Below, piece by piece: positions 1 to 64,000 of a DNA stretch of 64,000 nucleotides. The stretch comes from Gemmatimonadota bacterium (GTDB lineage Bacteria; Gemmatimonadota; Gemmatimonadetes; Longimicrobiales; Gaopeijiaceae). Location of the stretch: positions 1 through 64,000 of the forward strand of contig JBBEBG010000016.1 of NCBI GenBank assembly GCA_040882465.1, given 5' to 3'. How positions within the stretch are numbered: position 1 is the stretch's first letter; each line of letters opens with the position of its first letter. The notes under the pieces are model-generated. The model saw nothing but the letters and a program-made list of their open reading frames with translations, searched no databases and had not been told where the DNA came from. The translations under genes were made by a program, and so were the position numbers.

Positions 1-2845
1 CCACTCCACCGAGCACCTTCGCCAGATAATGTCCGGTCAGCGACTCCGCCGTGACGGCCACTTCCTCGGGCGTCCCCGCCGCGACGATCCGCCCGCCCCC
101 TCCCCCTCCCTCCGGCCCCAGGTCCAGGATCCAGTCCGCCGTCTTCACGACTTCGAGGTTGTGCTCGATCACGACGACGGTATTCCCCAGGTCCACGAGC
201 TTGTGCAGGACTTCGAGGAGGACTTTCACGTCCTGGAAGTGCAGCCCGGTCGTCGGCTCGTCGAGGATGTAGACCGTTTTCCCGGTGGCCCGCTTGGAGA
301 GCTCGGCCGAAAGCTTGACCCGCTGGGCCTCTCCTCCGGAAAGCGTCGTCGCCGACTGCCCCAGGTGTACGTACCCGAGCCCGACGTCCGACAGCGTCTG
401 AAGCTTCTCCCGGATCTTCGGAACCGGCCCGAAGAGCTCGAGCGCTTCGTCCACGGTCATCGCAAGGACATCGGCGATGCTCCGGCCACGATAAAGCACG
501 TCGAGCGTCTCGCGGTTGTACCGCTTCCCGCGGCAAACGTCGCACGGAACGTAGACGTCGGGGAGAAAGTGCATCTCGATCTTCACGACTCCGTCCCCCG
601 CGCACGCCTCGCAGCGCCCCCCTTTCACATTAAAGGAGAACCGCCCCTGGTCGTATCCGCGCATCTGGGACTCCGGCAACTCGGCGAAAAGCTGGCGGAT
701 GGGTGTGAAGACTCCGGTATAGGTCGCCGGATTCGAGCGCGGGGTTCGGCCAATCGGGGACTGATCCACCTCGATGACTTTGTCCACCTGGTCGAGCCCC
801 TCGATCGTCGCGTGCGCCAGCGGGAGGAGTCGCGCACCGTGCAGGTGCCGTGCGAGAGCCGGATACAGCGTCTCGTTGACGAGGGTGGACTTTCCCGACC
901 CCGACACACCAGTCACACAGATAAAACATCCCAGCGGAAGCTCGGCATCCACCGACCGGAGATTGTGTCCCGCCGCCCCTTTGAGTCGAAGGCTCCGCCC
1001 GGGGTCCGGCGGTCGCCGCGATTCCGGGAACGGGATCTTCCGGTCCCCTCGCAGATAGGCGCCGGTGAGGGACTCCTCGACGGCCAGGACCTCGGCGACC
1101 GTGCCGGCTGCGACGACGTGCCCCCCGTGCCGTCCCGCGCCCGGACCCAGGTCCACGACGTAGTCGGCGCTCCGGATGGTCTCCTCGTCGTGCTCCACGA
1201 CAAGGACGGTATTGCCGAGATCGCGTAGCGCTTCGAGGGTGGCAAGGAGCCGCGCGTTGTCGCGTTGGTGCAGGCCGATGGAAGGTTCGTCGAGGACGTA
1301 GAGAACGCCTACCAGGCGGCTTCCGATTTGCGTGGCGAGCCGGATCCGCTGGCCCTCTCCGCCCGAAAGAGTCTCCGCGGATCTCCCCAGGGTGAGGTAC
1401 CGGAGCCCCACGTCCTCGAGGAAGCGAAGCCGCTCTCGGACCTCCTTGAGGATCGGGCCCGCGATGGGAGCCGGAAGACCGGATCCGCCGACGGGGAGCC
1501 CGGAGAAAAAACTCCCCGCCTCGCCAATGGACATGAAGCCGATCTCCCCGAGCGACTTCCCTCCAACCGTCACCGCGAGGGACTCGGGGCGGAGGCGCGA
1601 TCCGCCGCAGGCCGCGCATAGCTGGGCGGTCATGTACTCGGCAAGCTGGAGGCGCACCGCATCCGACGAGGTCTCGCGGTAGCGCCGCGTGACGTTTCCC
1701 ACCACGCCCTCCCAGACTTCGGTGTAACTCCGGCTCTTGCCGCCGCGCCTGTAAGGGAAGCGGATCTTCATCGTCCCGGAGCCGAACAGGACCGCGTGAC
1801 GCGCCTCCTCGGTGAGCTTCTCCCAGGGAGCCTTGGGATCGAACTCGTAGGCTACGGCGAGTCCGGGGACGACTGACTGGCGCAGCTGTCCCCCCGGCTC
1901 GCCCCAGGGGAGGATGACGCCTTCCAGAATGGAGAGGGAGGAGTCCCCGATCATCAGCTCCGCGCTCACCTCCCTCCTGGTCCCAAGCCCGTCGCACTCC
2001 GGGCAGGCTCCGTAGGGGGAGTTGAAGGAAAATTGGCGGGGCTCGATCTCGGGGAGGCTCGTCCCGCAGTGCATGCAGGCATAACGTTCGCTGAAGAGGT
2101 GGGGGCGAAGCTCCTTCCCCCCCGGTAGATGCTCGAGCACCTCGACCATGCCGCCCGCGGTGCGGAGCGCCATCTCGACCGAGTCGGCAAGTCTCGCGCG
2201 ATCCTTCGCGTTCACGAGGAGGCGGTCCACGACCACCGCGACGTCGTGGTTTTCGTACCGGTTGAGCTTGGGCGGACGCGAGAGCTCGTGGGTCTCGCCG
2301 TCCACCCGGACCCGGACGAAGCCCTCCTTGCGCGCCTTTTCGAAGACGTCGCGGAATTCCCCCTTCCGCCCGCGAACGAGGGGCGCCAGGACCTGGATTC
2401 TCGCCCCTTCTCCCAGCTCCATGACCCGGTCCACGATCTGCGAGGAGGACTGCCGGAGGATGGGGCGCCCGCAGGTCGGGCAGTGGGGCGTCCCGACGCG
2501 GGCCCAGAGGAGGCGGAGGTAGTCGTAGATCTCGGTGACGGTGCCGACCGTGGAGCGCGGGTTACGAGAGATCGTCTTTTGTTCGATCGAAATCGAGGGG
2601 GAGAGACCCTCGATCGCGTCCACGTCCGGTTTTTCCATCAGCCCGACGAATTGGCGGGCATAGGCGGAGAGCGACTCCACGTAACGCCGCTGCCCCTCGG
2701 CGTAGATCGTGTCGAAGGCGAGCGAGCTCTTCCCCGACCCGGAGATCCCGGTGATGACGACGAGGCGCTCGCGCGGAATCTCCAGGGAGACGTTCTGGAG
2801 GTTGTGCTCCCGGGCACCCCTGATCACAAGCGCGTCACGCGCCAT
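1..2845 (-). CDS. uvrA: UvrA, excinuclease ABC subunit A (3' end off the window)
   Basis: This is the damage-recognition ATPase of nucleotide excision repair; it works with UvrB in the cytoplasm. Translated from the ATG at 2845, the product has 948 residues before the left edge, close to the usual full length, so only the last few residues are missing. The first Walker A (GISGSGKS) is at about residues 33-40 and the second (GVSGSGKS) lies in the C-terminal half. Both ABC signatures are present (LSGGEGQR and LSGGEAQR). Zinc-binding cysteines appear as CMHCG...CPEC in the first half and CEAC...CDVC in the second. The start matches the conserved UvrA N-terminus (a short lead into [10 protein letters not shown]). 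The gene follows the HtpX-like gene after 54 bases, with no clear terminator between them. No key residue looks lost. Confidence 0.96.
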
Positions 2846-2899
2846 GGCCGGTGCCCGGTCGGGGGAAGAGGTGCGGGGGAAAGGGCGCCGGAGCGCGGG

Positions 2900-3751
2900 T
2901 CAGAGCGCCGAGCCCTTGAGCTCCCGGAGGCGGGCGACTCGTTGCTCCGTCGGAGGGTGCGTGCGGAAGAGGGTCAGGAAGGCCTGACCACGCACCCCCG
3001 CGAGCGGATTCACGATTGCGAGGTGGGCCGCTGCGGGGTTCACCTGCATGGGAATCCGGCGGGAGGCCTCCTCCAGGCGCACCAAAGCGCTCGCCAGGCC
3101 GTCCGGATTTCCCGCGATGGCAGCGCCTGTCCGGTCCGCCTGGAACTCGTTCGCGCGGCTGATCCCCATCTGCACGACCATCGCCGCGATGGGCGCGACG
3201 ATCGTCATGACGAGGAGGGCGATCGGATTCCGGTCGCCGCCCCTCCCTCCACCGAAGATCGCTCCCCAGCGAGCAACGGAGGCAAGGAGCGCGATCGCCC
3301 CGGCCATCGTGGCCGCCACGGTCGAGACAAGCATGTGGTAGTGCTTGATGTGAGCCAATTCATGGGCGATCACGCCTTCCAGCTCACGCCGGTCGACCAG
3401 GCCGAGCAGCCCTCGCGTGACGCAGACGACCGCCTTTTGGGGACTCCTTCCAGTGGCGAAGGCGTTCGGCTGATCGGAGGGCGCGATCGCGAGAGTGGGC
3501 ATGGGCAGATCGGCCCGGCGGCGGAGGGCATCCACCATCTGGTAGAGCTCCGGAGCATCGTTTGGCTCGATGATGGTCGCCCGATACATCCGGAGGACGG
3601 CCCGGTCGCTGAACCAATACATCCCGAAGTTCATCACGGCGGCGAGGACGAAGAAGAGAATCGCGCCCTGCTGGCCGCCGAAATAGCCACCCAGAACTAC
3701 GAGAAGGGCCGTGAGCCCCGCCATCAGCATAAAAACTTTGAGCCGCTGCAT
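2900..3751 (-). CDS. htpX: HtpX-like M48 family membrane metalloprotease
   Basis: This is a zinc metalloprotease of the inner membrane that degrades misfolded membrane proteins; its active site faces the cytoplasm in the HtpX family. The 283 residues are typical in length. Two N-terminal membrane segments come first. The catalytic HELAH motif follows near the middle, then two more hydrophobic segments, and then the downstream glutamate motif NEFQAD that supplies the third zinc ligand. All catalytic residues expected for M48B are visible. The C-terminal [11 protein letters not shown] is also typical of HtpX. The gene lies between the TamB-like gene (125-base gap) and uvrA (54-base gap), all on the same strand. 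I see no heat-shock promoter that I would defend. Confidence 0.9.
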
Positions 3752-3876
3752 CGTCGTCGTTCACTCCCTGAAAGACCGGTGCGTGCCCTCCCGGACGGAT
3801 CTCGTCCACCCGTTCGCCGCGGGCCGCCTGCCGAACCCTTGGTAATACCCCCGAGGGCGCGGACGGTTGCCCCCGG

Positions 3877-6800
3877 TCAGTAACCCCACTCGCGGAAGAT
3901 CGAGAGCCCCAGAACCTTCGAAAGGCGGAGCCCCAACTCCCCGAATCCGGAGCTACCCTCTCGGGCGAAGCGGTCCTCGACGAACCCTTCCATGGACCAG
4001 GTGTCGGTGAACTTCCACTCCATGCGGGCGCCGGGAATCTGCGCCTGACTCCCCGCCTGGAGTCCCCCGAGGGGCCGGAGAAGCACGGCCAGGAAGAGGT
4101 TCGGCCCGAGGTACTGGCCGAGCTCGATCTGGGTGTGGGCAAAGGTCCCCGTCAGTCCGGCGGCGGAGCCGATTCCGACCGGGTCGTCCGCCTGGGTCAC
4201 GTTCACGTAGTCCAGACCGAACCCGCGCCCCACCAGGGATCCGATTCCCGACGCGATGGAGGAGGCGAAGATCTGGCTCGCCTGTGATGCCACCGCGGCG
4301 CGCAGGTTCAGCGACTCGCCGGTTGAGAGCGCATACGAGGGACGGCCGAAGAGGAGATAGCTGATCAGGTCCGACTCCGCGATCGGCGGCTGGGAGTCCG
4401 ACGAGAGCGAGACACGCGGATCCACGAGCGTTCCGCGGACCTGCGCGAGGACGTTTAAGGGCTCTCCTCCCTCTCTTCGCAGTCGGGCGACCGCGTTGAT
4501 GCTGAGCGTCGGGTTGATCCCCGGCGTACCGACGAACCCGATGGACCCCCCTTGGACCTGGAATTGCCGGCCGTACGCATCGTAAGTGCCCCGCACCGGC
4601 TCGAGCGTCCCCACGAGGAGGAGTTCCCGAGTTCTTCGGTCGAAGACTGCGCTCAAGTCCCCCGCGATTTCGACGTTTATTTCCTGGCTCCGGAGCCAGA
4701 AATCCCGCTCGAGATCGACGTCCACTTCTACCCTAAGATTCTGGAGGAAGGCATTTTGTCCTCCCTCCTCGGTCGGCCGAACCGCGATCATCGTCGTGTC
4801 CACCACGTCGAAGAAGTTCGGGTCGGACAGATCGATCACCTGCGCGGAACGTGCGAACTCTTCGAGAGAAATCTCCCCCTCCTCGATGGCCAGGATGCCG
4901 TCCACCCGTGCTCCGCGGTACGATCCCGTCAGAAGGAGATCCGCACCGACCCGCGCCGCGAGATCGCGGCGATTCGCGGCCTGGAATCCGGAAGCTCTGA
5001 CCGAGATGGCATCGAAGCCCGGATCGGTGAGGTCCGAAAGGGAGAGCCCGCCCGAAATGGTGGCGATCCCATCGGAGCGCACGGTGGCCTCGATCCCGAC
5101 GGAGCCGTCCTCGCGGAGGTGGAAGTCCGCGTCGATTTCCGACGGGCGAATGCCGAGCTCCGCGAGAAACACCGACCCCCCCCGCAAGCGAATCTCTCCG
5201 CTCGGGCTAAAGTCACGCGTGGTGCCGCCGAGTTCGATCTGCCCTTCGATCGTGCCCTGCACCTCCTCGAGGACGCTGAGAAACGCGAGCGCCGTGGCGG
5301 CGGGAAAGTCCGTGAGGGTGAGCGTCGCGTCGATCTCCTCGTCGGGGATCCGGGTTTCGAGCTCCTGGAAGGCGAGATCCACGGGGAAGGTGCCGTTCGC
5401 CGTGAGAAGCTCCCGACCATCCAGCTCGCCCACGACTTCGGCCCGGAGGCCCCTGTCTTCGTAGTGGAGGGTGCCTTCCACCAGAGTCAGGGTGGTCCCG
5501 TTCAGGGAAAAGTCGCGGATCTGGAAGTCCCCCTGGATCGTGGGCGAGCTCGCGGGGCCCACGATCAAAATCTCCATGCCGGTCAGACCACTGGGGAATG
5601 TCTCCATCTGGGCAATAGTCCCGACCCGCGCGAGCTCCACCCCCTCGAACCGGGCACGCAGGTCCGAGACGCCTTCCAGATCCAGGAGCCCATCCACGGC
5701 AATGGTGACCGGTTCCCCGGTCCCTTCGGCGGGCCGGCCGATCTGGAAGCTGTCGATCTGAAAGGCCAAGCCCTCCACACGCACCATGGCCGGGTGCGCG
5801 AGGGTCCACGAAAGGTCTTCGATCTCCAGGACGAGGCGGTCCGCGACGACCTCGAAGCCGAGGGAATCGGTCGCAAACGTTCCGGCCGACTCGTATTGCT
5901 CTCCGCTCACCCCCTCCACTTCGAGGATGTACGACCCCTCTCCTTGGCCGTATTGGACCTCCGCCAACCCAGTCTGAAATGCGAAGCTCCCGACCGCGAG
6001 CGAATCGAAGCCGGCGCTTGCCTCGAACTCGATTCCTTCCTCCCCCATCCAGTGACCGGTCAGCGTGGCCTCCGCACGCGCGATCGTGCTCACCCCGTAT
6101 GCGGCTTCTTCGATATGAAGCGAAGCCTCGGCCGTCACGTCCCCGAGCCGGCCGCGGGCGCGCCCCTCCCCGGACATGCGGCCGTTGAGGACGTTCTCTC
6201 CGCTCACCCCCAGCGTGTCCAGGTCCACTCCTTCGATCAGGAGCACCTGGCGCTCGAGAGCGGTCAGCGTGTCTACTGCGATGGGGTCTTCCCCGAAGAT
6301 GAGGGGGTGAAGGGCCTCGAGGGATTCGACTTCGAAGGTCATCACGATCTCTCCCTCGGGCTCGTCTTCCCTGAGAGGGAAGTCCCCGGTTCCGGAGAGG
6401 ACCAGAATGGGCGAGGAGAGGTGGAGAGAGTCCACATGGAGCCGGCCGCCCTCTGCCCGGAGCCGCGCGTCGAGCCAGTCCAGCGCGACCCCGGCGACAC
6501 GCGACTCCTCGAGCATCACCTCGGCCTGTCCCGAGACCGTCTCCAACGTGCCCCCGGAGCCTTCGATCGAGAAGCTCCCGGTGACCTCGGTCCGGTCCGG
6601 GACCCCCGAAACGAGCACGGGCACGCGGAAACCCGAGACGGAGCCCTCGGCACTGTAACGAAGGAGGGGGTCTCGCGCATCGAAGCGCGCCGTCCCGGAG
6701 ATCGCGCCCGCCACGGTCGTCAGCCTCCCGCCGAGACTCAGGTCGCCGAGCGGCCCATCCGCGCGGAGCTCGCCCCGGACATCTCCGGAAACGGGAAGGT

Positions 6801-8394
6801 CCCGCTGGAGCCCCGCCGCCATACCCTCCATGGAAAGCGGGGCCAGGATCACATCCAGGCCAACTTCGATCTCGCCGTTCGTGCGAGCCACGGTGCCTGC
6901 GAGCGAAACTTGGGACCGCGTCGCCCCGGAGACCGAGTGCTCGAGCTCCGCCTCGATCGCGATCCCTTCGTCCAGGCGGCCGGTGGCGACCAGTTGGAGA
7001 GTCCCGTCTCCCGTGAAGTCGAGTTCGGGTGCGAAGGCGGAAAGCGACTCGTAGCGGAAGGTGTCCGAGACCACCGAAAACCCTGTGACGCCAAGGCGAT
7101 CGCCTGCGTGAAGCGTGCCTGTGAAGGTCGCCGAGAGGGGCGGGACGTCGAGAGCTGGGTCCACGTATTCGACACGTCCGTTCAGGACGAGGGCGCCGAA
7201 GGGGCCCCGCACCGACACGTTGCCGGTCGCGAGCCCGGTGATCGCGAGAGGCTCTTCGAGCCAAACATCCACCGCGGCGAGCTCGAAAGGATCGAACTCG
7301 AGTTGGGTGTCCGCCACGCGAATCGGGTCCCCGAGGTCGAGGCCGAAGGCGCCTTCTATCCGGCTCCGTCCGGAGCGGATCACAGCGTCCGTGACGCGAA
7401 GCGAGCCACTGCCGAAGGTGCCGGTGAAGGTGAGGTCCCCGCTCCCTTCCCCGTCGGGAAGTCGAGGCTCGAGCCAATGGAAGTCCGAAAGGGTCAGCTC
7501 AGTCGCCCCGAGCTCGGCATCGAAGGAGACACCGCCGTCGGCGGAGGACCCCGACCAGTCCACGGCGACGGTGCCCTGGACCGCCGATCCGGGGAATCGG
7601 AGGACCGCCACGTCGAGCGAAAGTCCGTCGCCTGCCCGCGCGACGGTCCCCTCGAACTCCTCGATTCGAATCGGATTCTGGAAGACGTAACCCGTGAACG
7701 AGAGCTCTTCGATCTCGAACACCTCTCCACTCCGATCCGGATCGAGGATGTTTCCCTCGACGAGGCGGGCGAAGATGTCGTCGAACCGGATCACCTGAAG
7801 AGGGCCGCCCCCTTGCGGGGAGGCCTCGACGATCCCGTCGGGGATCCCTTCGCCATCCTGAATGGGGCGGCGCAAGACGAAGCCCGCGTCGTGGATCTCC
7901 ACGTCGCGGAGCGCGATCGAGAAGCCCCGGAGGCCGCCGTCCTCGGAAGGCTCCGAGAGCGCCTCGTCCCCGACAGTGGCGGAGTCGGAACGCAAGAAGA
8001 TCCTTTCGACATTCGAGCGCGCCCCGTGAGAAAGCGTCTCGATCGTGATGTCGGCACCCCAGAGCCCAACCGGAACGAGGACGATGCGGCGGGCGAGGAG
8101 TTCCCGGTACGAATACCGCACCCGGACCGAGTCGGCCTCCAAGAAGGGGCGGCCCTCAGCGTCGCGAATGGCCAGGCCTCGCAGGGTGAACCCCTGGAGA
8201 AGCCCGCTGGAATGGATTCCGGCGACGGCGACCTGGCCATTGACCAGGCCGGAGAGTTGGCGCAATCCCAGTCGAAGGGCGAAGTCGTGCCCCGGCTGGC
8301 TTCGGATCAGGAGATAAGCGAGCGCGAGGACGACGACGGTCAGGAGGACGAGCCCCACGCCGATCCATCTCGCCACGCGGACGGCCATGGCCAT
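3877..8394 (-). CDS. tamB: TamB-like (DUF490) envelope protein
   Basis: A large AsmA/TamB-type protein of 1505 residues, thought in the family to form a hydrophobic groove across the periplasm for lipid transport, or to work with TamA in outer-membrane assembly. One N-terminal membrane segment (roughly residues 8-30, rich in V and L) is followed by more than a thousand residues of repeated beta-strand sequence. The C-terminus is the conserved TamB/DUF490 part, with short motifs such as SYLLFGRPS and GLDYVNV. The chosen ATG at 8394 lies two bases after the stop of the barrel gene; a second ATG at 8388 is possible. Reading further upstream would overlap the barrel gene and adds no membrane-protein features. 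The adjacent barrel gene makes a TamA/TamB-type pair the natural reading. Paralogous YhdP-like proteins are a weaker alternative. Confidence 0.88.
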   Translation of the reverse strand: MAMAVRVARWIGVGLVLLTVVVLALAYLLIRSQPGHDFALRLGLRQLSGLVNGQVAVAGIHSSGLLQGFTLRGLAIRDAEGRPFLEADSVRVRYSYRELLARRIVLVPVGLWGADITIETLSHGARSNVERIFLRSDSATVGDEALSEPSEDGGLRGFSIALRDVEIHDAGFVLRRPIQDGEGIPDGIVEASPQGGGPLQVIRFDDIFARLVEGNILDPDRSGEVFEIEELSFTGYVFQNPIRIEEFEGTVARAGDGLSLDVAVLRFPGSAVQGTVAVDWSGSSADGGVSFDAELGATELTLSDFHWLEPRLPDGEGSGDLTFTGTFGSGSLRVTDAVIRSGRSRIEGAFGLDLGDPIRVADTQLEFDPFELAAVDVWLEEPLAITGLATGNVSVRGPFGALVLNGRVEYVDPALDVPPLSATFTGTLHAGDRLGVTGFSVVSDTFRYESLSAFAPELDFTGDGTLQLVATGRLDEGIAIEAELEHSVSGATRSQVSLAGTVARTNGEIEVGLDVILAPLSMEGMAAGLQRDLPVSGDVRGELRADGPLGDLSLGGRLTTVAGAISGTARFDARDPLLRYSAEGSVSGFRVPVLVSGVPDRTEVTGSFSIEGSGGTLETVSGQAEVMLEESRVAGVALDWLDARLRAEGGRLHVDSLHLSSPILVLSGTGDFPLREDEPEGEIVMTFEVESLEALHPLIFGEDPIAVDTLTALERQVLLIEGVDLDTLGVSGENVLNGRMSGEGRARGRLGDVTAEASLHIEEAAYGVSTIARAEATLTGHWMGEEGIEFEASAGFDSLAVGSFAFQTGLAEVQYGQGEGSYILEVEGVSGEQYESAGTFATDSLGFEVVADRLVLEIEDLSWTLAHPAMVRVEGLAFQIDSFQIGRPAEGTGEPVTIAVDGLLDLEGVSDLRARFEGVELARVGTIAQMETFPSGLTGMEILIVGPASSPTIQGDFQIRDFSLNGTTLTLVEGTLHYEDRGLRAEVVGELDGRELLTANGTFPVDLAFQELETRIPDEEIDATLTLTDFPAATALAFLSVLEEVQGTIEGQIELGGTTRDFSPSGEIRLRGGSVFLAELGIRPSEIDADFHLREDGSVGIEATVRSDGIATISGGLSLSDLTDPGFDAISVRASGFQAANRRDLAARVGADLLLTGSYRGARVDGILAIEEGEISLEEFARSAQVIDLSDPNFFDVVDTTMIAVRPTEEGGQNAFLQNLRVEVDVDLERDFWLRSQEINVEIAGDLSAVFDRRTRELLLVGTLEPVRGTYDAYGRQFQVQGGSIGFVGTPGINPTLSINAVARLRREGGEPLNVLAQVRGTLVDPRVSLSSDSQPPIAESDLISYLLFGRPSYALSTGESLNLRAAVASQASQIFASSIASGIGSLVGRGFGLDYVNVTQADDPVGIGSAAGLTGTFAHTQIELGQYLGPNLFLAVLLRPLGGLQAGSQAQIPGARMEWKFTDTWSMEGFVEDRFAREGSSGFGELGLRLSKVLGLSIFREWGY

Positions 8395-8396
8395 GC

Positions 8397-10712
8397 TCAG
8401 AACGCCTGGCCGATGGAGATGTGAATCTGGAACCGATCGAGATCCCAGAAGCTGTCGCTTACGTCCCTCAACGTCACTTGAGGTCCCAGGAGGGCCAGGT
8501 CTTCGAGCCGAACCCACTCGAGAGTGTGGTCTCCGGAACGGAGGCGGTCCGCTGGTGCGTCCGTTTCCGTGTCGAAGGGGCGGATCTGGGAGGTCACGAC
8601 CTGCAGCGCCGCGGACTCAGGCTTGTGGTATGCGATGTCCACGCGGATCGGGCCGATGGGGGTCGCGTAGCGGAGTCCAACGCCGGGCGTGAACTCCATG
8701 TCCGAGAAGCTGAAATTCGCCGTCCCATCGTGGACCCGCCCGAAATCTACGAAGGCCGCTCCTCCCAAGGTGGCGCCGAGGATCGGGAACCGAAGCTCGA
8801 CGCTCCCTTCGACGAGCCGGCTCCCCCCCGTTGGACGCGCGAAAAATCGGCCTGTAGGGAGGTTCGACGCGTCGCAGGTGAGGGCGACGATCTCCGCGGG
8901 CGCACATACCGGCTCCGCGTCGTCCGCGACCGGGAAAACGAGGTTCTCGACCTGTGTCGAGATGACCTCGGGCCCGAGCCGGTTTTCCGAGAATCCGCGC
9001 ACCGAAGTCGAACCGCCCGCGTAGAACCGCTTCTGCGGATGCGCGACTCGACGCTCCGACCCCGGAGAGTCGCCTTCGAGCCCCCGGAACGCATCTGCCC
9101 CGAGCCAACCGCCCCGCAAACGGCCGGCGAGGACGAGAGTCTCTCCGAGGCCAATCCTTTCCCCCAACTCGAAGAAGACGGTGGCTTCCGCGAGAACGCG
9201 GTCGTACCGAAAGTCCGAGCCCGTCAAATCGGAGGCGTGTTCGAAATCCGCAAGGAGTGTATAGCCGCCGGTCGGAGAAACAACCCGGTTTGTCCGGTCT
9301 CGCGTGAGCGAGAGGCCTACGGGTGAGAGGAGGTTCGCCGACTGAAGGAGGTCTATGTCGCCCGGGTTGCAGATCAGGAAGGAAGTGCAGAAGAAGATTT
9401 CCGCCGCATCGAGGCGCGCCAGCTGCGGACGATACGAGAGAGTCAGGAAGGAGGCACGGCCGATGCTCCGGGCGATGCTCAGGTTGAGCCCGACGGCGCG
9501 GCGCACGAAGACGTTCTGAAGGCTCTGGCGCTCCGCGTAGAGGGAGGCCGCGAAGGAGTTTCTCGGCGAAAAGATGAAAGGCTGAGTGAAGTCCGCCGAA
9601 ACCACCCAGTTGAGCTCGCCGAAGACCCCGGTGCCCGCTCCCGAACAAATCGAACTGTCCAGACCCCGGGTGAAGAGGTTCGAGGCACGCCCCCGAACGA
9701 CGAGGCGCCGCAGCCCCCCGAAGAAGTTGAGACTCGACCAGCGCGACTCCGCGTGGAAACACTCGGCCGTGTCCCATCCCCCGCCGGCGCGCACCCGGTG
9801 CCCGTCGCCCTCGTTCACCGTGACGCGGACGGGGACGACGGCTTCCGAAGGAGACTCGGCGACCTCGTCGATCGCCGCGTGGGTGAAGATTTCTTGGCTG
9901 TAGAGATTCCGCTGGGCCTCGAAGCGCAACGACTCGCTGTAGACGGTTCCTTCCTGGAAGGGGAGTGTTCGCCGGATAACGGCGTCCGCGACATCGGCAT
10001 TCCCCTCGATGGAGATTTCTCCGAAACGCGCGAGGGGGCCCGCGTAGATGTCGAACTCCACCTCCGCTTCCCGGGTCCCCGCCGGAATGAAGAGGTTCCG
10101 GAAGACCTCCACTCGGGCATAGCCGGTGTTCTTGAGGCGGTTGAGGAGAGTATCGCGGGTCGCCTCGAGGAGCTCGAAGTCGAATCGGTCTCCGACCGAG
10201 ATGGGAAGGTTCGCGGTCACCGAGCTGCTCGGAACCTCCTCGAGCCCGAGAAGGGTGAGCGAGACGATGTGGTGGGGCTCTCCCTCCACGATCCGGAAAA
10301 CGATCTCCGCCTTGTTGTCCGGATGGCGCGTGACCGTCGTGTCCACCTGGACCTCGCGGAACCCCGCCCCCCAATAGAGGCGATAGACACGGACGAAGTC
10401 GTCGGCGAAGGTCCCCGGGCTCAGGTAGGAGCGATCGAGCGCGAAGTTCAGGCCCATCCAACAGAGGGGGAGAATCGCGTTGCTGCGGCAGGCCGTTTCC
10501 CTGGTGACGATTCGGCTCGCGATCTGGCGGTCCCCGAAGGCCTCGTTCCCTTCGAACGCGAGGGAGACGACTTCGGGGCGCAAGGGAGTCTGGGCGGAAA
10601 GCGACCCGGAAGACGCCGCGGTTGCCACGGAAGTCGCCGGGGCGATCAGAAGGGCGAAAAGCGCGGCCCCTACACCAGGCCACCCGAACCGCCGCGCTGA
10701 AGGCACCCTCAT
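8397..10712 (-). CDS. TamA/BamA-family outer-membrane barrel with POTRA domains
   Basis: An Omp85-superfamily outer-membrane protein of 771 residues. A signal peptide covers about residues 1-41 (ends near SLSAQ). POTRA-like repeats follow (VVSLAFEGNEAF, then segments such as IVSLTLLG and FGEISIEGN, to about residue 300). The rest is a 16-strand-type barrel with the usual alternating aromatic pattern, and the protein ends in phenylalanine, as barrel proteins recognised by the Bam machine do. Its stop is two bases from the start of the TamB-like gene, and its ATG overlaps the stop of the metallophosphoesterase by ATGA. Family knowledge supports a TamA-like partner of the downstream TamB. It could also be a second BamA homologue; the present sequence alone does not separate the two. 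Confidence 0.87.
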   Translation of the reverse strand: MRVPSARRFGWPGVGAALFALLIAPATSVATAASSGSLSAQTPLRPEVVSLAFEGNEAFGDRQIASRIVTRETACRSNAILPLCWMGLNFALDRSYLSPGTFADDFVRVYRLYWGAGFREVQVDTTVTRHPDNKAEIVFRIVEGEPHHIVSLTLLGLEEVPSSSVTANLPISVGDRFDFELLEATRDTLLNRLKNTGYARVEVFRNLFIPAGTREAEVEFDIYAGPLARFGEISIEGNADVADAVIRRTLPFQEGTVYSESLRFEAQRNLYSQEIFTHAAIDEVAESPSEAVVPVRVTVNEGDGHRVRAGGGWDTAECFHAESRWSSLNFFGGLRRLVVRGRASNLFTRGLDSSICSGAGTGVFGELNWVVSADFTQPFIFSPRNSFAASLYAERQSLQNVFVRRAVGLNLSIARSIGRASFLTLSYRPQLARLDAAEIFFCTSFLICNPGDIDLLQSANLLSPVGLSLTRDRTNRVVSPTGGYTLLADFEHASDLTGSDFRYDRVLAEATVFFELGERIGLGETLVLAGRLRGGWLGADAFRGLEGDSPGSERRVAHPQKRFYAGGSTSVRGFSENRLGPEVISTQVENLVFPVADDAEPVCAPAEIVALTCDASNLPTGRFFARPTGGSRLVEGSVELRFPILGATLGGAAFVDFGRVHDGTANFSFSDMEFTPGVGLRYATPIGPIRVDIAYHKPESAALQVVTSQIRPFDTETDAPADRLRSGDHTLEWVRLEDLALLGPQVTLRDVSDSFWDLDRFQIHISIGQAF

Positions 10713-11620
10713 GGGCCCACCTCGGCGCGGACCGGCCGGTTCGCACCGGAGCCGGAGGCGGCGCCTCGCTCGGGAGCCGCGGACGTCTCGAACCAGCGGC
10801 GAGGGGAGCGCGGAAAGGTGTGGACGCTTTGGGGCGCGAAGCCGGACACCTCCTCGAAGTACATGTAGTGCGTGACCTCGAGGCGCCGAGCGCCGACGGA
10901 CAGGAGATTGAAGGTGTTTTTGGCCCGTTCCCGCGCCCTTCCCCGCCGAGAAGTCGTCGTTCCACTTTGCACGATGACGATCCCACGGTCCCGGTCCACC
11001 CCCGGATACACGTCGAGGGAGTTTCCGATATAGGCCCGGTGGAGATGCCCACCCAGGACGAGCTCCACCCCCATCGCTTCAAGGGCATCGAGAATCTCCC
11101 GTCCGCCGGGAAGGGGGCGGTCCCCTTCGTAATCAGGCGCCGGCGCGAGATGGTGATGGGTCACCAGAACCTTCAGATCATCCGGCGTGGCTCTTTCGAA
11201 GGCCTTGCGGGCAAATTCGAGCTGCGCGAGGCGGATTCTCCCGTTCACGATCGCACGGTGGGGTGCCGCCGAATTGAGGCTCACGACCGTCGCCCCCGGA
11301 ATCCGGGTCACCGCATCCAACTCGTCCGCGATATGCTCGCGATAGTTGCGGTAGGGCGCCAAAAGCCGCTCGAAGACGCGATAAAGGGGGACATCGTGAT
11401 TTCCCGGAGTCACCACGACGGGGACCCGGGGAAGCCGATCGAGATAGGCGCGCGCCTCCTCGTATTCCCGGACCTTCGCGCGCTGGGTGAAGTCGCCCGA
11501 AAGCACGATGAGGTCGGGCGCGAGCGCCTGGGCGGAGGCGAGGAAGGCTTCGGCTGCCACGGGGTCGTGGGGCTTCCCGAAGTGGAGGTCCGAGCCGTGT
11601 ACGACGGTCACCTCGCTCAT
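10709..11620 (-). CDS. Calcineurin-like metallophosphoesterase
   Basis: A 303-residue metal-dependent phosphoesterase. The metal-site motifs are all present and in order: SDLHFG near the N-terminus, GDFTQR, GNHD, a histidine-rich VTHHHLAP, and GGHLHRAY. The substrate cannot be told from the sequence; relatives hydrolyse cyclic nucleotides, UDP-diacylglucosamine or protein phosphate. There is no signal peptide, so it is probably cytoplasmic. It sits 6 bases after tsaD and overlaps the barrel gene start by ATGA. An LpxH-like role in lipid A synthesis is possible given the envelope neighbours, but the sequence is not close enough to LpxH for me to name it. Confidence 0.88.
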   Translation of the reverse strand: MSEVTVVHGSDLHFGKPHDPVAAEAFLASAQALAPDLIVLSGDFTQRAKVREYEEARAYLDRLPRVPVVVTPGNHDVPLYRVFERLLAPYRNYREHIADELDAVTRIPGATVVSLNSAAPHRAIVNGRIRLAQLEFARKAFERATPDDLKVLVTHHHLAPAPDYEGDRPLPGGREILDALEAMGVELVLGGHLHRAYIGNSLDVYPGVDRDRGIVIVQSGTTTSRRGRARERAKNTFNLLSVGARRLEVTHYMYFEEVSGFAPQSVHTFPRSPRRWFETSAAPERGAASGSGANRPVRAEVGP

Positions 11621-11626
11621 CCGGGC

Positions 11627-12667
11627 TTACTCCATCCCAGGGAAGGGGAGAGACGCGTCGGCACAGAGGTCCCACCCGGCGGTGTTCCCGGCCGCGAGGT
11701 GAAAGGCGGCGGCCCGCGCGACCATCGCACCGTTGTCCAGCGAGAGGCGTGGCGTGGCGTGGAAAACCCGCCCGGACTCTCCGAGCCTCGCCACCATCTG
11801 TTCGCGGAGCCTCCGGTTCGCGGAGACCCCGCCGCCGAGGAGGACGCGACGGCATCCGGTCGCCTCGACGGCTCGCAAGGTCTTCGACACGAGAGTGTCC
11901 ACGACCGCCTCCTGGAATCCGGCGGCGAGGTCCGCGCGCGCTCCCCCGAACGCCGCCTCTTCCCGCGTCGCCTGTACCTGGATCGCGACCGCCGTCTTGA
12001 GCCCCGAGAAGGAGACGTCGAAGAAGGCGGGATCCTCGGGCGACTGGTCGCTTCGAAGCATGGGACGGGGGAAGTCGTAGCGTTCCCCGTCCCCCTCGAG
12101 CGCGAGGGCTTCGACCCGCGGCCCGCCAGGGTATGGGAGCTCGAGGAGCTTGGCCACCTTGTCGAAGGCCTCGCCGGCCGCGTCGTCCCTCGTCTCGCCG
12201 AGAAGTCGGTACCGGCCCCACCCCTCCGCGTGGATCAGAAGCGTGTGGCCGCCGGACACTAGGAGGGCAACGAAAGGGGGCTGGGCCTCGGGGTCTTCCA
12301 GCGAGGGCGCGAAGAGGTGCGCCTCCATGTGGTGGACGGCGACAAGCGGCTTCCCGAGGGCGAATGCGGCGGCCTTCGCCCAGCAAACCCCAACGAGAAG
12401 CGCCCCGATGAGGCCGGGACCGGCGGTGACCCCGATGGCGTCCACGTCGGAAAGGGCGATTCCCCCCTCACGCAGAGCTCCTTCGACGACGTCGTCGAGG
12501 ACCGCGAGATGCGCGCGCGCGGCGAGCTCGGGGACGACGCCGCCATAAAGCGCGTGGACATCCTGGGAGAGGATCAGGTGAGCGAGGAGGTCGGAATCGC
12601 CGCAAAGGAGAGCCGCGGATGTCTCGTCACACGAAGTCTCGATCCCGAGGACCACCGGGTCGGTCAC
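11627..12667 (-). CDS. tsaD: tRNA N6-threonylcarbamoyladenosine transferase TsaD
   Basis: It transfers the threonylcarbamoyl group from TC-AMP to A37 of ANN-decoding tRNAs, together with TsaB and TsaE in the cytoplasm. The 346 residues match family length. Visible motifs are GIETSCDET at the N-terminus, the metal-binding HHMEAHLF, LLVSGGHTLL, the GEAFDKVAKLL segment and LGGGVSANRRLR. The start is GTG at 12667, giving a GTGA overlap with the stop of the YbbR gene. TsaB and TsaE are not in this window. Confidence 0.96.
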   Translation of the reverse strand: MTDPVVLGIETSCDETSAALLCGDSDLLAHLILSQDVHALYGGVVPELAARAHLAVLDDVVEGALREGGIALSDVDAIGVTAGPGLIGALLVGVCWAKAAAFALGKPLVAVHHMEAHLFAPSLEDPEAQPPFVALLVSGGHTLLIHAEGWGRYRLLGETRDDAAGEAFDKVAKLLELPYPGGPRVEALALEGDGERYDFPRPMLRSDQSPEDPAFFDVSFSGLKTAVAIQVQATREEAAFGGARADLAAGFQEAVVDTLVSKTLRAVEATGCRRVLLGGGVSANRRLREQMVARLGESGRVFHATPRLSLDNGAMVARAAAFHLAAGNTAGWDLCADASLPFPGME

Positions 12668-13626
12668 GGGGCGTCTTGACTCCTGTTCCGGACCACGGCG
12701 GTCGTCACTCGGAGCTCACCCTCGAGGAGCGAGGGAAGCCCGGTGAGGACGAGGGGAAACTCTCCTTCCTGTCCGGCTCCGGGAAGAGATCCCGCCTCGA
12801 CCTGAACGACAAAACGAAGGGTGGTCGGATCGGCCCGCTCGACGACCGACCGCGCCCCGCGCAGGACCACGGCACCAGTTGCGGGACGGAGCGTAAGCGC
12901 CGGGTTGCCGGCGAGAGATTCCGGAAGAACGATCGGAATGCCGCTCACCATCCGCTCGGTGCGGTCTTCGACCCGGAACTCCGCTTGAAGCTTCATCGGC
13001 TGGACCTGGAGCCCCTCGAGCCCCGCCGGATTCACCTCCACGGGGAAACTTCCGGAAGCCGTGACGGACCCGAGATTCATGGGGAGGAGAGAGATCGAAT
13101 CCACCAGCGCTAGACGGCTCCGCGGACCCGAGACCCGGACCGATCCGGGCTCGAGCCGCGGGAGCGCCGCGAGGGCGAGGTGATCCGGGAGCTCTCCTTC
13201 CCAGCGTGGGACCGCGGGACGTTCGGCCCTCTCCACAGGTTCGAGCGAGATCCGCACCGAAGAGGGTTGGATGTCCTCGGCGATGACATCCGGCCGGTCC
13301 TGGATGCGCACCCACGAGGTCCGGAGGACGACGACGGTGTCTCCGGACGTGACATCCTCTAGCGGAATCACGATGGCGGGACGCTCCAGGGCCATGCTGA
13401 TCAGCTCTCGGGAGGGACCTCCGAAACGCACGGTGACGGTCGTGGGCGTGGGATCGCCCATGAGCGCCCACTGCGGATCCAGGAGGTCCACGCGGACGGG
13501 GACGCCCGGAAGCTCCTGGCGGTTCGGGGCTTCAGCCCGGACCGCGACCCAGAGGAGGAGCGCGATCCCGAAAGCCGAGACCTTGAGCGACCAGTTTCTT
13601 GAGAAGAAGCCCGAGAACGAAGGCAT
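12664..13626 (-). CDS. YbbR-domain membrane-anchored protein
   Basis: A 320-residue protein with one N-terminal membrane segment (about residues 15-32, with ALLLWVAVRAE after it) and extracytoplasmic beta-rich YbbR repeats. In Firmicutes, YbbR (CdaR) proteins bind and regulate the diadenylate cyclase CdaA, and the two genes are usually adjacent. Here no cdaA lies next to it: the upstream gene is a TlpA-type thioredoxin and the downstream gene is tsaD (GTGA overlap). Either cdaA is elsewhere or the protein has another role. The family call rests on the N-terminal pattern and the VRF/PVRVDL-type repeats and is fairly secure; the function is not. Confidence 0.8.
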   Translation of the reverse strand: MPSFSGFFSRNWSLKVSAFGIALLLWVAVRAEAPNRQELPGVPVRVDLLDPQWALMGDPTPTTVTVRFGGPSRELISMALERPAIVIPLEDVTSGDTVVVLRTSWVRIQDRPDVIAEDIQPSSVRISLEPVERAERPAVPRWEGELPDHLALAALPRLEPGSVRVSGPRSRLALVDSISLLPMNLGSVTASGSFPVEVNPAGLEGLQVQPMKLQAEFRVEDRTERMVSGIPIVLPESLAGNPALTLRPATGAVVLRGARSVVERADPTTLRFVVQVEAGSLPGAGQEGEFPLVLTGLPSLLEGELRVTTAVVRNRSQDAP

Positions 13627-13630
13627 CCGT

Positions 13631-14200
13631 CTAGTCCCCTTCGTCCATGAGACGCCGGATCTCCTCGATCCAGGCGGGAGTGTCCCACTCCGTCCCCCCG
13701 GAGACCTTGCGGTGCACGATTCCGTCCCTACGAATCAGAAACGATTCGGGGAGTGCCGTCGTCTTATAGGTGTACCGGATCTCTCCCCCGGGATCGTGAA
13801 GGATCGGAAAGGTCAACCCGAAGGATCGGACGAACTCTCCGACGTTCCCTCCGATCTTTCCATCGGGGTCTGCCTGCCCCAGCGTGGCGTCCACGCTCAC
13901 CGCCACGATTTCGAAGGGCTCCCCCTGGAGCGCCTCGTAGAGGCGCTGCATCGAGGGAAGTTCTTCGATGCACGGGGGGCACCAAGTCGCCCAGATGTTC
14001 AGGAGGACGACCTTGTCGCCGAAGTCCTCGAGCGAGCGGGGCTGCCCGTCGAGGGTGTTCGCGGTGAAGGCCGGTGCTTCAGACCCGCCGACGATCGGGC
14101 GAAACGCGGGATTGTCGCGCAGAAGCCACGCCGCGATCACGACCGCGAGCCCACCGGCGGCGGCGATGAGGTAGGCAAGATTGGATGACTTCTTCCGCAT
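13631..14200 (-). CDS. TlpA-like membrane-anchored thioredoxin
   Basis: A 189-residue thiol-disulfide oxidoreductase anchored by an N-terminal segment (about residues 8-26) so that the catalytic domain faces the periplasm. The redox motif WCPPC lies in WATWCPPCIEEL, as in TlpA/ResA proteins that reduce apocytochrome c or other exported thiols. The cis-proline region and the C-terminal strand with SFLIRRDG are also present. The gene ends 4 bases before the YbbR gene and is 92 bases downstream of the PASTA gene. Several exported c-type cytochromes lie elsewhere in the window, so a role in cytochrome maturation is plausible, but this is inference. Confidence 0.9.
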   Translation of the reverse strand: MRKKSSNLAYLIAAAGGLAVVIAAWLLRDNPAFRPIVGGSEAPAFTANTLDGQPRSLEDFGDKVVLLNIWATWCPPCIEELPSMQRLYEALQGEPFEIVAVSVDATLGQADPDGKIGGNVGEFVRSFGLTFPILHDPGGEIRYTYKTTALPESFLIRRDGIVHRKVSGGTEWDTPAWIEEIRRLMDEGD

Positions 14201-14292
14201 GACGCCTCGTCATCTGCGAGTCGGGCGCGACCCGCCCCCGTACGTGGGCGCGTTTCTCGATGGAGCCGCCGTGCCGCCCGTCCTCACGGTCC

Positions 14293-15108
14293 TTAGAAAA
14301 AGCCCCGGCCAATCACGAGCCGCACCTCGGTTCCCACAGGAATCAGGGAATCCGCCGGGGGAAAGTGTTCGAGCACTTCGCCCTGGTTGAATCCGAACCG
14401 AAACCGCGTTTCGACCTCGCCTAGGACCAAACCGAGCGAATCGAGCACGACGCGGGCCCGCTCATCCTGCACTCCGGCCAGGTTCGGCATCGCGATAAGC
14501 GGCGGGCCCAGGCTCACCGTAAGCCGCACTTCGGAAGGGAGCGCCAACTCCGTTCCAGCGGCAGGAACGGTCGCGACGATTCGTCCCCCGGGAAGCTCCG
14601 CCTCGACCGAGTCCACGGCCACCATGAAGCCGGTGGTCCGGAGCACGGTCAGCGCCCGGTCCGCTCTCAGGCGGGTGACATCCGGAATGACCCTGCGCTC
14701 CGGTCCCAGGCTCACCGTCAACTCGATCGTTCCGCCAGGGAGGGCGAGCTGTCCCGGAAGTGGGCTCTGCCCGAGGATCGTGCCACCCGGGACCTCCGGG
14801 TGTTGGATCGAGTCTACGGCGCCCACCTGCAACCCCCGCTCCCGCACGATTGTTTCCGCTTCCGCGATCGGAAGATCCAGCAAGTCAGGCACTTCGCGGA
14901 AGTCGAGGACCTCCTCCGCGCCTCCGGGGAACATGACCTGGGTCGCGTAAAGATACCCCGATCCCGACCCTGCGAGGAGCACGCCCAGGGCCAGGAGCCC
15001 GAGACGCACACGACGCTCCTCGAGGAGCGCGCGAATGTCGGGAGTACCGTGGCCCTCTCCTCCGCTTCGAGAAGGCCGGCGACGTCGCAACGATCCTCCG
15101 AGCTTCAT
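14293..15108 (-). CDS. PASTA-domain membrane protein without kinase domain
   Basis: A 271-residue protein. The arginine-rich cytoplasmic N-terminus (about 34 residues) leads to one membrane segment (about 35-53). Three PASTA repeats follow in the periplasm, each with the usual pattern of a P-D-V/L start and a VSLGP or VIGRG end. PASTA domains bind peptidoglycan fragments or beta-lactams in Ser/Thr kinases and penicillin-binding proteins; here there is neither a kinase nor a transpeptidase domain. The ATG at 15108 overlaps the rsmB stop (ATGA). A longer in-frame reading to 15264 would run into rsmB and is Arg/Pro/Gly-rich shadow sequence. Function unknown; a cell-wall-binding adaptor is a reasonable guess. 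Confidence 0.85.
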   Translation of the reverse strand: MKLGGSLRRRRPSRSGGEGHGTPDIRALLEERRVRLGLLALGVLLAGSGSGYLYATQVMFPGGAEEVLDFREVPDLLDLPIAEAETIVRERGLQVGAVDSIQHPEVPGGTILGQSPLPGQLALPGGTIELTVSLGPERRVIPDVTRLRADRALTVLRTTGFMVAVDSVEAELPGGRIVATVPAAGTELALPSEVRLTVSLGPPLIAMPNLAGVQDERARVVLDSLGLVLGEVETRFRFGFNQGEVLEHFPPADSLIPVGTEVRLVIGRGFF

Positions 15109-16361
15109 GACTCCTTCCTCAGCCGGGCCGCGAAGGCCCCGTCGGTGCGGTCCCCTCCCGGGAGAACCCGGAGGATTCCAGGGTTGCCGTCGAGCCGAAA
15201 GTCCGGGTGCCCCGACAGGAACGACCGGACGGTTCCCTCGTTTTCCTCTTCCTCGAGCGTGCATGTCGCGTAAACGAGGACGCCGCCCGTGCGCACCGCG
15301 GACGCCGCCCCCTCAAGGATTCGTGCCTGGACTCGTGCCATCTCTTCGGGTGCGTCCGCACCCAGCCGCCACCGCGCGTCCGGGTGGCGGGCGAGCGTCC
15401 CCGTCCCCGTGCAGGGGGCATCCACGAGCGCCATGTCCAACTCTCTAAATGGCGGCGCTTCGGCTCGCGCCACGGCCAGCCGCTCGGGAAGCCCGAGCCT
15501 CCGGAGCGCGTCGCGCATCCTCAGGAGGCGTGCCGGCGACGGATCGGCGCCCACGACGAGGGCGCCCAAATCCATCATCCCAATTCCTTTACCGCCCGGG
15601 GCGGCGCAGAGGTCCGCAACCCGCCATCCCCGCTGGGGAGACGCGAAGCCGACGACGCTGGACGCGGAAGGATCCTGGATGATTCCAGGCGAGGCCGCGA
15701 GGGCGGCCCGGGGATCGGTGCCGCGGGGGAGCCGAAGGGTCCGCGAGCCCTCCGGTCCGGGCTCCGGAGCGATCCCGGCGGCCTCGAGGCGATCTGCGGC
15801 CTCCCGCGGTCCGAGCCCCACGGGCCGAAAAAAGAGCTCCGGAATTCGGTTCCCCGCCTCGACGATCGGGCGCGCCCCCTCGGCCCCGAAACGGGCGACC
15901 CATCGTTCGACGAGCCACCGAGGGTGCGACCCCCAGGTCGAGAGGTTCGCCACCGGGTCCACCGCGAAATCGGGAAATCGCTCGGGTCCGGTTCCCGCCA
16001 GCGCCAGCGCGCGGAGGACGGCGTTTACCAGCCCGGCCCCTTTCGCGCCTCCCACGCTCTTGGCCAACTTCACCGATTCGGAGACCGCCGCGTATGCCGG
16101 GACGGACCCCATTTGAAAAAGCTGGTAAGCGCCGAGGCGAAGGATGCGGAGAAGGGGGGGTGGGACCGAGTCGAGGCCGCGCGTTAGGTGGAGACCCAGG
16201 ATGAAGTCGAGGCGGCCGCGCAGGCGAAGCGTCCCGTACACCGCCTCCTGCACCCACCCGCGCTCGGCTGGGGAGAGCGTCGGGGCCGCGCCTTCCCAGG
16301 CCACGTCGAGCCTCCGCCCCCGCTCGACCTCTTCGAGGAGCGCGAGCGCCCGGGCTCTCAG
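15105..16361 (-). CDS. rsmB: 16S rRNA m5C967 methyltransferase RsmB (Sun/Fmu family), probable CTG start
   Basis: It methylates C967 of 16S rRNA with S-adenosylmethionine. The N-terminal NusB-like RNA-binding domain (ARALALLEEVERG to about residue 130) precedes the Rossmann methyltransferase domain with DLCAAPGGKG, the catalytic-cysteine motif VDAPCTGTG and the second cysteine in VYATCTLEEEENE. The start is odd. The conserved N-terminus begins right at the thiG stop, and upstream to 16450 there is no ATG, GTG or TTG in frame. The best candidate is CTG at 16361-16359, which shares two bases with the thiG TGA (CTGA overlap). The first GTG is at the VAWEG segment, about 20 codons in, and would cut helix 1 of the NusB domain. 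The product from CTG would be 418 residues, a normal length. Confidence 0.9.
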   Translation of the reverse strand: MRARALALLEEVERGRRLDVAWEGAAPTLSPAERGWVQEAVYGTLRLRGRLDFILGLHLTRGLDSVPPPLLRILRLGAYQLFQMGSVPAYAAVSESVKLAKSVGGAKGAGLVNAVLRALALAGTGPERFPDFAVDPVANLSTWGSHPRWLVERWVARFGAEGARPIVEAGNRIPELFFRPVGLGPREAADRLEAAGIAPEPGPEGSRTLRLPRGTDPRAALAASPGIIQDPSASSVVGFASPQRGWRVADLCAAPGGKGIGMMDLGALVVGADPSPARLLRMRDALRRLGLPERLAVARAEAPPFRELDMALVDAPCTGTGTLARHPDARWRLGADAPEEMARVQARILEGAASAVRTGGVLVYATCTLEEEENEGTVRSFLSGHPDFRLDGNPGILRVLPGGDRTDGAFAARLRKES

Positions 16362-17164
16362 TCGAGCATCCCGCGCGTCGGAGAGCTCGGCACCGCGACC
16401 TCGCGCTTCGGCATCCGGCCCGCGAGGTAGGCCAACCGTCCGGCCTCGATCCCGAGGCGCATGGCGCGCGCCATGGCGACGGGGTCGTCGGCCGCCGCGA
16501 TCGCGGTGTTCATGAGCACGCCGTCCACCCCCTGCTCCATCGTCGCGCAGGCGTCCGACGCCGTCCCCACCCCCGCATCCACGATGACGGTCACCCGGAG
16601 GCGCGCCTTGATCTCGCGGATGTAATAAGGGTTGATCAGCCCGAGTCCGCTCCCGATCGGAGAAGCCAGGGGCATCACGGCGACGCATCCAGCATCCTCG
16701 AGCCTCAAGGCGGTGATCAGGTCGTCGTTCGTATATGCGAGGACTCTGAAACCCTCCTCGGCGAGAGTGCGCGCGGCATCGAGGGTCGCGTGGACGTCCG
16801 GGAGGAGCGTCTTTTCGTCTCCTATGACCTCCAGCTTCACCCAGTCATTCAGCCCAGCCGCCCGGCCGAGCCGAGCGTAGCGGACGGCGTCCGCGGCCGT
16901 ATAACACCCGGCCGTGTTCGGAAGGATGAAAAACTCGTCGGGCGAGAGGTGGTGAAGGATGGAGGTATCCTGCGAACGATCGAGCTCGACCCGCCGCACC
17001 GCGACGGTGACCATCTCCGCCCCGCTCGCGCGGATCGCCCGCACCATGATGTCGTTGTCACGGTACTTCCCGGTCCCCACGATCAGGCGCGACGTGAAGT
17101 CCCGATCCGCGATACGGAGGGGTCCGTCCGCCCGGAGCTGCGCTGCCGTCGTCCCTCCGGTCAT
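16358..17164 (-). CDS. thiG: Thiazole synthase ThiG
   Basis: It forms the thiazole phosphate of thiamine from deoxyxylulose phosphate, dehydroglycine and sulfur carried by ThiS. The 268 residues fold as a TIM barrel. The Schiff-base lysine is in VKLEVIGD. The phosphate-binding and family motifs GTGKY, PNTAGCYTA, PLASPIGSG, DAGVGTASDA and GVLMNTAI are all present. The start at 17164 overlaps the thiS stop (ATGA). It is followed by rsmB through a CTGA overlap. ThiF and ThiO/ThiH, needed to load ThiS and supply the glycine imine, are not in this window. Confidence 0.96.
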   Translation of the reverse strand: MTGGTTAAQLRADGPLRIADRDFTSRLIVGTGKYRDNDIMVRAIRASGAEMVTVAVRRVELDRSQDTSILHHLSPDEFFILPNTAGCYTAADAVRYARLGRAAGLNDWVKLEVIGDEKTLLPDVHATLDAARTLAEEGFRVLAYTNDDLITALRLEDAGCVAVMPLASPIGSGLGLINPYYIREIKARLRVTVIVDAGVGTASDACATMEQGVDGVLMNTAIAAADDPVAMARAMRLGIEAGRLAYLAGRMPKREVAVPSSPTRGMLD

Positions 17165-17403
17165 CCGCCCCCCACAAAATGCACGAGCTCGAGCCGGTCC
17201 CCTTCCCGAAGGAGAATATGATCGTAAGTAGCGCGGTCCAGGATCTCCAGGTTGTGCTCCACGACGATCGTCGCGGGAACGAGATCGAGGCTTTCGAGAA
17301 GCCCGCGCACCGTCTCGCCAGCGGGAACGGTCCTGTCGGTCCCGTTCACCCGGAGGCGGATCGTGGCCGGGGCCACCCTCGTTTCCATTCCTTTTGCGCT
17401 CAT
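17161..17403 (-). CDS. thiS: Sulfur carrier protein ThiS
   Basis: An 80-residue ubiquitin-like carrier that donates sulfur to ThiG as a C-terminal thiocarboxylate. The product ends in VHFVGGG, so the required C-terminal Gly-Gly is present, with one extra glycine before it. The beta-grasp pattern (IRLRVNGTDRTVPAG, then VVEHN, then REGDRLELV) is typical. The chosen ATG at 17403 overlaps the thiE/tenI stop (ATGA); an internal ATG at 17388 is a second option. Its position directly before thiG fits the pathway. Confidence 0.93.
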   Translation of the reverse strand: MSAKGMETRVAPATIRLRVNGTDRTVPAGETVRGLLESLDLVPATIVVEHNLEILDRATYDHILLREGDRLELVHFVGGG

Positions 17404-18053
17404 GAACCCTCCTCGGTTCCACCGAGCTCCCGCATGAGCTTCAAAACCGCATTCCGTACTGCGACCGACTCCCAGGCGCTTCGGACCACGGCCACGCCGT
17501 GGGCGCCGGCGCCCAGCACGGCGGGGATCGTTTTCGCGGTGATCCCGCCGATCGCGACGACCGGAATTCCTCGACCTGCCGTCACGATCCGGCCGAGCCC
17601 TTCCGGCCCGATCCCCGACCGCCCCGGGTGCGATGGGGTCGCGAAGACCGGTCCGGCCACAAGGAAGTCGGCGCCGGCACCGGAGACGGCCCCTTCGCCC
17701 GCGCTCCCCGCACCGGGGGCGTCGTGAACCGAGCACCCCAGGAGAGCGCCTGGCCCGAGAATCGCCCGTGCATCCGCGGTCCGAAGGCTGCGTTCGCCGA
17801 GGTGCGCACCATCCGCTTCGAGAACGAGCGCCAGATCTACCCGGTCGTTCACGAGAAAGGTAACTCCCTCTCTTCGTGCCCCGGGCCGTAGTGCACTTCC
17901 GATCTCCCAGAGGCGACGCCCACTCGTCCGTGGTCCCCTCAGGTGGAACGCGGCCCCCCCGCCCGTTGCCGCCATCACTTCCCGGGCCGCGGCGAGGAAC
18001 CCCGGGGAGGCGAGGACCCGGTCGTCCGTCACCAGGTGGAGGCGAGGAATCAG
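17400..18053 (-). CDS. Thiamine-phosphate synthase ThiE or thiazole tautomerase TenI, probable CTG start
   Basis: A TIM-barrel protein of the ThiE/TenI family, about 217 residues from the proposed start. Family marks are RLHLVTD at the first strand, ADGAHLGE, the GPVF segment and VVAIGGIT. ThiE couples the pyrimidine and thiazole moieties, while TenI aromatises the ThiG product. The ThiE-typical aspartate after HLGQ is not seen (HLGERSL), and the GPVFATPSHPG loop is unlike the T-x-T-K loop common in ThiE. Together with the position before thiS-thiG, this leaves TenI open. The first GTG (18032) falls after the first strand and would remove it. A CTG at 18053-18051 overlaps the fmt stop (CTGA) and restores IPRLHLVTD, so I extend the gene to it. 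Confidence 0.82.
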   Translation of the reverse strand: MIPRLHLVTDDRVLASPGFLAAAREVMAATGGGAAFHLRGPRTSGRRLWEIGSALRPGARREGVTFLVNDRVDLALVLEADGAHLGERSLRTADARAILGPGALLGCSVHDAPGAGSAGEGAVSGAGADFLVAGPVFATPSHPGRSGIGPEGLGRIVTAGRGIPVVAIGGITAKTIPAVLGAGAHGVAVVRSAWESVAVRNAVLKLMRELGGTEEGS

Positions 18054-18982
18054 AGGAAAGTGTCCCCGACGAGAGCGCCTCCCCCGCGGAGCCAGTCCAC
18101 CGCCTTCATCTGGCGCTTCCCGGACGGCTGCACCTCACCGATCCGAACCGCTCCTTGCCCCGCCCGGACCAGGAGCCCCTCGGCGGGATCCGCGACGAGG
18201 ATCTCTCCTTCGGCGGCCTCCCTCCCGGCCTCCACTACCGCCGGCCGGAAGAGCTTGATCGCCTCGCCGTCGAGGGTGGTCCAGGCTCCCGGAATCCTGT
18301 CCATTCCCCGAACATGCCGCGCAATTTCCACTGCGGTGCGGCGCCAATCTACCCGCGCCCCGTCGCGGTCGAGCTTCGGCGCGTAGGTCGCACGCGCATG
18401 GTCCTGCTCCCGAGGCTTCACCATTCCCGCCTCGAGGAGTCCGAGCGCTTCAACCAGTGCCTCGGCGCCAAGCTCGGAAAGGCGCGCATAAAGGACGGAA
18501 GCGGTGTCGTCGGGGGCGATCGGAACCTCTCGCTGGAGGAGGATCGGTCCCTCGTCCATCCCCGCCGTCATCCGCATGATCGTGATTCCGGTGGTCTCGT
18601 AACCCCGAGCGATCGCCCAGTTCACCGGCGCCGCTCCCCGCAGTTCGGGAAGGAGCGAAGCGTGGACATTCCAGGACGCGAGCTCTGGGAGTTCGAGCAC
18701 TTCCGGGACGAGGATGTGGCCGTAAGCCACGACGATCGAGATCTGTGGATCGAGGAGCCTGAGGGCGTTCAGGAAAGCCTCTCCCCGCGGGTGCTCGGGA
18801 GTGAGGACCGGGAGCCCTTCCTCGAGGGCGGCCTTCTTCACGGGCGAAGCCCGCAGCCGGCGCCCCCGACCCGCCGGACGGTCGGGCCGGGTCACCACGC
18901 CGACGACGTCGTGTCCCTCCCCGATCAGGGCTCCGAGAGAGGGGATGGCGAAGTCCGGAGTGCCCCAGAAGAGCACCCTCAC
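18050..18982 (-). CDS. fmt: Methionyl-tRNA formyltransferase
   Basis: It formylates initiator Met-tRNA using 10-formyltetrahydrofolate. The 310 residues contain the N-terminal hydrolase-like fold starting MRVLFWGTPDFA, the folate and catalytic region with NVHASLLPELRGAAPV, and a C-terminal OB-like domain. The catalytic Asn, His and Asp pattern (NVHASLLP, then MTAGMDEGPI) is complete. The ATG overlaps the def stop (ATGA), the classical def-fmt pair, which links formylation and deformylation of nascent proteins. Confidence 0.96.
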   Translation of the reverse strand: MRVLFWGTPDFAIPSLGALIGEGHDVVGVVTRPDRPAGRGRRLRASPVKKAALEEGLPVLTPEHPRGEAFLNALRLLDPQISIVVAYGHILVPEVLELPELASWNVHASLLPELRGAAPVNWAIARGYETTGITIMRMTAGMDEGPILLQREVPIAPDDTASVLYARLSELGAEALVEALGLLEAGMVKPREQDHARATYAPKLDRDGARVDWRRTAVEIARHVRGMDRIPGAWTTLDGEAIKLFRPAVVEAGREAAEGEILVADPAEGLLVRAGQGAVRIGEVQPSGKRQMKAVDWLRGGGALVGDTFL

Positions 18983-19506
18983 GCACTCTCCTCCAATAGG
19001 AGCTTTTTGTACTTGCTCAGGAGGAGCCGCCGCTTCAGCGGGGAGATCCGATCGAAGAAGAGAATCCCCTCCAGGTGGTCCACTTCATGTTGCAGAACTC
19101 GGCTGAGCAGCCCTTCTGCCTCGATCCTGATAGGACTCCCCATGGGGTCGAATCCTTCGAGAACCACCCGTCCCGGCCGGCTCACGATGTCGCTTACCCC
19201 GGGGACACTCAGGCACCCCTCGGATTCCCGCTCCTCCTCGACACCCAGCTCGACGATCGTCGGATTCACGACGGCGTGGCGCTCACCCTTTCCTTCTTCC
19301 CCGCGGCTGGTGTCGGCCACGAGCACGCGGAACGGAATCCCGATTTGCGGGGCCGCGAGTCCAGCCCCTTCGGCGAAAACCATTGTGTGGAACATGTCCC
19401 TGACGAGCTCCCGAAGAGCTTCGTCGAAGGTCTCCACCGCATTCGCCTTTTCCCGAAGGATCGGGTCGCCCAGTATAACGATCTCTCGCACCGCCATCTC
19501 GCTCAC
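18979..19506 (-). CDS. def: Peptide deformylase
   Basis: A metal-dependent enzyme that removes the formyl group from the first methionine of new proteins. The three family motifs are intact: GAGLAAPQIG, EGCLSVPG and QHEVDHLEG, which together give the Cys-His-His metal site and the catalytic Glu. The length of 175 residues is typical. The start at 19506 or the second ATG at 19497 are both possible. It lies 40 bases after yajC and overlaps fmt. Confidence 0.96.
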   Translation of the reverse strand: MSEMAVREIVILGDPILREKANAVETFDEALRELVRDMFHTMVFAEGAGLAAPQIGIPFRVLVADTSRGEEGKGERHAVVNPTIVELGVEEERESEGCLSVPGVSDIVSRPGRVVLEGFDPMGSPIRIEAEGLLSRVLQHEVDHLEGILFFDRISPLKRRLLLSKYKKLLLEESA

Positions 19507-19546
19507 TCCACTCCTTTGTTCACCTCAGGGCCGCGGGCACGATCGC

Positions 19547-19822
19547 TCAGGTCGAAGTGCCAGGCGCGGCCGTCCGGCTGATCTTCTGCCGCTCGACGAC
19601 GAGCCGGGTGTTTTCGCCGGTCTTGAGCGTCACCCGATCCTCTTCGACGTGGACGATCGTGCCGATGATCCCACCCACGGTGGCGACCTCGTCGCCCTTC
19701 TTCAGCGCCGCCACCATCGCCTGATGGCGTTTCCTCTCGTCCCGCTGAGGCTTGATGAGGAGCCAATAGAAGATCGCCCCGATCAGGAGGACCTGGATCG
19801 CGATCGAAAGCATCGGGCTCAA
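19547..19822 (-). CDS. yajC: Preprotein translocase accessory subunit YajC
   Basis: A small single-span inner-membrane protein associated with SecDF. The 91 residues have one membrane segment (about 5-22, ending FYWLLIKPQ), followed by the conserved basic stretch RDERKRHQ and the family beta domain (KKGDEVATVGGI, then GTIVHVEED). The second ATG at 19813 may be the true start. The gene is 90 bases after tgt, an order (tgt-yajC) common in many bacteria. SecD and SecF are not in the window. Confidence 0.92.
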   Translation of the reverse strand: MSPMLSIAIQVLLIGAIFYWLLIKPQRDERKRHQAMVAALKKGDEVATVGGIIGTIVHVEEDRVTLKTGENTRLVVERQKISRTAAPGTST

Positions 19823-19913
19823 TTAGGCCTCCACGTCCATCGGACAGGCACCGGTTGATGGGTTCACCTTTTCGTTCACTCCACACCGAGATTTTTCTCG
19901 TGCCGCGGGGACT

Positions 19914-21065
19914 CTACCCCGCCTTGCCCCGGTACCGTTCCAGCCAATCGGCGCTCCAAGTCGCGAAGCGCCCCTCGCGGACACGCCGTCTCGCCACCTC
20001 GGCAAGCCGAATGAGGAAGCGGAGATTGTGCAGGGAGAGGAGCCGGTGGGCGAAGGCCTCGCCGGCCACGGTCAGGTGCCGAAGGTAGGCGCGGTCGTAA
20101 CGCCGGCAACACTCCGCGTCGCATTCGGGGTCGAGGGGCCCGGTATCCCGCTGGAATCGCGCGGCCTTGAGGTTCACCTGTCCTTCCGCCGAGGTCCAGG
20201 CGGTGCCGTGGCGCGCGTTCCGGGTGGGGGCCACACAGTCGAAGAGGTCGCACCCGCGGGCGATCGCTTCGAGAAGGTCGTCCGGATATCCGACGCCCAT
20301 CAGGTACCGCGGCCGGTCGGCCGGGAGATCGGACTCGAGGGCCTCGAGCGTCGCCCACATCTTTTCCTTCGGCTCTCCGACGGAGAGGCCGCCGATCCCG
20401 AAACCGTCCCAATCCCCCATGGCCCGGACCTCCCGAAGGTGACCGAGCCGCAGCTCCGGATACACGTTTCCCTGGAGGACGGGAAAGAGGCTCTGCGCAG
20501 GGCCTTCCCGTTCAGCCACGAGTTCGTCGAAGCGGCTTCTGCACCGTGCCAGCCAGCGCAGCGTCCGCTCGTTCGCCGCGTGGGCGACTTCCGCCGGGCA
20601 CCCGCCGGGAGGGCATTCGTCGAAGGCCATGATGACGTCCGCACCGAGAAAGCGCTGGATCTCCATGACGCCCTCTGGAGTGAAGAGATGCCGCGACCCG
20701 TCGATATGGCTCTGAAACTCGACCCCTTCGTCACGAATCGAGCGGATCGAGGCGAGGGAAAACACCTGGTACCCCCCCGAGTCGGTGAGGAGGGGCCCGT
20801 CCCAGCGCATGAAGTCGTGGAGTCCGCCGAGCTCGTGGACCAGCCGGTGCCCCGGCCGCAGGTAGAGGTGGTAGGTGTTCGCGAGGATCATCGAGGCGCC
20901 CACCCCCGCAACCTCGGCCGGCGACAAGGTCTTCACCGCGCCGAGCGTTCCCACGGGCATGAACTGGGGAGTCTCGACCACTCCGTGCGGCGTATGGAAG
21001 CGCCCCGTGCGGGCCGCTCCCTCGACGGCGTCGAGAGTGAAGGCGAAGGACTCCGCGGTGTTCAC
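19914..21065 (-). CDS. tgt: tRNA-guanine transglycosylase
   Basis: It exchanges G34 for the queuosine precursor preQ1 in GUN-anticodon tRNAs. The 383 residues carry the substrate motifs ANTYHLYLRPG, LLTDSGGYQVFS (with the catalytic base Asp), GGLSVGEPKE and CVAPTRNARHG. The zinc site is CDAECC with the downstream histidine in LLSLHNL. The ATG overlaps the queA stop (ATGA), so the two successive queuosine enzymes are translationally coupled. Confidence 0.96.
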   Translation of the reverse strand: MNTAESFAFTLDAVEGAARTGRFHTPHGVVETPQFMPVGTLGAVKTLSPAEVAGVGASMILANTYHLYLRPGHRLVHELGGLHDFMRWDGPLLTDSGGYQVFSLASIRSIRDEGVEFQSHIDGSRHLFTPEGVMEIQRFLGADVIMAFDECPPGGCPAEVAHAANERTLRWLARCRSRFDELVAEREGPAQSLFPVLQGNVYPELRLGHLREVRAMGDWDGFGIGGLSVGEPKEKMWATLEALESDLPADRPRYLMGVGYPDDLLEAIARGCDLFDCVAPTRNARHGTAWTSAEGQVNLKAARFQRDTGPLDPECDAECCRRYDRAYLRHLTVAGEAFAHRLLSLHNLRFLIRLAEVARRRVREGRFATWSADWLERYRGKAG

Positions 21066-22213
21066 TCCCCCTCCTCCCTATGCGCCGGCGTCACGACCAT
21101 CGCATCCCCGTACGAATAGAAGCGGTACCCGGTGCCAATCGCGGCTTCATACGCCAACATCGTCGTCCGGTAACCCGCGAAGGCGGCGACGAGCATGAGG
21201 AGGGTGGACCGGGGAAGGTGGAAGTTGGTGATCAGAGCATCCACGATGCGGAACCGGTGGCCGGGACGGATGAAAAGCTCCGTCTCGCCGGATCCCGCCC
21301 GGATCGTGCCGTCTGGATCGGCCGCTCCTTCGAGGGTCCGGACGACCGTGGTTCCGACCGCCCAGATCCGTCCGCCCCTCGCCCGCGTTTCGGTGATCGC
21401 GCGGGCGGTTTCGGGAGGAAGTCTCCACGATTCACGGTGGAGGCGATGCTCGCCGGAGTTCTCGGACTCTACGGGGCGAAAGGTGCCGGGGCCGACGTGG
21501 AGCGTCACCCGAGCGATGCCGACACCCCCCGCCTCGATTGCCTCGAGGAGCTCCGGCGTGAAGTGGAGTCCCGCGGTCGGCGCGGCAACCGATCCCGGCT
21601 CGCGGGCGTAGACGGTCTGGTAGCGCTCACGGTCGAGCGGCTCGTCCTCCCGCTCGAGGTAGGGGGGAAGGGGAATCCGGCCCAATTTTTCCAGAACTTC
21701 GTCGGGGCGGCCCGCGGTCTCGAGGCGCACGATGCGCCCTCCGTCGGGAAGCCCCTCCTCGATGACCACGGTCAGCTCCCCGGAGACCACGAGCCTCCGC
21801 CCCGGCTTGAGCTTCGCCCCGGGACGCACGAGCGCCTCCCAGCGCAGGGCGTTCTCCACTTTTCCCGGAGCCACGGGCCGCAGGAGCAGGACCTCGCAGC
21901 GTGCGCCGGTCGGCTTGATCCCGATCAGGCGAACGGGGAGGACGCGGCTCTCGTTTAGGACTAGGAGGTCGCCCCTCGCGAGAAGGGAGGGAAGATCGAA
22001 GAAGTGGAGGTGCGCGAGCTCCGGCGGGGCCGGCGGGACCTCGAGCCGTCCCTCACCGTCCCCGGTAGGGCCCCGCGGCACGACGAGGAGCCGGCTCGCG
22101 TCCCGGCGCTCGGCCGGATAACGCGCGATGCGCCCCTCCGGAAGTGCGTAGTTGAACGCGTCGGTCCTGGACAGGTCCGGACGCGTGCCACGGGGATGTG
22201 CGAAAGCGCTCAC
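21062..22213 (-). CDS. queA: S-adenosylmethionine:tRNA ribosyltransferase-isomerase QueA
   Basis: It moves the ribosyl part of SAM onto preQ1-modified tRNA to give epoxyqueuosine. Family motifs seen are [16 protein letters not shown] near the N-terminus, [29 protein letters not shown] and [13 protein letters not shown]. The product of 383 residues is somewhat longer than the usual 340-350 because of about 15 extra N-terminal residues and a short insertion. It overlaps tgt by ATGA on one side and the ruvB stop on the other. Confidence 0.95.
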
Positions 22214-23247
22214 TCCCTGAAGAGCGACCCCTGGTCCGGGACCCCTTCCGGCGGGGTGTAGCCGAACCGGCGATAGGCGCGGGCGGTCGCGATGCGCCCC
22301 CGGGGGCTCCGCATCAGAAAGCCCTCCTGGATCAGGAAGGGCTCGTAGACCTCCTCCAGCGTTTCGGTGTCCTCGCTCAGAGCGACCGCGAGGGAGGCGA
22401 GCCCGACCGGCCCGCCGCCGAATTTCTCCAAAATCGTCTGGAGGATCCGCCCGTCCATCTCGTCGAGCCCGTATTCGTCCACGTCGAGGAGCTCCAGGGC
22501 AGAGCGGGCGACGTCTCCGCTGACCACGCCGGCGGCGCGCACCTGGGCATAGTCGCGGATGCGGCGGAGAAGCCGGTTGGCGACCCGGGGGGTTCCGCGC
22601 GCCCTCCGCGCCAACTCCCGTCCTCCCTCTTCGGTCATTTCGATGTCGAGGAGCTCGGCGCTCCGCTGAACGATTCGCTCGAGATCCTCGGGTGGATAAA
22701 AACCCAACCGATGCACGATTCCGAAACGCGCCCGCATCGGAGCTGTGAGAAGCCCGAAGCGCGTCGTGGCGCCGACGAGGGTGAAGCGCGGGATCTCCAT
22801 CGTCATCGTCTGTGCATGTGGCCCCTCGGAGATCCTGACCTCCACGCGGTAATCCTCCATCGCTGGGTAGAGGAACTCCTCGATGACCGGCCGCAGGCGA
22901 TGGATTTCGTCGATGAAAAGAACGTCCCCCACGCTCTGGTTCGTGAGGAACCCCACCAGGTCGGCCGGCTTCTCGAGGACGGGTCCGGAGGTCGTGCGGA
23001 TGGCCACGCCCATCTCTTCCGAGATGAGGGCGGCGAGCGTCGTCTTCCCGAGACCCGGCGGGCCGTGGAAGAGGATGTGATCGAGCGCCTCCCGGCGCCC
23101 GCGCGCCGCCTCGATCGCGATCCTCAGCCCTTCCTTGACCTTCTCCTGGCCGACGAATTCGTCGAGACGCCTCGGGCGAAGGGTCGGTTCGATCCCGCGA
23201 TCCTCCTCCAGGACCTCGGGCGTCGTCACCTCACGCCGGGCCTTCAT
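22210..23247 (-). CDS. ruvB: Holliday junction branch-migration helicase RuvB
   Basis: An AAA+ motor that drives branch migration with RuvA. The 345 residues start with a short lead to [11 protein letters not shown]. Walker A is [12 protein letters not shown], Walker B is FIDEIHRL, and the sensor and C-terminal winged-helix parts ([25 protein letters not shown]) are present. The chosen ATG at 23247 overlaps the ruvA stop; the long upstream open frame is a shadow of ruvA and ruvC. Confidence 0.97.
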
Positions 23248-23828
23248 CGGCGGGCCAGCACCTTGCGCACGATCTCCTCGGCCTTCCCGCCCGCGGCCTC
23301 CCCCAGGACCGCCCGCACGGCGCCGTCCGCTTCCTGGAAGGGCATCCCGAGCGCCACGAGTACCTGCACGGCGGCCTGCGGCCCTTCCCCTCCACCCGCC
23401 CCGGCCGCGAGGTCCGTCTCGATGCCTGCCATCCGGTCCGAGAGCTCGAGGACGAGACGCTCGGCCGTCTTCCGTCCCACTCCCGACACCTGTACGAGCG
23501 CGGCGATGTCCTTTTCGGCGAGAGCCCGGGCCAGCCGCGGCGCCGGATATGTCGAGAGCATGGCGAGCGCGAGCTTGGCCCCCACCCCCGTCACCGCCAC
23601 GAGCCGGAGGAACAACGCGCGCTCCCCCTCGGTCAGGAAGCCGAAGAGGGCGACCTGGTCCTCCCGCACGCGGTACACGGTACGGAGCTCGACTTCCTGG
23701 CCCGTGGGAGGAAGCCGCATGGCGACGGAGAAGGGGATCTCGATCTCGTAAACGACGCCGCCCGAGGTGGCGATCTCCACGCCATGCTCGGTCCGGGAGA
23801 CGAGGGTGCCGATGAGGCGGGAGATCAC
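23244..23828 (-). CDS. ruvA: Holliday junction-binding protein RuvA
   Basis: It binds four-way junctions as a tetramer and loads RuvB. The 194 residues show the N-terminal OB fold starting ISRLIGTL, two helix-hairpin-helix motifs ([13 protein letters not shown] and [13 protein letters not shown]) and a C-terminal RuvB-binding domain after a Gly/Ala-rich linker. The start is GTG at 23828, giving a GTGA overlap with the ruvC stop. No ATG is near, and the GTG fits the conserved N-terminus exactly. Confidence 0.96.
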
Positions 23829-24403
23829 GGGCGGCCCCGCGCTGCAAAGCGGTGTGGGAGCGTCCCCCCACTGCCGAGGGCGCCGTCGACCCCCATGACG
23901 AAGTGGCAAAGCGCGGCCGCCACCCCGTCCGCGGCGTCCGACGGCGCCGGGGGAGTCTTCAAGCGAAGGCGTTCCTGCACCATGAAACCGACCTGATCCT
24001 TGGTGGCGTTTCCGTGTCCCACCACGGCCTTCTTGATCTCGCGGGGGGAATATTCGTGGATCGCGACGCCGCGGAGCGAGGCCGCGAGGAGGATCGCGCC
24101 CCTCGCGTGCCCGAGAACGAGGGCGCTCCGAACGTTTTTTCCCTGAAAGACGGCCTCGACGGAGACGGCGTCCGGCTGGAATCGCGCGAGCACCGCCTCG
24201 ATTTCTTCGAAGATCTCCCGGATTCGGTCTGCCAGGGGCGCCTTCGAGGTCGTCCGGACGACCCCACATTCCAGAAGGGAAAGCCGGCCCTCCCCCGTCC
24301 GGGAAACGACCCCGTACCCGGTCGCCGTCGTCCCCGGGTCGATCCCCACCACCGTCAGCTCCCGGCCCTCCCGTTCCCGGCCCACCCCCCCGCTCACCCT
24401 CAC
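23825..24403 (-). CDS. ruvC: Crossover junction endodeoxyribonuclease RuvC
   Basis: It resolves Holliday junctions by paired cuts. The 192 residues carry the RNase-H-like catalytic acids: Asp in [14 protein letters not shown], Glu in SVEAVF, and the two Asp in [12 protein letters not shown]. About 15 residues precede the GIDPG strand, longer than usual, so a GTG a little downstream may be the real start. It lies 10 bases after yebC, giving the common order yebC-ruvC-ruvA-ruvB. Confidence 0.95.
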
Positions 24404-24413
24404 GAAGGGTTCG

Positions 24414-25163
24414 TCACGACATCGCCTCTTCCATCACCCGCTCGTCAATGTTCGCGTTGGACGAGACCTTCTGGACGTCGTCGTGCCCCTCCAGCACCTC
24501 GAAGAGTCTCAGGAGCCGCTCCGCGTCCCCCCGGGTGACCTCGATCTCGCTCTGCGGAATCATGGCCAACTCGGCCTGGGTGACGGCGATCCCGGCCTTC
24601 CGGAGGCCGCTCTGGACCCCGTGGAAGTTGGCGACTTCGGTCGTGATCACGAATTCGTCCCCCTCCGCGGCCACGTCTTCCGCGCCCGCCTCGAGAGCCG
24701 CTTCCAGGACCGCTTCCTCCTGGTACCGCTTGGCGTCCACGTAGATCTGGCCCATTCTCTGGAATTGCCAGGCCACCGAACCCGAGGTCCCCAGGTTGCC
24801 CCCGTTCCGCTCCAGAATGTGCCGGATTTCTGCCACGGTCCGATTCTGGTTGTCCGTCGTCGTTTCGATGAAGAGGGCCACGCCGCCTGGACCGTACCCT
24901 TCGTACGCGATTTCCTCGTAGGAGACCCCCTCGAGCTCGCCGGTGCCGCGTTTGATCGCCCGATCGATGTTCTCCGCGGGCATGTTCCCGTTTTTTGCGG
25001 TATCCACCGCGAGCCGAAGCCGGGCATTGGACTCCGGATCGCCGCCACCGGCCCGGGCCGCCACCGTGATCTCGCGGATCAACCGCGTGAAGAGCTGCCC
25101 GCGCTTCTGGTCGTTGATCGCCTTCTGCCGTTTGATTTGCTTCCACTTACTGTGACCTGCCAC
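24414..25163 (-). CDS. yebC: YebC/PmpR-family transcription or translation factor
   Basis: A 249-residue protein of the YebC family, starting MAGHSKWKQIKRQKA as nearly all members do. The family is described both as a DNA-binding regulator and, for some members, as a factor that relieves ribosome stalling. Other signature segments are FTRLIREITVAARAGG, NMPAENIDRAIKRG, YEGYGPGGVA and NRTVAEIRHIL. It is the first gene of the ruv cluster. The gap of 188 bases before it holds the probable promoter of the long minus-strand chain. Confidence 0.96.
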   Translation of the reverse strand: MAGHSKWKQIKRQKAINDQKRGQLFTRLIREITVAARAGGGDPESNARLRLAVDTAKNGNMPAENIDRAIKRGTGELEGVSYEEIAYEGYGPGGVALFIETTTDNQNRTVAEIRHILERNGGNLGTSGSVAWQFQRMGQIYVDAKRYQEEAVLEAALEAGAEDVAAEGDEFVITTEVANFHGVQSGLRKAGIAVTQAELAMIPQSEIEVTRGDAERLLRLFEVLEGHDDVQKVSSNANIDERVMEEAMS

Positions 25164-25351
25164 ACACGCCTCCTGAAGTACGCGACGTCTCCCGTCGGAG
25201 AGGGGTCGGAACCGAGTGCTTGAGGGGGAGAATATACGAGCGGCGCCGGAGGGCGGACCACCCCGGGGCCGGGTCCAGGGCGCCTCTCGGAGGGATTCGC
25301 GGGAGCGCGAGGGGCACGCGCCGGGCTCCCGCGCCGTTCAGAGGCGGGCGG
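25164..25351. other. Intergenic region between rhomboid gene and yebC
   Basis: The 188 bases lie after the rhomboid stop and before the yebC ATG, both genes being on the minus strand. They are GC-rich with several short inverted repeats, including GGGAGC and GGGCTCCC around 25308-25335. I find no T-run to make a clear terminator and no promoter good enough to claim, though a promoter for the yebC-ruvCAB chain would be expected here. Confidence 0.35.
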
Positions 25352-26197
25352 TCAGTTGGACCGGCGCTTCTTGGAGACCTCGTCCAGGACCTTCCGCTCC
25401 TCGTCCGTGAGGGCCTCGATTCCGCGGGCTGAGATCTTGTCGAGAATCCGATCCACCTCGTCGAGGAGCTCCTCTTCCCGCTTGCGGGAGCGCAGTAGAT
25501 TCCGCCCCGTGGAAGCACGGGAATCCGCCTCCTCCCGCGATGGTTCACGTGGCACGATCGCAAAACGCTCCGAAGGCCGGGACCTTCGGGCTTCCCCGAA
25601 TCGGGCCGTGAGCCGGTCACCCAGCTTGATGTACGCCAGCCCCGCCAGAACCCCGCCCATGTGCGCGAAGTGGGCGACCCCTCCCCCTTCCCCCCCAAAA
25701 CCGCTGATGAAGGAAAGCGCGAAGAAGATCATCACGAGGAGGATCGCTTTGACCGGAAAGATCCCCCAGACGTAGATCGGCGTGTCGGGCCAATAAAGCG
25801 CGAAAGCGAGCATCAGCCCGTAGGTCGCCGCGGACGCCCCGATGATGCTCGAGCTGGAGGCGAAGACGAAGCTCAGAGCCACGCCTCCGAGACCGCAGAT
25901 CAGAAAGTATTTGATGAACTCGTTCGATCCCCAGCGGCTTTCCAGGGGTGGTCCGAAGAAAAAGAGCACCAGCATGTTCATCAGCAGGTGCCAGCCGTCC
26001 GCGTGCAGGAACATGTACGTGACGGCACCCCACGGACGCGTGAACGCGTTTTGCGGGGAAAACCCGAACCATTCGAAGAAAAACCCCTGTCCGACGAGGA
26101 CCGACAGGAAAAAGATCGCCGTATTCGCGACGAGGAGCCGCTTGACCCAAGGGGTCAGGGAGTCAGCGAAGCCGAGCCGCTGCGATCCATATGACAT
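25352..26197 (-). CDS. Rhomboid-family intramembrane serine protease with soluble C-terminal tail
   Basis: A 281-residue polytopic membrane protein. The rhomboid core has six predicted membrane segments. The HxxxN pair appears as HLLMN in segment 2, the nucleophile serine is in GASAATYG, and the second catalytic histidine is in AHFAHMGG. The nucleophile motif is GASA rather than the usual GASG. After the last segment a charged tail of about 90 residues ends in a helical DRILDKISARGIEALTDEE-type stretch, which resembles the DUF6576 tail found on other bacterial rhomboids. Substrates are unknown. The gene is 76 bases downstream of ddl. Confidence 0.9.
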   Translation of the reverse strand: MSYGSQRLGFADSLTPWVKRLLVANTAIFFLSVLVGQGFFFEWFGFSPQNAFTRPWGAVTYMFLHADGWHLLMNMLVLFFFGPPLESRWGSNEFIKYFLICGLGGVALSFVFASSSSIIGASAATYGLMLAFALYWPDTPIYVWGIFPVKAILLVMIFFALSFISGFGGEGGGVAHFAHMGGVLAGLAYIKLGDRLTARFGEARRSRPSERFAIVPREPSREEADSRASTGRNLLRSRKREEELLDEVDRILDKISARGIEALTDEERKVLDEVSKKRRSN

Positions 26198-26273
26198 GGG
26201 GTACCCGGAGTAAAAGCCGGTTCGCGCCGGGGAAGCGAATGGGGGTTCATACTACCTCCCCGCGGCAGAGGAT

Positions 26274-27356
26274 TCAACCCGCCCCGCCAGGAGTTGTTCC
26301 GGCGCCGCCCGGAGGGCCCGCGAGGCGCCTCAGGGCGACTCTCACGATTCGGTCGCAGAGCTCCGCGAATGGGATCCCCGCCGCTTCCCCGGCCTTGGGG
26401 AGGAGCGAATAACGCGTCAGTCCCGGGAGGGCATTCGCCTCCAGGCACCAGGGAACGCCCGCCTCGTCCACGATGAAATCCACCCGGGAGAAGTCACGAA
26501 GGAAGAGGATCCGGTGGACCTCGAGGGCGAGCGACTGCACCCGCCCGGCGAGCTCCCGAGAGATCTGCGCTGGAAAAATTTCCTCGGCGAGTCCCGGCTG
26601 ATACTTGCAGGCGTAATCGAAAAGCTCGTGGGCCGGCACGATCTCCCCGACCGGAAGGGCCTCCTCGCCCACGATTCCGACGGTGAGCTCGCGTCCCCGC
26701 ACGTAGCGCTCGAAGAGGATGCGGTCCTCGTAACGAAGCGACTCTTGCACGGCCGCCCTGAGCTCGGTCCGGTCGTGCGCGAGGGTGAGCCCGAGAGTGG
26801 AGCCTCCGGAAGGTGGCTTCACAATGACGGGAAATCCGAGCTCGGCCTCGACCCGCTCGAGAGCAACGGGTCCGGCAATCCAATCCGGTGTCGGGATCCC
26901 GGCGGCCCGCATCAGACGCTTGCTCACTTCCTTGTCCATCGCGAGGGTGCATCCCAGCCGTCCACTTCCGGCGTACGGGAGTCCCGTCAGGTCGAGGAGG
27001 GCCTGGAGCGTCCCGTCTTCCCCCGAGCCGCCGTGGAGCGCGGGAAAGACGAGGTCGGTCCCCAAGACTTCCGGCGCTCGGGTGAGCGCGGTCGTGTCGC
27101 CGGTCGCCAGAAGGTCCGGGACGCCCGCCGGGGGGGGGGCTTCCGCGACGCCAGAGGCGAGGTGGCGGTCCACTTCGGCCGAAGAGAGGACGCCGCGCGC
27201 GGTGTCCACGCAGACAACCTCGTGGCCGAGCGACTCGAGCGCGCGCGCGACCTGGGTGCCCGACGCGAGCGAGACTTCGCGTTCCGACGAGGCGCCTCCC
27301 ATGAGGACAGTGATCCTCAGGGGTGCCCCGGCCGGCTTGGAATCCGGGCCGGTCAC
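26274..27356 (-). CDS. ddl: D-alanine--D-alanine ligase
   Basis: An ATP-grasp enzyme that makes the D-Ala-D-Ala dipeptide of peptidoglycan. The 360 residues show the N-terminal motif LMGGASSEREVSL, FPALHGGSGEDG, the ATP-binding VIVKPPSGGSTLG, FERYVRGRELTVGI, and the metal- and substrate-binding CLEANALPGLT. The stop is 76 bases before the rhomboid start. The start lies 13 bases after the TonB-C lipoprotein gene, so it is probably co-transcribed with mutS. Confidence 0.95.
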   Translation of the reverse strand: MTGPDSKPAGAPLRITVLMGGASSEREVSLASGTQVARALESLGHEVVCVDTARGVLSSAEVDRHLASGVAEAPPPAGVPDLLATGDTTALTRAPEVLGTDLVFPALHGGSGEDGTLQALLDLTGLPYAGSGRLGCTLAMDKEVSKRLMRAAGIPTPDWIAGPVALERVEAELGFPVIVKPPSGGSTLGLTLAHDRTELRAAVQESLRYEDRILFERYVRGRELTVGIVGEEALPVGEIVPAHELFDYACKYQPGLAEEIFPAQISRELAGRVQSLALEVHRILFLRDFSRVDFIVDEAGVPWCLEANALPGLTRYSLLPKAGEAAGIPFAELCDRIVRVALRRLAGPPGGAGTTPGGAG

Positions 27357-27369
27357 TCGGGGAGGCCGC

Positions 27370-27753
27370 TCAATCGAAGCCGGTTCCCTCAGGGCGCCGG
27401 GAGAAGACGACGGGAAGGTTGGCCCACATCCGCACCCGGTCGCCGTTTCTCCGCCCTGGCTGGAAGCGGAGCTCGCGCGCGCCCTCGACCGCGGCCGAAT
27501 CGAGCCCCTGGTGCCCTGAGGACTCCATCACTTCGACAGAGTCCACCACTCCGGTATCGGTGACCCGGACGCGGAGGAGGGTCTCCCCCTCGATGCCCCG
27601 GTCCCAGAGTGAGAGGGGGTATCGAACCTCCTCGCCGTACAGGGGGATGGGCTGCTGAAGATCATCGGGGCCCCCACACGCCGCGAGGGCCCCGAACAGG
27701 CCGACGACAACGACGGGCCCCGCGAACGGACGAAGGAAGCCGCCGACCGTCAT
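27370..27753 (-). CDS. TonB C-terminal-domain lipoprotein
   Basis: A 127-residue exported protein. A signal sequence ends in the lipobox LAAC (about residues 22-25), so it is probably lipid-anchored. The remainder is little more than a TonB C-terminal domain (YPLSLWDRGIEGETLLRVRVTDTG, then DSAAVEGARELRFQPG is the family pattern). There is no N-terminal ExbB-interacting membrane anchor and no proline-rich spacer, so it cannot act as a classical energy transducer. Its ATG overlaps the mutS stop (ATGA), an unexpected coupling. Likely role: binding an outer-membrane receptor or peptidoglycan, but this is a guess. Confidence 0.78.
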   Translation of the reverse strand: MTVGGFLRPFAGPVVVVGLFGALAACGGPDDLQQPIPLYGEEVRYPLSLWDRGIEGETLLRVRVTDTGVVDSVEVMESSGHQGLDSAAVEGARELRFQPGRRNGDRVRMWANLPVVFSRRPEGTGFD

Positions 27754-30413
27754 CTCGGCTCGCTCTCCTCGTTGCGGATGGAGTGCGAAGGGTCGCGCCG
27801 CCGCAGCTCCCCGACGATCCGGCTCAGGACATTCAGGGCTTCGAGTGGAGTCATGTTCTCGGGCTCGAGTTCCCGCAGCTTGCGAATGGTCGCGTCCTCA
27901 GCGGTGAAGAGAGAAAGCTGGCCGGGGGGGACCGTGGATCCGGGGCGATGGGCGCCTCCCCTCCCCAAGCCTTCGCCCCCCGCCGAATGCGTCCCCTCGA
28001 GCTCCGCGAGGATCTCCTTCGCCCTCGCGATGATGGGGGCGGGAAGCCCCGCGAGCCTCGCCACCTGAATTCCGTAGGAGCGATCGGCCCCGCCCTCCTC
28101 GAGGCGACGCAGGAAAACGACCTCATCCCCGGCCTCCCTCACCGCCACGTTCATATTCTTTACACCCTCGAGAAGATCCCCGAGCTGCGTCAGTTCGTGG
28201 TAGTGCGTCGCGAAGATCGTCTTGGCCCGCACCCACTCGTGGAGGTGCTCGGTGACCGCCCAAGCGATGGATACCCCGTCGTAGGTGGAGGTCCCGCGCC
28301 CGATTTCGTCGAGGAGGATGAGGCTCCGGGAGGTCGCGCCGTGCAGGATCGCGGCGGACTCGTGCATCTCGACCATGAAAGTGGAGTGGCCCCGCGCGAG
28401 GTTGTCGGAGGCGCCGACGCGCGTGAAGATCCGGTCCACGAGCGGAAGGCGCGCCCGGTCGGCCGGGACGAAGGATCCGATCTGCCCCAGGAGCTGGATC
28501 AGTCCCACCTGGCGAAGGATCGTGCTTTTCCCCGCCATGTTCGGGCCCGTCAGGATCACGATCGAACCCGATTCGTCCAGGATCAGGTCGTTCGGGATGA
28601 AGTCCCCCTTCGGCATCATCGTTTCGACGACCGGGTGGCGGCTCCCCGCCAGCTCCAGCTCGAATCCGGTGTGCAGCTCGGGACGCACGTACCGCCGCGC
28701 CTGGGCCACCTGGGCGAAAGTCGTCATCAGGTCGAGGCGCGCGAGCCGGCCCGCCCCCTCCTGTAGGCGCGAGACTTCGTGCGCGAGCTCTCCGCGCAGC
28801 TCCTGGAAGAGGCGCGTCTCCAGCTCGAGGATGCGCTCCTCCGCGCCCGAGACCTTCTCTTCCCATTCCTTCAGCTCCGGGGTGAAGTACCGCTCCGCGT
28901 TCGCGAGCGTCTGCTTCCTTACGTAGTCGCCGGGAACGCGGTCCAGATTCGCCTTCGTGATCTCGAGGTAGTAGCCGAAGACCCGGTTGAAGCCGATGCG
29001 GAGGGAGCCGATCCCCGTTCGTTCCCGCTCCCTCGCCTGGAGCGAGGCGATGAAGTCTCGTGCTCCGTCGCGGACCCCGCGGAGCTCGTCGAGTTCGGCG
29101 GAAAACCCGGTTCGGATCACTCCTCCCTCCCGAATGGAGTGCGGGGGGTCATCCGCCAGCGCGTGGCCGAGCCGGGCGACCAGGTCGTCCATCGGATCGA
29201 GCCCCGTCGTGACTTCGCCCAGGAGAGACGACTCGACGCCGGACGCGGCGGCGCGCAGTTCGGGAAGGAGCGCGAGCGAGCGCCCGAGCGCCCGGAGCTC
29301 CCGCGGGGTGACCCGTCCCGAGCCGACCTTGCCGGCGAGCCGTTCCAGGTCCTGGACCTTTGCGAGCGCCCGCCGCATCTCGTCCCGAAGCTCCCGCCCC
29401 CGCACCAGCTCCTCCACCGCGTCCTGCCTCGCCCAGATCGCCTCGGCGCTCACGAGCGGACGGAGAATCCACTGCCGGAGTAAGCGCGCCCCCATGGGGG
29501 TGACGGTGTCGTCGAGCACGGCGAGGAGGGTGCCTCCCTCTTCCCCCCCGCGGAGCGGCTCAACGAGCTCGAGATTCCGCCTCGTCATCTCGTCGAGCGC
29601 CATTTCGCTCCCGGGACGCCGAATCCGCGGGCGCTGGAGCTGGCCGGTGCCCCCGGGTTGGATTTCGCGGGCGTATTGGACCACCGCCCCCGCCGCGCCG
29701 ATCAGGAGCCCGTCGGAAGGCTCGAAGCCGAGCCCGTCGAGAGAAATCGTTCCGAAGCGGCGGAGGAGCTCGTCCTCGCCAAGCCCTTCGTCGAAGATCC
29801 AGTCGTCGCGAAATGTCCGGACGAGCCCGCCCCCCTCTTCACCCCCACCGAGGCCCCGGAGAGGCGCCTCCTCGAAAGCGCGCGGAAGGAGGAGCTCCGC
29901 CGGCCCGATTCGCCCGAGCTCGGCGGCGAGCCCCTCGACCTCGACTTCCTCCAGGGTGAGCTCGCCGGTGGAGAGGTCGGCGGCCGCGATCCCGACCCGT
30001 CCGGCTCGCGGCGGGGTGACGGCGACGAGGTAGTTGTTGCGACCGGCGCGAAGGAGGGCATCGAGGAGCACGGTGCCCGGGGTGACCGTCTCCGTCACCT
30101 CACGGCGGACGATCCCCTTCGCTTCGGTGGGATCCTCGACCTGATCGCAGATCGCCGCACGACGGCCCAGACGCACGAGCCGAGCGAGGTAGTCGTCGAG
30201 CGCCTTCGCGGGCACACCGGCCATCGGCACCGCTGCCGCCGCGCCGTTGTTCCGGGCGGTGAGGGTGAGATTCAGGAGGCGGGAACCCTCTTCCGCATCC
30301 TTGTAAAAAAGCTCGAAGAAGTCCCCGACCCGGAAAAAGAGGAGGGAGTCGGGATGGCGAGCCTTCACTTCCCGCCACTGCCGCATGAGAGGCGTTTCTT
30401 CGCGTGTCGCCAT
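27750..30413 (-). CDS. mutS: DNA mismatch repair protein MutS
   Basis: It recognises mismatches and insertion loops and recruits MutL. The 887 residues contain the mismatch-reading Phe-x-Glu in GDFFELF (about residues 30-36), the connector and lever domains, Walker A GPNMAGKST at about residue 620, Walker B LLDEIGRGT, and the C-terminal dimerisation helix. The ATG at 30413 gives the conserved MutS start (TPLMRQWREVKARHPD). Upstream in-frame sequence would run into the dipeptidase gene and is rejected. MutL is not in the window. Confidence 0.97.
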   Translation of the reverse strand: MATREETPLMRQWREVKARHPDSLLFFRVGDFFELFYKDAEEGSRLLNLTLTARNNGAAAAVPMAGVPAKALDDYLARLVRLGRRAAICDQVEDPTEAKGIVRREVTETVTPGTVLLDALLRAGRNNYLVAVTPPRAGRVGIAAADLSTGELTLEEVEVEGLAAELGRIGPAELLLPRAFEEAPLRGLGGGEEGGGLVRTFRDDWIFDEGLGEDELLRRFGTISLDGLGFEPSDGLLIGAAGAVVQYAREIQPGGTGQLQRPRIRRPGSEMALDEMTRRNLELVEPLRGGEEGGTLLAVLDDTVTPMGARLLRQWILRPLVSAEAIWARQDAVEELVRGRELRDEMRRALAKVQDLERLAGKVGSGRVTPRELRALGRSLALLPELRAAASGVESSLLGEVTTGLDPMDDLVARLGHALADDPPHSIREGGVIRTGFSAELDELRGVRDGARDFIASLQARERERTGIGSLRIGFNRVFGYYLEITKANLDRVPGDYVRKQTLANAERYFTPELKEWEEKVSGAEERILELETRLFQELRGELAHEVSRLQEGAGRLARLDLMTTFAQVAQARRYVRPELHTGFELELAGSRHPVVETMMPKGDFIPNDLILDESGSIVILTGPNMAGKSTILRQVGLIQLLGQIGSFVPADRARLPLVDRIFTRVGASDNLARGHSTFMVEMHESAAILHGATSRSLILLDEIGRGTSTYDGVSIAWAVTEHLHEWVRAKTIFATHYHELTQLGDLLEGVKNMNVAVREAGDEVVFLRRLEEGGADRSYGIQVARLAGLPAPIIARAKEILAELEGTHSAGGEGLGRGGAHRPGSTVPPGQLSLFTAEDATIRKLRELEPENMTPLEALNVLSRIVGELRRRDPSHSIRNEESEPR

Positions 30414-30460
30414 GACGTCGGGGAGGAGCTCCGAGGAGGAGTCGCGCTTCGCGCCGCGAA

Positions 30461-31768
30461 TTATGGGGCCACGCGCATCCCGCGGGCCACCTCCTCCACC
30501 TCCTGCATCACCCGGAGGAGGTTTCCGCCCCAGAGTTTTTGGACCTCGACTTCGGTGTACCCTCGGCGGACTAGCTCGAGGGTGACATTGAAGGTCTCCG
30601 AGGCGTCCTGCCATCCCTCTACGCCGCCTCCGCCGTCGAAGTCCGACGAGATCCCGACGTGGTCCACCCCGATCAGACGGACCGCGTAGTCAATGTGATC
30701 CACGTAGTCCCGAACGGTGGCCGCCGGGTACTGGAGCTCGATCGCGGCGATCCCCTCGTTGAATTGGTCCTGGTAGGAGCTGGACAGGTTCAGGTTGTCC
30801 ATGTCCGCGCCGGGTGGAATCTCGAAGCGGGCGAAAAGCGAGTCGTAGGCGGCCGCCTTTGCCGGGGGCTGGATCTTCACGAAGGCGTCGAGCGCGGTCG
30901 TCTGTATGACTCCTCCGTTGTCGCGGATCGCGAGGAGCTGCTCGTCGTCGAGGTTTCGCGGGTGATCGGCGACCGCGCGAATCGAGGAGTGCGACGCGAT
31001 GATCGGGGCGCGGGACCGCGCGGCGATGTCGAGCATCGTCAGCTTGTGTGCATGGGAGACGTCCACCACGATTCCGAGCCGGTTCAGCTCGTCCACGGCG
31101 GCTTCCCCGAGTGGGGAGAGTCCCCCCCACTCGGGCCCGTCGTCCCCGAGTGCGGGAAGCTCGACCGCGGCATCGCCGAACTGGCTGTGCCCGTTATGGG
31201 TCAGCGAGGCGTATCGCGCACCGAGTGCGTGCCACTCCTCGAGAGTCGAGAGATCCGTCCCGATCGGATAGATGTTTTCGACGCCGATGAGGGCCACGAG
31301 TTTCCCCGCAGCGCTGATCCTCTCCACGTCGGCCGCGGTGAGGGCGAGCTCGATTTCATTGGGGTAGAGCTCCTCCACCATCCGTCGGATCCCCGCGAAT
31401 TTCTGCATGGCTCGTGCGTGGGCCGCCGCATATACCGCGGGCGTCCGCGCCTCCTGGGCGTGGTAGACGACGAAAAAGGCGGCGTCGAGCCCTCCCTCCC
31501 TCATCTTGGGAAGATCCACCTGGAAGGTCCCGCGCACCCCGGGGTCAACGGAGTCCGAAGCGAAGTCGAAGGGGATGTCCACGTGGGTATCCAGCGCGAT
31601 CACGCGCTGGTGGATCCCCTGGGCCAGTGCCACGATCTCTTCTTCGGTCGGCGCCGCCGCATCCAAGGCCTCCTCGGGGGCCGGCTCCGCGGCCGGACCT
31701 CCACACCCCACCAAAACGAGCACGCCGGCGGTGAGTCCCCTCCTCCAAGACCAGCTCTTCGGTCCCAT
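30461..31768 (-). CDS. Membrane dipeptidase (M19 family) lipoprotein
   Basis: A zinc-dependent dipeptidase of the renal-dipeptidase family, 435 residues. The N-terminal signal has a lipobox at LVGC (about residue 22), so the enzyme is probably anchored in the envelope. Metal-site motifs are ALDTHVDIP, GVENIYPIG, DVSHAH, the histidine in IIASHSSIRAV, and HVGISSDFDGGG near the end. The start at 31768 is preceded by a TGATG overlap with the end of the HMA gene. The long upstream frame that continues to 32719 is a chain of shadows over the HMA and SPOR genes. Confidence 0.92.
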   Translation of the reverse strand: MGPKSWSWRRGLTAGVLVLVGCGGPAAEPAPEEALDAAAPTEEEIVALAQGIHQRVIALDTHVDIPFDFASDSVDPGVRGTFQVDLPKMREGGLDAAFFVVYHAQEARTPAVYAAAHARAMQKFAGIRRMVEELYPNEIELALTAADVERISAAGKLVALIGVENIYPIGTDLSTLEEWHALGARYASLTHNGHSQFGDAAVELPALGDDGPEWGGLSPLGEAAVDELNRLGIVVDVSHAHKLTMLDIAARSRAPIIASHSSIRAVADHPRNLDDEQLLAIRDNGGVIQTTALDAFVKIQPPAKAAAYDSLFARFEIPPGADMDNLNLSSSYQDQFNEGIAAIELQYPAATVRDYVDHIDYAVRLIGVDHVGISSDFDGGGGVEGWQDASETFNVTLELVRRGYTEVEVQKLWGGNLLRVMQEVEEVARGMRVAP

Positions 31769-32035
31769 CACCTCTCCTCCTCGATCTTGGCGTTCGAGCG
31801 CCCTTGAGGCGCCACATTGTGCTGGCGGTTCGCGTTCGTCACGACGGTGACCGAACTGAACGCCATCGCGCCGTCGGCGACCCCCTCGATCGAGGTCAAC
31901 GCGCGCTCCACGGAGGCCACGCACCCGGCGCAGTCGAGACCCGAGACGGGGAGGACGAATCGATCCTTGGTCCCCCCCTTCGGGGGACGGGGCTCGCGGC
32001 GCGGTGGTGTGGGAGGAGGAGCTCACAGCCGGCAT
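31768..32035 (-). pseudogene. HMA (heavy-metal-associated) small gene broken by a frameshift at a G7 run
   Basis: Minus-strand sequence here encodes a copper-chaperone-like HMA fold: FVLPVSGLDCAGC has the metal-binding CxxC, followed by VERALTSIEGV and SVTVVTN. The stop is a TGA that overlaps the dipeptidase ATG (TGATG). In that frame there is no ATG, GTG or TTG between an upstream TGA and the CxxC motif. An ATG at 32035 lies in another frame and joins the HMA frame only if the run of seven G (31972-31978, C on the plus strand) is read as six. The restored product would be 88 residues, with the last HMA helix missing. This may be an assembly or sequencing error, a slippery site, or a decaying gene. 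I mark it as broken because the sequence as given does not encode it intact. Confidence 0.6.
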
Positions 32036-32123
32036 GCCTCGAGGGAGCGAGGATCGCGAACCTCGGGGGCGAGTTGAACAATCCCGGAAGGGGCCCGGAG
32101 GTTCCCGGTGGAGCTCGCCCCAA

Positions 32124-32960
32124 TCAGCGGACCGGCGACTCGAGATCGCGGTCCGACGACAAGATCGCCGGGATGCCGCGCCCCTGGATGGCTTGCAGGA
32201 GACCCGTCGCCTCTTCGGGGGTCGCGAAGGCGCCGATTCGGACCCTGAAAAGCGCGCTTCCGGGGACGCGAACCAGGCGCACCCCGAATCCCTCGAGGCG
32301 CGGATCCGACAGAAGCGCGCGGGCCGCGGCCTCTGAGGAGAACGCGCCGAGCTGCACCGTGGTGGGAAGGGAGGGAGTTGAAGTCGAACGGGTGGAGCTG
32401 GGCGGAGCGGTCGGAACGGCGGCGGTCGGAACGGCGGTGGTCGGAACGGCGGTGGTCGGGGCAGACACGGCCGGAGGGGGCACGGTCCGAGCGAGAAGCG
32501 GGTCCTGCGCCACTGAGGCCATGAGCGTGCGGGCCTCCACCCGATACGGACTCTCAGGATAGTCGCGGATGAGGATCTCGAGGTATCGCAGCGCAGCCTC
32601 CCGGTCGCCGAGCGCTCGAGCGCCCTGGGCGAGGCGCAGGAGCGCCTGATCCGAAAATCTCCCGCCCGGATATTCGACGACGAGGCGGCGGTAGTCGAGC
32701 TCCGCGATCGCGGGATCAATCGTGAGAAGTGCCCTCAGCCAAAGGCCGTGCTCCCGCTCGGCTCGCGACGCCCCGTCCCACCCGCGGCCGAGCCAATTCT
32801 CGAGGACCGTGCGACCGTCGCTGAATTGCCCTTCCGCAATGAGGCGGTCCACCTCGGTGAGCTCCTGGCCCTGCGCGAGGAGGGTCGAGGGGACGGCGGC
32901 CCAGAGCCCGGTCGCGGCGAGTGCAACGCGACTCCAGCGCAGGCGACCGACGATCCTCAT
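32124..32960 (-). CDS. SPOR-domain exported protein with TPR-like region
   Basis: A 278-residue protein with a signal peptide (about 1-30, ending STLLAQG). A helical, tetratricopeptide-like half follows (about 40-155; the pattern RLAQGARALGDREAALRYLEIL is typical). A Pro/Thr/Val-rich linker comes next and then a C-terminal SPOR domain (TVQLGAFSSEAAARALL, then FRVRIGAFATPEEA). SPOR domains bind denuded glycan strands at the division site. The ATG overlaps the holA stop (ATGA). The linker holds a 15-base tandem repeat (separate entry). It could be a divisome or cell-wall quality protein. Confidence 0.86.
   Translation of the reverse strand: MRIVGRLRWSRVALAATGLWAAVPSTLLAQGQELTEVDRLIAEGQFSDGRTVLENWLGRGWDGASRAEREHGLWLRALLTIDPAIAELDYRRLVVEYPGGRFSDQALLRLAQGARALGDREAALRYLEILIRDYPESPYRVEARTLMASVAQDPLLARTVPPPAVSAPTTAVPTTAVPTAAVPTAPPSSTRSTSTPSLPTTVQLGAFSSEAAARALLSDPRLEGFGVRLVRVPGSALFRVRIGAFATPEEATGLLQAIQGRGIPAILSSDRDLESPVR
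32409..32453. repeat. Three tandem 15-base units in the SPOR-protein linker
   Basis: The unit ggtcggaacggcggt occurs three times end to end, the first copy differing by one base. On the coding (minus) strand it gives a five-residue repeat rich in Thr, Ala, Val and Pro in the flexible linker. The unit is a multiple of three, so gain or loss of copies would keep the frame. Confidence 0.85.
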
Positions 32961-33958
32961 GCCGCCGGCTCCAGCGCGACCATTCGCTCGAGAAGCCAAC
33001 GCTCCAGAAAGTGGGCTTCGGACATGGATTGAGACTTGAGGAGGCGATCCATCTCGAGGAGCCCGTCGAGTGCCTCACGAATCCCTTCCGGGCTCCAGCG
33101 CCGGGCCTGCGCCTGGCACCGGGCCACGATGAAGTGCTGATTGCGCGGAAGGAGCGCGGCGAGGGCCTCCCCACCCCCCTCCAGGACGAGGCCGATTCGC
33201 AGGAAATGGGTGCCCAATGCGGCGGTCAGTCCCACACCACTTTCGCCCTGCTGAAGGAGGACCGGAAGGCCGTTCAGAGCCTCCCGAATGCGCCCCTCTC
33301 CGACGAGGTCGAGCCACTGCCACCGGTCCTGGCGCGGAAGGCGCGTGCCCGCCGCCGCGACCACTTCCTTCGTGATGACCTCTCCCTCTCCCACGAGGGT
33401 GGCCAACTTCTCGAGTTCCTGAGTAAGGATCGCGAGCTCGCCGCCGACGGACTGCGCGAGCGCGCGGGCCGCGTCTTCGGCGAGCTCGCGTCCGAACATG
33501 TCCTGACTCCAGGACATGAGCCAGCCGGGAAGATCGTTGGGACCCGGAGGCCGGAATTCGGCGGCTCGCGCCGCCTTCTTGAGGTCCTTGTAGAAGCGGG
33601 CGGTCGAATCCGGCTCCGAGCTGAGGAGGATGAGCGCCAGGCCGGGGGGAGGCGATTCGGCCGTCGCGGCGATCAATGCGCGTGCGCGCGGCGAGCTCGC
33701 CAACGCCTGCGTTTCGCGAAGGAGGACGACCCGCCATTCGGCCATCATCGCGGGCGTCCCGAGCACGGTCGCGAGAGTCTCCACAGTGACCTCGGAACCG
33801 CGCAGGAGGTCATAGTTGAAATCCCTTGTCGCGGGATCGAGGTGGAGCTCAACCAAGGCGCGCGCGGCCGCTTCTTTACGAAGCTCGTCCGTGCCGTGGA
33901 GATAATAGACGCCGCCCCGCGCACCACCGAGTGAGCGGGGAAGCGGAGATGATCGCAT
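32957..33958 (-). CDS. holA: DNA polymerase III subunit delta
   Basis: The clamp-loader wrench subunit that opens the beta clamp. The 333 residues follow the HolA pattern: an N-terminal VYYLHGTDELRKEAAARAL, the central AAA-like but ATPase-dead part (AAEFRPP, LPGWL, ELEKLATLVGEG), and the collar domain with LPRNQHFIVARC. HolA is poorly conserved, so the call rests on overall layout and these segments. It lies 12 bases after the anti-sigma gene and overlaps the SPOR gene. Confidence 0.86.
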   Translation of the reverse strand: MRSSPLPRSLGGARGGVYYLHGTDELRKEAAARALVELHLDPATRDFNYDLLRGSEVTVETLATVLGTPAMMAEWRVVLLRETQALASSPRARALIAATAESPPPGLALILLSSEPDSTARFYKDLKKAARAAEFRPPGPNDLPGWLMSWSQDMFGRELAEDAARALAQSVGGELAILTQELEKLATLVGEGEVITKEVVAAAGTRLPRQDRWQWLDLVGEGRIREALNGLPVLLQQGESGVGLTAALGTHFLRIGLVLEGGGEALAALLPRNQHFIVARCQAQARRWSPEGIREALDGLLEMDRLLKSQSMSEAHFLERWLLERMVALEPAA

Positions 33959-33970
33959 CGGTGGCCCGTG

Positions 33971-34519
33971 TTACCGGAGGCCGATTCGGAACAGCCCCGG
34001 TTCGCGGTACCTGCGACCCAGGCTCGAATGCAGATAGAGGAGGGAGTTCGACCGGGACCAGAGGTCCGACTCCGCGAAAAGCCCGCCGGGCGGAAGAGAA
34101 ACCATGGGCCGGGTTGTGGCGAGCGGCACGAACGGGAGGGGCGCCGGTCGGCGGGCGACGATCGGCGTCAGCTCGATGTTCGGTTCGACGCTGCGCACGA
34201 GGGGTGTCCAAATGAACACGGCCAGCACGGCCGCGACCGCGACGATGGCCATGACTCCCGAGGCTCCCAATGAAGCCTTCCCCCTTCGGCGCTCCTCCTC
34301 CAAGGAATAAACCGCGTGGCGCAGACGGTCGTGAAGATCCTCGCGGGGCTCGACCGGAGGAATCTCCCGCAGGAGGGCCACACCGCGGCGGACCACTTCC
34401 AGGTACCGCCGGCAGGAGGGGCATCCCTCCAGGTGGCCCGAAAAGGCCGTCCTGTCGGAGGAAGACGCTCCCCCGTCGTAGAAGTCGGAGAAGCGCGCGA
34501 GAAACTCCGAACACTTCAT
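33971..34519 (-). CDS. Zinc-finger (ZAS-type) anti-sigma factor
   Basis: A 182-residue protein with an N-terminal putative zinc-finger anti-sigma motif: the histidine and cysteines in GHLEGCPSCRRYLE follow the H-x3-C-x2-C arrangement. One membrane segment lies near residues 88-105, and the C-terminal part is extracytoplasmic. ZAS domains hold ECF sigma factors inactive at the membrane until a redox or envelope signal frees them. The ECF sigma gene is 229 bases upstream on the same strand, but a terminator lies between them. The ATG at 34519 is preceded at about 10 bases by GGAGGG. Confidence 0.88.
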   Translation of the reverse strand: MKCSEFLARFSDFYDGGASSSDRTAFSGHLEGCPSCRRYLEVVRRGVALLREIPPVEPREDLHDRLRHAVYSLEEERRRGKASLGASGVMAIVAVAAVLAVFIWTPLVRSVEPNIELTPIVARRPAPLPFVPLATTRPMVSLPPGGLFAESDLWSRSNSLLYLHSSLGRRYREPGLFRIGLR

Positions 34520-34588
34520 CGTCGTGCGACCCTCCGGTGAAGGACCCTCGGTACAGTAAGGAGTTCGTGACCACCGCAGTCGGAGGTT

Positions 34589-34616
34589 GATACAGGATCC
34601 GCGCCCGGCGGGTTCC
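34589..34616 (-). promoter_or_regulatory. Candidate ECF-sigma promoter of the anti-sigma gene
   Basis: On the minus strand GGAACC (34616-34611) and TGTATC (34594-34589) are 16 bases apart, the spacing and -35 core (GGAAC) typical of ECF/sigma-E type promoters. The elements lie between the terminator after the sigma gene and the anti-sigma ATG, where a new promoter is needed. The -10 part is less diagnostic. Confidence 0.4.
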
Positions 34617-34639
34617 ACACCGAGCGGCTTACGACGAGA

Positions 34640-34682
34640 GGGTGGGGAAAACGAACCGCCCCCGCCGGACTCCGGCGGGGGC
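34640..34682 (-). terminator. Rho-independent terminator after the ECF sigma gene
   Basis: An inverted repeat with GCCCCCGCCGGA (34658-34669) and TCCGGCGGGGGC (34671-34682) forms a long GC hairpin. On the minus strand it is followed by GGTTCGTTTTCCCC, which provides a short T-run. It lies 66 bases after the sigma gene stop. Confidence 0.75.
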
Positions 34683-34748
34683 GAGGTTTCGCAGAGGCTT
34701 CGAGCGCGAGCGCGGCGACCGTTGCGCCCGCCCTCGCGCGCCCGGGGG

Positions 34749-35399
34749 TCAGTCCACCATGGGAGCCACGATTCGCGCGAAGTTGTTGCGCGCGCGATTC
34801 AGGCGGCTCTTCACCGTCCCGAGGTTCGTCTCCGTGATCTCCGCGATATCCTCGTAGGTGCGCCCTTCCAGCTCGCGCAGGACGAAGACGATTCGGTGAT
34901 GCTCCGGGAGCTCCTGGACGGCTTTCTCGACGACTTCGCGGAGATGACGCTTCCGGTAGAGATCGTCCGGCCGGAGCGATTCATCCTCCCACTCGAGTGG
35001 CCGGTGGTCCGCGTCCCAGTTCTTCTTGATCGTCTGGAAGAGGACGAGCGGATTCCGAGAGCGGTTCCGGAGCTCGTTCTTCGCGAGGTTGCTCGCGATG
35101 GTGTAGATCCAGGTCGAAAACTTCTTCGACTGGTCGAAGCGGTGCAGGTGGCGGTAGACCCTCACAAAGGTCTCCTGCACGAGATCCTGGGCCCGCTCCC
35201 GGTCTCCGACGGTCCTGTAGACGAAGTTGACGAGGCGGGAGTCATACCGATTTACGAGCTCCCCGAAGGCCCGCTGTTCGCCGTCGAGGAAGCGCTGGAC
35301 GACCTCGCTGTCCGTCAGGGAGGCGAGCTCCTCTCTCGTTTTCCGGGCGGGACCCGCGTCGGGAGGAAGTGCGCCCTTCTTCGTCTTCGTGGCGAGCAT
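34749..35399 (-). CDS. ECF-type RNA polymerase sigma factor (RpoE family)
   Basis: A 216-residue sigma-70-family factor with regions 2 and 4 only. Region 2 includes RAFGELVNRYDSRL, RAQDLVQETFVRVYRHL and the -10 contact part with FSTWIYTIASNLAKNEL. Region 4 has the helix-turn-helix YEDIAEITETNLGTVKSRLNR. An approximately 25-residue basic lead precedes region 2. The linked zinc-finger anti-sigma gene makes an envelope-stress or redox-controlled sigma the likely role. Its stop is followed by a strong terminator. Confidence 0.94.
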   Translation of the reverse strand: MLATKTKKGALPPDAGPARKTREELASLTDSEVVQRFLDGEQRAFGELVNRYDSRLVNFVYRTVGDRERAQDLVQETFVRVYRHLHRFDQSKKFSTWIYTIASNLAKNELRNRSRNPLVLFQTIKKNWDADHRPLEWEDESLRPDDLYRKRHLREVVEKAVQELPEHHRIVFVLRELEGRTYEDIAEITETNLGTVKSRLNRARNNFARIVAPMVD

Positions 35400-35708
35400 G
35401 GTCGGCCACCTCGTCTTGCGAGGGATGCGCCCCCTGGAGAGGGGGAGGGCTCTTCGCCCTGCACCCGACTCATTAAGCAGGAAGCGTACCGAGTCGGGAC
35501 TGGCCCGGGGACAAGGCTTTCGGCCCCGCAGCTTCGCGCCGTGTCCTCCTCAGGGGACACCAACGGCTGGGAAGGGGACAGGTCCGGCGGGGCCTTCCGT
35601 CCCTCCTGACCCGGGTGTCAGGGGAAGACTTTTCCCGGGAGAAGCTCCGCTCGGACTCCGGGGTGCGGCGCCCACCACGACGGCCGCCCTCCTGGCAGGC
35701 GGGATGCC
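35400..35708. other. Intergenic region upstream of the ECF sigma gene
   Basis: This 309-base stretch lies between the Nudix stop and the sigma gene ATG, both on the minus strand. No gene is visible. It contains several inverted repeats: CCCGACTC (35464-35471) with GAGTCGGG (35491-35498), GTGTCC (35541-35546) with GGACAC (35555-35560), and CCTGAC (35605-35610) with GTCAGG (35617-35622). The sigma promoter must be here, but I cannot place it with confidence. Confidence 0.6.
35464..35498. repeat. 8-base inverted repeat in the sigma leader
   Basis: CCCGACTC and GAGTCGGG are perfect complements separated by 19 bases. They lie about 65-100 bases before the sigma start codon and could be an operator or a leader hairpin. 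Confidence 0.5.
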
Positions 35709-36311
35709 TCAGCGAGGGGGAGGCGACCGCCGCTCAGGCCAGACGGTCTCGAGGAAGGAAGCGGCGAACAAGATGGCGCAGAGGCTCTTCGCGTCCACGA
35801 TCTCTCCCGTGCGAATCTTCGCGAGAACCCGAGAGAGGGGGAGCGTCACGACCTCCATGAACTCGTCCGCGTCCCGGCTCGTTCTCCCGGGCGCGAGGTC
35901 GGTCGCCGCGAAGAGGTGAATGACTTCGTCCGTGAACCCCGGGGTCGTGTAGATCCGGCTCAGGTATCGTAAATCCCCGGCCTCGAACCCGGTCTCCTCC
36001 GAAAGCTCCCGGCGCGCGCACGCCTCCCAGCTCTCGCTCGGCGAGTGCGGGATCCCCGCCGGAATTTCGTAGATCTCGCCCCCAGCCGCGTACCGGTACT
36101 GATGGATCAGGACGAGCCGCGGATCCGTAGAGTTGGGGGGATCCAGGAAGGGAACGACGGCCGACGCCCCCGGGTGCGTGATCAGCTCCAGCTCACCGCT
36201 GTCGCCGCCCGGAAATCGCACCGTGTCGAGGCTCAGGTGGACGATTCGCCCATCATAGATCTTCCGCCGCGCCATGCGTCCCGGCGTCGTCTCGTCGTCG
36301 TGTCGGCTCAA
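35709..36311 (-). CDS. Nudix hydrolase, ADP-ribose pyrophosphatase-like
   Basis: A 200-residue Nudix protein. The Nudix box runs from GIPHSPSESWE to RRELSEETGF and has the full GX5EX7REUXEEXGU pattern. The N-terminal KIYDGRIVHLSLDTVRFP and the proline-rich QYRYAAGGEIYEIPAG lead are typical of ADP-ribose and nucleoside-diphosphate-sugar hydrolases. The listed start is TTG at 36311 in a TTGA overlap with the M16 stop. The ATG at 36275 (MARRKIYDGR) is an equally good start and matches the family better. Confidence 0.9.
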   Translation of the reverse strand: MSRHDDETTPGRMARRKIYDGRIVHLSLDTVRFPGGDSGELELITHPGASAVVPFLDPPNSTDPRLVLIHQYRYAAGGEIYEIPAGIPHSPSESWEACARRELSEETGFEAGDLRYLSRIYTTPGFTDEVIHLFAATDLAPGRTSRDADEFMEVVTLPLSRVLAKIRTGEIVDAKSLCAILFAASFLETVWPERRSPPPR

Positions 36312-37663
36312 CCGTCGAGCACCTCCACGGACCCGAGCTCCAACGCCTCCACCTCCGGGAGAATCCGTTCGGCGTCCCCCACCACCACGACACCGGCGCG
36401 CTCCGGGTGAAGGTGAGCGCGCACCGCCGCCCGAGCGGACTCGAGCGTGACCGCCCGAATCCTCTCCCGGAAGAGATGATGGTAGTCGTCCGGAAGGCGA
36501 AAGAGGACGAGCTCGGCGAGCCGCCCCGCGAGCTGGGCCGTGGTTTCCATGCGCAGGGGGAACACTCCCGCGAGGTAGTCTCGCGCGCGATCGAGCTCAT
36601 CCGCGGTCGGCCCCTCGTCGGCGAAGCGGCGGACGACCGCCATCGCCTCCGCGAGCGCCGGCGCCGTCACCTCGGTCTGGACCGCCGTTCCGATCGTAAA
36701 CGCTCCCCCCGAGCGTCGGAAGGAGAAGTGGGAATGGACCCCATATGTGAAGCCGTGTCGTTCGCGCAGGCTCAAGTTCAACCGGCTGGTGAAGGCGCCA
36801 CCGAGGACGAGGTTTGCCACGCGAAGCGGAATTTCGTCCGACACGCCTCGCTGGGGACCCACGTGCCCGATACGGATCTCGGACTGGACCGCTCCGGGCC
36901 TCCGGACGATAACCACCCGGCGCTCGACGGACCCCGGGGGCAAAGGGGAGGAGGGACCCGCGTCGGTCGGAGCGGTCCATTCGCCGAGGTGCCGCCGGGC
37001 GATCTCCGTCACGTGATCCGGGAGGAGGTCGCCGACCACGACGAGGCCGCCCCCCGCCGGAGAATACCGCGAGGTCGCGAAGGCGCGCACCGCCTCCGGC
37101 CCAAGCGCCCCGATGGACGCTTCCGTCCCCGCGAGCGGGCGGTGATACGGATGCCGGACGTCGAAAGCCGTCCGGTCCATCGCGTCGTCGGCCAGGTCTC
37201 CTGGATCCATCCGCCGCTGTGCGATCGCGGCGAGCCTCTGGTTGCGCACACGCTCGACCTCGTCGGATGGGAAGCTGGGACCCTGCACCATCTCCGACAG
37301 GAGGGCGAACATCTCGTCGAACCGCTCGGCGAGACAGGTGAACCCGATGGTCGTCCCGTCCCACCCGGTCGCGACGCGGAAGGCGGAACCCAGCCCCTCG
37401 AGTGCTTCGGCGAGCTCGGTCCCCGTGCGCCGGGCCGTTCCGCCCTGGAGCGTCTCTCCCGCGAGGACTGCGAGCCCGGCCCGCTCCTCTGCGAGCCCCA
37501 TCTCTCCGGCGTCGAGCACCAGGGTAGCGCTGGCCAGGGGGACGCTCGCGCGTCGCATCGAGCGGAGCTGGAGCCCATTGGCGAGGGCGTCTGCAACAAC
37601 CGGCGGGAGGTGGAAGGGACGGATGGCGGCGGACTCGGGCGGCTCCGATCTGGATCGGCTCAC
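36308..37663 (-). CDS. M16 family peptidase-like subunit lacking the zinc motif
   Basis: A 451-residue member of the M16 (pitrilysin/processing peptidase) family. Where the active partner has HxxEH, this protein has ETLQGG, so the zinc site is lost. The C-terminal Arg/Tyr motif used in substrate binding is kept (SLRERHGFTYGVHSHF). This is the alpha/beta arrangement known for mitochondrial processing peptidase and bacterial M16B pairs, in which one subunit supplies zinc and the other the R/Y pair. The start is GTG at 37663 in a GTGA overlap with the upstream catalytic subunit. There is no obvious signal peptide. Confidence 0.9.
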   Translation of the reverse strand: MSRSRSEPPESAAIRPFHLPPVVADALANGLQLRSMRRASVPLASATLVLDAGEMGLAEERAGLAVLAGETLQGGTARRTGTELAEALEGLGSAFRVATGWDGTTIGFTCLAERFDEMFALLSEMVQGPSFPSDEVERVRNQRLAAIAQRRMDPGDLADDAMDRTAFDVRHPYHRPLAGTEASIGALGPEAVRAFATSRYSPAGGGLVVVGDLLPDHVTEIARRHLGEWTAPTDAGPSSPLPPGSVERRVVIVRRPGAVQSEIRIGHVGPQRGVSDEIPLRVANLVLGGAFTSRLNLSLRERHGFTYGVHSHFSFRRSGGAFTIGTAVQTEVTAPALAEAMAVVRRFADEGPTADELDRARDYLAGVFPLRMETTAQLAGRLAELVLFRLPDDYHHLFRERIRAVTLESARAAVRAHLHPERAGVVVVGDAERILPEVEALELGSVEVLDG

Positions 37664-38931
37664 ACCGCCCCCCGGGGGACATAGGTGAGAACGGCCCGGT
37701 TGTCGGGCCCGAGCGTGTCCCGGGCGAAATCCCTTATGCCCTCGGCCGTCACGGCACGAACCCGTTCCACCTCCGAGTTCAGGCGCGCCGCATCCCCGAA
37801 AACCGTCTGATTCATCGAGAGGAGGTCGGCCCGCGAGGCGAGCTCTTCGACTTCCCGGACGAGACCGGTCTCCGCCAGCGCGACGGCCCGGTCCACTTCG
37901 GGCGGCGCCACGTCCGCCAGCGCGTCCACCTCGCCGAAGAGCGCTTCCTCTAGGACTTCGGGATCGGCCCCGGCATATCCGGTGAGCCGGCACACCATCA
38001 TGGTCCGGCCGGTCGCGAGCGGGTAAGCGAAAGCGGCCACATCCTTCGCGACGCGCCTCTCCCGCACCAGCCGGCGGTACAGTCGCGATGCGCGTCCCGC
38101 CCCGAGCACGGCGCTCGCGACCTCGGCGGCATAAAACTCCTCGTCGGTGACTGGAGGGATCCGGAATGCCAGGTGGACCCTCGGCAGGGGAACGTCCGCC
38201 TCGACGCGCTCCACGGACGTCCCCCCGATCGCGGGCTCGATCTCCGTCCGTCCCGGGATCGGGGGGAGATCCAATCCCCGCGGAATCTCGCCGAAGTAAC
38301 GCGACACCAACTCCATGGCGCCCGCCGGGTCGAAATCCCCGGCGAGGGTCAGAACGGCGTTGTTCGGACGGTAGAAGGTGTTGAAAAAAGCGGTGACGTC
38401 CTCGAGATCCGCGCGCCCCAGATCCTCCATGGAGCCGATCACGGAGTGGTGGTAGGGGTGATCCGGCGGAAATACGGTCGCAAGCATCCGTTCGTCCCAG
38501 TCCCCGTACGGCTGGTTGTCGTACCGTTGGCGCCGCTCGTTGCGGACCACGTCCCGCTGGTTGTCCAACTTCTCCTGATCCATGGCGGGAAGGAACCAAC
38601 CCATGCGATCCGACTCGAGCCACAACACGAGCTCCAGTTGGTGCGAGGGGACCGTCTCGAAGTAGTTCGTCCGGTCGAACCAGGTGGAGGCATTCAGGGA
38701 GCCCCCTGCGCGCTCCACGAGCTCGAAGTGGCGGCCCTTTTCGACGTGGGCCGACCCCTGGAACATGAGATGCTCGAAGAGGTGCGCGAATCCGGTCCGC
38801 CCCTCGCGCTCGTTCCGCGAGCCGACCCCATACCAGAGGTTGACCGCGACGACGGGAACGGAGGGGTCAGGCGCGAGGATGACGGTGAGGCCATTGTCCA
38901 GGGCGTGCCGGCGGATGTCGAAGGAAAACAA
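37660..38931 (-). CDS. M16 family zinc metallopeptidase, catalytic subunit
   Basis: A 423-residue M16B peptidase. The inverted zinc motif HLFEHLMFQG is intact, and the third ligand Glu lies about 75 residues later in VRNERRQR. The N-terminal pattern starts LDNGLTVILAPDPS, with VNLWYGVGSRNE before the zinc motif. Together with the coupled downstream zinc-less subunit it should form a heterodimer that degrades peptides. No signal peptide is visible, so it may act in the cytoplasm or be exported another way. Confidence 0.93.
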   Translation of the reverse strand: MFSFDIRRHALDNGLTVILAPDPSVPVVAVNLWYGVGSRNEREGRTGFAHLFEHLMFQGSAHVEKGRHFELVERAGGSLNASTWFDRTNYFETVPSHQLELVLWLESDRMGWFLPAMDQEKLDNQRDVVRNERRQRYDNQPYGDWDERMLATVFPPDHPYHHSVIGSMEDLGRADLEDVTAFFNTFYRPNNAVLTLAGDFDPAGAMELVSRYFGEIPRGLDLPPIPGRTEIEPAIGGTSVERVEADVPLPRVHLAFRIPPVTDEEFYAAEVASAVLGAGRASRLYRRLVRERRVAKDVAAFAYPLATGRTMMVCRLTGYAGADPEVLEEALFGEVDALADVAPPEVDRAVALAETGLVREVEELASRADLLSMNQTVFGDAARLNSEVERVRAVTAEGIRDFARDTLGPDNRAVLTYVPRGAV

Positions 38932-38967
38932 AGTCGCGCGTCTCCCGGGAGAAATTCCGGCCGTCGG

Positions 38968-39831
38968 TCAGGGTCTCTGGAGGAGACGTTCGCGGAAGGA
39001 CGACGGCCCCAGAGACTCGGCGAGGCAGGCCAGCGCGGCCTCCGGGCCGTCCTCGATCCGTTCGTCCACTTCGGCCAGGCGGTCCTCGTCCCCCGGCTCC
39101 GTGCCCACGCGCGCGCGCTCGAGCATCTCCATCGCTCGCTCCTCCCACCCCGCCGCCGCGAGCGCGAGCGCCGCGAGAAGCTGGGCCTCGAGATCTTCCG
39201 GACGGAGTCTCGCCCCCTCGTCGAGCGGTCCAAGAGCCTCCTCCAGGTCACCCAGCTCCACGCGGGCGAGCCCGAGCAAGAGAAGAGGCCAACCATCTTC
39301 CGGATCGAGCTCAATTGCGCGGCCGAACGCGTTCGCCGCCAACTCCATCTCACCCGCGAGCGCGCGCGCGACGCCGATCTCCAAGTAGATCACGGGGTCG
39401 TCCGGCTCGAGCCGCGCCGCCGCTTCGAGCTCTTCCAGCGCGTCGGAGACCATCCCCTCGCGTGCGAGGAAGGCACCGTACATCCAGCGCGCCTGTGCGA
39501 GCTCCGGCGCCAGGAGGGCGGCAGTGCGGAGGGCCAGGCCCGCCGCGGGATCGTCCGTAGCGGCGAGGGCGTTCCCCGTGGTGGCCAGGAGGACCGGATC
39601 CTGCGGGCTTGTGTCGAGAACCATCCGAAAGTGCTCGGTCGCGGCCGCCTCCAAACCGAGCTCGCGCTCCGCGAGTCCGAGCCAGCAGAGGAGATAGGGA
39701 TCGCCGGGTTCGGACTCGAGCCCCTCCTCCAACACGCGAACGGCTTCCTCCCACTCCTCCCCCTGTACCGCGGCGAGGACCGTCCGGAGCAGCGCATCCA
39801 CCGCCGGCGAAGGACCCAATGCGTCCGTCAC
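38968..39831 (-). CDS. Tetratricopeptide-repeat protein
   Basis: A 287-residue acidic, Ala/Leu/Glu-rich protein made of about six or seven TPR units (for example DALEELEAAARLEPDDPVIYLEIG and AANAFGRAIELDPEDGWPLLLLG, each cut short here). There is no signal peptide or membrane segment. TPRs serve as protein-interaction scaffolds; the partner is unknown. The gene starts 4 bases after the phosphoglycerate mutase gene and precedes the M16 pair by 36 bases, so it may assist the peptidases. Confidence 0.85.
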   Translation of the reverse strand: MTDALGPSPAVDALLRTVLAAVQGEEWEEAVRVLEEGLESEPGDPYLLCWLGLAERELGLEAAATEHFRMVLDTSPQDPVLLATTGNALAATDDPAAGLALRTAALLAPELAQARWMYGAFLAREGMVSDALEELEAAARLEPDDPVIYLEIGVARALAGEMELAANAFGRAIELDPEDGWPLLLLGLARVELGDLEEALGPLDEGARLRPEDLEAQLLAALALAAAGWEERAMEMLERARVGTEPGDEDRLAEVDERIEDGPEAALACLAESLGPSSFRERLLQRP

Positions 39832-39835
39832 CGGC

Positions 39836-41044
39836 TCAGGCTCCGAACTTCGCCATCCGTCCCGCGTGCGCGAGGGCGAGGCTCATGAGGTGCCGCGCCT
39901 CGACGGTGCCGAGGTCTCCGCCTCGGCACGCCGACTCGGAAAAGGCGCGCCCGGTCGGGCGGGCCCAGGAGGAGGCAAGCAGGAAAGGGACCGGGTGCCA
40001 GGAATGTTTGCGCATCGCCGCCGGCGTGGAATGGTCTCCGGTGACGAGGACCACGTCCGCGCCCAGGGCCAGGAGGCGGGGGAAAACGGCGTCCACCCGC
40101 TCGATCGCCGCAGCCTTACCGGCAAAGTCGCCGTCCTCCCCTCGCGCGTCGGGCGCCTTGAAGTGGATGAAGTGGAAGGCGTGGGTCCCGAAGTGTTCCT
40201 CGAGAAGGGACACCGCCTCGTCGTCGTTTTTCGGCGCCCCGGGGATGTCCATCCCGACGAGGCGCGCGACCCCCCGGTACATCGGATAGGCCGCCACCGC
40301 CGTGCCCCCCATTCCGAAGCGCTCCTGGATCGAGGGAATGCCGTCGTGGAGCGCAAAGCCACGCGCGAGGACTCCGTTGATTCGAGACTCGCCTGCCAGC
40401 GCCGTGCGCGCCCCGGTCAGAAAGACCCGCAAGAGCTCGGCCGTGCGCGCGGACCCCGCGGCCAGGGCTACCGCATCGAGGGGCGGGACGCCGGTTTCCT
40501 GGGGATCCGTCTCCGCGATGTCGGCCGCCAGCCCCTCCCCCCTCAGGACGAGCACCGCTCGGTGTTCTTTTTCGTGGAGGACGAAAAACTCGACGTCGTC
40601 CGGAAGCCGCACCTCGCTCCGCATGATCTCTACGGCCCTACGCCCCTCGTCGTCGGAAGGACGCCCCGCCCGACGATCCACGACGCGTCCCTCGGAGTCG
40701 AATGTGGCGAGGTTCAGCCGGGCGGCGACATCGCCGCGCTTCAATTCAAAGCCGACGCCGAGCGCGCTCAGCGCGCCTCTCCCAATCAGGAACTCGGTCG
40801 GATCGTAGCCGAAGAGGGCGAGGTGGGCTGGACCGCTTCCGGGAGTGACGCCGGGAGCGACGGGAATGTGCATTCCCAGAGAACTCCGCGCCGCGAGCGC
40901 GTCGAGGTTCGGTGCCGCGGCCGTTTCGAGCTCGGTCTTCCCGCTCTCCGGATCGGGAAGTCCGCCCAGGCCGTCGAGAACGACGAGAAGGATCGTACCG
41001 CCGCCTGTCTCCACGAGAGCGTCTGGGATCCGGATGCGGCTCAT
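39836..41044 (-). CDS. apgM: 2,3-bisphosphoglycerate-independent phosphoglycerate mutase, archaeal type (ApgM)
   Basis: A 402-residue alkaline-phosphatase-superfamily enzyme interconverting 3- and 2-phosphoglycerate. The N-terminal metal motif VVLDGLGGLPDP is followed by TPGSGPAHLALFGYDP, which holds the phosphorylated serine. Later come HFIHFKAPDARGEDGD and VTGDHSTPAAMRKHSWHPVP, the metal-binding histidines. The length and order fit the ApgM branch rather than the longer GpmI branch. This could be the glycolytic mutase of the organism. Confidence 0.93.
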   Translation of the reverse strand: MSRIRIPDALVETGGGTILLVVLDGLGGLPDPESGKTELETAAAPNLDALAARSSLGMHIPVAPGVTPGSGPAHLALFGYDPTEFLIGRGALSALGVGFELKRGDVAARLNLATFDSEGRVVDRRAGRPSDDEGRRAVEIMRSEVRLPDDVEFFVLHEKEHRAVLVLRGEGLAADIAETDPQETGVPPLDAVALAAGSARTAELLRVFLTGARTALAGESRINGVLARGFALHDGIPSIQERFGMGGTAVAAYPMYRGVARLVGMDIPGAPKNDDEAVSLLEEHFGTHAFHFIHFKAPDARGEDGDFAGKAAAIERVDAVFPRLLALGADVVLVTGDHSTPAAMRKHSWHPVPFLLASSWARPTGRAFSESACRGGDLGTVEARHLMSLALAHAGRMAKFGA

Positions 41045-41192
41045 CGGTCGTTGGTCCGGGGGATGGGAAGGACGGTCGAATATACCGACCCGCGTAGGGA
41101 GCGTGAACCGTCAGGTCCCCGCCGCGAGATGGCGGGATCCAGGCGCCTCCGCGGGCCGCGAGTGTGGCCCCTTCCTGGAAGGGTTCAGGTGG

Positions 41193-42281
41193 TCACGCCC
41201 CCGCATCGGTTGAGAAGGTCGCCCTGAGCTTCTCGTCCAGCCCCGTCACCTCGTCCCTGTTCACGAGCTCGATGAAGGCGTCCACGATCAAGGGATCGAA
41301 GTGATTCCCCTTCCCTTCGAGGATGAGAGAGACGGCGTCGGAGAACGAGAGGGCTCCCTTGTAGGGCCGAGAGTGGGTGAGCGAATCGAAGACGTCCGCG
41401 ACCGCGACGACTCGTCCGACGAGCGGAATCTCGTCCCGCGAGCACCCCAACGAATACCCGGACCCGTCCCACTTTTCGTGGTGGGAGAGCGCGACCTCAC
41501 GTGCCATCCGGAGGAGGGGATAACGGCTCCCGGAGAGAATCCGGGAACCGATCTCCGTGTGACCCTTCATGAGCTCGAACTCCTCGCGGGAGAGCTTGGC
41601 CGGCTTCATCAAGATCGAGTCGGGAACCCCGATTTTTCCGACGTCGTGGAGGGTGGCCGCTCTGCGGAGGAGCTGCACCTCCTCCGGAGGAAGTCCCAAC
41701 TCGTGCGCGAGGAGCGCTGAGAGAAGCCCTACCCGCTCCGCGTGGCGCCCCGTGATGTCGTCCCGGTACTCGGCCGCGAGCGCCAGCCGGTGCAGGATCT
41801 CGACCTGCGCGTCGGCGAGCTCGCGCGTCCTTTCGCGCACCCGGTCTTCGAGCGTTTCGTTGTGCTCCTTCAGGGCGAGGTGAAGGGCCCGCGTCTCGAG
41901 GAGGTTTCGAATCCGGAGAAGGACCTCGGTCAGGTCGAAGGGCTTTGTGAGAAAGTCGCGCGCCCCCGTGAGAAGGGCTCGCTCACGCACGTCGGTGGCG
42001 AGGTCCCCCGTGAGGACGAGCACCGGGAAGTATTCACCCGCCGGGATTTCATTGGTCAGGAGCTCCAGGATCTGGAAGCCGTCGAGGTACGGCATTCGGA
42101 GGTCGAGGAGGAGGAGGTCCGGATCGAAGCTACGGAAAAGCGTCAATACCTCTCGGGGATCCGAGGTCGTGGCGACTTCCGTGTACCCCGCGCTCGCGAG
42201 CATCCGAGTGAGCACGCGGACGTTCATCGGCTCGTCGTCTACGATGAGGATCCGGTGCCTATTCAGGTCCGGTCCGGTCAT
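41193..42281 (-). CDS. Response regulator with HD-GYP domain
   Basis: A 362-residue two-component response regulator. The receiver domain (about 1-125) has the acidic pair in LIVDDEP, the phospho-acceptor Asp in LLLDLRMP and the Lys in LTKPFD. A coiled-coil linker (about 130-165) leads to an HD-GYP domain with H in GRHAERVG, HDVGKIGVPD, KGHTEIG, HHEKWDGSGY and DVFDSLTHSRPYK. The proline of GYP is replaced by serine (GYS), but the metal-binding histidines and HHE are intact, so c-di-GMP phosphodiesterase activity remains plausible. The ATG at 42281 is chosen because the receiver fold starts there. It is 16 bases after the exported hypothetical gene. Confidence 0.9.
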   Translation of the reverse strand: MTGPDLNRHRILIVDDEPMNVRVLTRMLASAGYTEVATTSDPREVLTLFRSFDPDLLLLDLRMPYLDGFQILELLTNEIPAGEYFPVLVLTGDLATDVRERALLTGARDFLTKPFDLTEVLLRIRNLLETRALHLALKEHNETLEDRVRERTRELADAQVEILHRLALAAEYRDDITGRHAERVGLLSALLAHELGLPPEEVQLLRRAATLHDVGKIGVPDSILMKPAKLSREEFELMKGHTEIGSRILSGSRYPLLRMAREVALSHHEKWDGSGYSLGCSRDEIPLVGRVVAVADVFDSLTHSRPYKGALSFSDAVSLILEGKGNHFDPLIVDAFIELVNRDEVTGLDEKLRATFSTDAGA

Positions 42282-42297
42282 CACATCCCTCCGCGCT

Positions 42298-42852
42298 TCA
42301 GCGCGGGACCGACACCCTGGAGAGCGCGCCGACGAAGGAGCCGGCGGCCGCCCGCGCCTCCAAGATCTGTCCGTGCGATACACCGGTCTCGGAGCTCAGG
42401 ACGAGGAGATTGGCCAACGCGATGAACTCGGCGTCGGTCAGGTTGATCGCGTCCCACTGGGAAGGGGGCGAGTCGCGGAAAAGGCCATGCACCCTTGCCA
42501 CCGAGGGGTCCACCTGCCCGTCCGGGATCGCCACGTGGAAGGAAGCCGCTCCCAGGTTGTAGCGGCGCGCGATCACGAGCCAGCTGTCGCCCGATCGTCG
42601 CTGGGCGAGGAGAGAAACCGGAGGGATCCCCGAAAACCGGGCCAGACGGAGCGCCACGGGCAGTTCGTCCGCTGGGACCCGTCCCTCGGTCAGGATCCGC
42701 ACTTCCGTCTGGGGAAGGCGAAAGTGCGTAGAAAGGACACGGATGTATGTGTCCAGAGAGGCTTGCCGGTCCGCCGGCATCTCTTGCGCCACGACCGGGA
42801 TGCCCGGGCCCGTGAGGGCCGATACCGCCAACACCATCAGAAGGCTTCGCAT
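42298..42852 (-). CDS. Exported protein of unknown function
   Basis: A 184-residue protein with a clean signal peptide (about 1-22, MRSLLMVLAVSALTG...VVAQE). I do not recognise the mature part. It is mixed helix and strand and contains RYNLGAASFHVAIPDG, a pattern a little like LysM-flanking segments, and ends in a helical NLLVLSSETGVSHGQILEARAA stretch. The gene sits directly before the HD-GYP response regulator, so it may sense something in the periplasm for that regulator's kinase, or simply be co-transcribed. The upstream reading to 42954 is rejected because the signal peptide begins at 42852. Confidence 0.72.
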   Translation of the reverse strand: MRSLLMVLAVSALTGPGIPVVAQEMPADRQASLDTYIRVLSTHFRLPQTEVRILTEGRVPADELPVALRLARFSGIPPVSLLAQRRSGDSWLVIARRYNLGAASFHVAIPDGQVDPSVARVHGLFRDSPPSQWDAINLTDAEFIALANLLVLSSETGVSHGQILEARAAAGSFVGALSRVSVPR

Positions 42853-42899
42853 ACCTTTCCCTTTCCCGGCATCACCCGGGCCGGATCCAGCTTCATCGC

Positions 42900-44072
42900 T
42901 CAGGACGAGGCATAGGCCGCGTTCTCCTCGATGTATCCCTCCGTAAGATCGCATCCCAGCCCGATCCCCGCCCCCTCCCCTACCCCGAGTGAGATGGCAA
43001 TCTCCACGGGGTCACTTTGGAGCAAGGATCGTACCTCGGTGTCGTCAAATGGGGCGCTTACACCATTGCGGATGACCTGAACGCCCTGGATGCTCGCCTG
43101 CGTCCGCTCCGGAAGAATCGTGCAATCGACACACTTGCCGACCGCCATAAGAATTCGGCCGACGTTCGGGTCCGCGCCGTAGGCCATGGTTTTGACGAGC
43201 GGAGAATCCACGACGGACTTCGCCACCCGCCTCGCTTCCGCGTCCGTAGCCGCCCCGTCCACCCTCACTCTGAGGAGCTTGGTTGCCCCCTCCCCGTCAC
43301 GCGCAACCAGTTCCGCCATGCGGAGGGAGATGTGGAAAAGCGCCCGAACGAACTCGCTTTCCGGCACCCCTCCCGCCACTCCGTTGGCCAGGAGTGCGAC
43401 CGTGTCGGATGTGCTCGTGTCCGTGTCCACCGAAAGGCAGTGAAAGGTGTCGTCCGCGGCGCTCATCAGAAGCGCGTGAAGATCCAGCCCGGAGAGGTCT
43501 GCATCCGTGAAGAGGAAAACGAGCATCGTCGCGAGGTTCGGGGAGATCATCCCCGCCCCCTTCCCTACCGCGGTCAGCGTCGCGTCGCCCACGGCCAGCG
43601 AAAGAACCTTGGGGGCGCTGTCCGTCGTCATGATCCCGCGGGCACCCGGGAACGGATCGTCGCCGAGCTCCCCCGACATCCCCGTCAGGCCACGCGCGAT
43701 CTTCTCGAGGGGAAGCCGCCGGCCAATCACTCCGGTGGAGCTCATCAGGACGAGTTTCTCGGGGATCCCGAGCTCTTCTGCGGCGAGGCGCCCCATTTCC
43801 CGCGCGTCGGCGATCCCGGCCGCACCAGTCGCGACGTTGCTCACCCGCGAGTTGACGACGACGGCCTGCAACCATCCGCCGCGCAACCTCTCCCGCCCGA
43901 CGACCACGGGGGCCCCCGGAAAATGATTTCGCGTGAAGAGGGCGGCGGCGCGCGCCGGGACTTCGGACACGAAGAGAGAGAGGTCGAGCTCCCCTGCCTT
44001 TTCCTTGATCCCGCAGTGGCGGCCCGCGCTGCGGAATCCGCGTGGGAGCCGGGGACGATCGTGAAAGGTCAT
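42900..44072 (-). CDS. argJ: Glutamate N-acetyltransferase / amino-acid acetyltransferase ArgJ
   Basis: It transfers acetyl from N-acetylornithine to glutamate in the cyclic arginine pathway; some members also use acetyl-CoA. The 390 residues contain the self-cleavage site at GMISPNLATMLVFLFTDA, where the Thr of the ATML segment becomes the N-terminal nucleophile of the beta chain. The earlier motifs LPRGFRSAGRHCGIK and MSSTGVIGRRLP and the later DTDTSTSDTV and YGADPNVGRI are all present. No other arg gene is nearby. Confidence 0.95.
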   Translation of the reverse strand: MTFHDRPRLPRGFRSAGRHCGIKEKAGELDLSLFVSEVPARAAALFTRNHFPGAPVVVGRERLRGGWLQAVVVNSRVSNVATGAAGIADAREMGRLAAEELGIPEKLVLMSSTGVIGRRLPLEKIARGLTGMSGELGDDPFPGARGIMTTDSAPKVLSLAVGDATLTAVGKGAGMISPNLATMLVFLFTDADLSGLDLHALLMSAADDTFHCLSVDTDTSTSDTVALLANGVAGGVPESEFVRALFHISLRMAELVARDGEGATKLLRVRVDGAATDAEARRVAKSVVDSPLVKTMAYGADPNVGRILMAVGKCVDCTILPERTQASIQGVQVIRNGVSAPFDDTEVRSLLQSDPVEIAISLGVGEGAGIGLGCDLTEGYIEENAAYASS

Positions 44073-44108
44073 ACGGAGGCGGTGCGCGAGTGAGGGAGGC
44101 GGGCGGAA

Positions 44109-44142
44109 GAAAAAAGGCGCCGACCCACGGGGATCAGCGCCG
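44109..44142 (-). terminator. Rho-independent terminator after the 50-residue ORF
   Basis: On the minus strand GGCGCTGATCCC pairs with GGGTCGGCGCC around a small loop and is followed by TTTTTTC. The hairpin is strong and lies about 40 bases after the stop of the small ORF. A second, shorter hairpin (CGGGACC with GGTCCCG, around 44154-44170) lies just before it. Confidence 0.8.
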
Positions 44143-44180
44143 AAATCTGGCCTCGGGACCAGGGTCCCGGCAACGGGCCC

Positions 44181-44333
44181 TTACCGCGAGAGCCGCGGGG
44201 CCGGTGCGGGACGGAGGTCGCGCGCCATCTCGCTGAAGACGCGGGCGAGCGCGGCCTCCCCTCGAGCCTCGGCCTCGCGGGCCTGGCCGAGAAGCCGGCG
44301 GATGCGCTCTTCGACGGTGAACTCGACTCTCAA
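44181..44333 (-). CDS. Small 50-residue helical protein
   Basis: A short ORF with a TTG start at 44333 (AGGA about 6 bases before it) and a TAA stop. The product is MRVEFTVEERIRRLLGQ... then a strongly amphipathic helix (AREAEARGEAALARVFSEMARDL) and a Pro/Ala tail. The codon pattern is that of a real gene, and the terminator comes directly after it. An in-frame TAA closes the frame shortly upstream, so no longer reading exists in this frame. I do not recognise the family. It could be a small regulator or a subunit of something larger. Confidence 0.5.
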   Translation of the reverse strand: MRVEFTVEERIRRLLGQAREAEARGEAALARVFSEMARDLRPAPAPRLSR

Positions 44334-44455
44334 GGTTGTCCTCGCGCCGAGGTGGAACCGAACCCCTCTGCGCTTTCTTACGTGGGAGGGCGAGAAAAAG
44401 GTTCATGAACAAGGTTGCACTGGCTTAGGGAGGGACTCCAGTCTCCCCTCGCCGG

Positions 44456-45118
44456 TCATGGCTCCGGCCAGGGGACGCCCTGGTCCCGAACCGTGACCGG
44501 TCCTTCCCCCATATTCACGAATCGCTGGATGCGCTTTCCCTCGTAGGTCTCGGTGGTGTAGATGGTGCCCTGCGAGTCGGTCGCGATGCTGTGCACGCCG
44601 AAGAACTGCCCCGGCTGCCGGCCCCCCGCACCGAAGTTCGTCAGCTCCTCGAGTGTCTCACGGAGCACGACCCGCACTTTTTCGTTCACGCCGTCCACGA
44701 GATAGAGGTACCGCTGCGCGGGGTCCTGGGAGAAGGCGATGTCCCAGGTGGAGCCGGAGCGGAGCGATCGAGGGGCGAAAAAGGCTTCCTGGACGAAGGT
44801 GCCGTCTGCCTCGAACACCTGGATCCGATTGGCCTGCCGGTCGCAGACGTAAACGAGCCCGTCGCGCGCGCGGTCGGCGCAGTGGACCGGATTCCGGAAC
44901 TGCCGGGGTGGGTCCTGGTCGTCCACCCAGACGCCGATCGCCGAGCCGAGCCGCCAGTTGTTCGGAAGCGGCTTCGGCCAGAATGGGTCCACCGTGAAGC
45001 GGGGCGCCTGCGCGGCCTGCACGTTGGTCCGGCGCTGGAGCACACCCTGCCCGAGCCAGAGCGCACTCACGAGCAAGACCAGCGCGACCGCAAGCGCAAT
45101 CGGGCTCCTGGGACGCAT
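44456..45118 (-). CDS. Exported NHL/6-bladed beta-propeller-like protein
   Basis: A 220-residue protein with an N-terminal signal or anchor segment (about 5-27, [16 protein letters not shown]) and repeated propeller motifs: [35 protein letters not shown] and [19 protein letters not shown]. The short length gives only about four blades. The ATG at 45118 has GGAGGAGG just upstream. It is divergent from the PQQ-dependent dehydrogenase, with 174 bases between, so the two may share control. The function is unknown; a binding or scaffold role near the dehydrogenase is a guess. Confidence 0.82.
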
Positions 45119-45292
45119 ATTCCTCCTCCGGGGAACGGAGCGTGCGACGAGGCCGAGATTTTCCAGCGCCCCGCGCCGGATATCCGACCCATTGCAGGAT
45201 ACGGCGTCCCTGTTTTCTCGATCAGCGCGGCTTCTTCGTCGCCCCCGGTACGCTTGCTCGGGCCGCGGCCGCACCCTAGCGTAGGGGAGCAT
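45119..45292. promoter_or_regulatory. Divergent promoter region of the propeller and PQQ-dehydrogenase genes
   Basis: The 174 bases separate two start codons that point away from each other, so both promoters must lie here. Each gene has a purine-rich ribosome site next to its ATG. I cannot place -35 and -10 elements with confidence. Confidence 0.45.
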
Positions 45293-47254
45293 ATGTCCCG
45301 TCTCAGATCCAACCGACTCCCAGCATCCCTCTGCGCCCCAAAGGCGCGTCGAACGACGTGCCTCCTTCTCCTGGCAGTCGGGCTTTTTTCCGCACTCGAA
45401 GGAACCGGGGCGCAGCAGGGAGCGCCGGCGGGCACCTGGCCGGCTTACGGCGGGGACGCGGGGAGCACCCAGTTCGCCCCCCTCGCGGAGATCCACGCGG
45501 ACAACGTCCGAGACGTGTCCGTCGCCTGGGTCTGGTCTTCCCCTGATGACGCGCTCGCCTCGGCGAACGCCTCGCTCTCCGCCGGGGCCTTCAAAGCCAC
45601 CCCCCTCATGGTGGACGGCGTCCTCTACGTCCGGACCTCCCTCAGCCTCGTCTCCGCCATAGACGCCGCGACCGGTGAAGAGCTCTGGACCTTCGACCCG
45701 ATGAGCTACGAGGCGGGACGCCCGACGAACCTCGGCTACAACACGCGGGGGGTCGCGGTCTGGTCGGAGGGGAACGAGCGCCGGGTCTTTGTCGCGACGG
45801 GGGACGCCCACCTCTGGTCGCTCGACGCTTCGACCGGAGAGCCGGTGGCGGACTTCGGCGACGCTGGGCGGATCGACCTGACCCAGGGACTCCGCCGCCC
45901 GGTCCCCCGGAACGCCTACACGGTCATGTCACCCCCGCTCGTGATTCGCGACTTGGTCGTGGTCGGCTCCTCTATCTCGGACGGACCCCAGCGGATGGAG
46001 GCGCCCCCCGGTGACGTGCGCGCCTTCGACGCGCGGACGGGGGAGGTGCGCTGGACCTTCCACACCATCCCGCAGGCTGGGGAGTTCGGAAACGAGACCT
46101 GGGAAGAGGGTTCGTGGGAATACACGGGCAACACGAACGTCTGGACGGTCATGAGCGCGGACGAGGAGCTCGGAATCGTGTACCTCCCGGTCGGCACCCC
46201 GACCAACGACTGGTACGGTGGGCACCGCCCGGGCGACACCCTCTTCGCAGAGAGCCTGGTCGCCCTGGACGCCGAGACGGGAGAGAGGATCTGGCACTTC
46301 CAGGTCGTGCACCACGGCGTCTGGGATTACGACCTCCCCGCCGCGCCGACCCTCGCGGACCTGACGGTGGACGGACGCCCCGTGCGCGCGGTCGCGCAGA
46401 TCACGAAACACGGGTTCGTCTTCGTTTTCGACCGAGCGACGGGAGAGCCGGTCTGGCCCATCGAAGAGCGCCCGGTTCCTCCGTCCACCGTCCCCGGCGA
46501 GGAACTCTCCCCCACGCAGCCTTTTCCCACCCGCCCGGCCCCCTTCGAGCGGCAGGGCCTTACCCTGGACGACCTGATTGACTTCACCCCGGAGCTCCGT
46601 GCCGAGGCCGGGCGGATCGTGGCCCCCTTCGACTATGGGCCGCTTTTTACGCCGCCCTCGGAGCGGGGAACGATCAACTTTCCCGGGTGGTTCGGCGGCG
46701 CGAATTGGCCCGGGGCGGGACTCGATCCTTCGACGGGGATCCTCTACGTCCCCTCGCGGACCGGCCCCATCGTCGTACAGCTTGTCGAAGCGAACCCCGA
46801 GCGCTCCGACTTCCGGTACGTGCGCGGCGGGACGACCGCCATCGGAGGGCCCCAGGGACTCCCCCTCGTGAAGGGGCCGCACGTCCGGCTCACCGCCATC
46901 GACCTGGACACCGGTGAGCAGGTCTGGCAGATCCCGCTCGGGGACGGGGCGCGCCAGCGCGTCATCGGGATGGGCCTTCCCGACCCGGGTCCTCAGGGGG
47001 GCGGCTCGATGACGGGGCCGCTCGTCACGGAGACCCTCCTATTCATCGGACACCAGGGCGCTCGGAACGGCGGAGAGGGCGGACCCGCCCTCCTCGTCCT
47101 CGACAAGGCGACCGGCCGACAGCTGCACGAGATCGCGCTCCCCGGAACCCCGAACGGGACGCCGATGACTTACGAGGTTGGCGGGCGGCAGTACATCGCG
47201 GTGGCGGTGGGCGCCGGGAACGAGGCGGGGATCGTCGGTCTCGCGCTGGACTGA
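45293..47254 (+). CDS. PQQ-dependent dehydrogenase, soluble periplasmic type
   Basis: A 653-residue quinoprotein. The signal peptide spans about residues 1-40 ([18 protein letters not shown]). The mature part is an eight-bladed PQQ propeller ([19 protein letters not shown] at blade 1, repeated [23 protein letters not shown] tryptophan-docking strands, and IAVAVGAGN at the end). It has no C-terminal cytochrome c domain and no membrane-spanning N-terminus, unlike some alcohol and glucose dehydrogenases, so it would need a separate electron acceptor. The substrate (alcohol, aldehyde or sugar) cannot be told. The ATG at 45293 has GGGGAG just upstream; reading further back would overlap the propeller gene. 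Confidence 0.92.
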
Positions 47255-47319
47255 GCGCGACGCCGGGAGACCGGTGGACAGCGGGGGGCCCTGTGCGCGG
47301 CGAGTCCGGCGCGCGCCTC

Positions 47320-48984
47320 TCAGGTCCTCGCCAGGTAGTCGTGCACCTGCTTGATGGCCATCGCACCCTCGCCGACCGCCGAGGCAATCCGCGCCATGGA
47401 CCCCGAGCGCACATCTCCCGCCGCGAAGACTCCGGGAGCACTCGTCTCCTGGAGTGAGGGATCGCGGTCCAGCTTCCAGCGCGAGCGGAAGGGTTTTGCG
47501 TTCATCAGCTCTCGCCCGGTCAGGACGAATCCCTTGTCGTCCAGCAGAACCGAGTCCCCGAGCCAATCGGTCGTTGGACGGGCGCCGATGTAGATGAAGA
47601 GGGCGCGGGCATCCACGACCTCCTCTGCGCCGGTCGTAGTGTTGCGGAGGGTGAGTTTTTCGAGCGTTCTGTCTCCGGCGGCTCCCGCGACCTCCGTGAA
47701 GGGGCGCACCCGGATGTTCTCCGCCTCCGCGATCTGGTCTATGAGGTACGACGACGCGGTGCGCGCGAGGCTTTCACCGCGGGTCAGGATGTTCACTTCG
47801 TGTGCGAAGGCGCTCAGTGCCATGGCCGCCTGGCCGGCCGAGTTTCCGCCCCCGACGACAAACACCACCTCCCCCTTGCAGGCGCGGGCTTCGACGGCGG
47901 CGGCCCCGTAGTACACGCCGGCGCCCGTGAAGCGGTCGATTCCCTCCACCGCCAGCGTTCGGTAGGCGACCCCCGTCGTGATCACAAGCGCGCGGCTGTG
48001 GATCTCCGTGCCGTCCGAGAGGCAGATGGCCTTGTAGCGATCCTTGATGGCGACGCCGCGGGCCCCTTGGGTCGTGAGGATCTCCGTCCCGAAACGGGTG
48101 GCTTGCGCCAGTGCTCTCCGCGTCAACTCGGCTCCGGAAAGCCCTTTCGGAAAGCCGAGATAGTTTTCGATGCGGGTGCTCGTCCCCGCCTGGCCGCCGG
48201 GAGCCTGCTGCTCGACCAGAAGCGTCCGGAGCCCCTCGCTCGCGCCGTACACGGCAGCGGCCAGCCCGGACGGTCCCGCGCCGATGATCGCGACGTCGTA
48301 AACCTCCCCCGTCGCCTTCATCTGTAGTCCGATCCTCGACGCGAGATCCACGAGCGTCGGGTCGGTAGCTGTCGTGCCATCGGGAAAGACGACCAGCGGA
48401 AGATCTTCCCGTGAGACCCCCGCCCCCTGGAGCAGGCCCTCCGCCTTTTCTTCCTCGAGCTCGACATCGGTCCAGGTGTACGGAACCAGGTTTCCCGTGA
48501 AGAACTCCTTGATATGATGGCTTTTCGGCGACCACTGGTACCCGACGACGCGAATCCCTTCCTCCTCCGGATGGTACTCCGAGCTCCAATCCGCCAGAAG
48601 CTCGTCGACGATGGGATAGAGCTTCTCTTCCGGGGGGTGCCAGGGCTTTTGGAGGTAGTAGTCGAGCTTGACGTCGTTGATCGCCCGGATCGCGGCCTCG
48701 ATGTCCGAATAAGCCGTGAGGAGGACCCGTCCCGCCTCCGGATGCAGCGAGCGCACTTTCTGAAGAAGAGCGACTCCCTCCATTTCCGGCATGCGCTGAT
48801 CCGAAATGACGAGGGCCACCGACTCGCCCTTCAGCTTCAGCTCCTGGAGAAGCTCGAGGGCCTCTTTCGCGGACTCCGTCCCGACGACGCGGTAATCGTC
48901 GCGATACCGGCTCCGCACATCTCGCAGAATAGCCCGGATCACCTGGCGATCGTCGTCCACGAGGACGATGAAGGGGTGGTTCAA
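47320..48984 (-). CDS. Response regulator fused to thioredoxin-like and thioredoxin-reductase-like domains, without redox cysteines
   Basis: A 554-residue three-part protein. Residues 1-125 are a receiver with Asp62 (VISDQRM) and Lys113 (LQKPW). Residues about 145-220 are a thioredoxin/glutaredoxin-like fold in which the CxxC site is SPKS. From about 228 comes an FAD/NAD(P)H oxidoreductase of the thioredoxin-reductase type, with VAIIGAGPSGLAAA and FVVGGGNSAGQAA. Where thioredoxin reductase has its CATC pair there is GAAAVEA; the only cysteines nearby are single ones (321 and 369). It therefore cannot reduce thioredoxin in the normal way. The ATG overlaps the kinase stop (ATGA). Databases contain such fusions as annotations, but I know of no experimental work on one. 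Confidence 0.92.
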   Translation of the reverse strand: MNHPFIVLVDDDRQVIRAILRDVRSRYRDDYRVVGTESAKEALELLQELKLKGESVALVISDQRMPEMEGVALLQKVRSLHPEAGRVLLTAYSDIEAAIRAINDVKLDYYLQKPWHPPEEKLYPIVDELLADWSSEYHPEEEGIRVVGYQWSPKSHHIKEFFTGNLVPYTWTDVELEEEKAEGLLQGAGVSREDLPLVVFPDGTTATDPTLVDLASRIGLQMKATGEVYDVAIIGAGPSGLAAAVYGASEGLRTLLVEQQAPGGQAGTSTRIENYLGFPKGLSGAELTRRALAQATRFGTEILTTQGARGVAIKDRYKAICLSDGTEIHSRALVITTGVAYRTLAVEGIDRFTGAGVYYGAAAVEARACKGEVVFVVGGGNSAGQAAMALSAFAHEVNILTRGESLARTASSYLIDQIAEAENIRVRPFTEVAGAAGDRTLEKLTLRNTTTGAEEVVDARALFIYIGARPTTDWLGDSVLLDDKGFVLTGRELMNAKPFRSRWKLDRDPSLQETSAPGVFAAGDVRSGSMARIASAVGEGAMAIKQVHDYLART

Positions 48985-50447
48985 ACCGTTTCCTCCTCGT
49001 CCGGGTGGAAGTCGGGTGTCGGGGGAGGGCTCAGGGGAAGAATCACGTGGAACTCAGTCTTTCCGGGGACGGAATTGACCCGAATCTCACCGTGATGGTG
49101 ATCCACGACCTGCCGCACGATGTCGAGACCGATCCCGGTTCCCTCACCCTGTTGCTTCGTCGTGAAGAAGGGATCGAAAATCTGGCTCAGGTGCTCGGAG
49201 GGAATCCCCTTCCCATCGTCGGCGATCGTCACGCGAACGGCCCCGCCCTCCCGGCATGTCGTGACGCGGAGCCGGCCTTCCTGGCCCATCGCGTCGATCG
49301 CGTTGTCAATGAGATTCGTCCAGACCTGGTTCAGCTCGCCCCCGTAGCCCAGCAGATCGGGGAGCGACGGCTCGAAGTTTCGTTCGACTTGAATGTTTTT
49401 CCTCCGGAGCTTGTGGTTCAGGATCGTGAGCGTATCGTCCAGTCCCCGGTGGACGGTCACCGGCTGTCTCGTGTGCGACCGGTCCATGTAGACATGGGAC
49501 TTGATCGCGTTGACGAGCGCTGAAATGCGGGTGGACGCCTCCCCCACCTCATGAATCACTCGGGAAGAAAGGAGGATGTTACAGAGCCATCGCATCAGCG
49601 CGGGAAACCGCTCGGGTTCGACGGCCCGATAGATCTCTTCCAGCCCTTCCTCGTTCACTCCAGTCTCGACCAGCGTCTCGGCAAGGGCTTCCGGGTCGGC
49701 CACACCGCGCGAAGCAAGGCGTTCCTTCAGCGCATCTTCGAGATCCATCCGTGCCGTGAGTCCGCTCTGGAGCCCCCCCGCCTGCTCCGCCGCGCGCGCC
49801 ACCAGCTCGTTGACCCTGCGCACATCGTCGGCCGCCATGCCGCTTTCGATGAGCCGAGCCGTCAGCTCGTAATTCCGTTCGAGTCTGTTGGACAACTCCG
49901 TGACCGTGCGCTGGATCGCCGCGGCGGGATTGTTCAGCTCATGAGCGAGTCCGGCGGCGAGCTTTCCGAGCGCGCTGATCTTCTCTTCCTGGATCTTTCG
50001 GGTCGCGAAGTAGCGCGCCCGCTCCGTCATCGTCGCGATCAGGCGCTGCACGAGCTCGGGGCTCACCTGCTCCAACTCGCGAAAATGCACCTTGTGAAGC
50101 CGGACGACGCGAAGCAGGCCCCGCGCGTACATCCAGCCGGGCGAGTTCACGAGCCTGGAATAGGGGATGACCCCCCCGACGCCAAAGGTGGGCGGATCCT
50201 GACTGAAGGTGAACCAGTGGACCAGCCTTCCCTTCACATCCATGTGGAAGTCGCCGGAACCCGCCAGGATGAACAAGAGATGGTCGATCGGATCGCCGGT
50301 CCGCATGGTGACCGCGCCGTCCGCATACTCGACGACGTCCGACCGAGCCAGAAACCACTCGAGGACCTCATCGGGGATTCCTTCCATGACCGGGACCCGC
50401 CGGAGCTCCTCGAGGGTCGCGGGAGAGGGTTCGGCAGGCGAAGTCAT
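48981..50447 (-). CDS. Histidine kinase with N-terminal cyclic-nucleotide-binding-like domain
   Basis: A 488-residue soluble histidine kinase. Residues about 10-125 form a cNMP-binding (CAP_ED-like) fold ([15 protein letters not shown], then [13 protein letters not shown], then [10 protein letters not shown]). The DHp helix has the phospho-acceptor His169 in [14 protein letters not shown] helical insertion of roughly 120 residues follows. The ATP-binding domain has [31 protein letters not shown] and GTGIGL. No membrane segment or signal peptide is visible, so the input is cytoplasmic. Its stop overlaps the start of the RR-flavoprotein, which is almost surely its partner. Whether the cNMP-type domain binds a nucleotide or another ligand is unknown. 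Confidence 0.92.
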
Positions 50448-50694
50448 GCTGGGCGAATGGAAGGCCGGAAGAAATCGAGTGGTGCAGACGCGGATTGAGA
50501 GGCCAACCTGTGCGCGCTCCGAGGCGGTGTCAATGCGTGGGTTCAACCCTCCCGGCGCCCACGCCCCATGCCCTGGACAGGAATGAGGCGCCGGGTCATA
50601 CTCCTCCTTCGTTGTCCCCTCCCACCCCGGAACTCCGGCCGCGGCGGGGGGAAGACGAAGGCATCCGGCGCTCCTCGGAGAGGACTCGGGCCCC
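50448..50694. other. Divergent region between the kinase and the c-type cytochrome gene
   Basis: These 247 bases separate two start codons pointing away from each other, so promoters for both operons are expected. I found no conserved motif or small gene I would stand by. The frames that run through it on either strand have no family marks. Confidence 0.4.
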
Positions 50695-51198
50695 ATGACC
50701 ATCGATCGCGTTCGTTCGACGACCTGCGCGGCGCTCCTCGCGCTTGCGGCGGGGTGCGCGCCCGAAGATGGAGGCTCCGGGTCGGCCTCGGACGCCCCTT
50801 TCACGCCCGTGGCGGACGTCCCCACGATCATGAGCGCGATCCTCGACCCCGCGGCGGACGTTTATTGGGACGCCGTAGGGTGGATTGTGGACGCCGCCGG
50901 CACGCTGGAGATCCGGCCCCAGACGCTCGAGGAGTGGGACGCGGTCCGGAACGCGGCGTACGTCATCGCGGAATCCGGGAACCTCCTCATGATGGAGGGA
51001 CGTGCGGTGGATGACGGGGACTGGATGGGAATGTCGCGGGCGCTCACCGAAGTGGCCCAACGCGCGATCGCGGCCGCAGCGGCGAGAGACGAAGCCGCCG
51101 TCTTCGAGGTCGGGGGCGAAATCTACAACGCCTGCACGGTTTGCCACGCGACGTACGCCGTGGAAACCCTTCGGCCCGGCACGGTCGCCACGCCCTGA
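50695..51198 (+). CDS. Cytochrome c'-like lipoprotein with C-terminal CxxCH
   Basis: A 167-residue exported heme protein. The signal ends in a lipobox (LAAGC at about residues 17-21), so the protein is probably membrane-anchored. The body is a four-helix bundle pattern and the single heme motif CTVCH lies near the C-terminus, as in cytochrome c' and related sensors. It is clearly homologous to the protein at 61382-61840 (shared EEW, ESGNLLM/ESANLLM, GRA and CxxCH segments). It lies 8 bases before the first DUF6644-like gene, so the three genes form one operon. Confidence 0.85.
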   Translation: MTIDRVRSTTCAALLALAAGCAPEDGGSGSASDAPFTPVADVPTIMSAILDPAADVYWDAVGWIVDAAGTLEIRPQTLEEWDAVRNAAYVIAESGNLLMMEGRAVDDGDWMGMSRALTEVAQRAIAAAAARDEAAVFEVGGEIYNACTVCHATYAVETLRPGTVATP

Positions 51199-51206
51199 GC
51201 TCCTGA

Positions 51207-51761
51207 ATGCTCGAATTCTTTCAGTGGCTCGGGAACACGGGTTGGAGCGTTGCGCTCATCGAGTCGCTCTACGTGTGGTCGTTCCTCGAGTCCGCGCACG
51301 TCCTCTTTCTCGGGCTCTTCGTGGGAACGGTCCTCATGATGGACTTGCGCCTTCTGGGCCTGGCCTTCAAGGGAATTCCGGCCTCCCATTTCACCCGGAA
51401 TCTCCTGCCCTGGTCGCGAATTGGTTTTGCCCTCATGGTGACCACTGGAATCCCTCTCTTTTATTCAAATCCGGCCGGATATTACCAGAACTTCTTTTTT
51501 CGGATGAAGATGGTCGCACTCGTCCTGGCGGGGGTGAACGTCTGGCTCTTCCACTCGCAGATCCACCGGAAGGTGTCGGAGTGGGACGAAGACCCCAGGC
51601 CCCCGCGCGCCGCGCGCGTGGCGGCAGCGGTCTCGATCTTCACCTGGATCATCGTGGTCGTGGCAGGTCGCTTCACCGCATACAACTGGTTCGACTGCGA
51701 TCTCCAGCCTCATTCCGACTTCGTGAATTGGGCGGCGGGGTGTGTCGTGGAGGGGGAATAA
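51207..51761 (+). CDS. DUF6644-like four-span membrane protein
   Basis: A 184-residue inner-membrane protein with about four membrane segments. Family marks are the FFQW start, ESAHVLFLGLF with a membrane-buried histidine, VLMMDLRLLGL, the NLLPWSRIGFALMVTTG stretch, and AAVSIFTWIIVVVAGR. It is paralogous to the next gene. The family function is unknown. The buried histidine and the preceding c-type cytochrome make a heme- or quinone-linked role possible, but that is inference. Confidence 0.85.
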   Translation: MLEFFQWLGNTGWSVALIESLYVWSFLESAHVLFLGLFVGTVLMMDLRLLGLAFKGIPASHFTRNLLPWSRIGFALMVTTGIPLFYSNPAGYYQNFFFRMKMVALVLAGVNVWLFHSQIHRKVSEWDEDPRPPRAARVAAAVSIFTWIIVVVAGRFTAYNWFDCDLQPHSDFVNWAAGCVVEGE

Positions 51762-51764
51762 CAG

Positions 51765-52247
51765 GTGAGGGACGCCCTATTCCCCTTTTTCCAGTGGTCT
51801 GAAGCGACGGGCGCGGCCGGCTTTCTTCGGACGTCCGTCTGGGCCTTTCCTTTCGTGCAGGCGGTCCATCTTCTGAGCCTCTGCGTCCTGGCCGGGGCGA
51901 TCCTGATCGTGGATCTCCGCCTCCTCGGAGCCGGAATCAAACACCAACCGATTCCGAATGTGATCCGGCATGCGCGCCCATGGCTGGTGACCGGACTCCT
52001 TCTCATGATCATCACGGGCTATCTGATGTTTTCCGCGAACGCGGCCGCCCGTTACTTCATCAACGACTCCTTCTGGGTGAAGATGACGACGCTTCCCTTG
52101 GCGATCGTCTTCACCTTCGGGACACGGGAGACGCTCGTCCGAAGGGACCGGATCGAGACCTCCCTTCGGACCCGCCTCGCGGGAGCCGTGTCCATCGTGC
52201 TCTGGTTCACCGTGGCCGCCGCGGGACGCTGGATCGGATTTTCCTAG
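51765..52247 (+). CDS. Second DUF6644-like membrane protein
   Basis: A 160-residue four-span membrane protein, paralogous to its neighbour: FFQW at the start, the histidine in AVHLLSL, LIVDLRLLG, RPWLVTGLLLMIITG, FWVKM, and VSIVLWFTVAAAGRW. It starts with GTG at 51765, three bases after the upstream stop. Its TAG stop shares the four-base palindrome CTAG with the TAG stop of the convergent HD gene, so there is no intergenic space for a terminator. Confidence 0.84.
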   Translation: MRDALFPFFQWSEATGAAGFLRTSVWAFPFVQAVHLLSLCVLAGAILIVDLRLLGAGIKHQPIPNVIRHARPWLVTGLLLMIITGYLMFSANAAARYFINDSFWVKMTTLPLAIVFTFGTRETLVRRDRIETSLRTRLAGAVSIVLWFTVAAAGRWIGFS

Positions 52248-53623
52248 AGGTAGTCGAAGGGGTCGATCCCGACCGACTCCCCGTCCACCACCTCCTGCGC
52301 GTCGCCGAATATTTCCCGGCTCCCATTTTGGCGCGAAAGGTCCAACTCGTCCGGCTCAGACAGGCTCGCCCCATCGGGGCCTAGAACCACGAGGATGCGC
52401 GGACGGCGAGGATCGTGCGGATTCGAACGACGAACCACGCCCACCGCCCCGCTTGTGAGGCGGATACAGGTCCCCGGGGGGTAAAAGCCGACGAGTCGGG
52501 CGAAGCCCTCGAAGAGATCGGCGTCGAACTTCGCCGCCACTTCGTCGTGCATGATCTGCATGGCGACGTCCGGAGGAAGCTCCCCGCGGTACGGCCGCAC
52601 CGATCGAAGGGCGTCGTAGACATCGGCGATGCAGATCATCTGCGATGCTACATGGAGTGGCCACTTCCCCGAGTCGGGATGGTCCGCTTCGTAGGCGAGC
52701 TGGTGCTCGTATGCAACGATCGGCGCGAGGTCGCCGACACCCGCCGCGCTCGCCAGCATCTTCGTGCCGTCGGGCCCATGGCGTTCCATGACCTCCCGCT
52801 CCTCGGCGGTCAGCTTTCCGGGCTTGTTCAGAATTTCCAGCGGCACCCGCTCCTTTCCGATGTCATGCAGGAGGGCCGCGAGCGTGATCTCGTGGAGAGC
52901 GCGCGCGTCGAACTCGAGAGCCTTGGCCAACACAAGGGTCAGGAGTGCCACGTTCACGGAGTGCGTGAAGGAATAGGCATCATGCACCTTGAGCGCGTGG
53001 AGGGTGAGGAGAGGATGCGCCTCCTCCGCCGCCACGCCCACCAGCCGGTGCGCGAGGTCCTTCGCCTCATCGAGGTGCTCGAGCCTCCCGCGCGCGCGCG
53101 CCGCGTGCCGAATTTTCTTGACCGTCTTGATCCCCGAGCTGTAGATCTCCCACGCGCGGACGAGACTGTCCCCCTCGGCCTCGCTCGTTTCCTGAACGGA
53201 AAGCGGTCCCGCCTTCAGGTGTTGCACCCCTTCGCGATCGAGAATCGCCTGGACCCCGCCTTCCTCCTCGAGCGCGGCGCTCTCGGTGGCGAGGATGCGG
53301 AGGAATTGCTCGAGTTCCCACTGGAGGAGCCCCTCGTGGAACGCCACCCGACCGATTCCGGCTCGGCGAAGGCTCTCCGCGAAGCCCTGGAGGGCGGGGC
53401 TCCGGACGGGGACTTGTACGCTTCCCACGATGAACTCTTCATCCACCAGGGCGATGCGGAAACGCCGTTGGTCCTGGAGGAGAGTGCGCAGCCGAACGTA
53501 GCAGTCGCGGATCGCCTCCTGCGCCCGATGGTGGCCCGGCGGATAGAGGGCCTGGGTTCGGGCCGCGGAAAGGAGAAGCGCGGACACCTCAGCGAACTCC
53601 TCGCGGAGGCTCTTCGCGCTCAA
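52244..53623 (-). CDS. Divergent HD-GYP-type phosphohydrolase with N-terminal domain shared with the HEAT protein
   Basis: A 459-residue protein. The N-terminal region (about 1-175) contains ALYPPGHHRAQEAI and is homologous to the N-terminus of the next gene's product. The HD domain has HSVNVALLT, LLHDIGKERVPLEIL, ERHGPDG and IADVYDALRSVRPYR. The HHE motif of classical HD-GYP is replaced by YEHQ and GYP by SGKWP, so activity on c-di-GMP is uncertain. A C-terminal part ends in a VVLGPDG stretch. The start is TTG at 53623, overlapping the HEAT gene stop (TTGA). It is the last gene of the four-gene operon. Confidence 0.85.
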   Translation of the reverse strand: MSAKSLREEFAEVSALLLSAARTQALYPPGHHRAQEAIRDCYVRLRTLLQDQRRFRIALVDEEFIVGSVQVPVRSPALQGFAESLRRAGIGRVAFHEGLLQWELEQFLRILATESAALEEEGGVQAILDREGVQHLKAGPLSVQETSEAEGDSLVRAWEIYSSGIKTVKKIRHAARARGRLEHLDEAKDLAHRLVGVAAEEAHPLLTLHALKVHDAYSFTHSVNVALLTLVLAKALEFDARALHEITLAALLHDIGKERVPLEILNKPGKLTAEEREVMERHGPDGTKMLASAAGVGDLAPIVAYEHQLAYEADHPDSGKWPLHVASQMICIADVYDALRSVRPYRGELPPDVAMQIMHDEVAAKFDADLFEGFARLVGFYPPGTCIRLTSGAVGVVRRSNPHDPRRPRILVVLGPDGASLSEPDELDLSRQNGSREIFGDAQEVVDGESVGIDPFDYL

Positions 53624-55968
53624 AGTCCTGCCCCCGCTTCGGTACCAGGCTCCGCTCTGCCCGACGAGTCCGGCGTGTCCCGCACTCCGGGGCGATCCTT
53701 TTCCTCCGATCTCGACCAGGGGAGCCACCGCGCGAGCGTTCTCGCCACTCCCCGCCGCGGCCGAACTCCGAGCGACTGGAGGGCCCACCGGGCCGCGAGC
53801 GCGACGGAGCGGCGCCGCTCAGCATAAAGCCAGGGAGTACGGGAAAGTTCCTGGAGCCTCCCAACCGACTCCGTGTCCCCAAGCCTTCCCAGCGCGACGG
53901 CGGCGGCCTCGATGAGGTCGCTGTTATTCCCCCGGCGGTTAGAAAGACGAAGGATCGGCCTGAGGCGAGGCACTCCCCGAATAAGCCCACTCTTTCCTAC
54001 CCCTTGGATCGAAGCCACCTGGGTCTCGCGATCCTCGTCGTCCACCGCGGCGATGAGAAGCTCACCGGCGGCCGCTCCTCCGATGTTCGCCAGTGCCTGC
54101 GCACTCTCTCGCCGCACCCGCGCGTCGGGGTGGCGGATCGTGATTCGAAGGTGCTCAACGAATTGGGGATCTCCGATCTCGCGCACGATCGAGACGAGAT
54201 TCCGGACCACGTACCATCGCTCGTCATACAGGTGTGCCTCGATCGCGGGACCCACTCCCGGGCCCATGCGGGAAAGGATCTGGAGCAGGAGGAGCCGCCC
54301 CGGCCTCGACTTCTCTTGCGAGAGCGCGGTGAAGAGCGGTGGAATCGCGAGTGACCCGAGGTGCGGAAAGATGCGAGCGCCGGCCTCTACCGTTCGCGCG
54401 GGTTTTCCGAGGAAGCTTCGCACCAGCTGGAGAAGGGTGTGGCGATTGCAGAAGCGGTCGAGCACCTGCTCGGCTACGTCGCGCTGCCGGACCGGCCTAC
54501 CATCCTCGACCTTCCGGTGCCGAGCGAACGTGGCGATCAGTCGCTCCACCAGGTCGTACTCCTGATGCACGACGAACTCCGGAAGCGCCTTCTCCAGCTC
54601 GTTGGCGAGGAGCAGGTATTCCTCGACTTCGGATTCCCGCTCGAGGAGAGAGAGGAAGATCTCGCTCTTCCGGCGCAGGAGGAAGGTGGGATCCATCTCC
54701 CTCATGCGCGGCCGAATCCGCTCCATCGGCCAAAACTCTTCGGACCCAGCGCCTTCCGTATCGAGCAGCTCGAGGGTGGCCTGGTACCGCCGGCTCACGA
54801 AGGGTCCGGGATCCTCCCCGAGCAGGACGTCCTGGAGGTCCGGCCAGTGTTGCAGGAGGCCGGCGGAGTCGTCGGGCCCGCCTTTTTTTCCGGCCAGGGC
54901 GGCCATGGCCGCCTCAGCGATCTCCTTGCGGTCCTCCCGCCCCTCCAGGATCCGCGAGAAGAGTTGCATGACTCGAGACGATGCGCGGCCCCGGTTCTCG
55001 ACGGAATAGACGATGAGCTCCTCCAACTGACTGCGCTCCAGGCCGCGTGCGATCGCCTTGGTGAGGTCCACCGGCCCCGCCCGCTCTTCCCGACCCTCCG
55101 TACCCGGTGAGGGCACCCGACTCCCCGCGTCGCCATCCCCTTCCGTGAAGCCCCCCATCCCCTCCTCGAGGGTCATCGGCTCCGCGAGAAGCTCCATCCA
55201 CACCTCAGGGTGGATGCCCGCGTACACGTCGCGGATCTCGCGGAGGATCAACTCCAATTGGGCAGCGCCCATCCCGATCGCCGCCTGGCCCGCGTTCTGG
55301 CACGCGAGCCGCAGGAGGTCCACCCGTGAGTGCGCCGACAGCTCCTCCGGCATGTCGGCTCCCTTGACCAGCCACTCGAGGAGCGCCCTGAATTTCTCGG
55401 GACTGGCCGCGAGAGTCTGCCAGCTGATGTCAGGTCGCTCCTGTGCCACCTGAAAGCCCAGAAGCAGGGTGTCCCACGCCTGATCCCCCTCGACGGCGCG
55501 CCCATCCTCCTGGAAGGCTTGTTCCAACTGCAGGAGGGTCGCGGAGAGCCCTGGGAGGTGGCGGGACTGGAGGTAGTGATCCAACCCTCCCCGCGCCTCC
55601 AACTCCGCGCGGTCCTGCCCGAGGGCCTCGGCGAGCCCCGAGAGGGTTTCGGGAACGAGGAGGGCATCCAGGTCGAGTCGGGCCACGCGCCGGTGATGGA
55701 GCTTCCCCGCGAGTCTCCCGACGACGGCGTTCCCCTCTCCAATCTCCCGGCCGTCCGCTCGAAAACTAGAAGGGAGGACGTCGAGTTGGACCGGTCCGTG
55801 CCGGAGGAGCGGAAAGAGGCCCGCGTGCGCGCGTTGGATCGCCTCCGTCACCACCGGGGATCCCGCCGGATACAGTTCCATCGCCTGCACGGCGAAACCG
55901 AGCTCCCGAATCGCACCGTCGAGGAGGGTCTGGCGGGTGCGGTCGGGTACCACCTCGGGGGACGCCAT
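53620..55968 (-). CDS. HEAT-repeat protein with the shared N-terminal domain
   Basis: A 782-residue protein without signal peptide. Residues about 1-170 match the N-terminal domain of the HD protein (ELYPAGSPVVTEAIQRAH, then DADALL/ETLSGLAEAL pattern). The centre is helical and acidic. The C-terminal third carries HEAT-type repeats (VRNLVSIVREIGDPQFVEH, RRESAQALANIGG, IEAAAVALGRLGD). HEAT solenoids bind proteins, and in bacteria they are also found next to signalling or chaperone modules. It starts 7 bases after the J-domain gene. Confidence 0.8.
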   Translation of the reverse strand: MASPEVVPDRTRQTLLDGAIRELGFAVQAMELYPAGSPVVTEAIQRAHAGLFPLLRHGPVQLDVLPSSFRADGREIGEGNAVVGRLAGKLHHRRVARLDLDALLVPETLSGLAEALGQDRAELEARGGLDHYLQSRHLPGLSATLLQLEQAFQEDGRAVEGDQAWDTLLLGFQVAQERPDISWQTLAASPEKFRALLEWLVKGADMPEELSAHSRVDLLRLACQNAGQAAIGMGAAQLELILREIRDVYAGIHPEVWMELLAEPMTLEEGMGGFTEGDGDAGSRVPSPGTEGREERAGPVDLTKAIARGLERSQLEELIVYSVENRGRASSRVMQLFSRILEGREDRKEIAEAAMAALAGKKGGPDDSAGLLQHWPDLQDVLLGEDPGPFVSRRYQATLELLDTEGAGSEEFWPMERIRPRMREMDPTFLLRRKSEIFLSLLERESEVEEYLLLANELEKALPEFVVHQEYDLVERLIATFARHRKVEDGRPVRQRDVAEQVLDRFCNRHTLLQLVRSFLGKPARTVEAGARIFPHLGSLAIPPLFTALSQEKSRPGRLLLLQILSRMGPGVGPAIEAHLYDERWYVVRNLVSIVREIGDPQFVEHLRITIRHPDARVRRESAQALANIGGAAAGELLIAAVDDEDRETQVASIQGVGKSGLIRGVPRLRPILRLSNRRGNNSDLIEAAAVALGRLGDTESVGRLQELSRTPWLYAERRRSVALAARWALQSLGVRPRRGVARTLARWLPWSRSEEKDRPGVRDTPDSSGRAEPGTEAGAGL

Positions 55969-55975
55969 TGCTCGC

Positions 55976-56746
55976 TTAGGGCCCCTCGAACCGCAGGTGA
56001 TCGTCCAACTCCGGGCTCCCTGGCGCCGTTCTCCAGCTCAGGAGGTCCACCATGACCGCGGAAAGGGGCCGTTTGGCGCTCGCCTGTTCGGCGTTGAAGG
56101 CCTCGACCGTGCGAAGGAGCTTTTCCGGGTCGGTGAAGCGGAGAGCACCTGCGATTCCCAGGACGCGGTCGTCGCGCCACCAGTTCGCTTCGAGGGTGCG
56201 GGCGAGGGTCTCGAACCGGGTCAGGATTCCGCGCAGAGCACCCTCGTCCAAACGGTCCGCCACAACGACGAGAAGCCGGCGGCGGCGGCGGCCCCGCGTG
56301 GCCTCCAGGGCGATCGAGGTCCCCGCGGCCTGGAACTCCGACCAGCGGTAGTCGGGTGCCGCGTTCCGAACACGCCCGCGGAGCTGCTCCACGGCCGCGC
56401 GTGTCACGAGCGCCGCATCCTCCATCCGTCCGCGAGGTGTCTTCGAGGTCCGGTCTCGGCCACTTCTCGGAGGCGCTCCGTTCTGGACGGACGGAGCGGA
56501 GCCGGCTAGAACACTCGTCCGTTCGGCATCGTATTTGGCCCGGAGCGCCGGCGCACGGAGGATCGCATAGGCCTGGTTCAACTCCACCATCTTGTTCTCG
56601 GCCAGATGCCTCAACTCCGCGTCCATTCCGGCGACCCGATCCGGGTGGCAGGCGCGGGCCCGCTGGCGATACGCTTCCCGAATCTGCTCGGCGTCGGCTC
56701 CGGGATCCACGCCGAGGACGGCGTACAGGTCCGATGGCGCGTTCAT
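55976..56746 (-). CDS. J-domain (DnaJ-like) protein
   Basis: A 256-residue protein beginning with a complete J domain (about 1-75): LYAVLGVDPGADAEQIREAYR, then the HPD tripeptide in ACHPDRVAG, then ELNQAYAILRAP. There is no Gly/Phe region or zinc finger, so it is a type III J-protein. The remaining about 180 residues are a domain I do not recognise, with RRRRRLLVVVADRLDEGALRG and AVMVDLLSWRT. It should stimulate an Hsp70 (DnaK) at a specific place, probably on its operon partners. The ATG overlaps the ATPase stop (ATGA). Confidence 0.87.
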   Translation of the reverse strand: MNAPSDLYAVLGVDPGADAEQIREAYRQRARACHPDRVAGMDAELRHLAENKMVELNQAYAILRAPALRAKYDAERTSVLAGSAPSVQNGAPPRSGRDRTSKTPRGRMEDAALVTRAAVEQLRGRVRNAAPDYRWSEFQAAGTSIALEATRGRRRRRLLVVVADRLDEGALRGILTRFETLARTLEANWWRDDRVLGIAGALRFTDPEKLLRTVEAFNAEQASAKRPLSAVMVDLLSWRTAPGSPELDDHLRFEGP

Positions 56747-58638
56747 CCGGTCTCGGCCACGCCGTTGGGGGGAACGATTCCGGGCGCTGGCCCGGCGCCG
56801 AGCGCCGGGGTAGCCGGCGATGCAATCCGGGAACTCTCCGCATCAGCGGACCTGGCGTCCCGGGACACCTCCGGCGCACCCGTCTCCCGGACCGCTCGCG
56901 CGATCTCGTCGAGGCTCGTGAGGCCTTGGCGAACCTTCGCCATCCCCGCTTCCCAGAGCGTCTGCATTCCCCCCTCTTCCGCGAGCCGCGTGAGCTCACC
57001 CTGGCTCGCTCCTCGCACGACCCCTTCGCGGAAACGATCCGTCACACTCAGGATCTCGAAGATCGGAACGCGCCCGTGGTATCCCCGCCCCTGGCACTCG
57101 GCACAACCACTCGGGGCCAGGTAACGCTGTCCATCCACGGGGAGATGGAGGGAACGAAGGACGGCCGGATCGGGACGGGCAAGCGCCGCGCAGTGATGGC
57201 AGAGCCGCCGAACCAGCCGCTGGGAGATGATCGCCAAGAGCGAGGAGCTCAACATGAACGGGGTCACGCCGAGATCGAGGAGCCGCACCACGGTGCTGAC
57301 CGCACTGTTCGTGTGGAGCGTCGAAAAAAGGAGGTGGCCCGTGACCGACGCGCGGGCTGCGATCTCCGCCGTCTCCTCGTCACGGATCTCCCCGACGAGG
57401 ATCACGTCCGGGTCCTGGCGGAGGACGGAACGGAGGACCTTAGCGAAGGTGAGCTCGATTTTGTCCCGGATGGGGACCTGCGTGATTCCCGGGAGCTGGT
57501 ATTCGATGGGGTCCTCGATTGTCACGACATTCAGGCTGTCGGTGTCGATCCGCTGGAGAAGTGAGTAGAGAGTCGTCGTCTTCCCCGAGCCGGTCGGACC
57601 GACGACCAAAATCATCCCCTGGGGATGCGTCAGGAGTCCCTTCACGAGCTCCAACTGACGAGGCTCGAGCGCCAACTCCTCGAGCTCCATCAGCTGCGTG
57701 TGCCTGTCGAGGATGCGAAGGACCATCTTTTCTCCCGCGAGCGTCGGGAGCGTCGAAACCCTCAAGTCGATCTCTCTCCCGTCCACGTTCACCCGGCATC
57801 GTCCGTCCTGGGGGAGACGGCGTTCGCTCACGTCCATTTCAGCCAGGACCTTGAACCGGGACACGAGCCCGGCGTGCATCCACTTGGGCATCACCTGGCT
57901 TTCGACCAAGCGCCCATCCACCCGGTTGCGAATCACGAGGTGGTCCGCCTGGGGCTCGATATGGATGTCGGAGGCACGCTCCCGCAGTGCTTCGTGGAGA
58001 ATCAGATTCTGGAGATGAACCGCGCTGGGGAGTCCTTCACCGGACTCGCCAGAGACGCCCGCAAGGAGCTCGGCCGGGAGGAGCGCCTCCTCATCCGGGG
58101 AGAGCACGAGGGCGCCCAGTTCACCCTTTTCCGCCATCGAATCCGCCGTCCGGGAGCGCCCAGGCGAAAGGAGCGTGGGCATTTCCCGTTCCGAGGGCAC
58201 TACAGCGGTCGAAGCGGACTCGTGGGAATGGTGGAAGCGAATAGCGGTGAAAAGATCGGCTCGGTCGGCGAGCACCGGGACGATCCGAGCGCCGGTGAGG
58301 GCCTGGAGTCGGCCCGTGGCCCCGAAGTCGAGGGGATCGTCCATCGCCACGGTGAGCTCCTCCCCCACTCGGGCGACGACGAGGGCCGGAATCCGCTCGG
58401 CGACTCGCTGGGGAAGAACACGGGCGACCTCGGGGTCCACCTGCAGAAGGGTGGTGAGATCGTAGACGAACTCAGGTTGGGTCTGGAGGGCGTCGAGGAT
58501 GTCCCGCTTCGAGACCAGGCCCATTCGGACCAACGTTTCACCCAGCCAGCACTTCTCGCTCTCCGACTTTGCTAGGACGGCGCGAAGCGCCTCTGAGTCC
58601 AGCTTGCCTTTCCGGACGAGAAGTTGGCCGAGCTTCAC
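56743..58638 (-). CDS. PilB/GspE-family secretion ATPase with MshEN-like N-terminus
   Basis: A 631-residue type II/IV secretion ATPase. Two MshEN-like units at the N-terminus (KLGQLLVRKGKLDSEALRAVL and WLGETLVRMGLVSKRDILDAL) follow the c-di-GMP-binding LGxxLxxxG pattern. The ATPase has Walker A GPTGSGKTT at about residue 350, the Asp box TIEDPIEYQLPG, Walker B VILVGEIRDEETA, the His box LFSTLHTN and the tetracysteine zinc site (CHHC...CAEC). It starts with GTG at 58638. A Pro/Ala-rich tail follows. It powers pilus extension or protein export in relatives, but no pilin, PilC or secretin gene lies in this window. Confidence 0.9.
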   Translation of the reverse strand: MKLGQLLVRKGKLDSEALRAVLAKSESEKCWLGETLVRMGLVSKRDILDALQTQPEFVYDLTTLLQVDPEVARVLPQRVAERIPALVVARVGEELTVAMDDPLDFGATGRLQALTGARIVPVLADRADLFTAIRFHHSHESASTAVVPSEREMPTLLSPGRSRTADSMAEKGELGALVLSPDEEALLPAELLAGVSGESGEGLPSAVHLQNLILHEALRERASDIHIEPQADHLVIRNRVDGRLVESQVMPKWMHAGLVSRFKVLAEMDVSERRLPQDGRCRVNVDGREIDLRVSTLPTLAGEKMVLRILDRHTQLMELEELALEPRQLELVKGLLTHPQGMILVVGPTGSGKTTTLYSLLQRIDTDSLNVVTIEDPIEYQLPGITQVPIRDKIELTFAKVLRSVLRQDPDVILVGEIRDEETAEIAARASVTGHLLFSTLHTNSAVSTVVRLLDLGVTPFMLSSSLLAIISQRLVRRLCHHCAALARPDPAVLRSLHLPVDGQRYLAPSGCAECQGRGYHGRVPIFEILSVTDRFREGVVRGASQGELTRLAEEGGMQTLWEAGMAKVRQGLTSLDEIARAVRETGAPEVSRDARSADAESSRIASPATPALGAGPAPGIVPPNGVAETG

Positions 58639-58790
58639 GCCATCGTCCTTCCCCCGAAGAGCGGGTGTCCACGTCGGCCGTCCCGTTGAGAGCGGCCGGC
58701 GGCAAAAACGAACCCTGAGCGCACGCTAGCTCCAACTCGGCGACGACGCGAGAATCGCGGCCCGCCCGACCTCGTCACACCCTCCCGCGA

Positions 58791-59252
58791 TCAGCAGGCT
58801 CCGCTGCTCGCCGCCGGCTGAGCCCCCTCGTACGGGGCACCGGTGCCGAGTGATCCGACGAAGAAGGTCCGACCGTCCGTGAAGGTCACGTCGCGCGCGT
58901 TGGCCCGGCGGAGGGAGTGGTCGCGCGCCTGGTAGCCGTCCACGATGAGGACTGTCCCGATCGGGAGGCAGTCCCTCCGGAGCCCGCGCCGCTGGAGGAC
59001 GTTCGGCGTCCCGCCCTCGACCATCCAGACTTCCTTCGTTCCGTCCTCGGTGGTCACCTCGAGGTGAATCCAGGAATGGGGATTCACCCACTCGAGCCGG
59101 ACCACCGGCCCTTCGAGCCGGATCGGCGCATCGGGATCGAACTCGGCCCCGAAGGCGTGGTGCGCCGCCGAGGGTGTCGAACTGATCAGGAGGAGGCCGG
59201 CAGCCAACGCCACCAGGGCCATGCTCGCGAAGACCCATCTCATGGTGCTCAC
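58791..59252 (-). CDS. DUF6152 family exported protein
   Basis: A 153-residue protein with a signal peptide (about 1-30, ALVALAAGLLLISS...SAA). The mature start HHAFGAEFD and the later WVNPHSWIHLEV and RRGLRRDCLPIGTVLIVDGYQAR are the DUF6152 pattern. The paired histidines at the mature N-terminus could bind a metal, but no function is known. GTG at 59252 overlaps the upstream gene stop (GTGA); ATG at 59243 is the other choice. It is the last gene of a three-gene operon. Confidence 0.86.
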   Translation of the reverse strand: MSTMRWVFASMALVALAAGLLLISSTPSAAHHAFGAEFDPDAPIRLEGPVVRLEWVNPHSWIHLEVTTEDGTKEVWMVEGGTPNVLQRRGLRRDCLPIGTVLIVDGYQARDHSLRRANARDVTFTDGRTFFVGSLGTGAPYEGAQPAASSGAC

Positions 59253-60310
59253 CTCGGTTCAGATTGGTTTTGCGCCGCCTGCCGTTCTTGGTACCGTGCG
59301 CCGCTCAGAATGTTCGAGAGCGCGTAGTTCCCCTCGTGGCAAGCATACTCGTAGATCAGTTCGTTCCCCATGGACTCGAGGGGGACTTCCCCACCCCAGG
59401 GCTCCGCATAAACCGAGGGGTCGTCAATCGTGAAGTGGTAGACGATCGTGTCCTCATCCTCACGGGTGAACCGCTCGATGACCTTGAGATTGTCCGACGA
59501 GTTCGACCGGAAGCGCTGCATGGGATGGAGGTTCGTTGTCTCGACGACGAGAGTATCCCCCTCCCAACGCCCCCAGGAGTCACCCATCCAGGGCCGCACA
59601 TCCGGGGGAAGCCTCGGTCCGTCCCCGATTCGGATGATGCGCGTGTCGTGGATCATCTCCGTCATGATCACGACGTGGTCGGCGGTCTGCACGATGGTGT
59701 AGTTGTTGTTGTAGAACCCGTTCGGGAGCATCGGCGGGCCCGCGTTCGACCCGAAGGACATGATGCATCGCTCTCCGAGCGGCCGGTTTTCCGGGTGGTC
59801 GTACGCGCCGCCAGCCCGTGAGGACCGGCCGTATTCGAGGCGCTCGGCTCGGGATGCTTCCGTCGTGGCCGGGACTCGGCCGTCGGCGGGAAAGGTCACA
59901 AGCGAAGTGCGCGCCTCCCCCCGCACCACCGCGACCGCATCGCCGCGGTCGATGTAGATCCCGTCGTATCCGCCCACGCCGCCGGCGGCGCCTGTCGATC
60001 CGTCGCCGCCGACCGGGGGCGCGGGCCGATTCGGGTCGCTCGGACGGGTCAGCGACTGGGCCCGCGTCTCCGCGGCTTCCCGGATGGCCGCGACCTCTTC
60101 GGCGCTCATGACGGGACCCACGCCGCTGGGCCGTTCGAAGGGGGTCACGGTGGCGTTTGTCCAATTTCCCTGAAGGTCGGGTTGGCCTTCCGGAGTCCGT
60201 GGCGCCACCCAGTTCGAGTTTCCAGACTGCGCCTGCGCCGCCGCGGGAGTGGCAACGCACGCGGCCGCGATAGACAGGGCCAGCAACGGAATCGTGGTTC
60301 GCGCCTTCAT
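59249..60310 (-). CDS. Exported beta-rich protein of unknown function (paralogue 1)
   Basis: A 353-residue protein with a signal peptide (about 1-28, ending TPAAAQAQS). The mature part begins with a GQPDLQGNW element and later shows RCIMSFG, WMGDSWGRWEGDTLVVET, TIDDPSVYAEPWGG and EYACHEGNYALSNIL. These same short elements recur in the upstream protein, so the two are paralogues. The family is common beside DUF6152 in soil bacteria in my memory of databases, but I know of no function. The start at 60310 overlaps the upstream stop (ATGA). Confidence 0.82.
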   Translation of the reverse strand: MKARTTIPLLALSIAAACVATPAAAQAQSGNSNWVAPRTPEGQPDLQGNWTNATVTPFERPSGVGPVMSAEEVAAIREAAETRAQSLTRPSDPNRPAPPVGGDGSTGAAGGVGGYDGIYIDRGDAVAVVRGEARTSLVTFPADGRVPATTEASRAERLEYGRSSRAGGAYDHPENRPLGERCIMSFGSNAGPPMLPNGFYNNNYTIVQTADHVVIMTEMIHDTRIIRIGDGPRLPPDVRPWMGDSWGRWEGDTLVVETTNLHPMQRFRSNSSDNLKVIERFTREDEDTIVYHFTIDDPSVYAEPWGGEVPLESMGNELIYEYACHEGNYALSNILSGARYQERQAAQNQSEPR

Positions 60311-61191
60311 CGTGGCTCCTCGGATCCGATCGGGACCCTCCGAAGGTGTCCATACATCAACTCTTCCACGAACTCCACACACTTGAATTGTCCCAGCCGG
60401 GCGTTCGGGTCCACATGGCGGTAGAGCGGGAGGCGAATCGTCCAGGGTCTCGAGAAGGTCTGCGGGTCCTCGATCCTCGCCTCGTATTGGAGGTGGTTCG
60501 GGCCCATCAGCGTATACCGCTCTTCCACCGTCATCTGGTAGCTGTGGTGGTTCCCGGCCCGGTCGAACCAAGCCTGACCGTTGAAGCCCGAGACGCGTAC
60601 CACGAAAGTGTCGCCTTCCCAACTGCCGACCGACTGTCCCATCCAGCTGTCCACCTCGGGCGGACCAGGGTCCGTGAGGTAAACGTCCCGCACCGCACCC
60701 GCATATTCGTAAGTGATGAAGAACTTGCTCTCACTCTGGAAGATTTGGAACGGAAAGGGCATGTAGGTCGCCCGGGGCACCCCCGGCAGGTAACACCTGA
60801 TCTCCGGGTCGCGATCCAGGTAGTTCACGCGGTTTTCGTCGCGAATGGCCAGCGCTTCGGGGAGATAGGGGATCTCTCCCCCTTCCACGATTCCCCAATA
60901 CCAGGGAACCGAGCCGACCGCGCCGAGCGCGAGCACCTCCGCTGCGGGGACCGGGACGACCGGGCCTTCCCGCATCTGGAGAGCGGCGCGAGCCGCGTGG
61001 GGCTCGATGTCCCAGTGGGCGTTCCCCAGTGCCTGCCAGAGCCCGTTCAGGTCGGGACGCCCGGAAGCGTTCCGGGGAATCTCCCCCGCCTGAGCCGACG
61101 CCCCCACCGGGGCGAGCAGGCCCGCCACCAAGGCCCCCATGGCCACCCGGCGTGCGGCGCGGCCTGAGGGAGTCAGAAGTTTCTGCCGCAT
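60307..61191 (-). CDS. Exported beta-rich protein of unknown function (paralogue 2)
   Basis: A 294-residue protein with a signal peptide (about 12-35). The mature part has GRPDLNGLW, RCYLPGVPRA, WMGQSVGSWEGDTFVV, ARIEDPQTFSRPW and a cysteine in FKCVEFVEELMYG. It shares the PDLxGxW, WEGDT and DPxxFxxPW elements with the next gene's product. It is the first gene of the operon with paralogue 1 and DUF6152. An alternative start 36 bases upstream (61227) is possible, but the signal peptide fits 61191. Confidence 0.78.
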   Translation of the reverse strand: MRQKLLTPSGRAARRVAMGALVAGLLAPVGASAQAGEIPRNASGRPDLNGLWQALGNAHWDIEPHAARAALQMREGPVVPVPAAEVLALGAVGSVPWYWGIVEGGEIPYLPEALAIRDENRVNYLDRDPEIRCYLPGVPRATYMPFPFQIFQSESKFFITYEYAGAVRDVYLTDPGPPEVDSWMGQSVGSWEGDTFVVRVSGFNGQAWFDRAGNHHSYQMTVEERYTLMGPNHLQYEARIEDPQTFSRPWTIRLPLYRHVDPNARLGQFKCVEFVEELMYGHLRRVPIGSEEPR

Positions 61192-61221
61192 GTCCTCGTC
61201 CCTGAATGCTGGAGGTGACAG

Positions 61222-61345
61222 TCTCACCCTAACCCCTCCTCGACGCTACGGGGAGAGGAGCCATGGGGCAAGATTGAGGCGAGCCTCCGATCCCCTCCCC
61301 GGGGAAGGGGAGGTGTCCAAGTGTGCGCCGAGTGTGCGCCGATCT
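61222..61345. repeat. Palindrome-rich intergenic element, possible dispersed repeat
   Basis: Between paralogue 2 and the cytochrome gene the sequence has CTCACCCTAACCCCTCC followed by several inverted pairs, such as CCTCCCC with GGGGAGG near 61292-61315, and a direct repeat of GTGTGCGCCGA at about 61321-61342. The layout resembles dispersed extragenic palindromic elements of high-GC genomes. Only one copy is in the window, so the repeat status is not shown. Confidence 0.4.
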
Positions 61346-61381
61346 ATTTACCCCAATCGTTCTACCCCGTCGGATCGGCCG

Positions 61382-61840
61382 TCAGCGCACCCCGCGATAC
61401 TCCGGCCGATAGTGCTGGTGACAGGTTGTGCACGACTCATAAAGTGGATCGCTCAGGGCGACAAGCGCCGCCAGGTCGCGGTTCCGCGCCGCTTCGTACG
61501 CAGCCGCGCCGGCGGCCCGCATGAGGGCGGCGTCCCGCATCCACTGGTCCTGATCGTACGCCCGGCCCGGAGCCATCAGGAGATTCGCCGACTCCGCGAG
61601 CATCAGCGTCCACCCCACCAGCTCGTTCCACTCTTCGCCCGACTGGGGAGTGCGGGATTCGATGTAGAAGACGGCGTCCGAGGCGGGATAGATGAAGTCT
61701 ACCATGAGTCGGCTCATGGAGGCGACCGGGGCGGGACCCGGGGCCGGCTCCTGCGCACGCACCGACGCGGCGGCCCCGACGAGTCCGAGGCTCGCGGCGA
61801 TTACGGTCCTTCCGATCCCAACCTTCGCAGCCATGCGCAT
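61382..61840 (-). CDS. Cytochrome c'-like exported protein
   Basis: A 152-residue exported heme protein with a signal peptide (about 1-30, ending SVRAQ). The body is helical and the heme motif CTTCH lies near the C-terminus, followed by QHYRPEYRG. Segments EEWNELVG, ESANLLMAPGRA and LYESCTTCH match the lipoprotein at 50695-51198, so the two are paralogues; this one has a normal cleavable signal and no lipobox. It is transcribed away from the di-heme peroxidase gene. Confidence 0.87.
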   Translation of the reverse strand: MRMAAKVGIGRTVIAASLGLVGAAASVRAQEPAPGPAPVASMSRLMVDFIYPASDAVFYIESRTPQSGEEWNELVGWTLMLAESANLLMAPGRAYDQDQWMRDAALMRAAGAAAYEAARNRDLAALVALSDPLYESCTTCHQHYRPEYRGVR

Positions 61841-62291
61841 CTCTCCTCTCTACCTTCGGGACATGGTGGACCCGAGCCCGAGGGCAGATCCATCATAACG
61901 GATGACCCCTGCAGTCCTGATATTCATGCTCGACGCGTCCCCGGATTGTCAACGCACCGATCGGTGCCGCGGAACTCGGGATCTCTGTTCGTGCGTCCAT
62001 CCCCCACTCCCGGAGCTTCGACAGTTTCGATCGAAAGCTGCACTCGGTGCCGCCGGGTCCGTCGCGCTTCCTGGTATGCCCAGGGGCTCCTCACGTTCTT
62101 TCAGGGCGAGCTTTGCGAAATTGCGGGGGATTCCCCGGGCTCTCTCCCGGGGGTCTTCGAAGTGAGGAACGTTAGGGTCCTGTAAAGCACCTTGCCGGAG
62201 CTTTTAGGTGAGGCCTATGCTGGTTAAACCAGCGGTCGTGGTGGTCCACGTTCGCGGTTTGCACCAGGGGCTCCTCCCCTCAGGAGGTCCG
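61841..62291. other. Long divergent intergenic region before the di-heme peroxidase gene
   Basis: These 451 bases hold the promoters of two divergent exported-heme-protein genes. No gene is visible. There is an inverted repeat CCCCGGG (62133-62139) with CCCGGGG (62146-62152), and a promoter-like pair listed separately. The right end has AGGAGG at 62282-62287 as a strong ribosome site. Confidence 0.5.
62192..62221 (+). promoter_or_regulatory. Candidate promoter of the di-heme peroxidase gene
   Basis: TTGCCG (62192-62197) and TATGCT (62216-62221) are 18 bases apart, an acceptable housekeeping-type spacing. They lie about 70 bases before the ATG on the plus strand. The match is moderate only. 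Confidence 0.35.
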
Positions 62292-63518
62292 ATGAGACGG
62301 TCACCCTCCCTCACGCTCCCGCTCGCGATTGCCTTGCTCGCGGTGGCCCTCTCCGCGGCTCCCGCCGCGGATGCCTTCCCCGACGACTCCGCGCCCGCCA
62401 TCACTCCCGAAGAGCTCGGCCGCCTCCTTTTCTGGGATCCGATCCTCTCGGGTCCGATGGACGTAGCCTGCGCCACCTGCCACCACCCCGATCTCGCTTA
62501 CACGGACGGGAGGGACCTCTCCCTCGGCACCGAGTCCGTTGGCTTGGGTCCGACCCGGACCCGTGCGCCGGGAAGCGCGATTCCTGTGGTCCCGCGAAAC
62601 GCGCCCACTCTCCTCAACGCGGCGATGAACGGGCTCGACGATCGCGTGGGCCGAGGCCCGCAGGGGCAACGGGACGAGTTCGGCCAGATCGCAGCCGCCA
62701 TGGTCGAGCTGAGGCCCGAGCGAGCGCCGATGTTCTGGGACAGTCGCGTACGGAGCCTCGAGGCCCAAGCCCTGGAACCGCTCAAGGTCCGGGAAGAGAT
62801 GCGGGGTGACGCCTTTTCCGAGGACGTCGCCGTGGATTCGGTCGTCGCACGGCTGCGGGCCATCCCCGAGTACGTCGCCCTTTTCCAGGAGGCGTTTCCC
62901 TCGGAGATCGTGGTCACCGCCGACCAGGTCGCACGGGCCATCGCCGCCTTCGAGCGCACCCTGGTAGCCGTAGACTCTCCGTTCGACCGCTACCAGGCCG
63001 GTGAACTCGGCGCCCTGACCGAACAGGAGCGCCGCGGACTCGGGGCCTTCGACGACGCGCGGTGCACCCAGTGCCACGACGGTCCGATGCTCTCCGACTT
63101 CGATCTGCATGCCGAGGGTGTGGCGGAAAATCCGCTGCTGGCCGCTCCCGACGAAGGCGGCCGTCGTTTCCGCTTTCGAACGCCGTCGCTCAGAAACGTC
63201 GCCCTGACCGCGCCTTACATGCACAACGGGATGCTCGCCACGCTCGAGGACGTGCTCGCCTTTTACGACCGGGGACAGTCGGAAAATCCGAACGTCGGGA
63301 ACCGACGGAACCGCGGCGACGACGATGCAGGCAACTCCGGCGTGCGGCTCGCCACGCTGGATGGTGATTTCCGCCGCGTGCGCAACATGAACGACCGCGA
63401 GATGGCGGACATCATCGCCTTCCTGGGCGCCCTCACCGATCCCGGATTCGACCGCACGATCCCCGGGCGGGTCCCGAGTGGGCTTCCGCCGGGCGGAGCC
63501 ATCGCGTCGCGGGACTGA
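62292..63518 (+). CDS. Di-heme cytochrome c peroxidase / MauG family protein
   Basis: A 408-residue periplasmic di-heme protein. The signal peptide covers about residues 1-28. The first heme motif CATCHH is near residue 60 and the second CTQCHD near residue 258; the conserved spacing and the segments FWDPILSG, FWDSRVRSLE, FRTPSLRNVALTAPYMHNG and MNDREMADIIAFLGALTD are typical. Family members reduce H2O2 with electrons from small cytochromes, or (MauG) modify a protein cofactor. The c'-like protein just across the intergenic region could be its electron donor. ATG at 62292 has AGGAGG four bases upstream; a longer reading to 62208 lacks a ribosome site and spoils the signal. Confidence 0.92.
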   Translation: MRRSPSLTLPLAIALLAVALSAAPAADAFPDDSAPAITPEELGRLLFWDPILSGPMDVACATCHHPDLAYTDGRDLSLGTESVGLGPTRTRAPGSAIPVVPRNAPTLLNAAMNGLDDRVGRGPQGQRDEFGQIAAAMVELRPERAPMFWDSRVRSLEAQALEPLKVREEMRGDAFSEDVAVDSVVARLRAIPEYVALFQEAFPSEIVVTADQVARAIAAFERTLVAVDSPFDRYQAGELGALTEQERRGLGAFDDARCTQCHDGPMLSDFDLHAEGVAENPLLAAPDEGGRRFRFRTPSLRNVALTAPYMHNGMLATLEDVLAFYDRGQSENPNVGNRRNRGDDDAGNSGVRLATLDGDFRRVRNMNDREMADIIAFLGALTDPGFDRTIPGRVPSGLPPGGAIASRD

Positions 63519-63530
63519 CGAAAAGAATAG

Positions 63531-63563
63531 CCGGGGCGGCCCGTCGCGGGCCGCCCCGGTTTT
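63531..63563. terminator. Bidirectional rho-independent terminator
   Basis: A perfect 13-base-pair stem, CCGGGGCGGCCCG (63531-63543) with CGGGCCGCCCCGG (63547-63559), has a 3-base loop. It is followed by TTTT on the plus strand, and on the minus strand by CTATTCTTTTC. It separates the convergent peroxidase and YfbK-like genes. Confidence 0.9.
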
Positions 63564-63591
63564 CGTCCCGCCCCTCTTGGGGGTACCCCGA

Positions 63592-64000
63592 TTAGAAGCG
63601 CCCCGACGGCTCGTCCGGCCCCGCTTCCCGCTCCCCGGCGATGACCTGGTAGCGCTCCATCACCCGAACGAACTCCACGCGATACCCGTCGCGGTCCTCT
63701 CCCAAGCCATTCCGCGCCAGGGTGAGGAGCTGATCGGAAGTCGCCGATCCGCGGTGCTCGGAATCCCTGAGGATCATCCCGAATCCGGCGACGGCCGCCG
63801 CGAAGTTGAAGTCGGCGGACGGCCGGCTCACCCGGGGACCCACCGGATGCTCGAGGAGAGAGCTCTCGTCTTCGCCCGGCAACTTGTAACGGACCCGGAC
63901 AAAGGCGACTTCCGCGCCTTCCGACGTTCGCGCGACGCTCGCCGGATCGCGGTAACGCAAGGGATCGGTTCCCCCAATCTCGACCTCGCTTTCCACACCC
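63592..64000 (-). CDS. YfbK-like VWA-domain protein, C-terminal part (5' end off the window)
   Basis: This is the last about 135 residues of a larger protein. The segments AFVRVRYKLPGE, FAAAVAGFGMILRDSEH and DRDGYRVEFVRVMER match the C-terminal (DUF3520-type) domain of YfbK-like von Willebrand factor A proteins. In those the VWA domain lies upstream, beyond the right edge here. YfbK-like proteins are exported lipoproteins of unclear role. The stop is 29 bases after the bidirectional terminator. Confidence 0.82.
   Translation of the reverse strand, partial: GVESEVEIGGTDPLRYRDPASVARTSEGAEVAFVRVRYKLPGEDESSLLEHPVGPRVSRPSADFNFAAAVAGFGMILRDSEHRGSATSDQLLTLARNGLGEDRDGYRVEFVRVMERYQVIAGEREAGPDEPSGRF

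Follow-up and report, generated by a model that had tools for sequence, protein, structure and literature searches.

A four-gene operon shared by two bacterial phyla joins a PilB-like ATPase and a J-domain protein to a HEAT-repeat protein and a divergent HD-GYP protein

What does a secretion-type ATPase do in an operon with a J-domain protein, a HEAT-repeat protein, and a divergent HD-GYP protein? The question is raised by a run of four minus-strand genes (Table 1) in the window, by which we mean the whole stretch of 64,000 nucleotides of a Gemmatimonadota bacterium analyzed here. An earlier note on this DNA had described four minus-strand genes joined by ATGA, a 7-base gap, and TTGA; both the coordinates and the junctions were confirmed in the DNA, the gap of 7 bases between the J and HEAT genes reading TAA-GCGAGCA-ATG. 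For the HD gene, a start at TTG is backed by its relative in an Acidobacteriota metagenome-assembled genome (MAG), G418, in which the aligned start is similar and lies directly after the HEAT stop. The operon is flanked by genes for a histidine kinase, a receiver-flavoprotein, DUF6644 membrane proteins, a DUF6152 protein, and a MauG-type peroxidase. As the note had remarked, there is no pilin, PilC, or secretin among the flanking genes scanned, and a crude motif scan of the window found no prepilin motifs. The GC content of the operon (66.7%, vs 67.2% for the window) is uninformative as to whether the DNA is foreign. A defense system was also considered and rejected, the PADLOC matches being marginal and falling on generic ATPase and HEAT stretches.

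Table 1. Features of the four-gene operon, with positions in the window
Feature	Position	Strand	Evidence
PilB/GspE-type assembly ATPase, 631 aa, GTG start	56743..58638	-	Pfam T2SSE 1.7e-128
MshEN domain of the ATPase, degenerate c-di-GMP motif (R9K, Q32S, R38W, L54I)	58228..58635	-	Pfam MshEN 2.9e-12; residue table vs PMC5013675
ATGA overlap, ATPase stop / J start	56743..56746	-	Read from DNA
J-domain protein, 256 aa	55976..56746	-	DnaJ 5.4e-16, HPD at 34-36
J C-terminal domain, weak PD-(D/E)XK-like fold without evident catalytic motif	55991..56434	-	AlphaFold model + Foldseek
HEAT-repeat protein, 782 aa, N-terminal domain in common with the HD protein	53620..55968	-	HEAT_2 1.2e-20
TTGA overlap, HEAT stop / HD start	53620..53623	-	Read from DNA
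Divergent HD-GYP protein, 459 aa, TTG start, H277-equivalent = Gln, GYP lost	52244..53623	-	HD_5 3e-18

The protein that had been called a secretion ATPase does carry the complete set of PilB-type motor motifs, namely, the Walker A sequence GPTGSGKTT, the Asp box, the catalytic Glu/Walker B, and the His box, and its tetracysteine (C480/C483/C512/C515) is complete; no platform gene is present nearby. Its NCBIfam scores fall under both equivalog cutoffs (519.3 bits against 675.65 for PilB and 504.9 bits against 630.25 for GspE), and on these scores it is a PilB-like paralogue and not PilB itself. The window ATPase forms its own long branch in the tree, its exact placing being unsure, and does not have the Cys-rich C-terminal zinc ribbons found in the ATPases of G418 and other Acidobacteriota.

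The MshEN domain at the N terminus of this ATPase is recognized by profile (Pfam, 46.8 bits with a cutoff of 23.1; NCBIfam c-di-GMP motif, 42.3 bits with a cutoff of 38). However, it does not contain two intact RLGxx..G..LxxxLxxQ motifs (PMC5013675). Compared at 14 motif positions, the window differs at the four listed in Table 1, and both the motif-I Gln and the motif-II Arg are lost. R9 and Q32 are involved in c-di-GMP binding in V. cholerae MshE (PMC5013675). The expectation that the LGxxLxxxG pattern binds c-di-GMP is thus weakened by the loss of the motif-I Gln and the motif-II Arg, and c-di-GMP binding by the window ATPase, as predicted from its residues, is doubtful. The G418 domain keeps Q32, R38, and Q61 and is changed at R9K, G18R, and L54V; in the remaining Acidobacteriota MshEN domains, position 32 is His and position 47 mostly Asn.

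The C terminus of the J protein was modeled by AlphaFold with moderate confidence (pLDDT 68) as an alpha-beta3-alpha-beta-alpha-beta fold. Foldseek with the C-terminal half of this model gave FokI, EndoMS, and Can2 at E values of 0.008 to 0.025, which are weak matches from a model of that pLDDT. No conserved D...(D/E)xK triad could be seen by eye in the alignments of the J C termini, which share an Asp-x3-Trp close to the end; the modeled fold would be more simply read as having a binding role than as a nuclease. In a single hhalign comparison, the C termini from the window, G418, and G439 (of the same class as G418) aligned with those of other Acidobacteriota J proteins over 145 columns (E value of 5.8e-5, probability of 38%).

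The HD protein has diverged at its catalytic site. The loop expected to read HHExxDGxGYP reads EHQLAYEADHPDSG in the window, with the GYP absent, and two of the eight metal ligands of PmGH are changed, E185 to Tyr and H277 to Gln. The protein therefore falls short of the eight metal ligands of the family, and also of the seven of the Y/F subgroup, in which Tyr at E185 is allowed. In PmGH, the H277A mutation essentially abolishes activity and GYP point mutants stay active (PMC4159591). Since those mutants remain active, the loss of GYP alone would not be decisive against HD activity. With H277 changed to Gln and the GYP lost as well, we predict that the HD protein of the window probably does not function as a c-di-GMP phosphodiesterase. 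The claim that HD-GYP domains degrade c-di-GMP could therefore not be carried over to the window protein, which has lost both the H277-equivalent metal ligand and the GYP loop. Both histidines and the GYP are kept in all of its paired relatives (33/33), and the G418 protein keeps both histidines and has lost the GYP.

These paired relatives are part of a wider arrangement, since a HEAT gene lies directly upstream of an HD-GYP gene in more than 30 Gemmatimonadota loci, a phylum-wide pair. Many of the first twenty loci were picked because both matches were present, and the HEAT gene is still present in most of the loci picked by the HD match alone. One class of the pair is found near groEL and another between trpB and trpA (gene identities read from the sequences), the latter also represented in the window's own genome, on contig C18. 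An N-terminal domain absent from Pfam is common to the HEAT and HD proteins of the window and of the groEL-linked class, and by eye the trp-linked class shares it as well; its model (pLDDT 49) was too poor for a structure search. With the HEAT gene directly upstream and this domain in both proteins, the window genes belong to the same kind of pair.

The earlier note had named a gene order unique to this genome as a finding that would refute its reading. The order is not unique, as G418 carries the same operon, ATPase-J-HEAT-HD in the same order and on the same strand, on a contig (C457) whose end is reached by the HD gene. The identities between the two genomes are 57% for the ATPase, 39% for J, 42% for HEAT, and 54% for HD. 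Since the same order is present in an Acidobacteriota genome, chance or artefactual ORFs are ruled out, and the four-gene operon is real. G418 was reached with a profile of the J C terminus run over 199 Acidobacteriota genomes and was placed by a phylum search centered on a named Acidobacteria MAG. The HD proteins of the window and G418 group together (support of 100/99) in a clade that excludes every other HD protein of the tree. In G439, the J gene stands alone next to lptB-rpoN, which in G418 are the neighbors of the operon. This makes contamination of the G418 contig less likely, arguing for correct binning, and indicates that the operon is open to erosion. J may act independently of the ATPase or be a remnant.

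The search for this gene order was thus rewarded with a second phylum, but the order is rare, as no further case appeared among the 200 to 300 Gemmatimonadota genomes sampled or the 362 from Acidobacteriota; a few hundred species were sampled per phylum, and the full order is known from two genomes. Within Gemmatimonadota, the J C-terminal profile matched only the window genome among 200, no J C terminus was found elsewhere in 121 genomes of the family, 249 genomes gave no full-length ATPase match above 44% identity, and a contig scan with the window HEAT protein gave no match. The searches by J C terminus, ATPase, and HEAT (the last in 298 genomes) thus found no orthologous operon elsewhere in the phylum. 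An HD protein near an Omnitrophota ATPase (L193) was also set aside, being an ordinary HHE..DGSGYP protein in a different layout.

The ATPase and J genes have a history of their own in Acidobacteriota. When the G418 ATPase was used as the query over 362 genomes of that phylum, the J gene was found directly after the ATPase, on the same strand, in all 10 other matches at E < 1e-160, 3 of which had already been found by the J search. The best-scoring relatives of the window ATPase outside Gemmatimonadota include five Acidobacteriota MAGs, picked by the ATPase alone, that also have a J gene directly after it, which together with the 10 close matches makes fifteen ATPase-J loci. The J gene is thus a conserved partner of this ATPase lineage. 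Each of the five MAGs holds further PilB-like and PilT-like ATPases, so that the J-linked one is additional, a second copy that is not the T4aP one; in four of them a PilB-like and a PilT-like match are found near each other on a different contig, an arrangement like that of a T4aP locus. It follows that the operon joins, in the window and in G418, two modules that occur separately, ATPase-J and HEAT-HD; the coupling of the two rests on one cross-phylum match, that between the two genomes with all four genes.

Next to the ATPase-J genes, sometimes one or two genes away, there is a divergently oriented gene for a degenerate GGDEF protein in all 14 of the Acidobacteriota loci that are informative, i.e., whose contig reaches far enough. 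The Glu of GG(D/E)EF is always replaced in these proteins (e.g., HSEDS, YAEDT, or LGGDS). The link of the operon to c-di-GMP that had been suggested therefore gains from the comparison in one respect, as in both phyla the ATPase has proteins of the c-di-GMP type for neighbors, HD-GYP-like in one and GGDEF-like in the other. The c-di-GMP-type domains beside the ATPase have lost motif residues in both phyla. At six Acidobacteriota loci, ATPase-J follows a large gene whose product has, in those tested, a weak GspC/GspB-like C terminus, with the GspC-like match falling below curated cutoffs, and one locus (L130) has a prepilin-like stretch in a predicted ORF. The identification of an upstream gene in Acidobacteriota as PilM, read from its N terminus, was dropped as it had no profile support.

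The conserved order in two phyla suggests an undescribed motor under chaperone control. The genome of the window has a type IV pilus (T4P) locus with PilB-PilT-PilC on contig C9 and a type II secretion system (T2SS)-like locus on contig C38, each with its own ATPase, and matches of the PilC/GspF type were found only at these two and at a third, Tad-like locus on contig C1. The reading that we favor, at somewhat less than even confidence, is that the four genes form one regulated motor module composed of an auxiliary PilB-type motor, a dedicated J cochaperone, and the HEAT and HD proteins as noncatalytic regulators. The auxiliary ATPase would be a hexameric extension motor that works on a type IV filament platform whose genes lie elsewhere, for which the T4P or the T2SS would be the candidate targets. 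The conserved partnership of motor ATPase and J suggests that DnaK acts on the motor; J would recruit it to the motor or a client bound there, so that the hexamer might be freed, loaded, or turned over, with the C-terminal domain of J giving specificity. With their common N-terminal domain, the HEAT protein and the HD protein, whose catalytic site has decayed, would be a scaffold/sensor pair that times the use of the motor, the HD protein binding a ligand or partner instead of degrading c-di-GMP. In this scheme, we infer that DnaK is recruited and that the proteins form complexes, and likewise which machine is the target and whether there is a ligand.

Alternatively, the ATPase could drive an undescribed type IV filament or secretion machine of its own, with platform, pilins, and exit pore encoded elsewhere. 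The GspC/GspB-like gene preceding ATPase-J in six loci and the prepilin-like stretch at L130 would fit such a machine, as would the long branch of the window ATPase and a lineage distinct from that of the PilB encoded at pilB-pilT loci of the same genomes. However, no spare platform gene was found in the window's genome beyond the three at C9, C38, and C1, and the GspC-like match does not reach the curated cutoffs; we consider this machine rather unlikely. Because the genome has a T4P, a T2SS-like locus, and only a Tad-like third platform, we rank an auxiliary motor first, ahead of a separate machine. A role in signaling or in the control of exopolysaccharide, in which the ATPase-J unit would report the state of the motor to other pathways, seems distinctly improbable, since every catalytic motif of a working motor is intact, even though the partner proteins look like regulators, no platform gene lies nearby, and there are precedents in the cyanobacterial DnaK1/DnaJ3 system (PMC9239167) and in the signaling role of PilB in M. 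xanthus (PMC5544727).

Less probable again is a true c-di-GMP switch, with the MshEN domain binding c-di-GMP and the HD protein degrading it locally. The two domains are present, c-di-GMP-type proteins lie by the ATPase in both phyla, and G418 retains Q32, R38, and Q61 of MshEN and the second His of the HD pair, but the window has R9K, Q32S, R38W, and H277Q, the GYP is lost in both genomes, H277A leaves PmGH essentially inactive (PMC4159591), and R9 and Q32 are among the residues involved in binding by MshE (PMC5013675). That the genes are merely transcribed together, without shared function, would agree with the separation of the ATPase-J and HEAT-HD pairs in most genomes, yet we find it very hard to accept when order and strand are the same in two phyla at 39 to 57% identity.

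The components of the module that we favor resemble known systems without coinciding with them. Like the PilB and MshE extension ATPases, the window ATPase combines MshEN with T2SSE and has all the catalytic motifs, but unlike them it scores under the equivalog cutoffs, has no platform neighbors, is encoded with a J protein, and has a degenerate c-di-GMP motif. In A. baylyi, a second extension ATPase of the TfpB type acts with PilB on one pilus (reviewed in PMC11656802); the window ATPase is likewise a second PilB-like ATPase in a genome with T4P genes, although it reaches only 421 bits against the TfpB model (cutoff of 850) and has different neighbors. The precedent for DnaK acting on such a motor is Nostoc, where, according to passages of PMC9239167, PilB is an interaction partner of DnaK1, which works with DnaJ3 and links the activity of the pili to the output of polysaccharide. 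There, as proposed for the window operon, Hsp70/J is tied to PilB motors, but the Nostoc link is experimental and that of the window a genomic one, and those passages on Nostoc name no HEAT or HD partner. The window HD protein has the HD fold and most metal ligands of the HD-GYP phosphodiesterases PmGH and RpfG, from which it differs by the loss of two of the eight PmGH ligands and of the GYP loop and by an N-terminal domain outside Pfam.

A PilB-like motor and a chaperone link are thus already known as kinds. We know of no earlier account of a J gene encoded with the motor, of degenerate GGDEF and HD proteins as its partners, or of the two modules being joined; a literature search found no paper that combines these elements, an absence that is no proof in itself. 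Tentatively, these genes may represent an undescribed class of type IV filament motor with its own Hsp70 cochaperone, governed by decayed c-di-GMP enzymes (GGDEF in Acidobacteriota; in the four-gene operon, HD-GYP together with a HEAT scaffold). A motor gene conserved with its own J gene in a phylum gives a handle on the chaperone control of secretion ATPases, and its repeated pairing with c-di-GMP-type proteins that have lost catalytic residues makes a testable example of enzymes turned into regulators.

Pairs of a HEAT gene upstream of an HD-GYP gene also occur away from the operon. One such pair lies between trpB and trpA in the tryptophan operon of the source genome (L084), with a divergently oriented lexA upstream, and over 10 further loci in Gemmatimonadota share this arrangement. 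In a second class, the pair is located a short way downstream of groEL (L059, L064, L066, L068, L071, and L076). The window itself codes for another HD-GYP protein, of the response-regulator type, with the loop HHEKWDGSGYS and a layout similar to that of RpfG.

Coordinates of the features described
Feature	Locus	Position
Response-regulator HD-GYP protein	window	41193-42383
trpB/HEAT-HD pair/trpA	L084 (G000:C18)	4662-11618
Orphan PilB-like ATPase, 599 aa	L042 (G000:C8)	around 8060-9859
Solitary J gene	L217 (G439)	9869-10735

The source genome carries a second orphan PilB-like ATPase, whose MshEN domain retains Q32 and most of motif II. Orphan PilB-like ATPases of 740 to 790 aa are present in other Gemmatimonadota (L109-L114, L117, and L124), with no PilC near any of these eight, and a conserved gene of ~700 aa or more adjoins the ATPase in seven.

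Among Acidobacteriota, G439, a genome of the same class as G418 (the MAG sharing the four-gene order), has a J protein closely related to that of G418, encoded by a solitary gene flanked by an lptC/A-like gene and lptB. In all informative Acidobacteriota loci (L126-L130, L213-L215, L236, and L238-L242), the ATPase-J pair has a degenerate, divergently oriented GGDEF gene beside it, in which the Glu of the GGDEF motif is substituted without exception.
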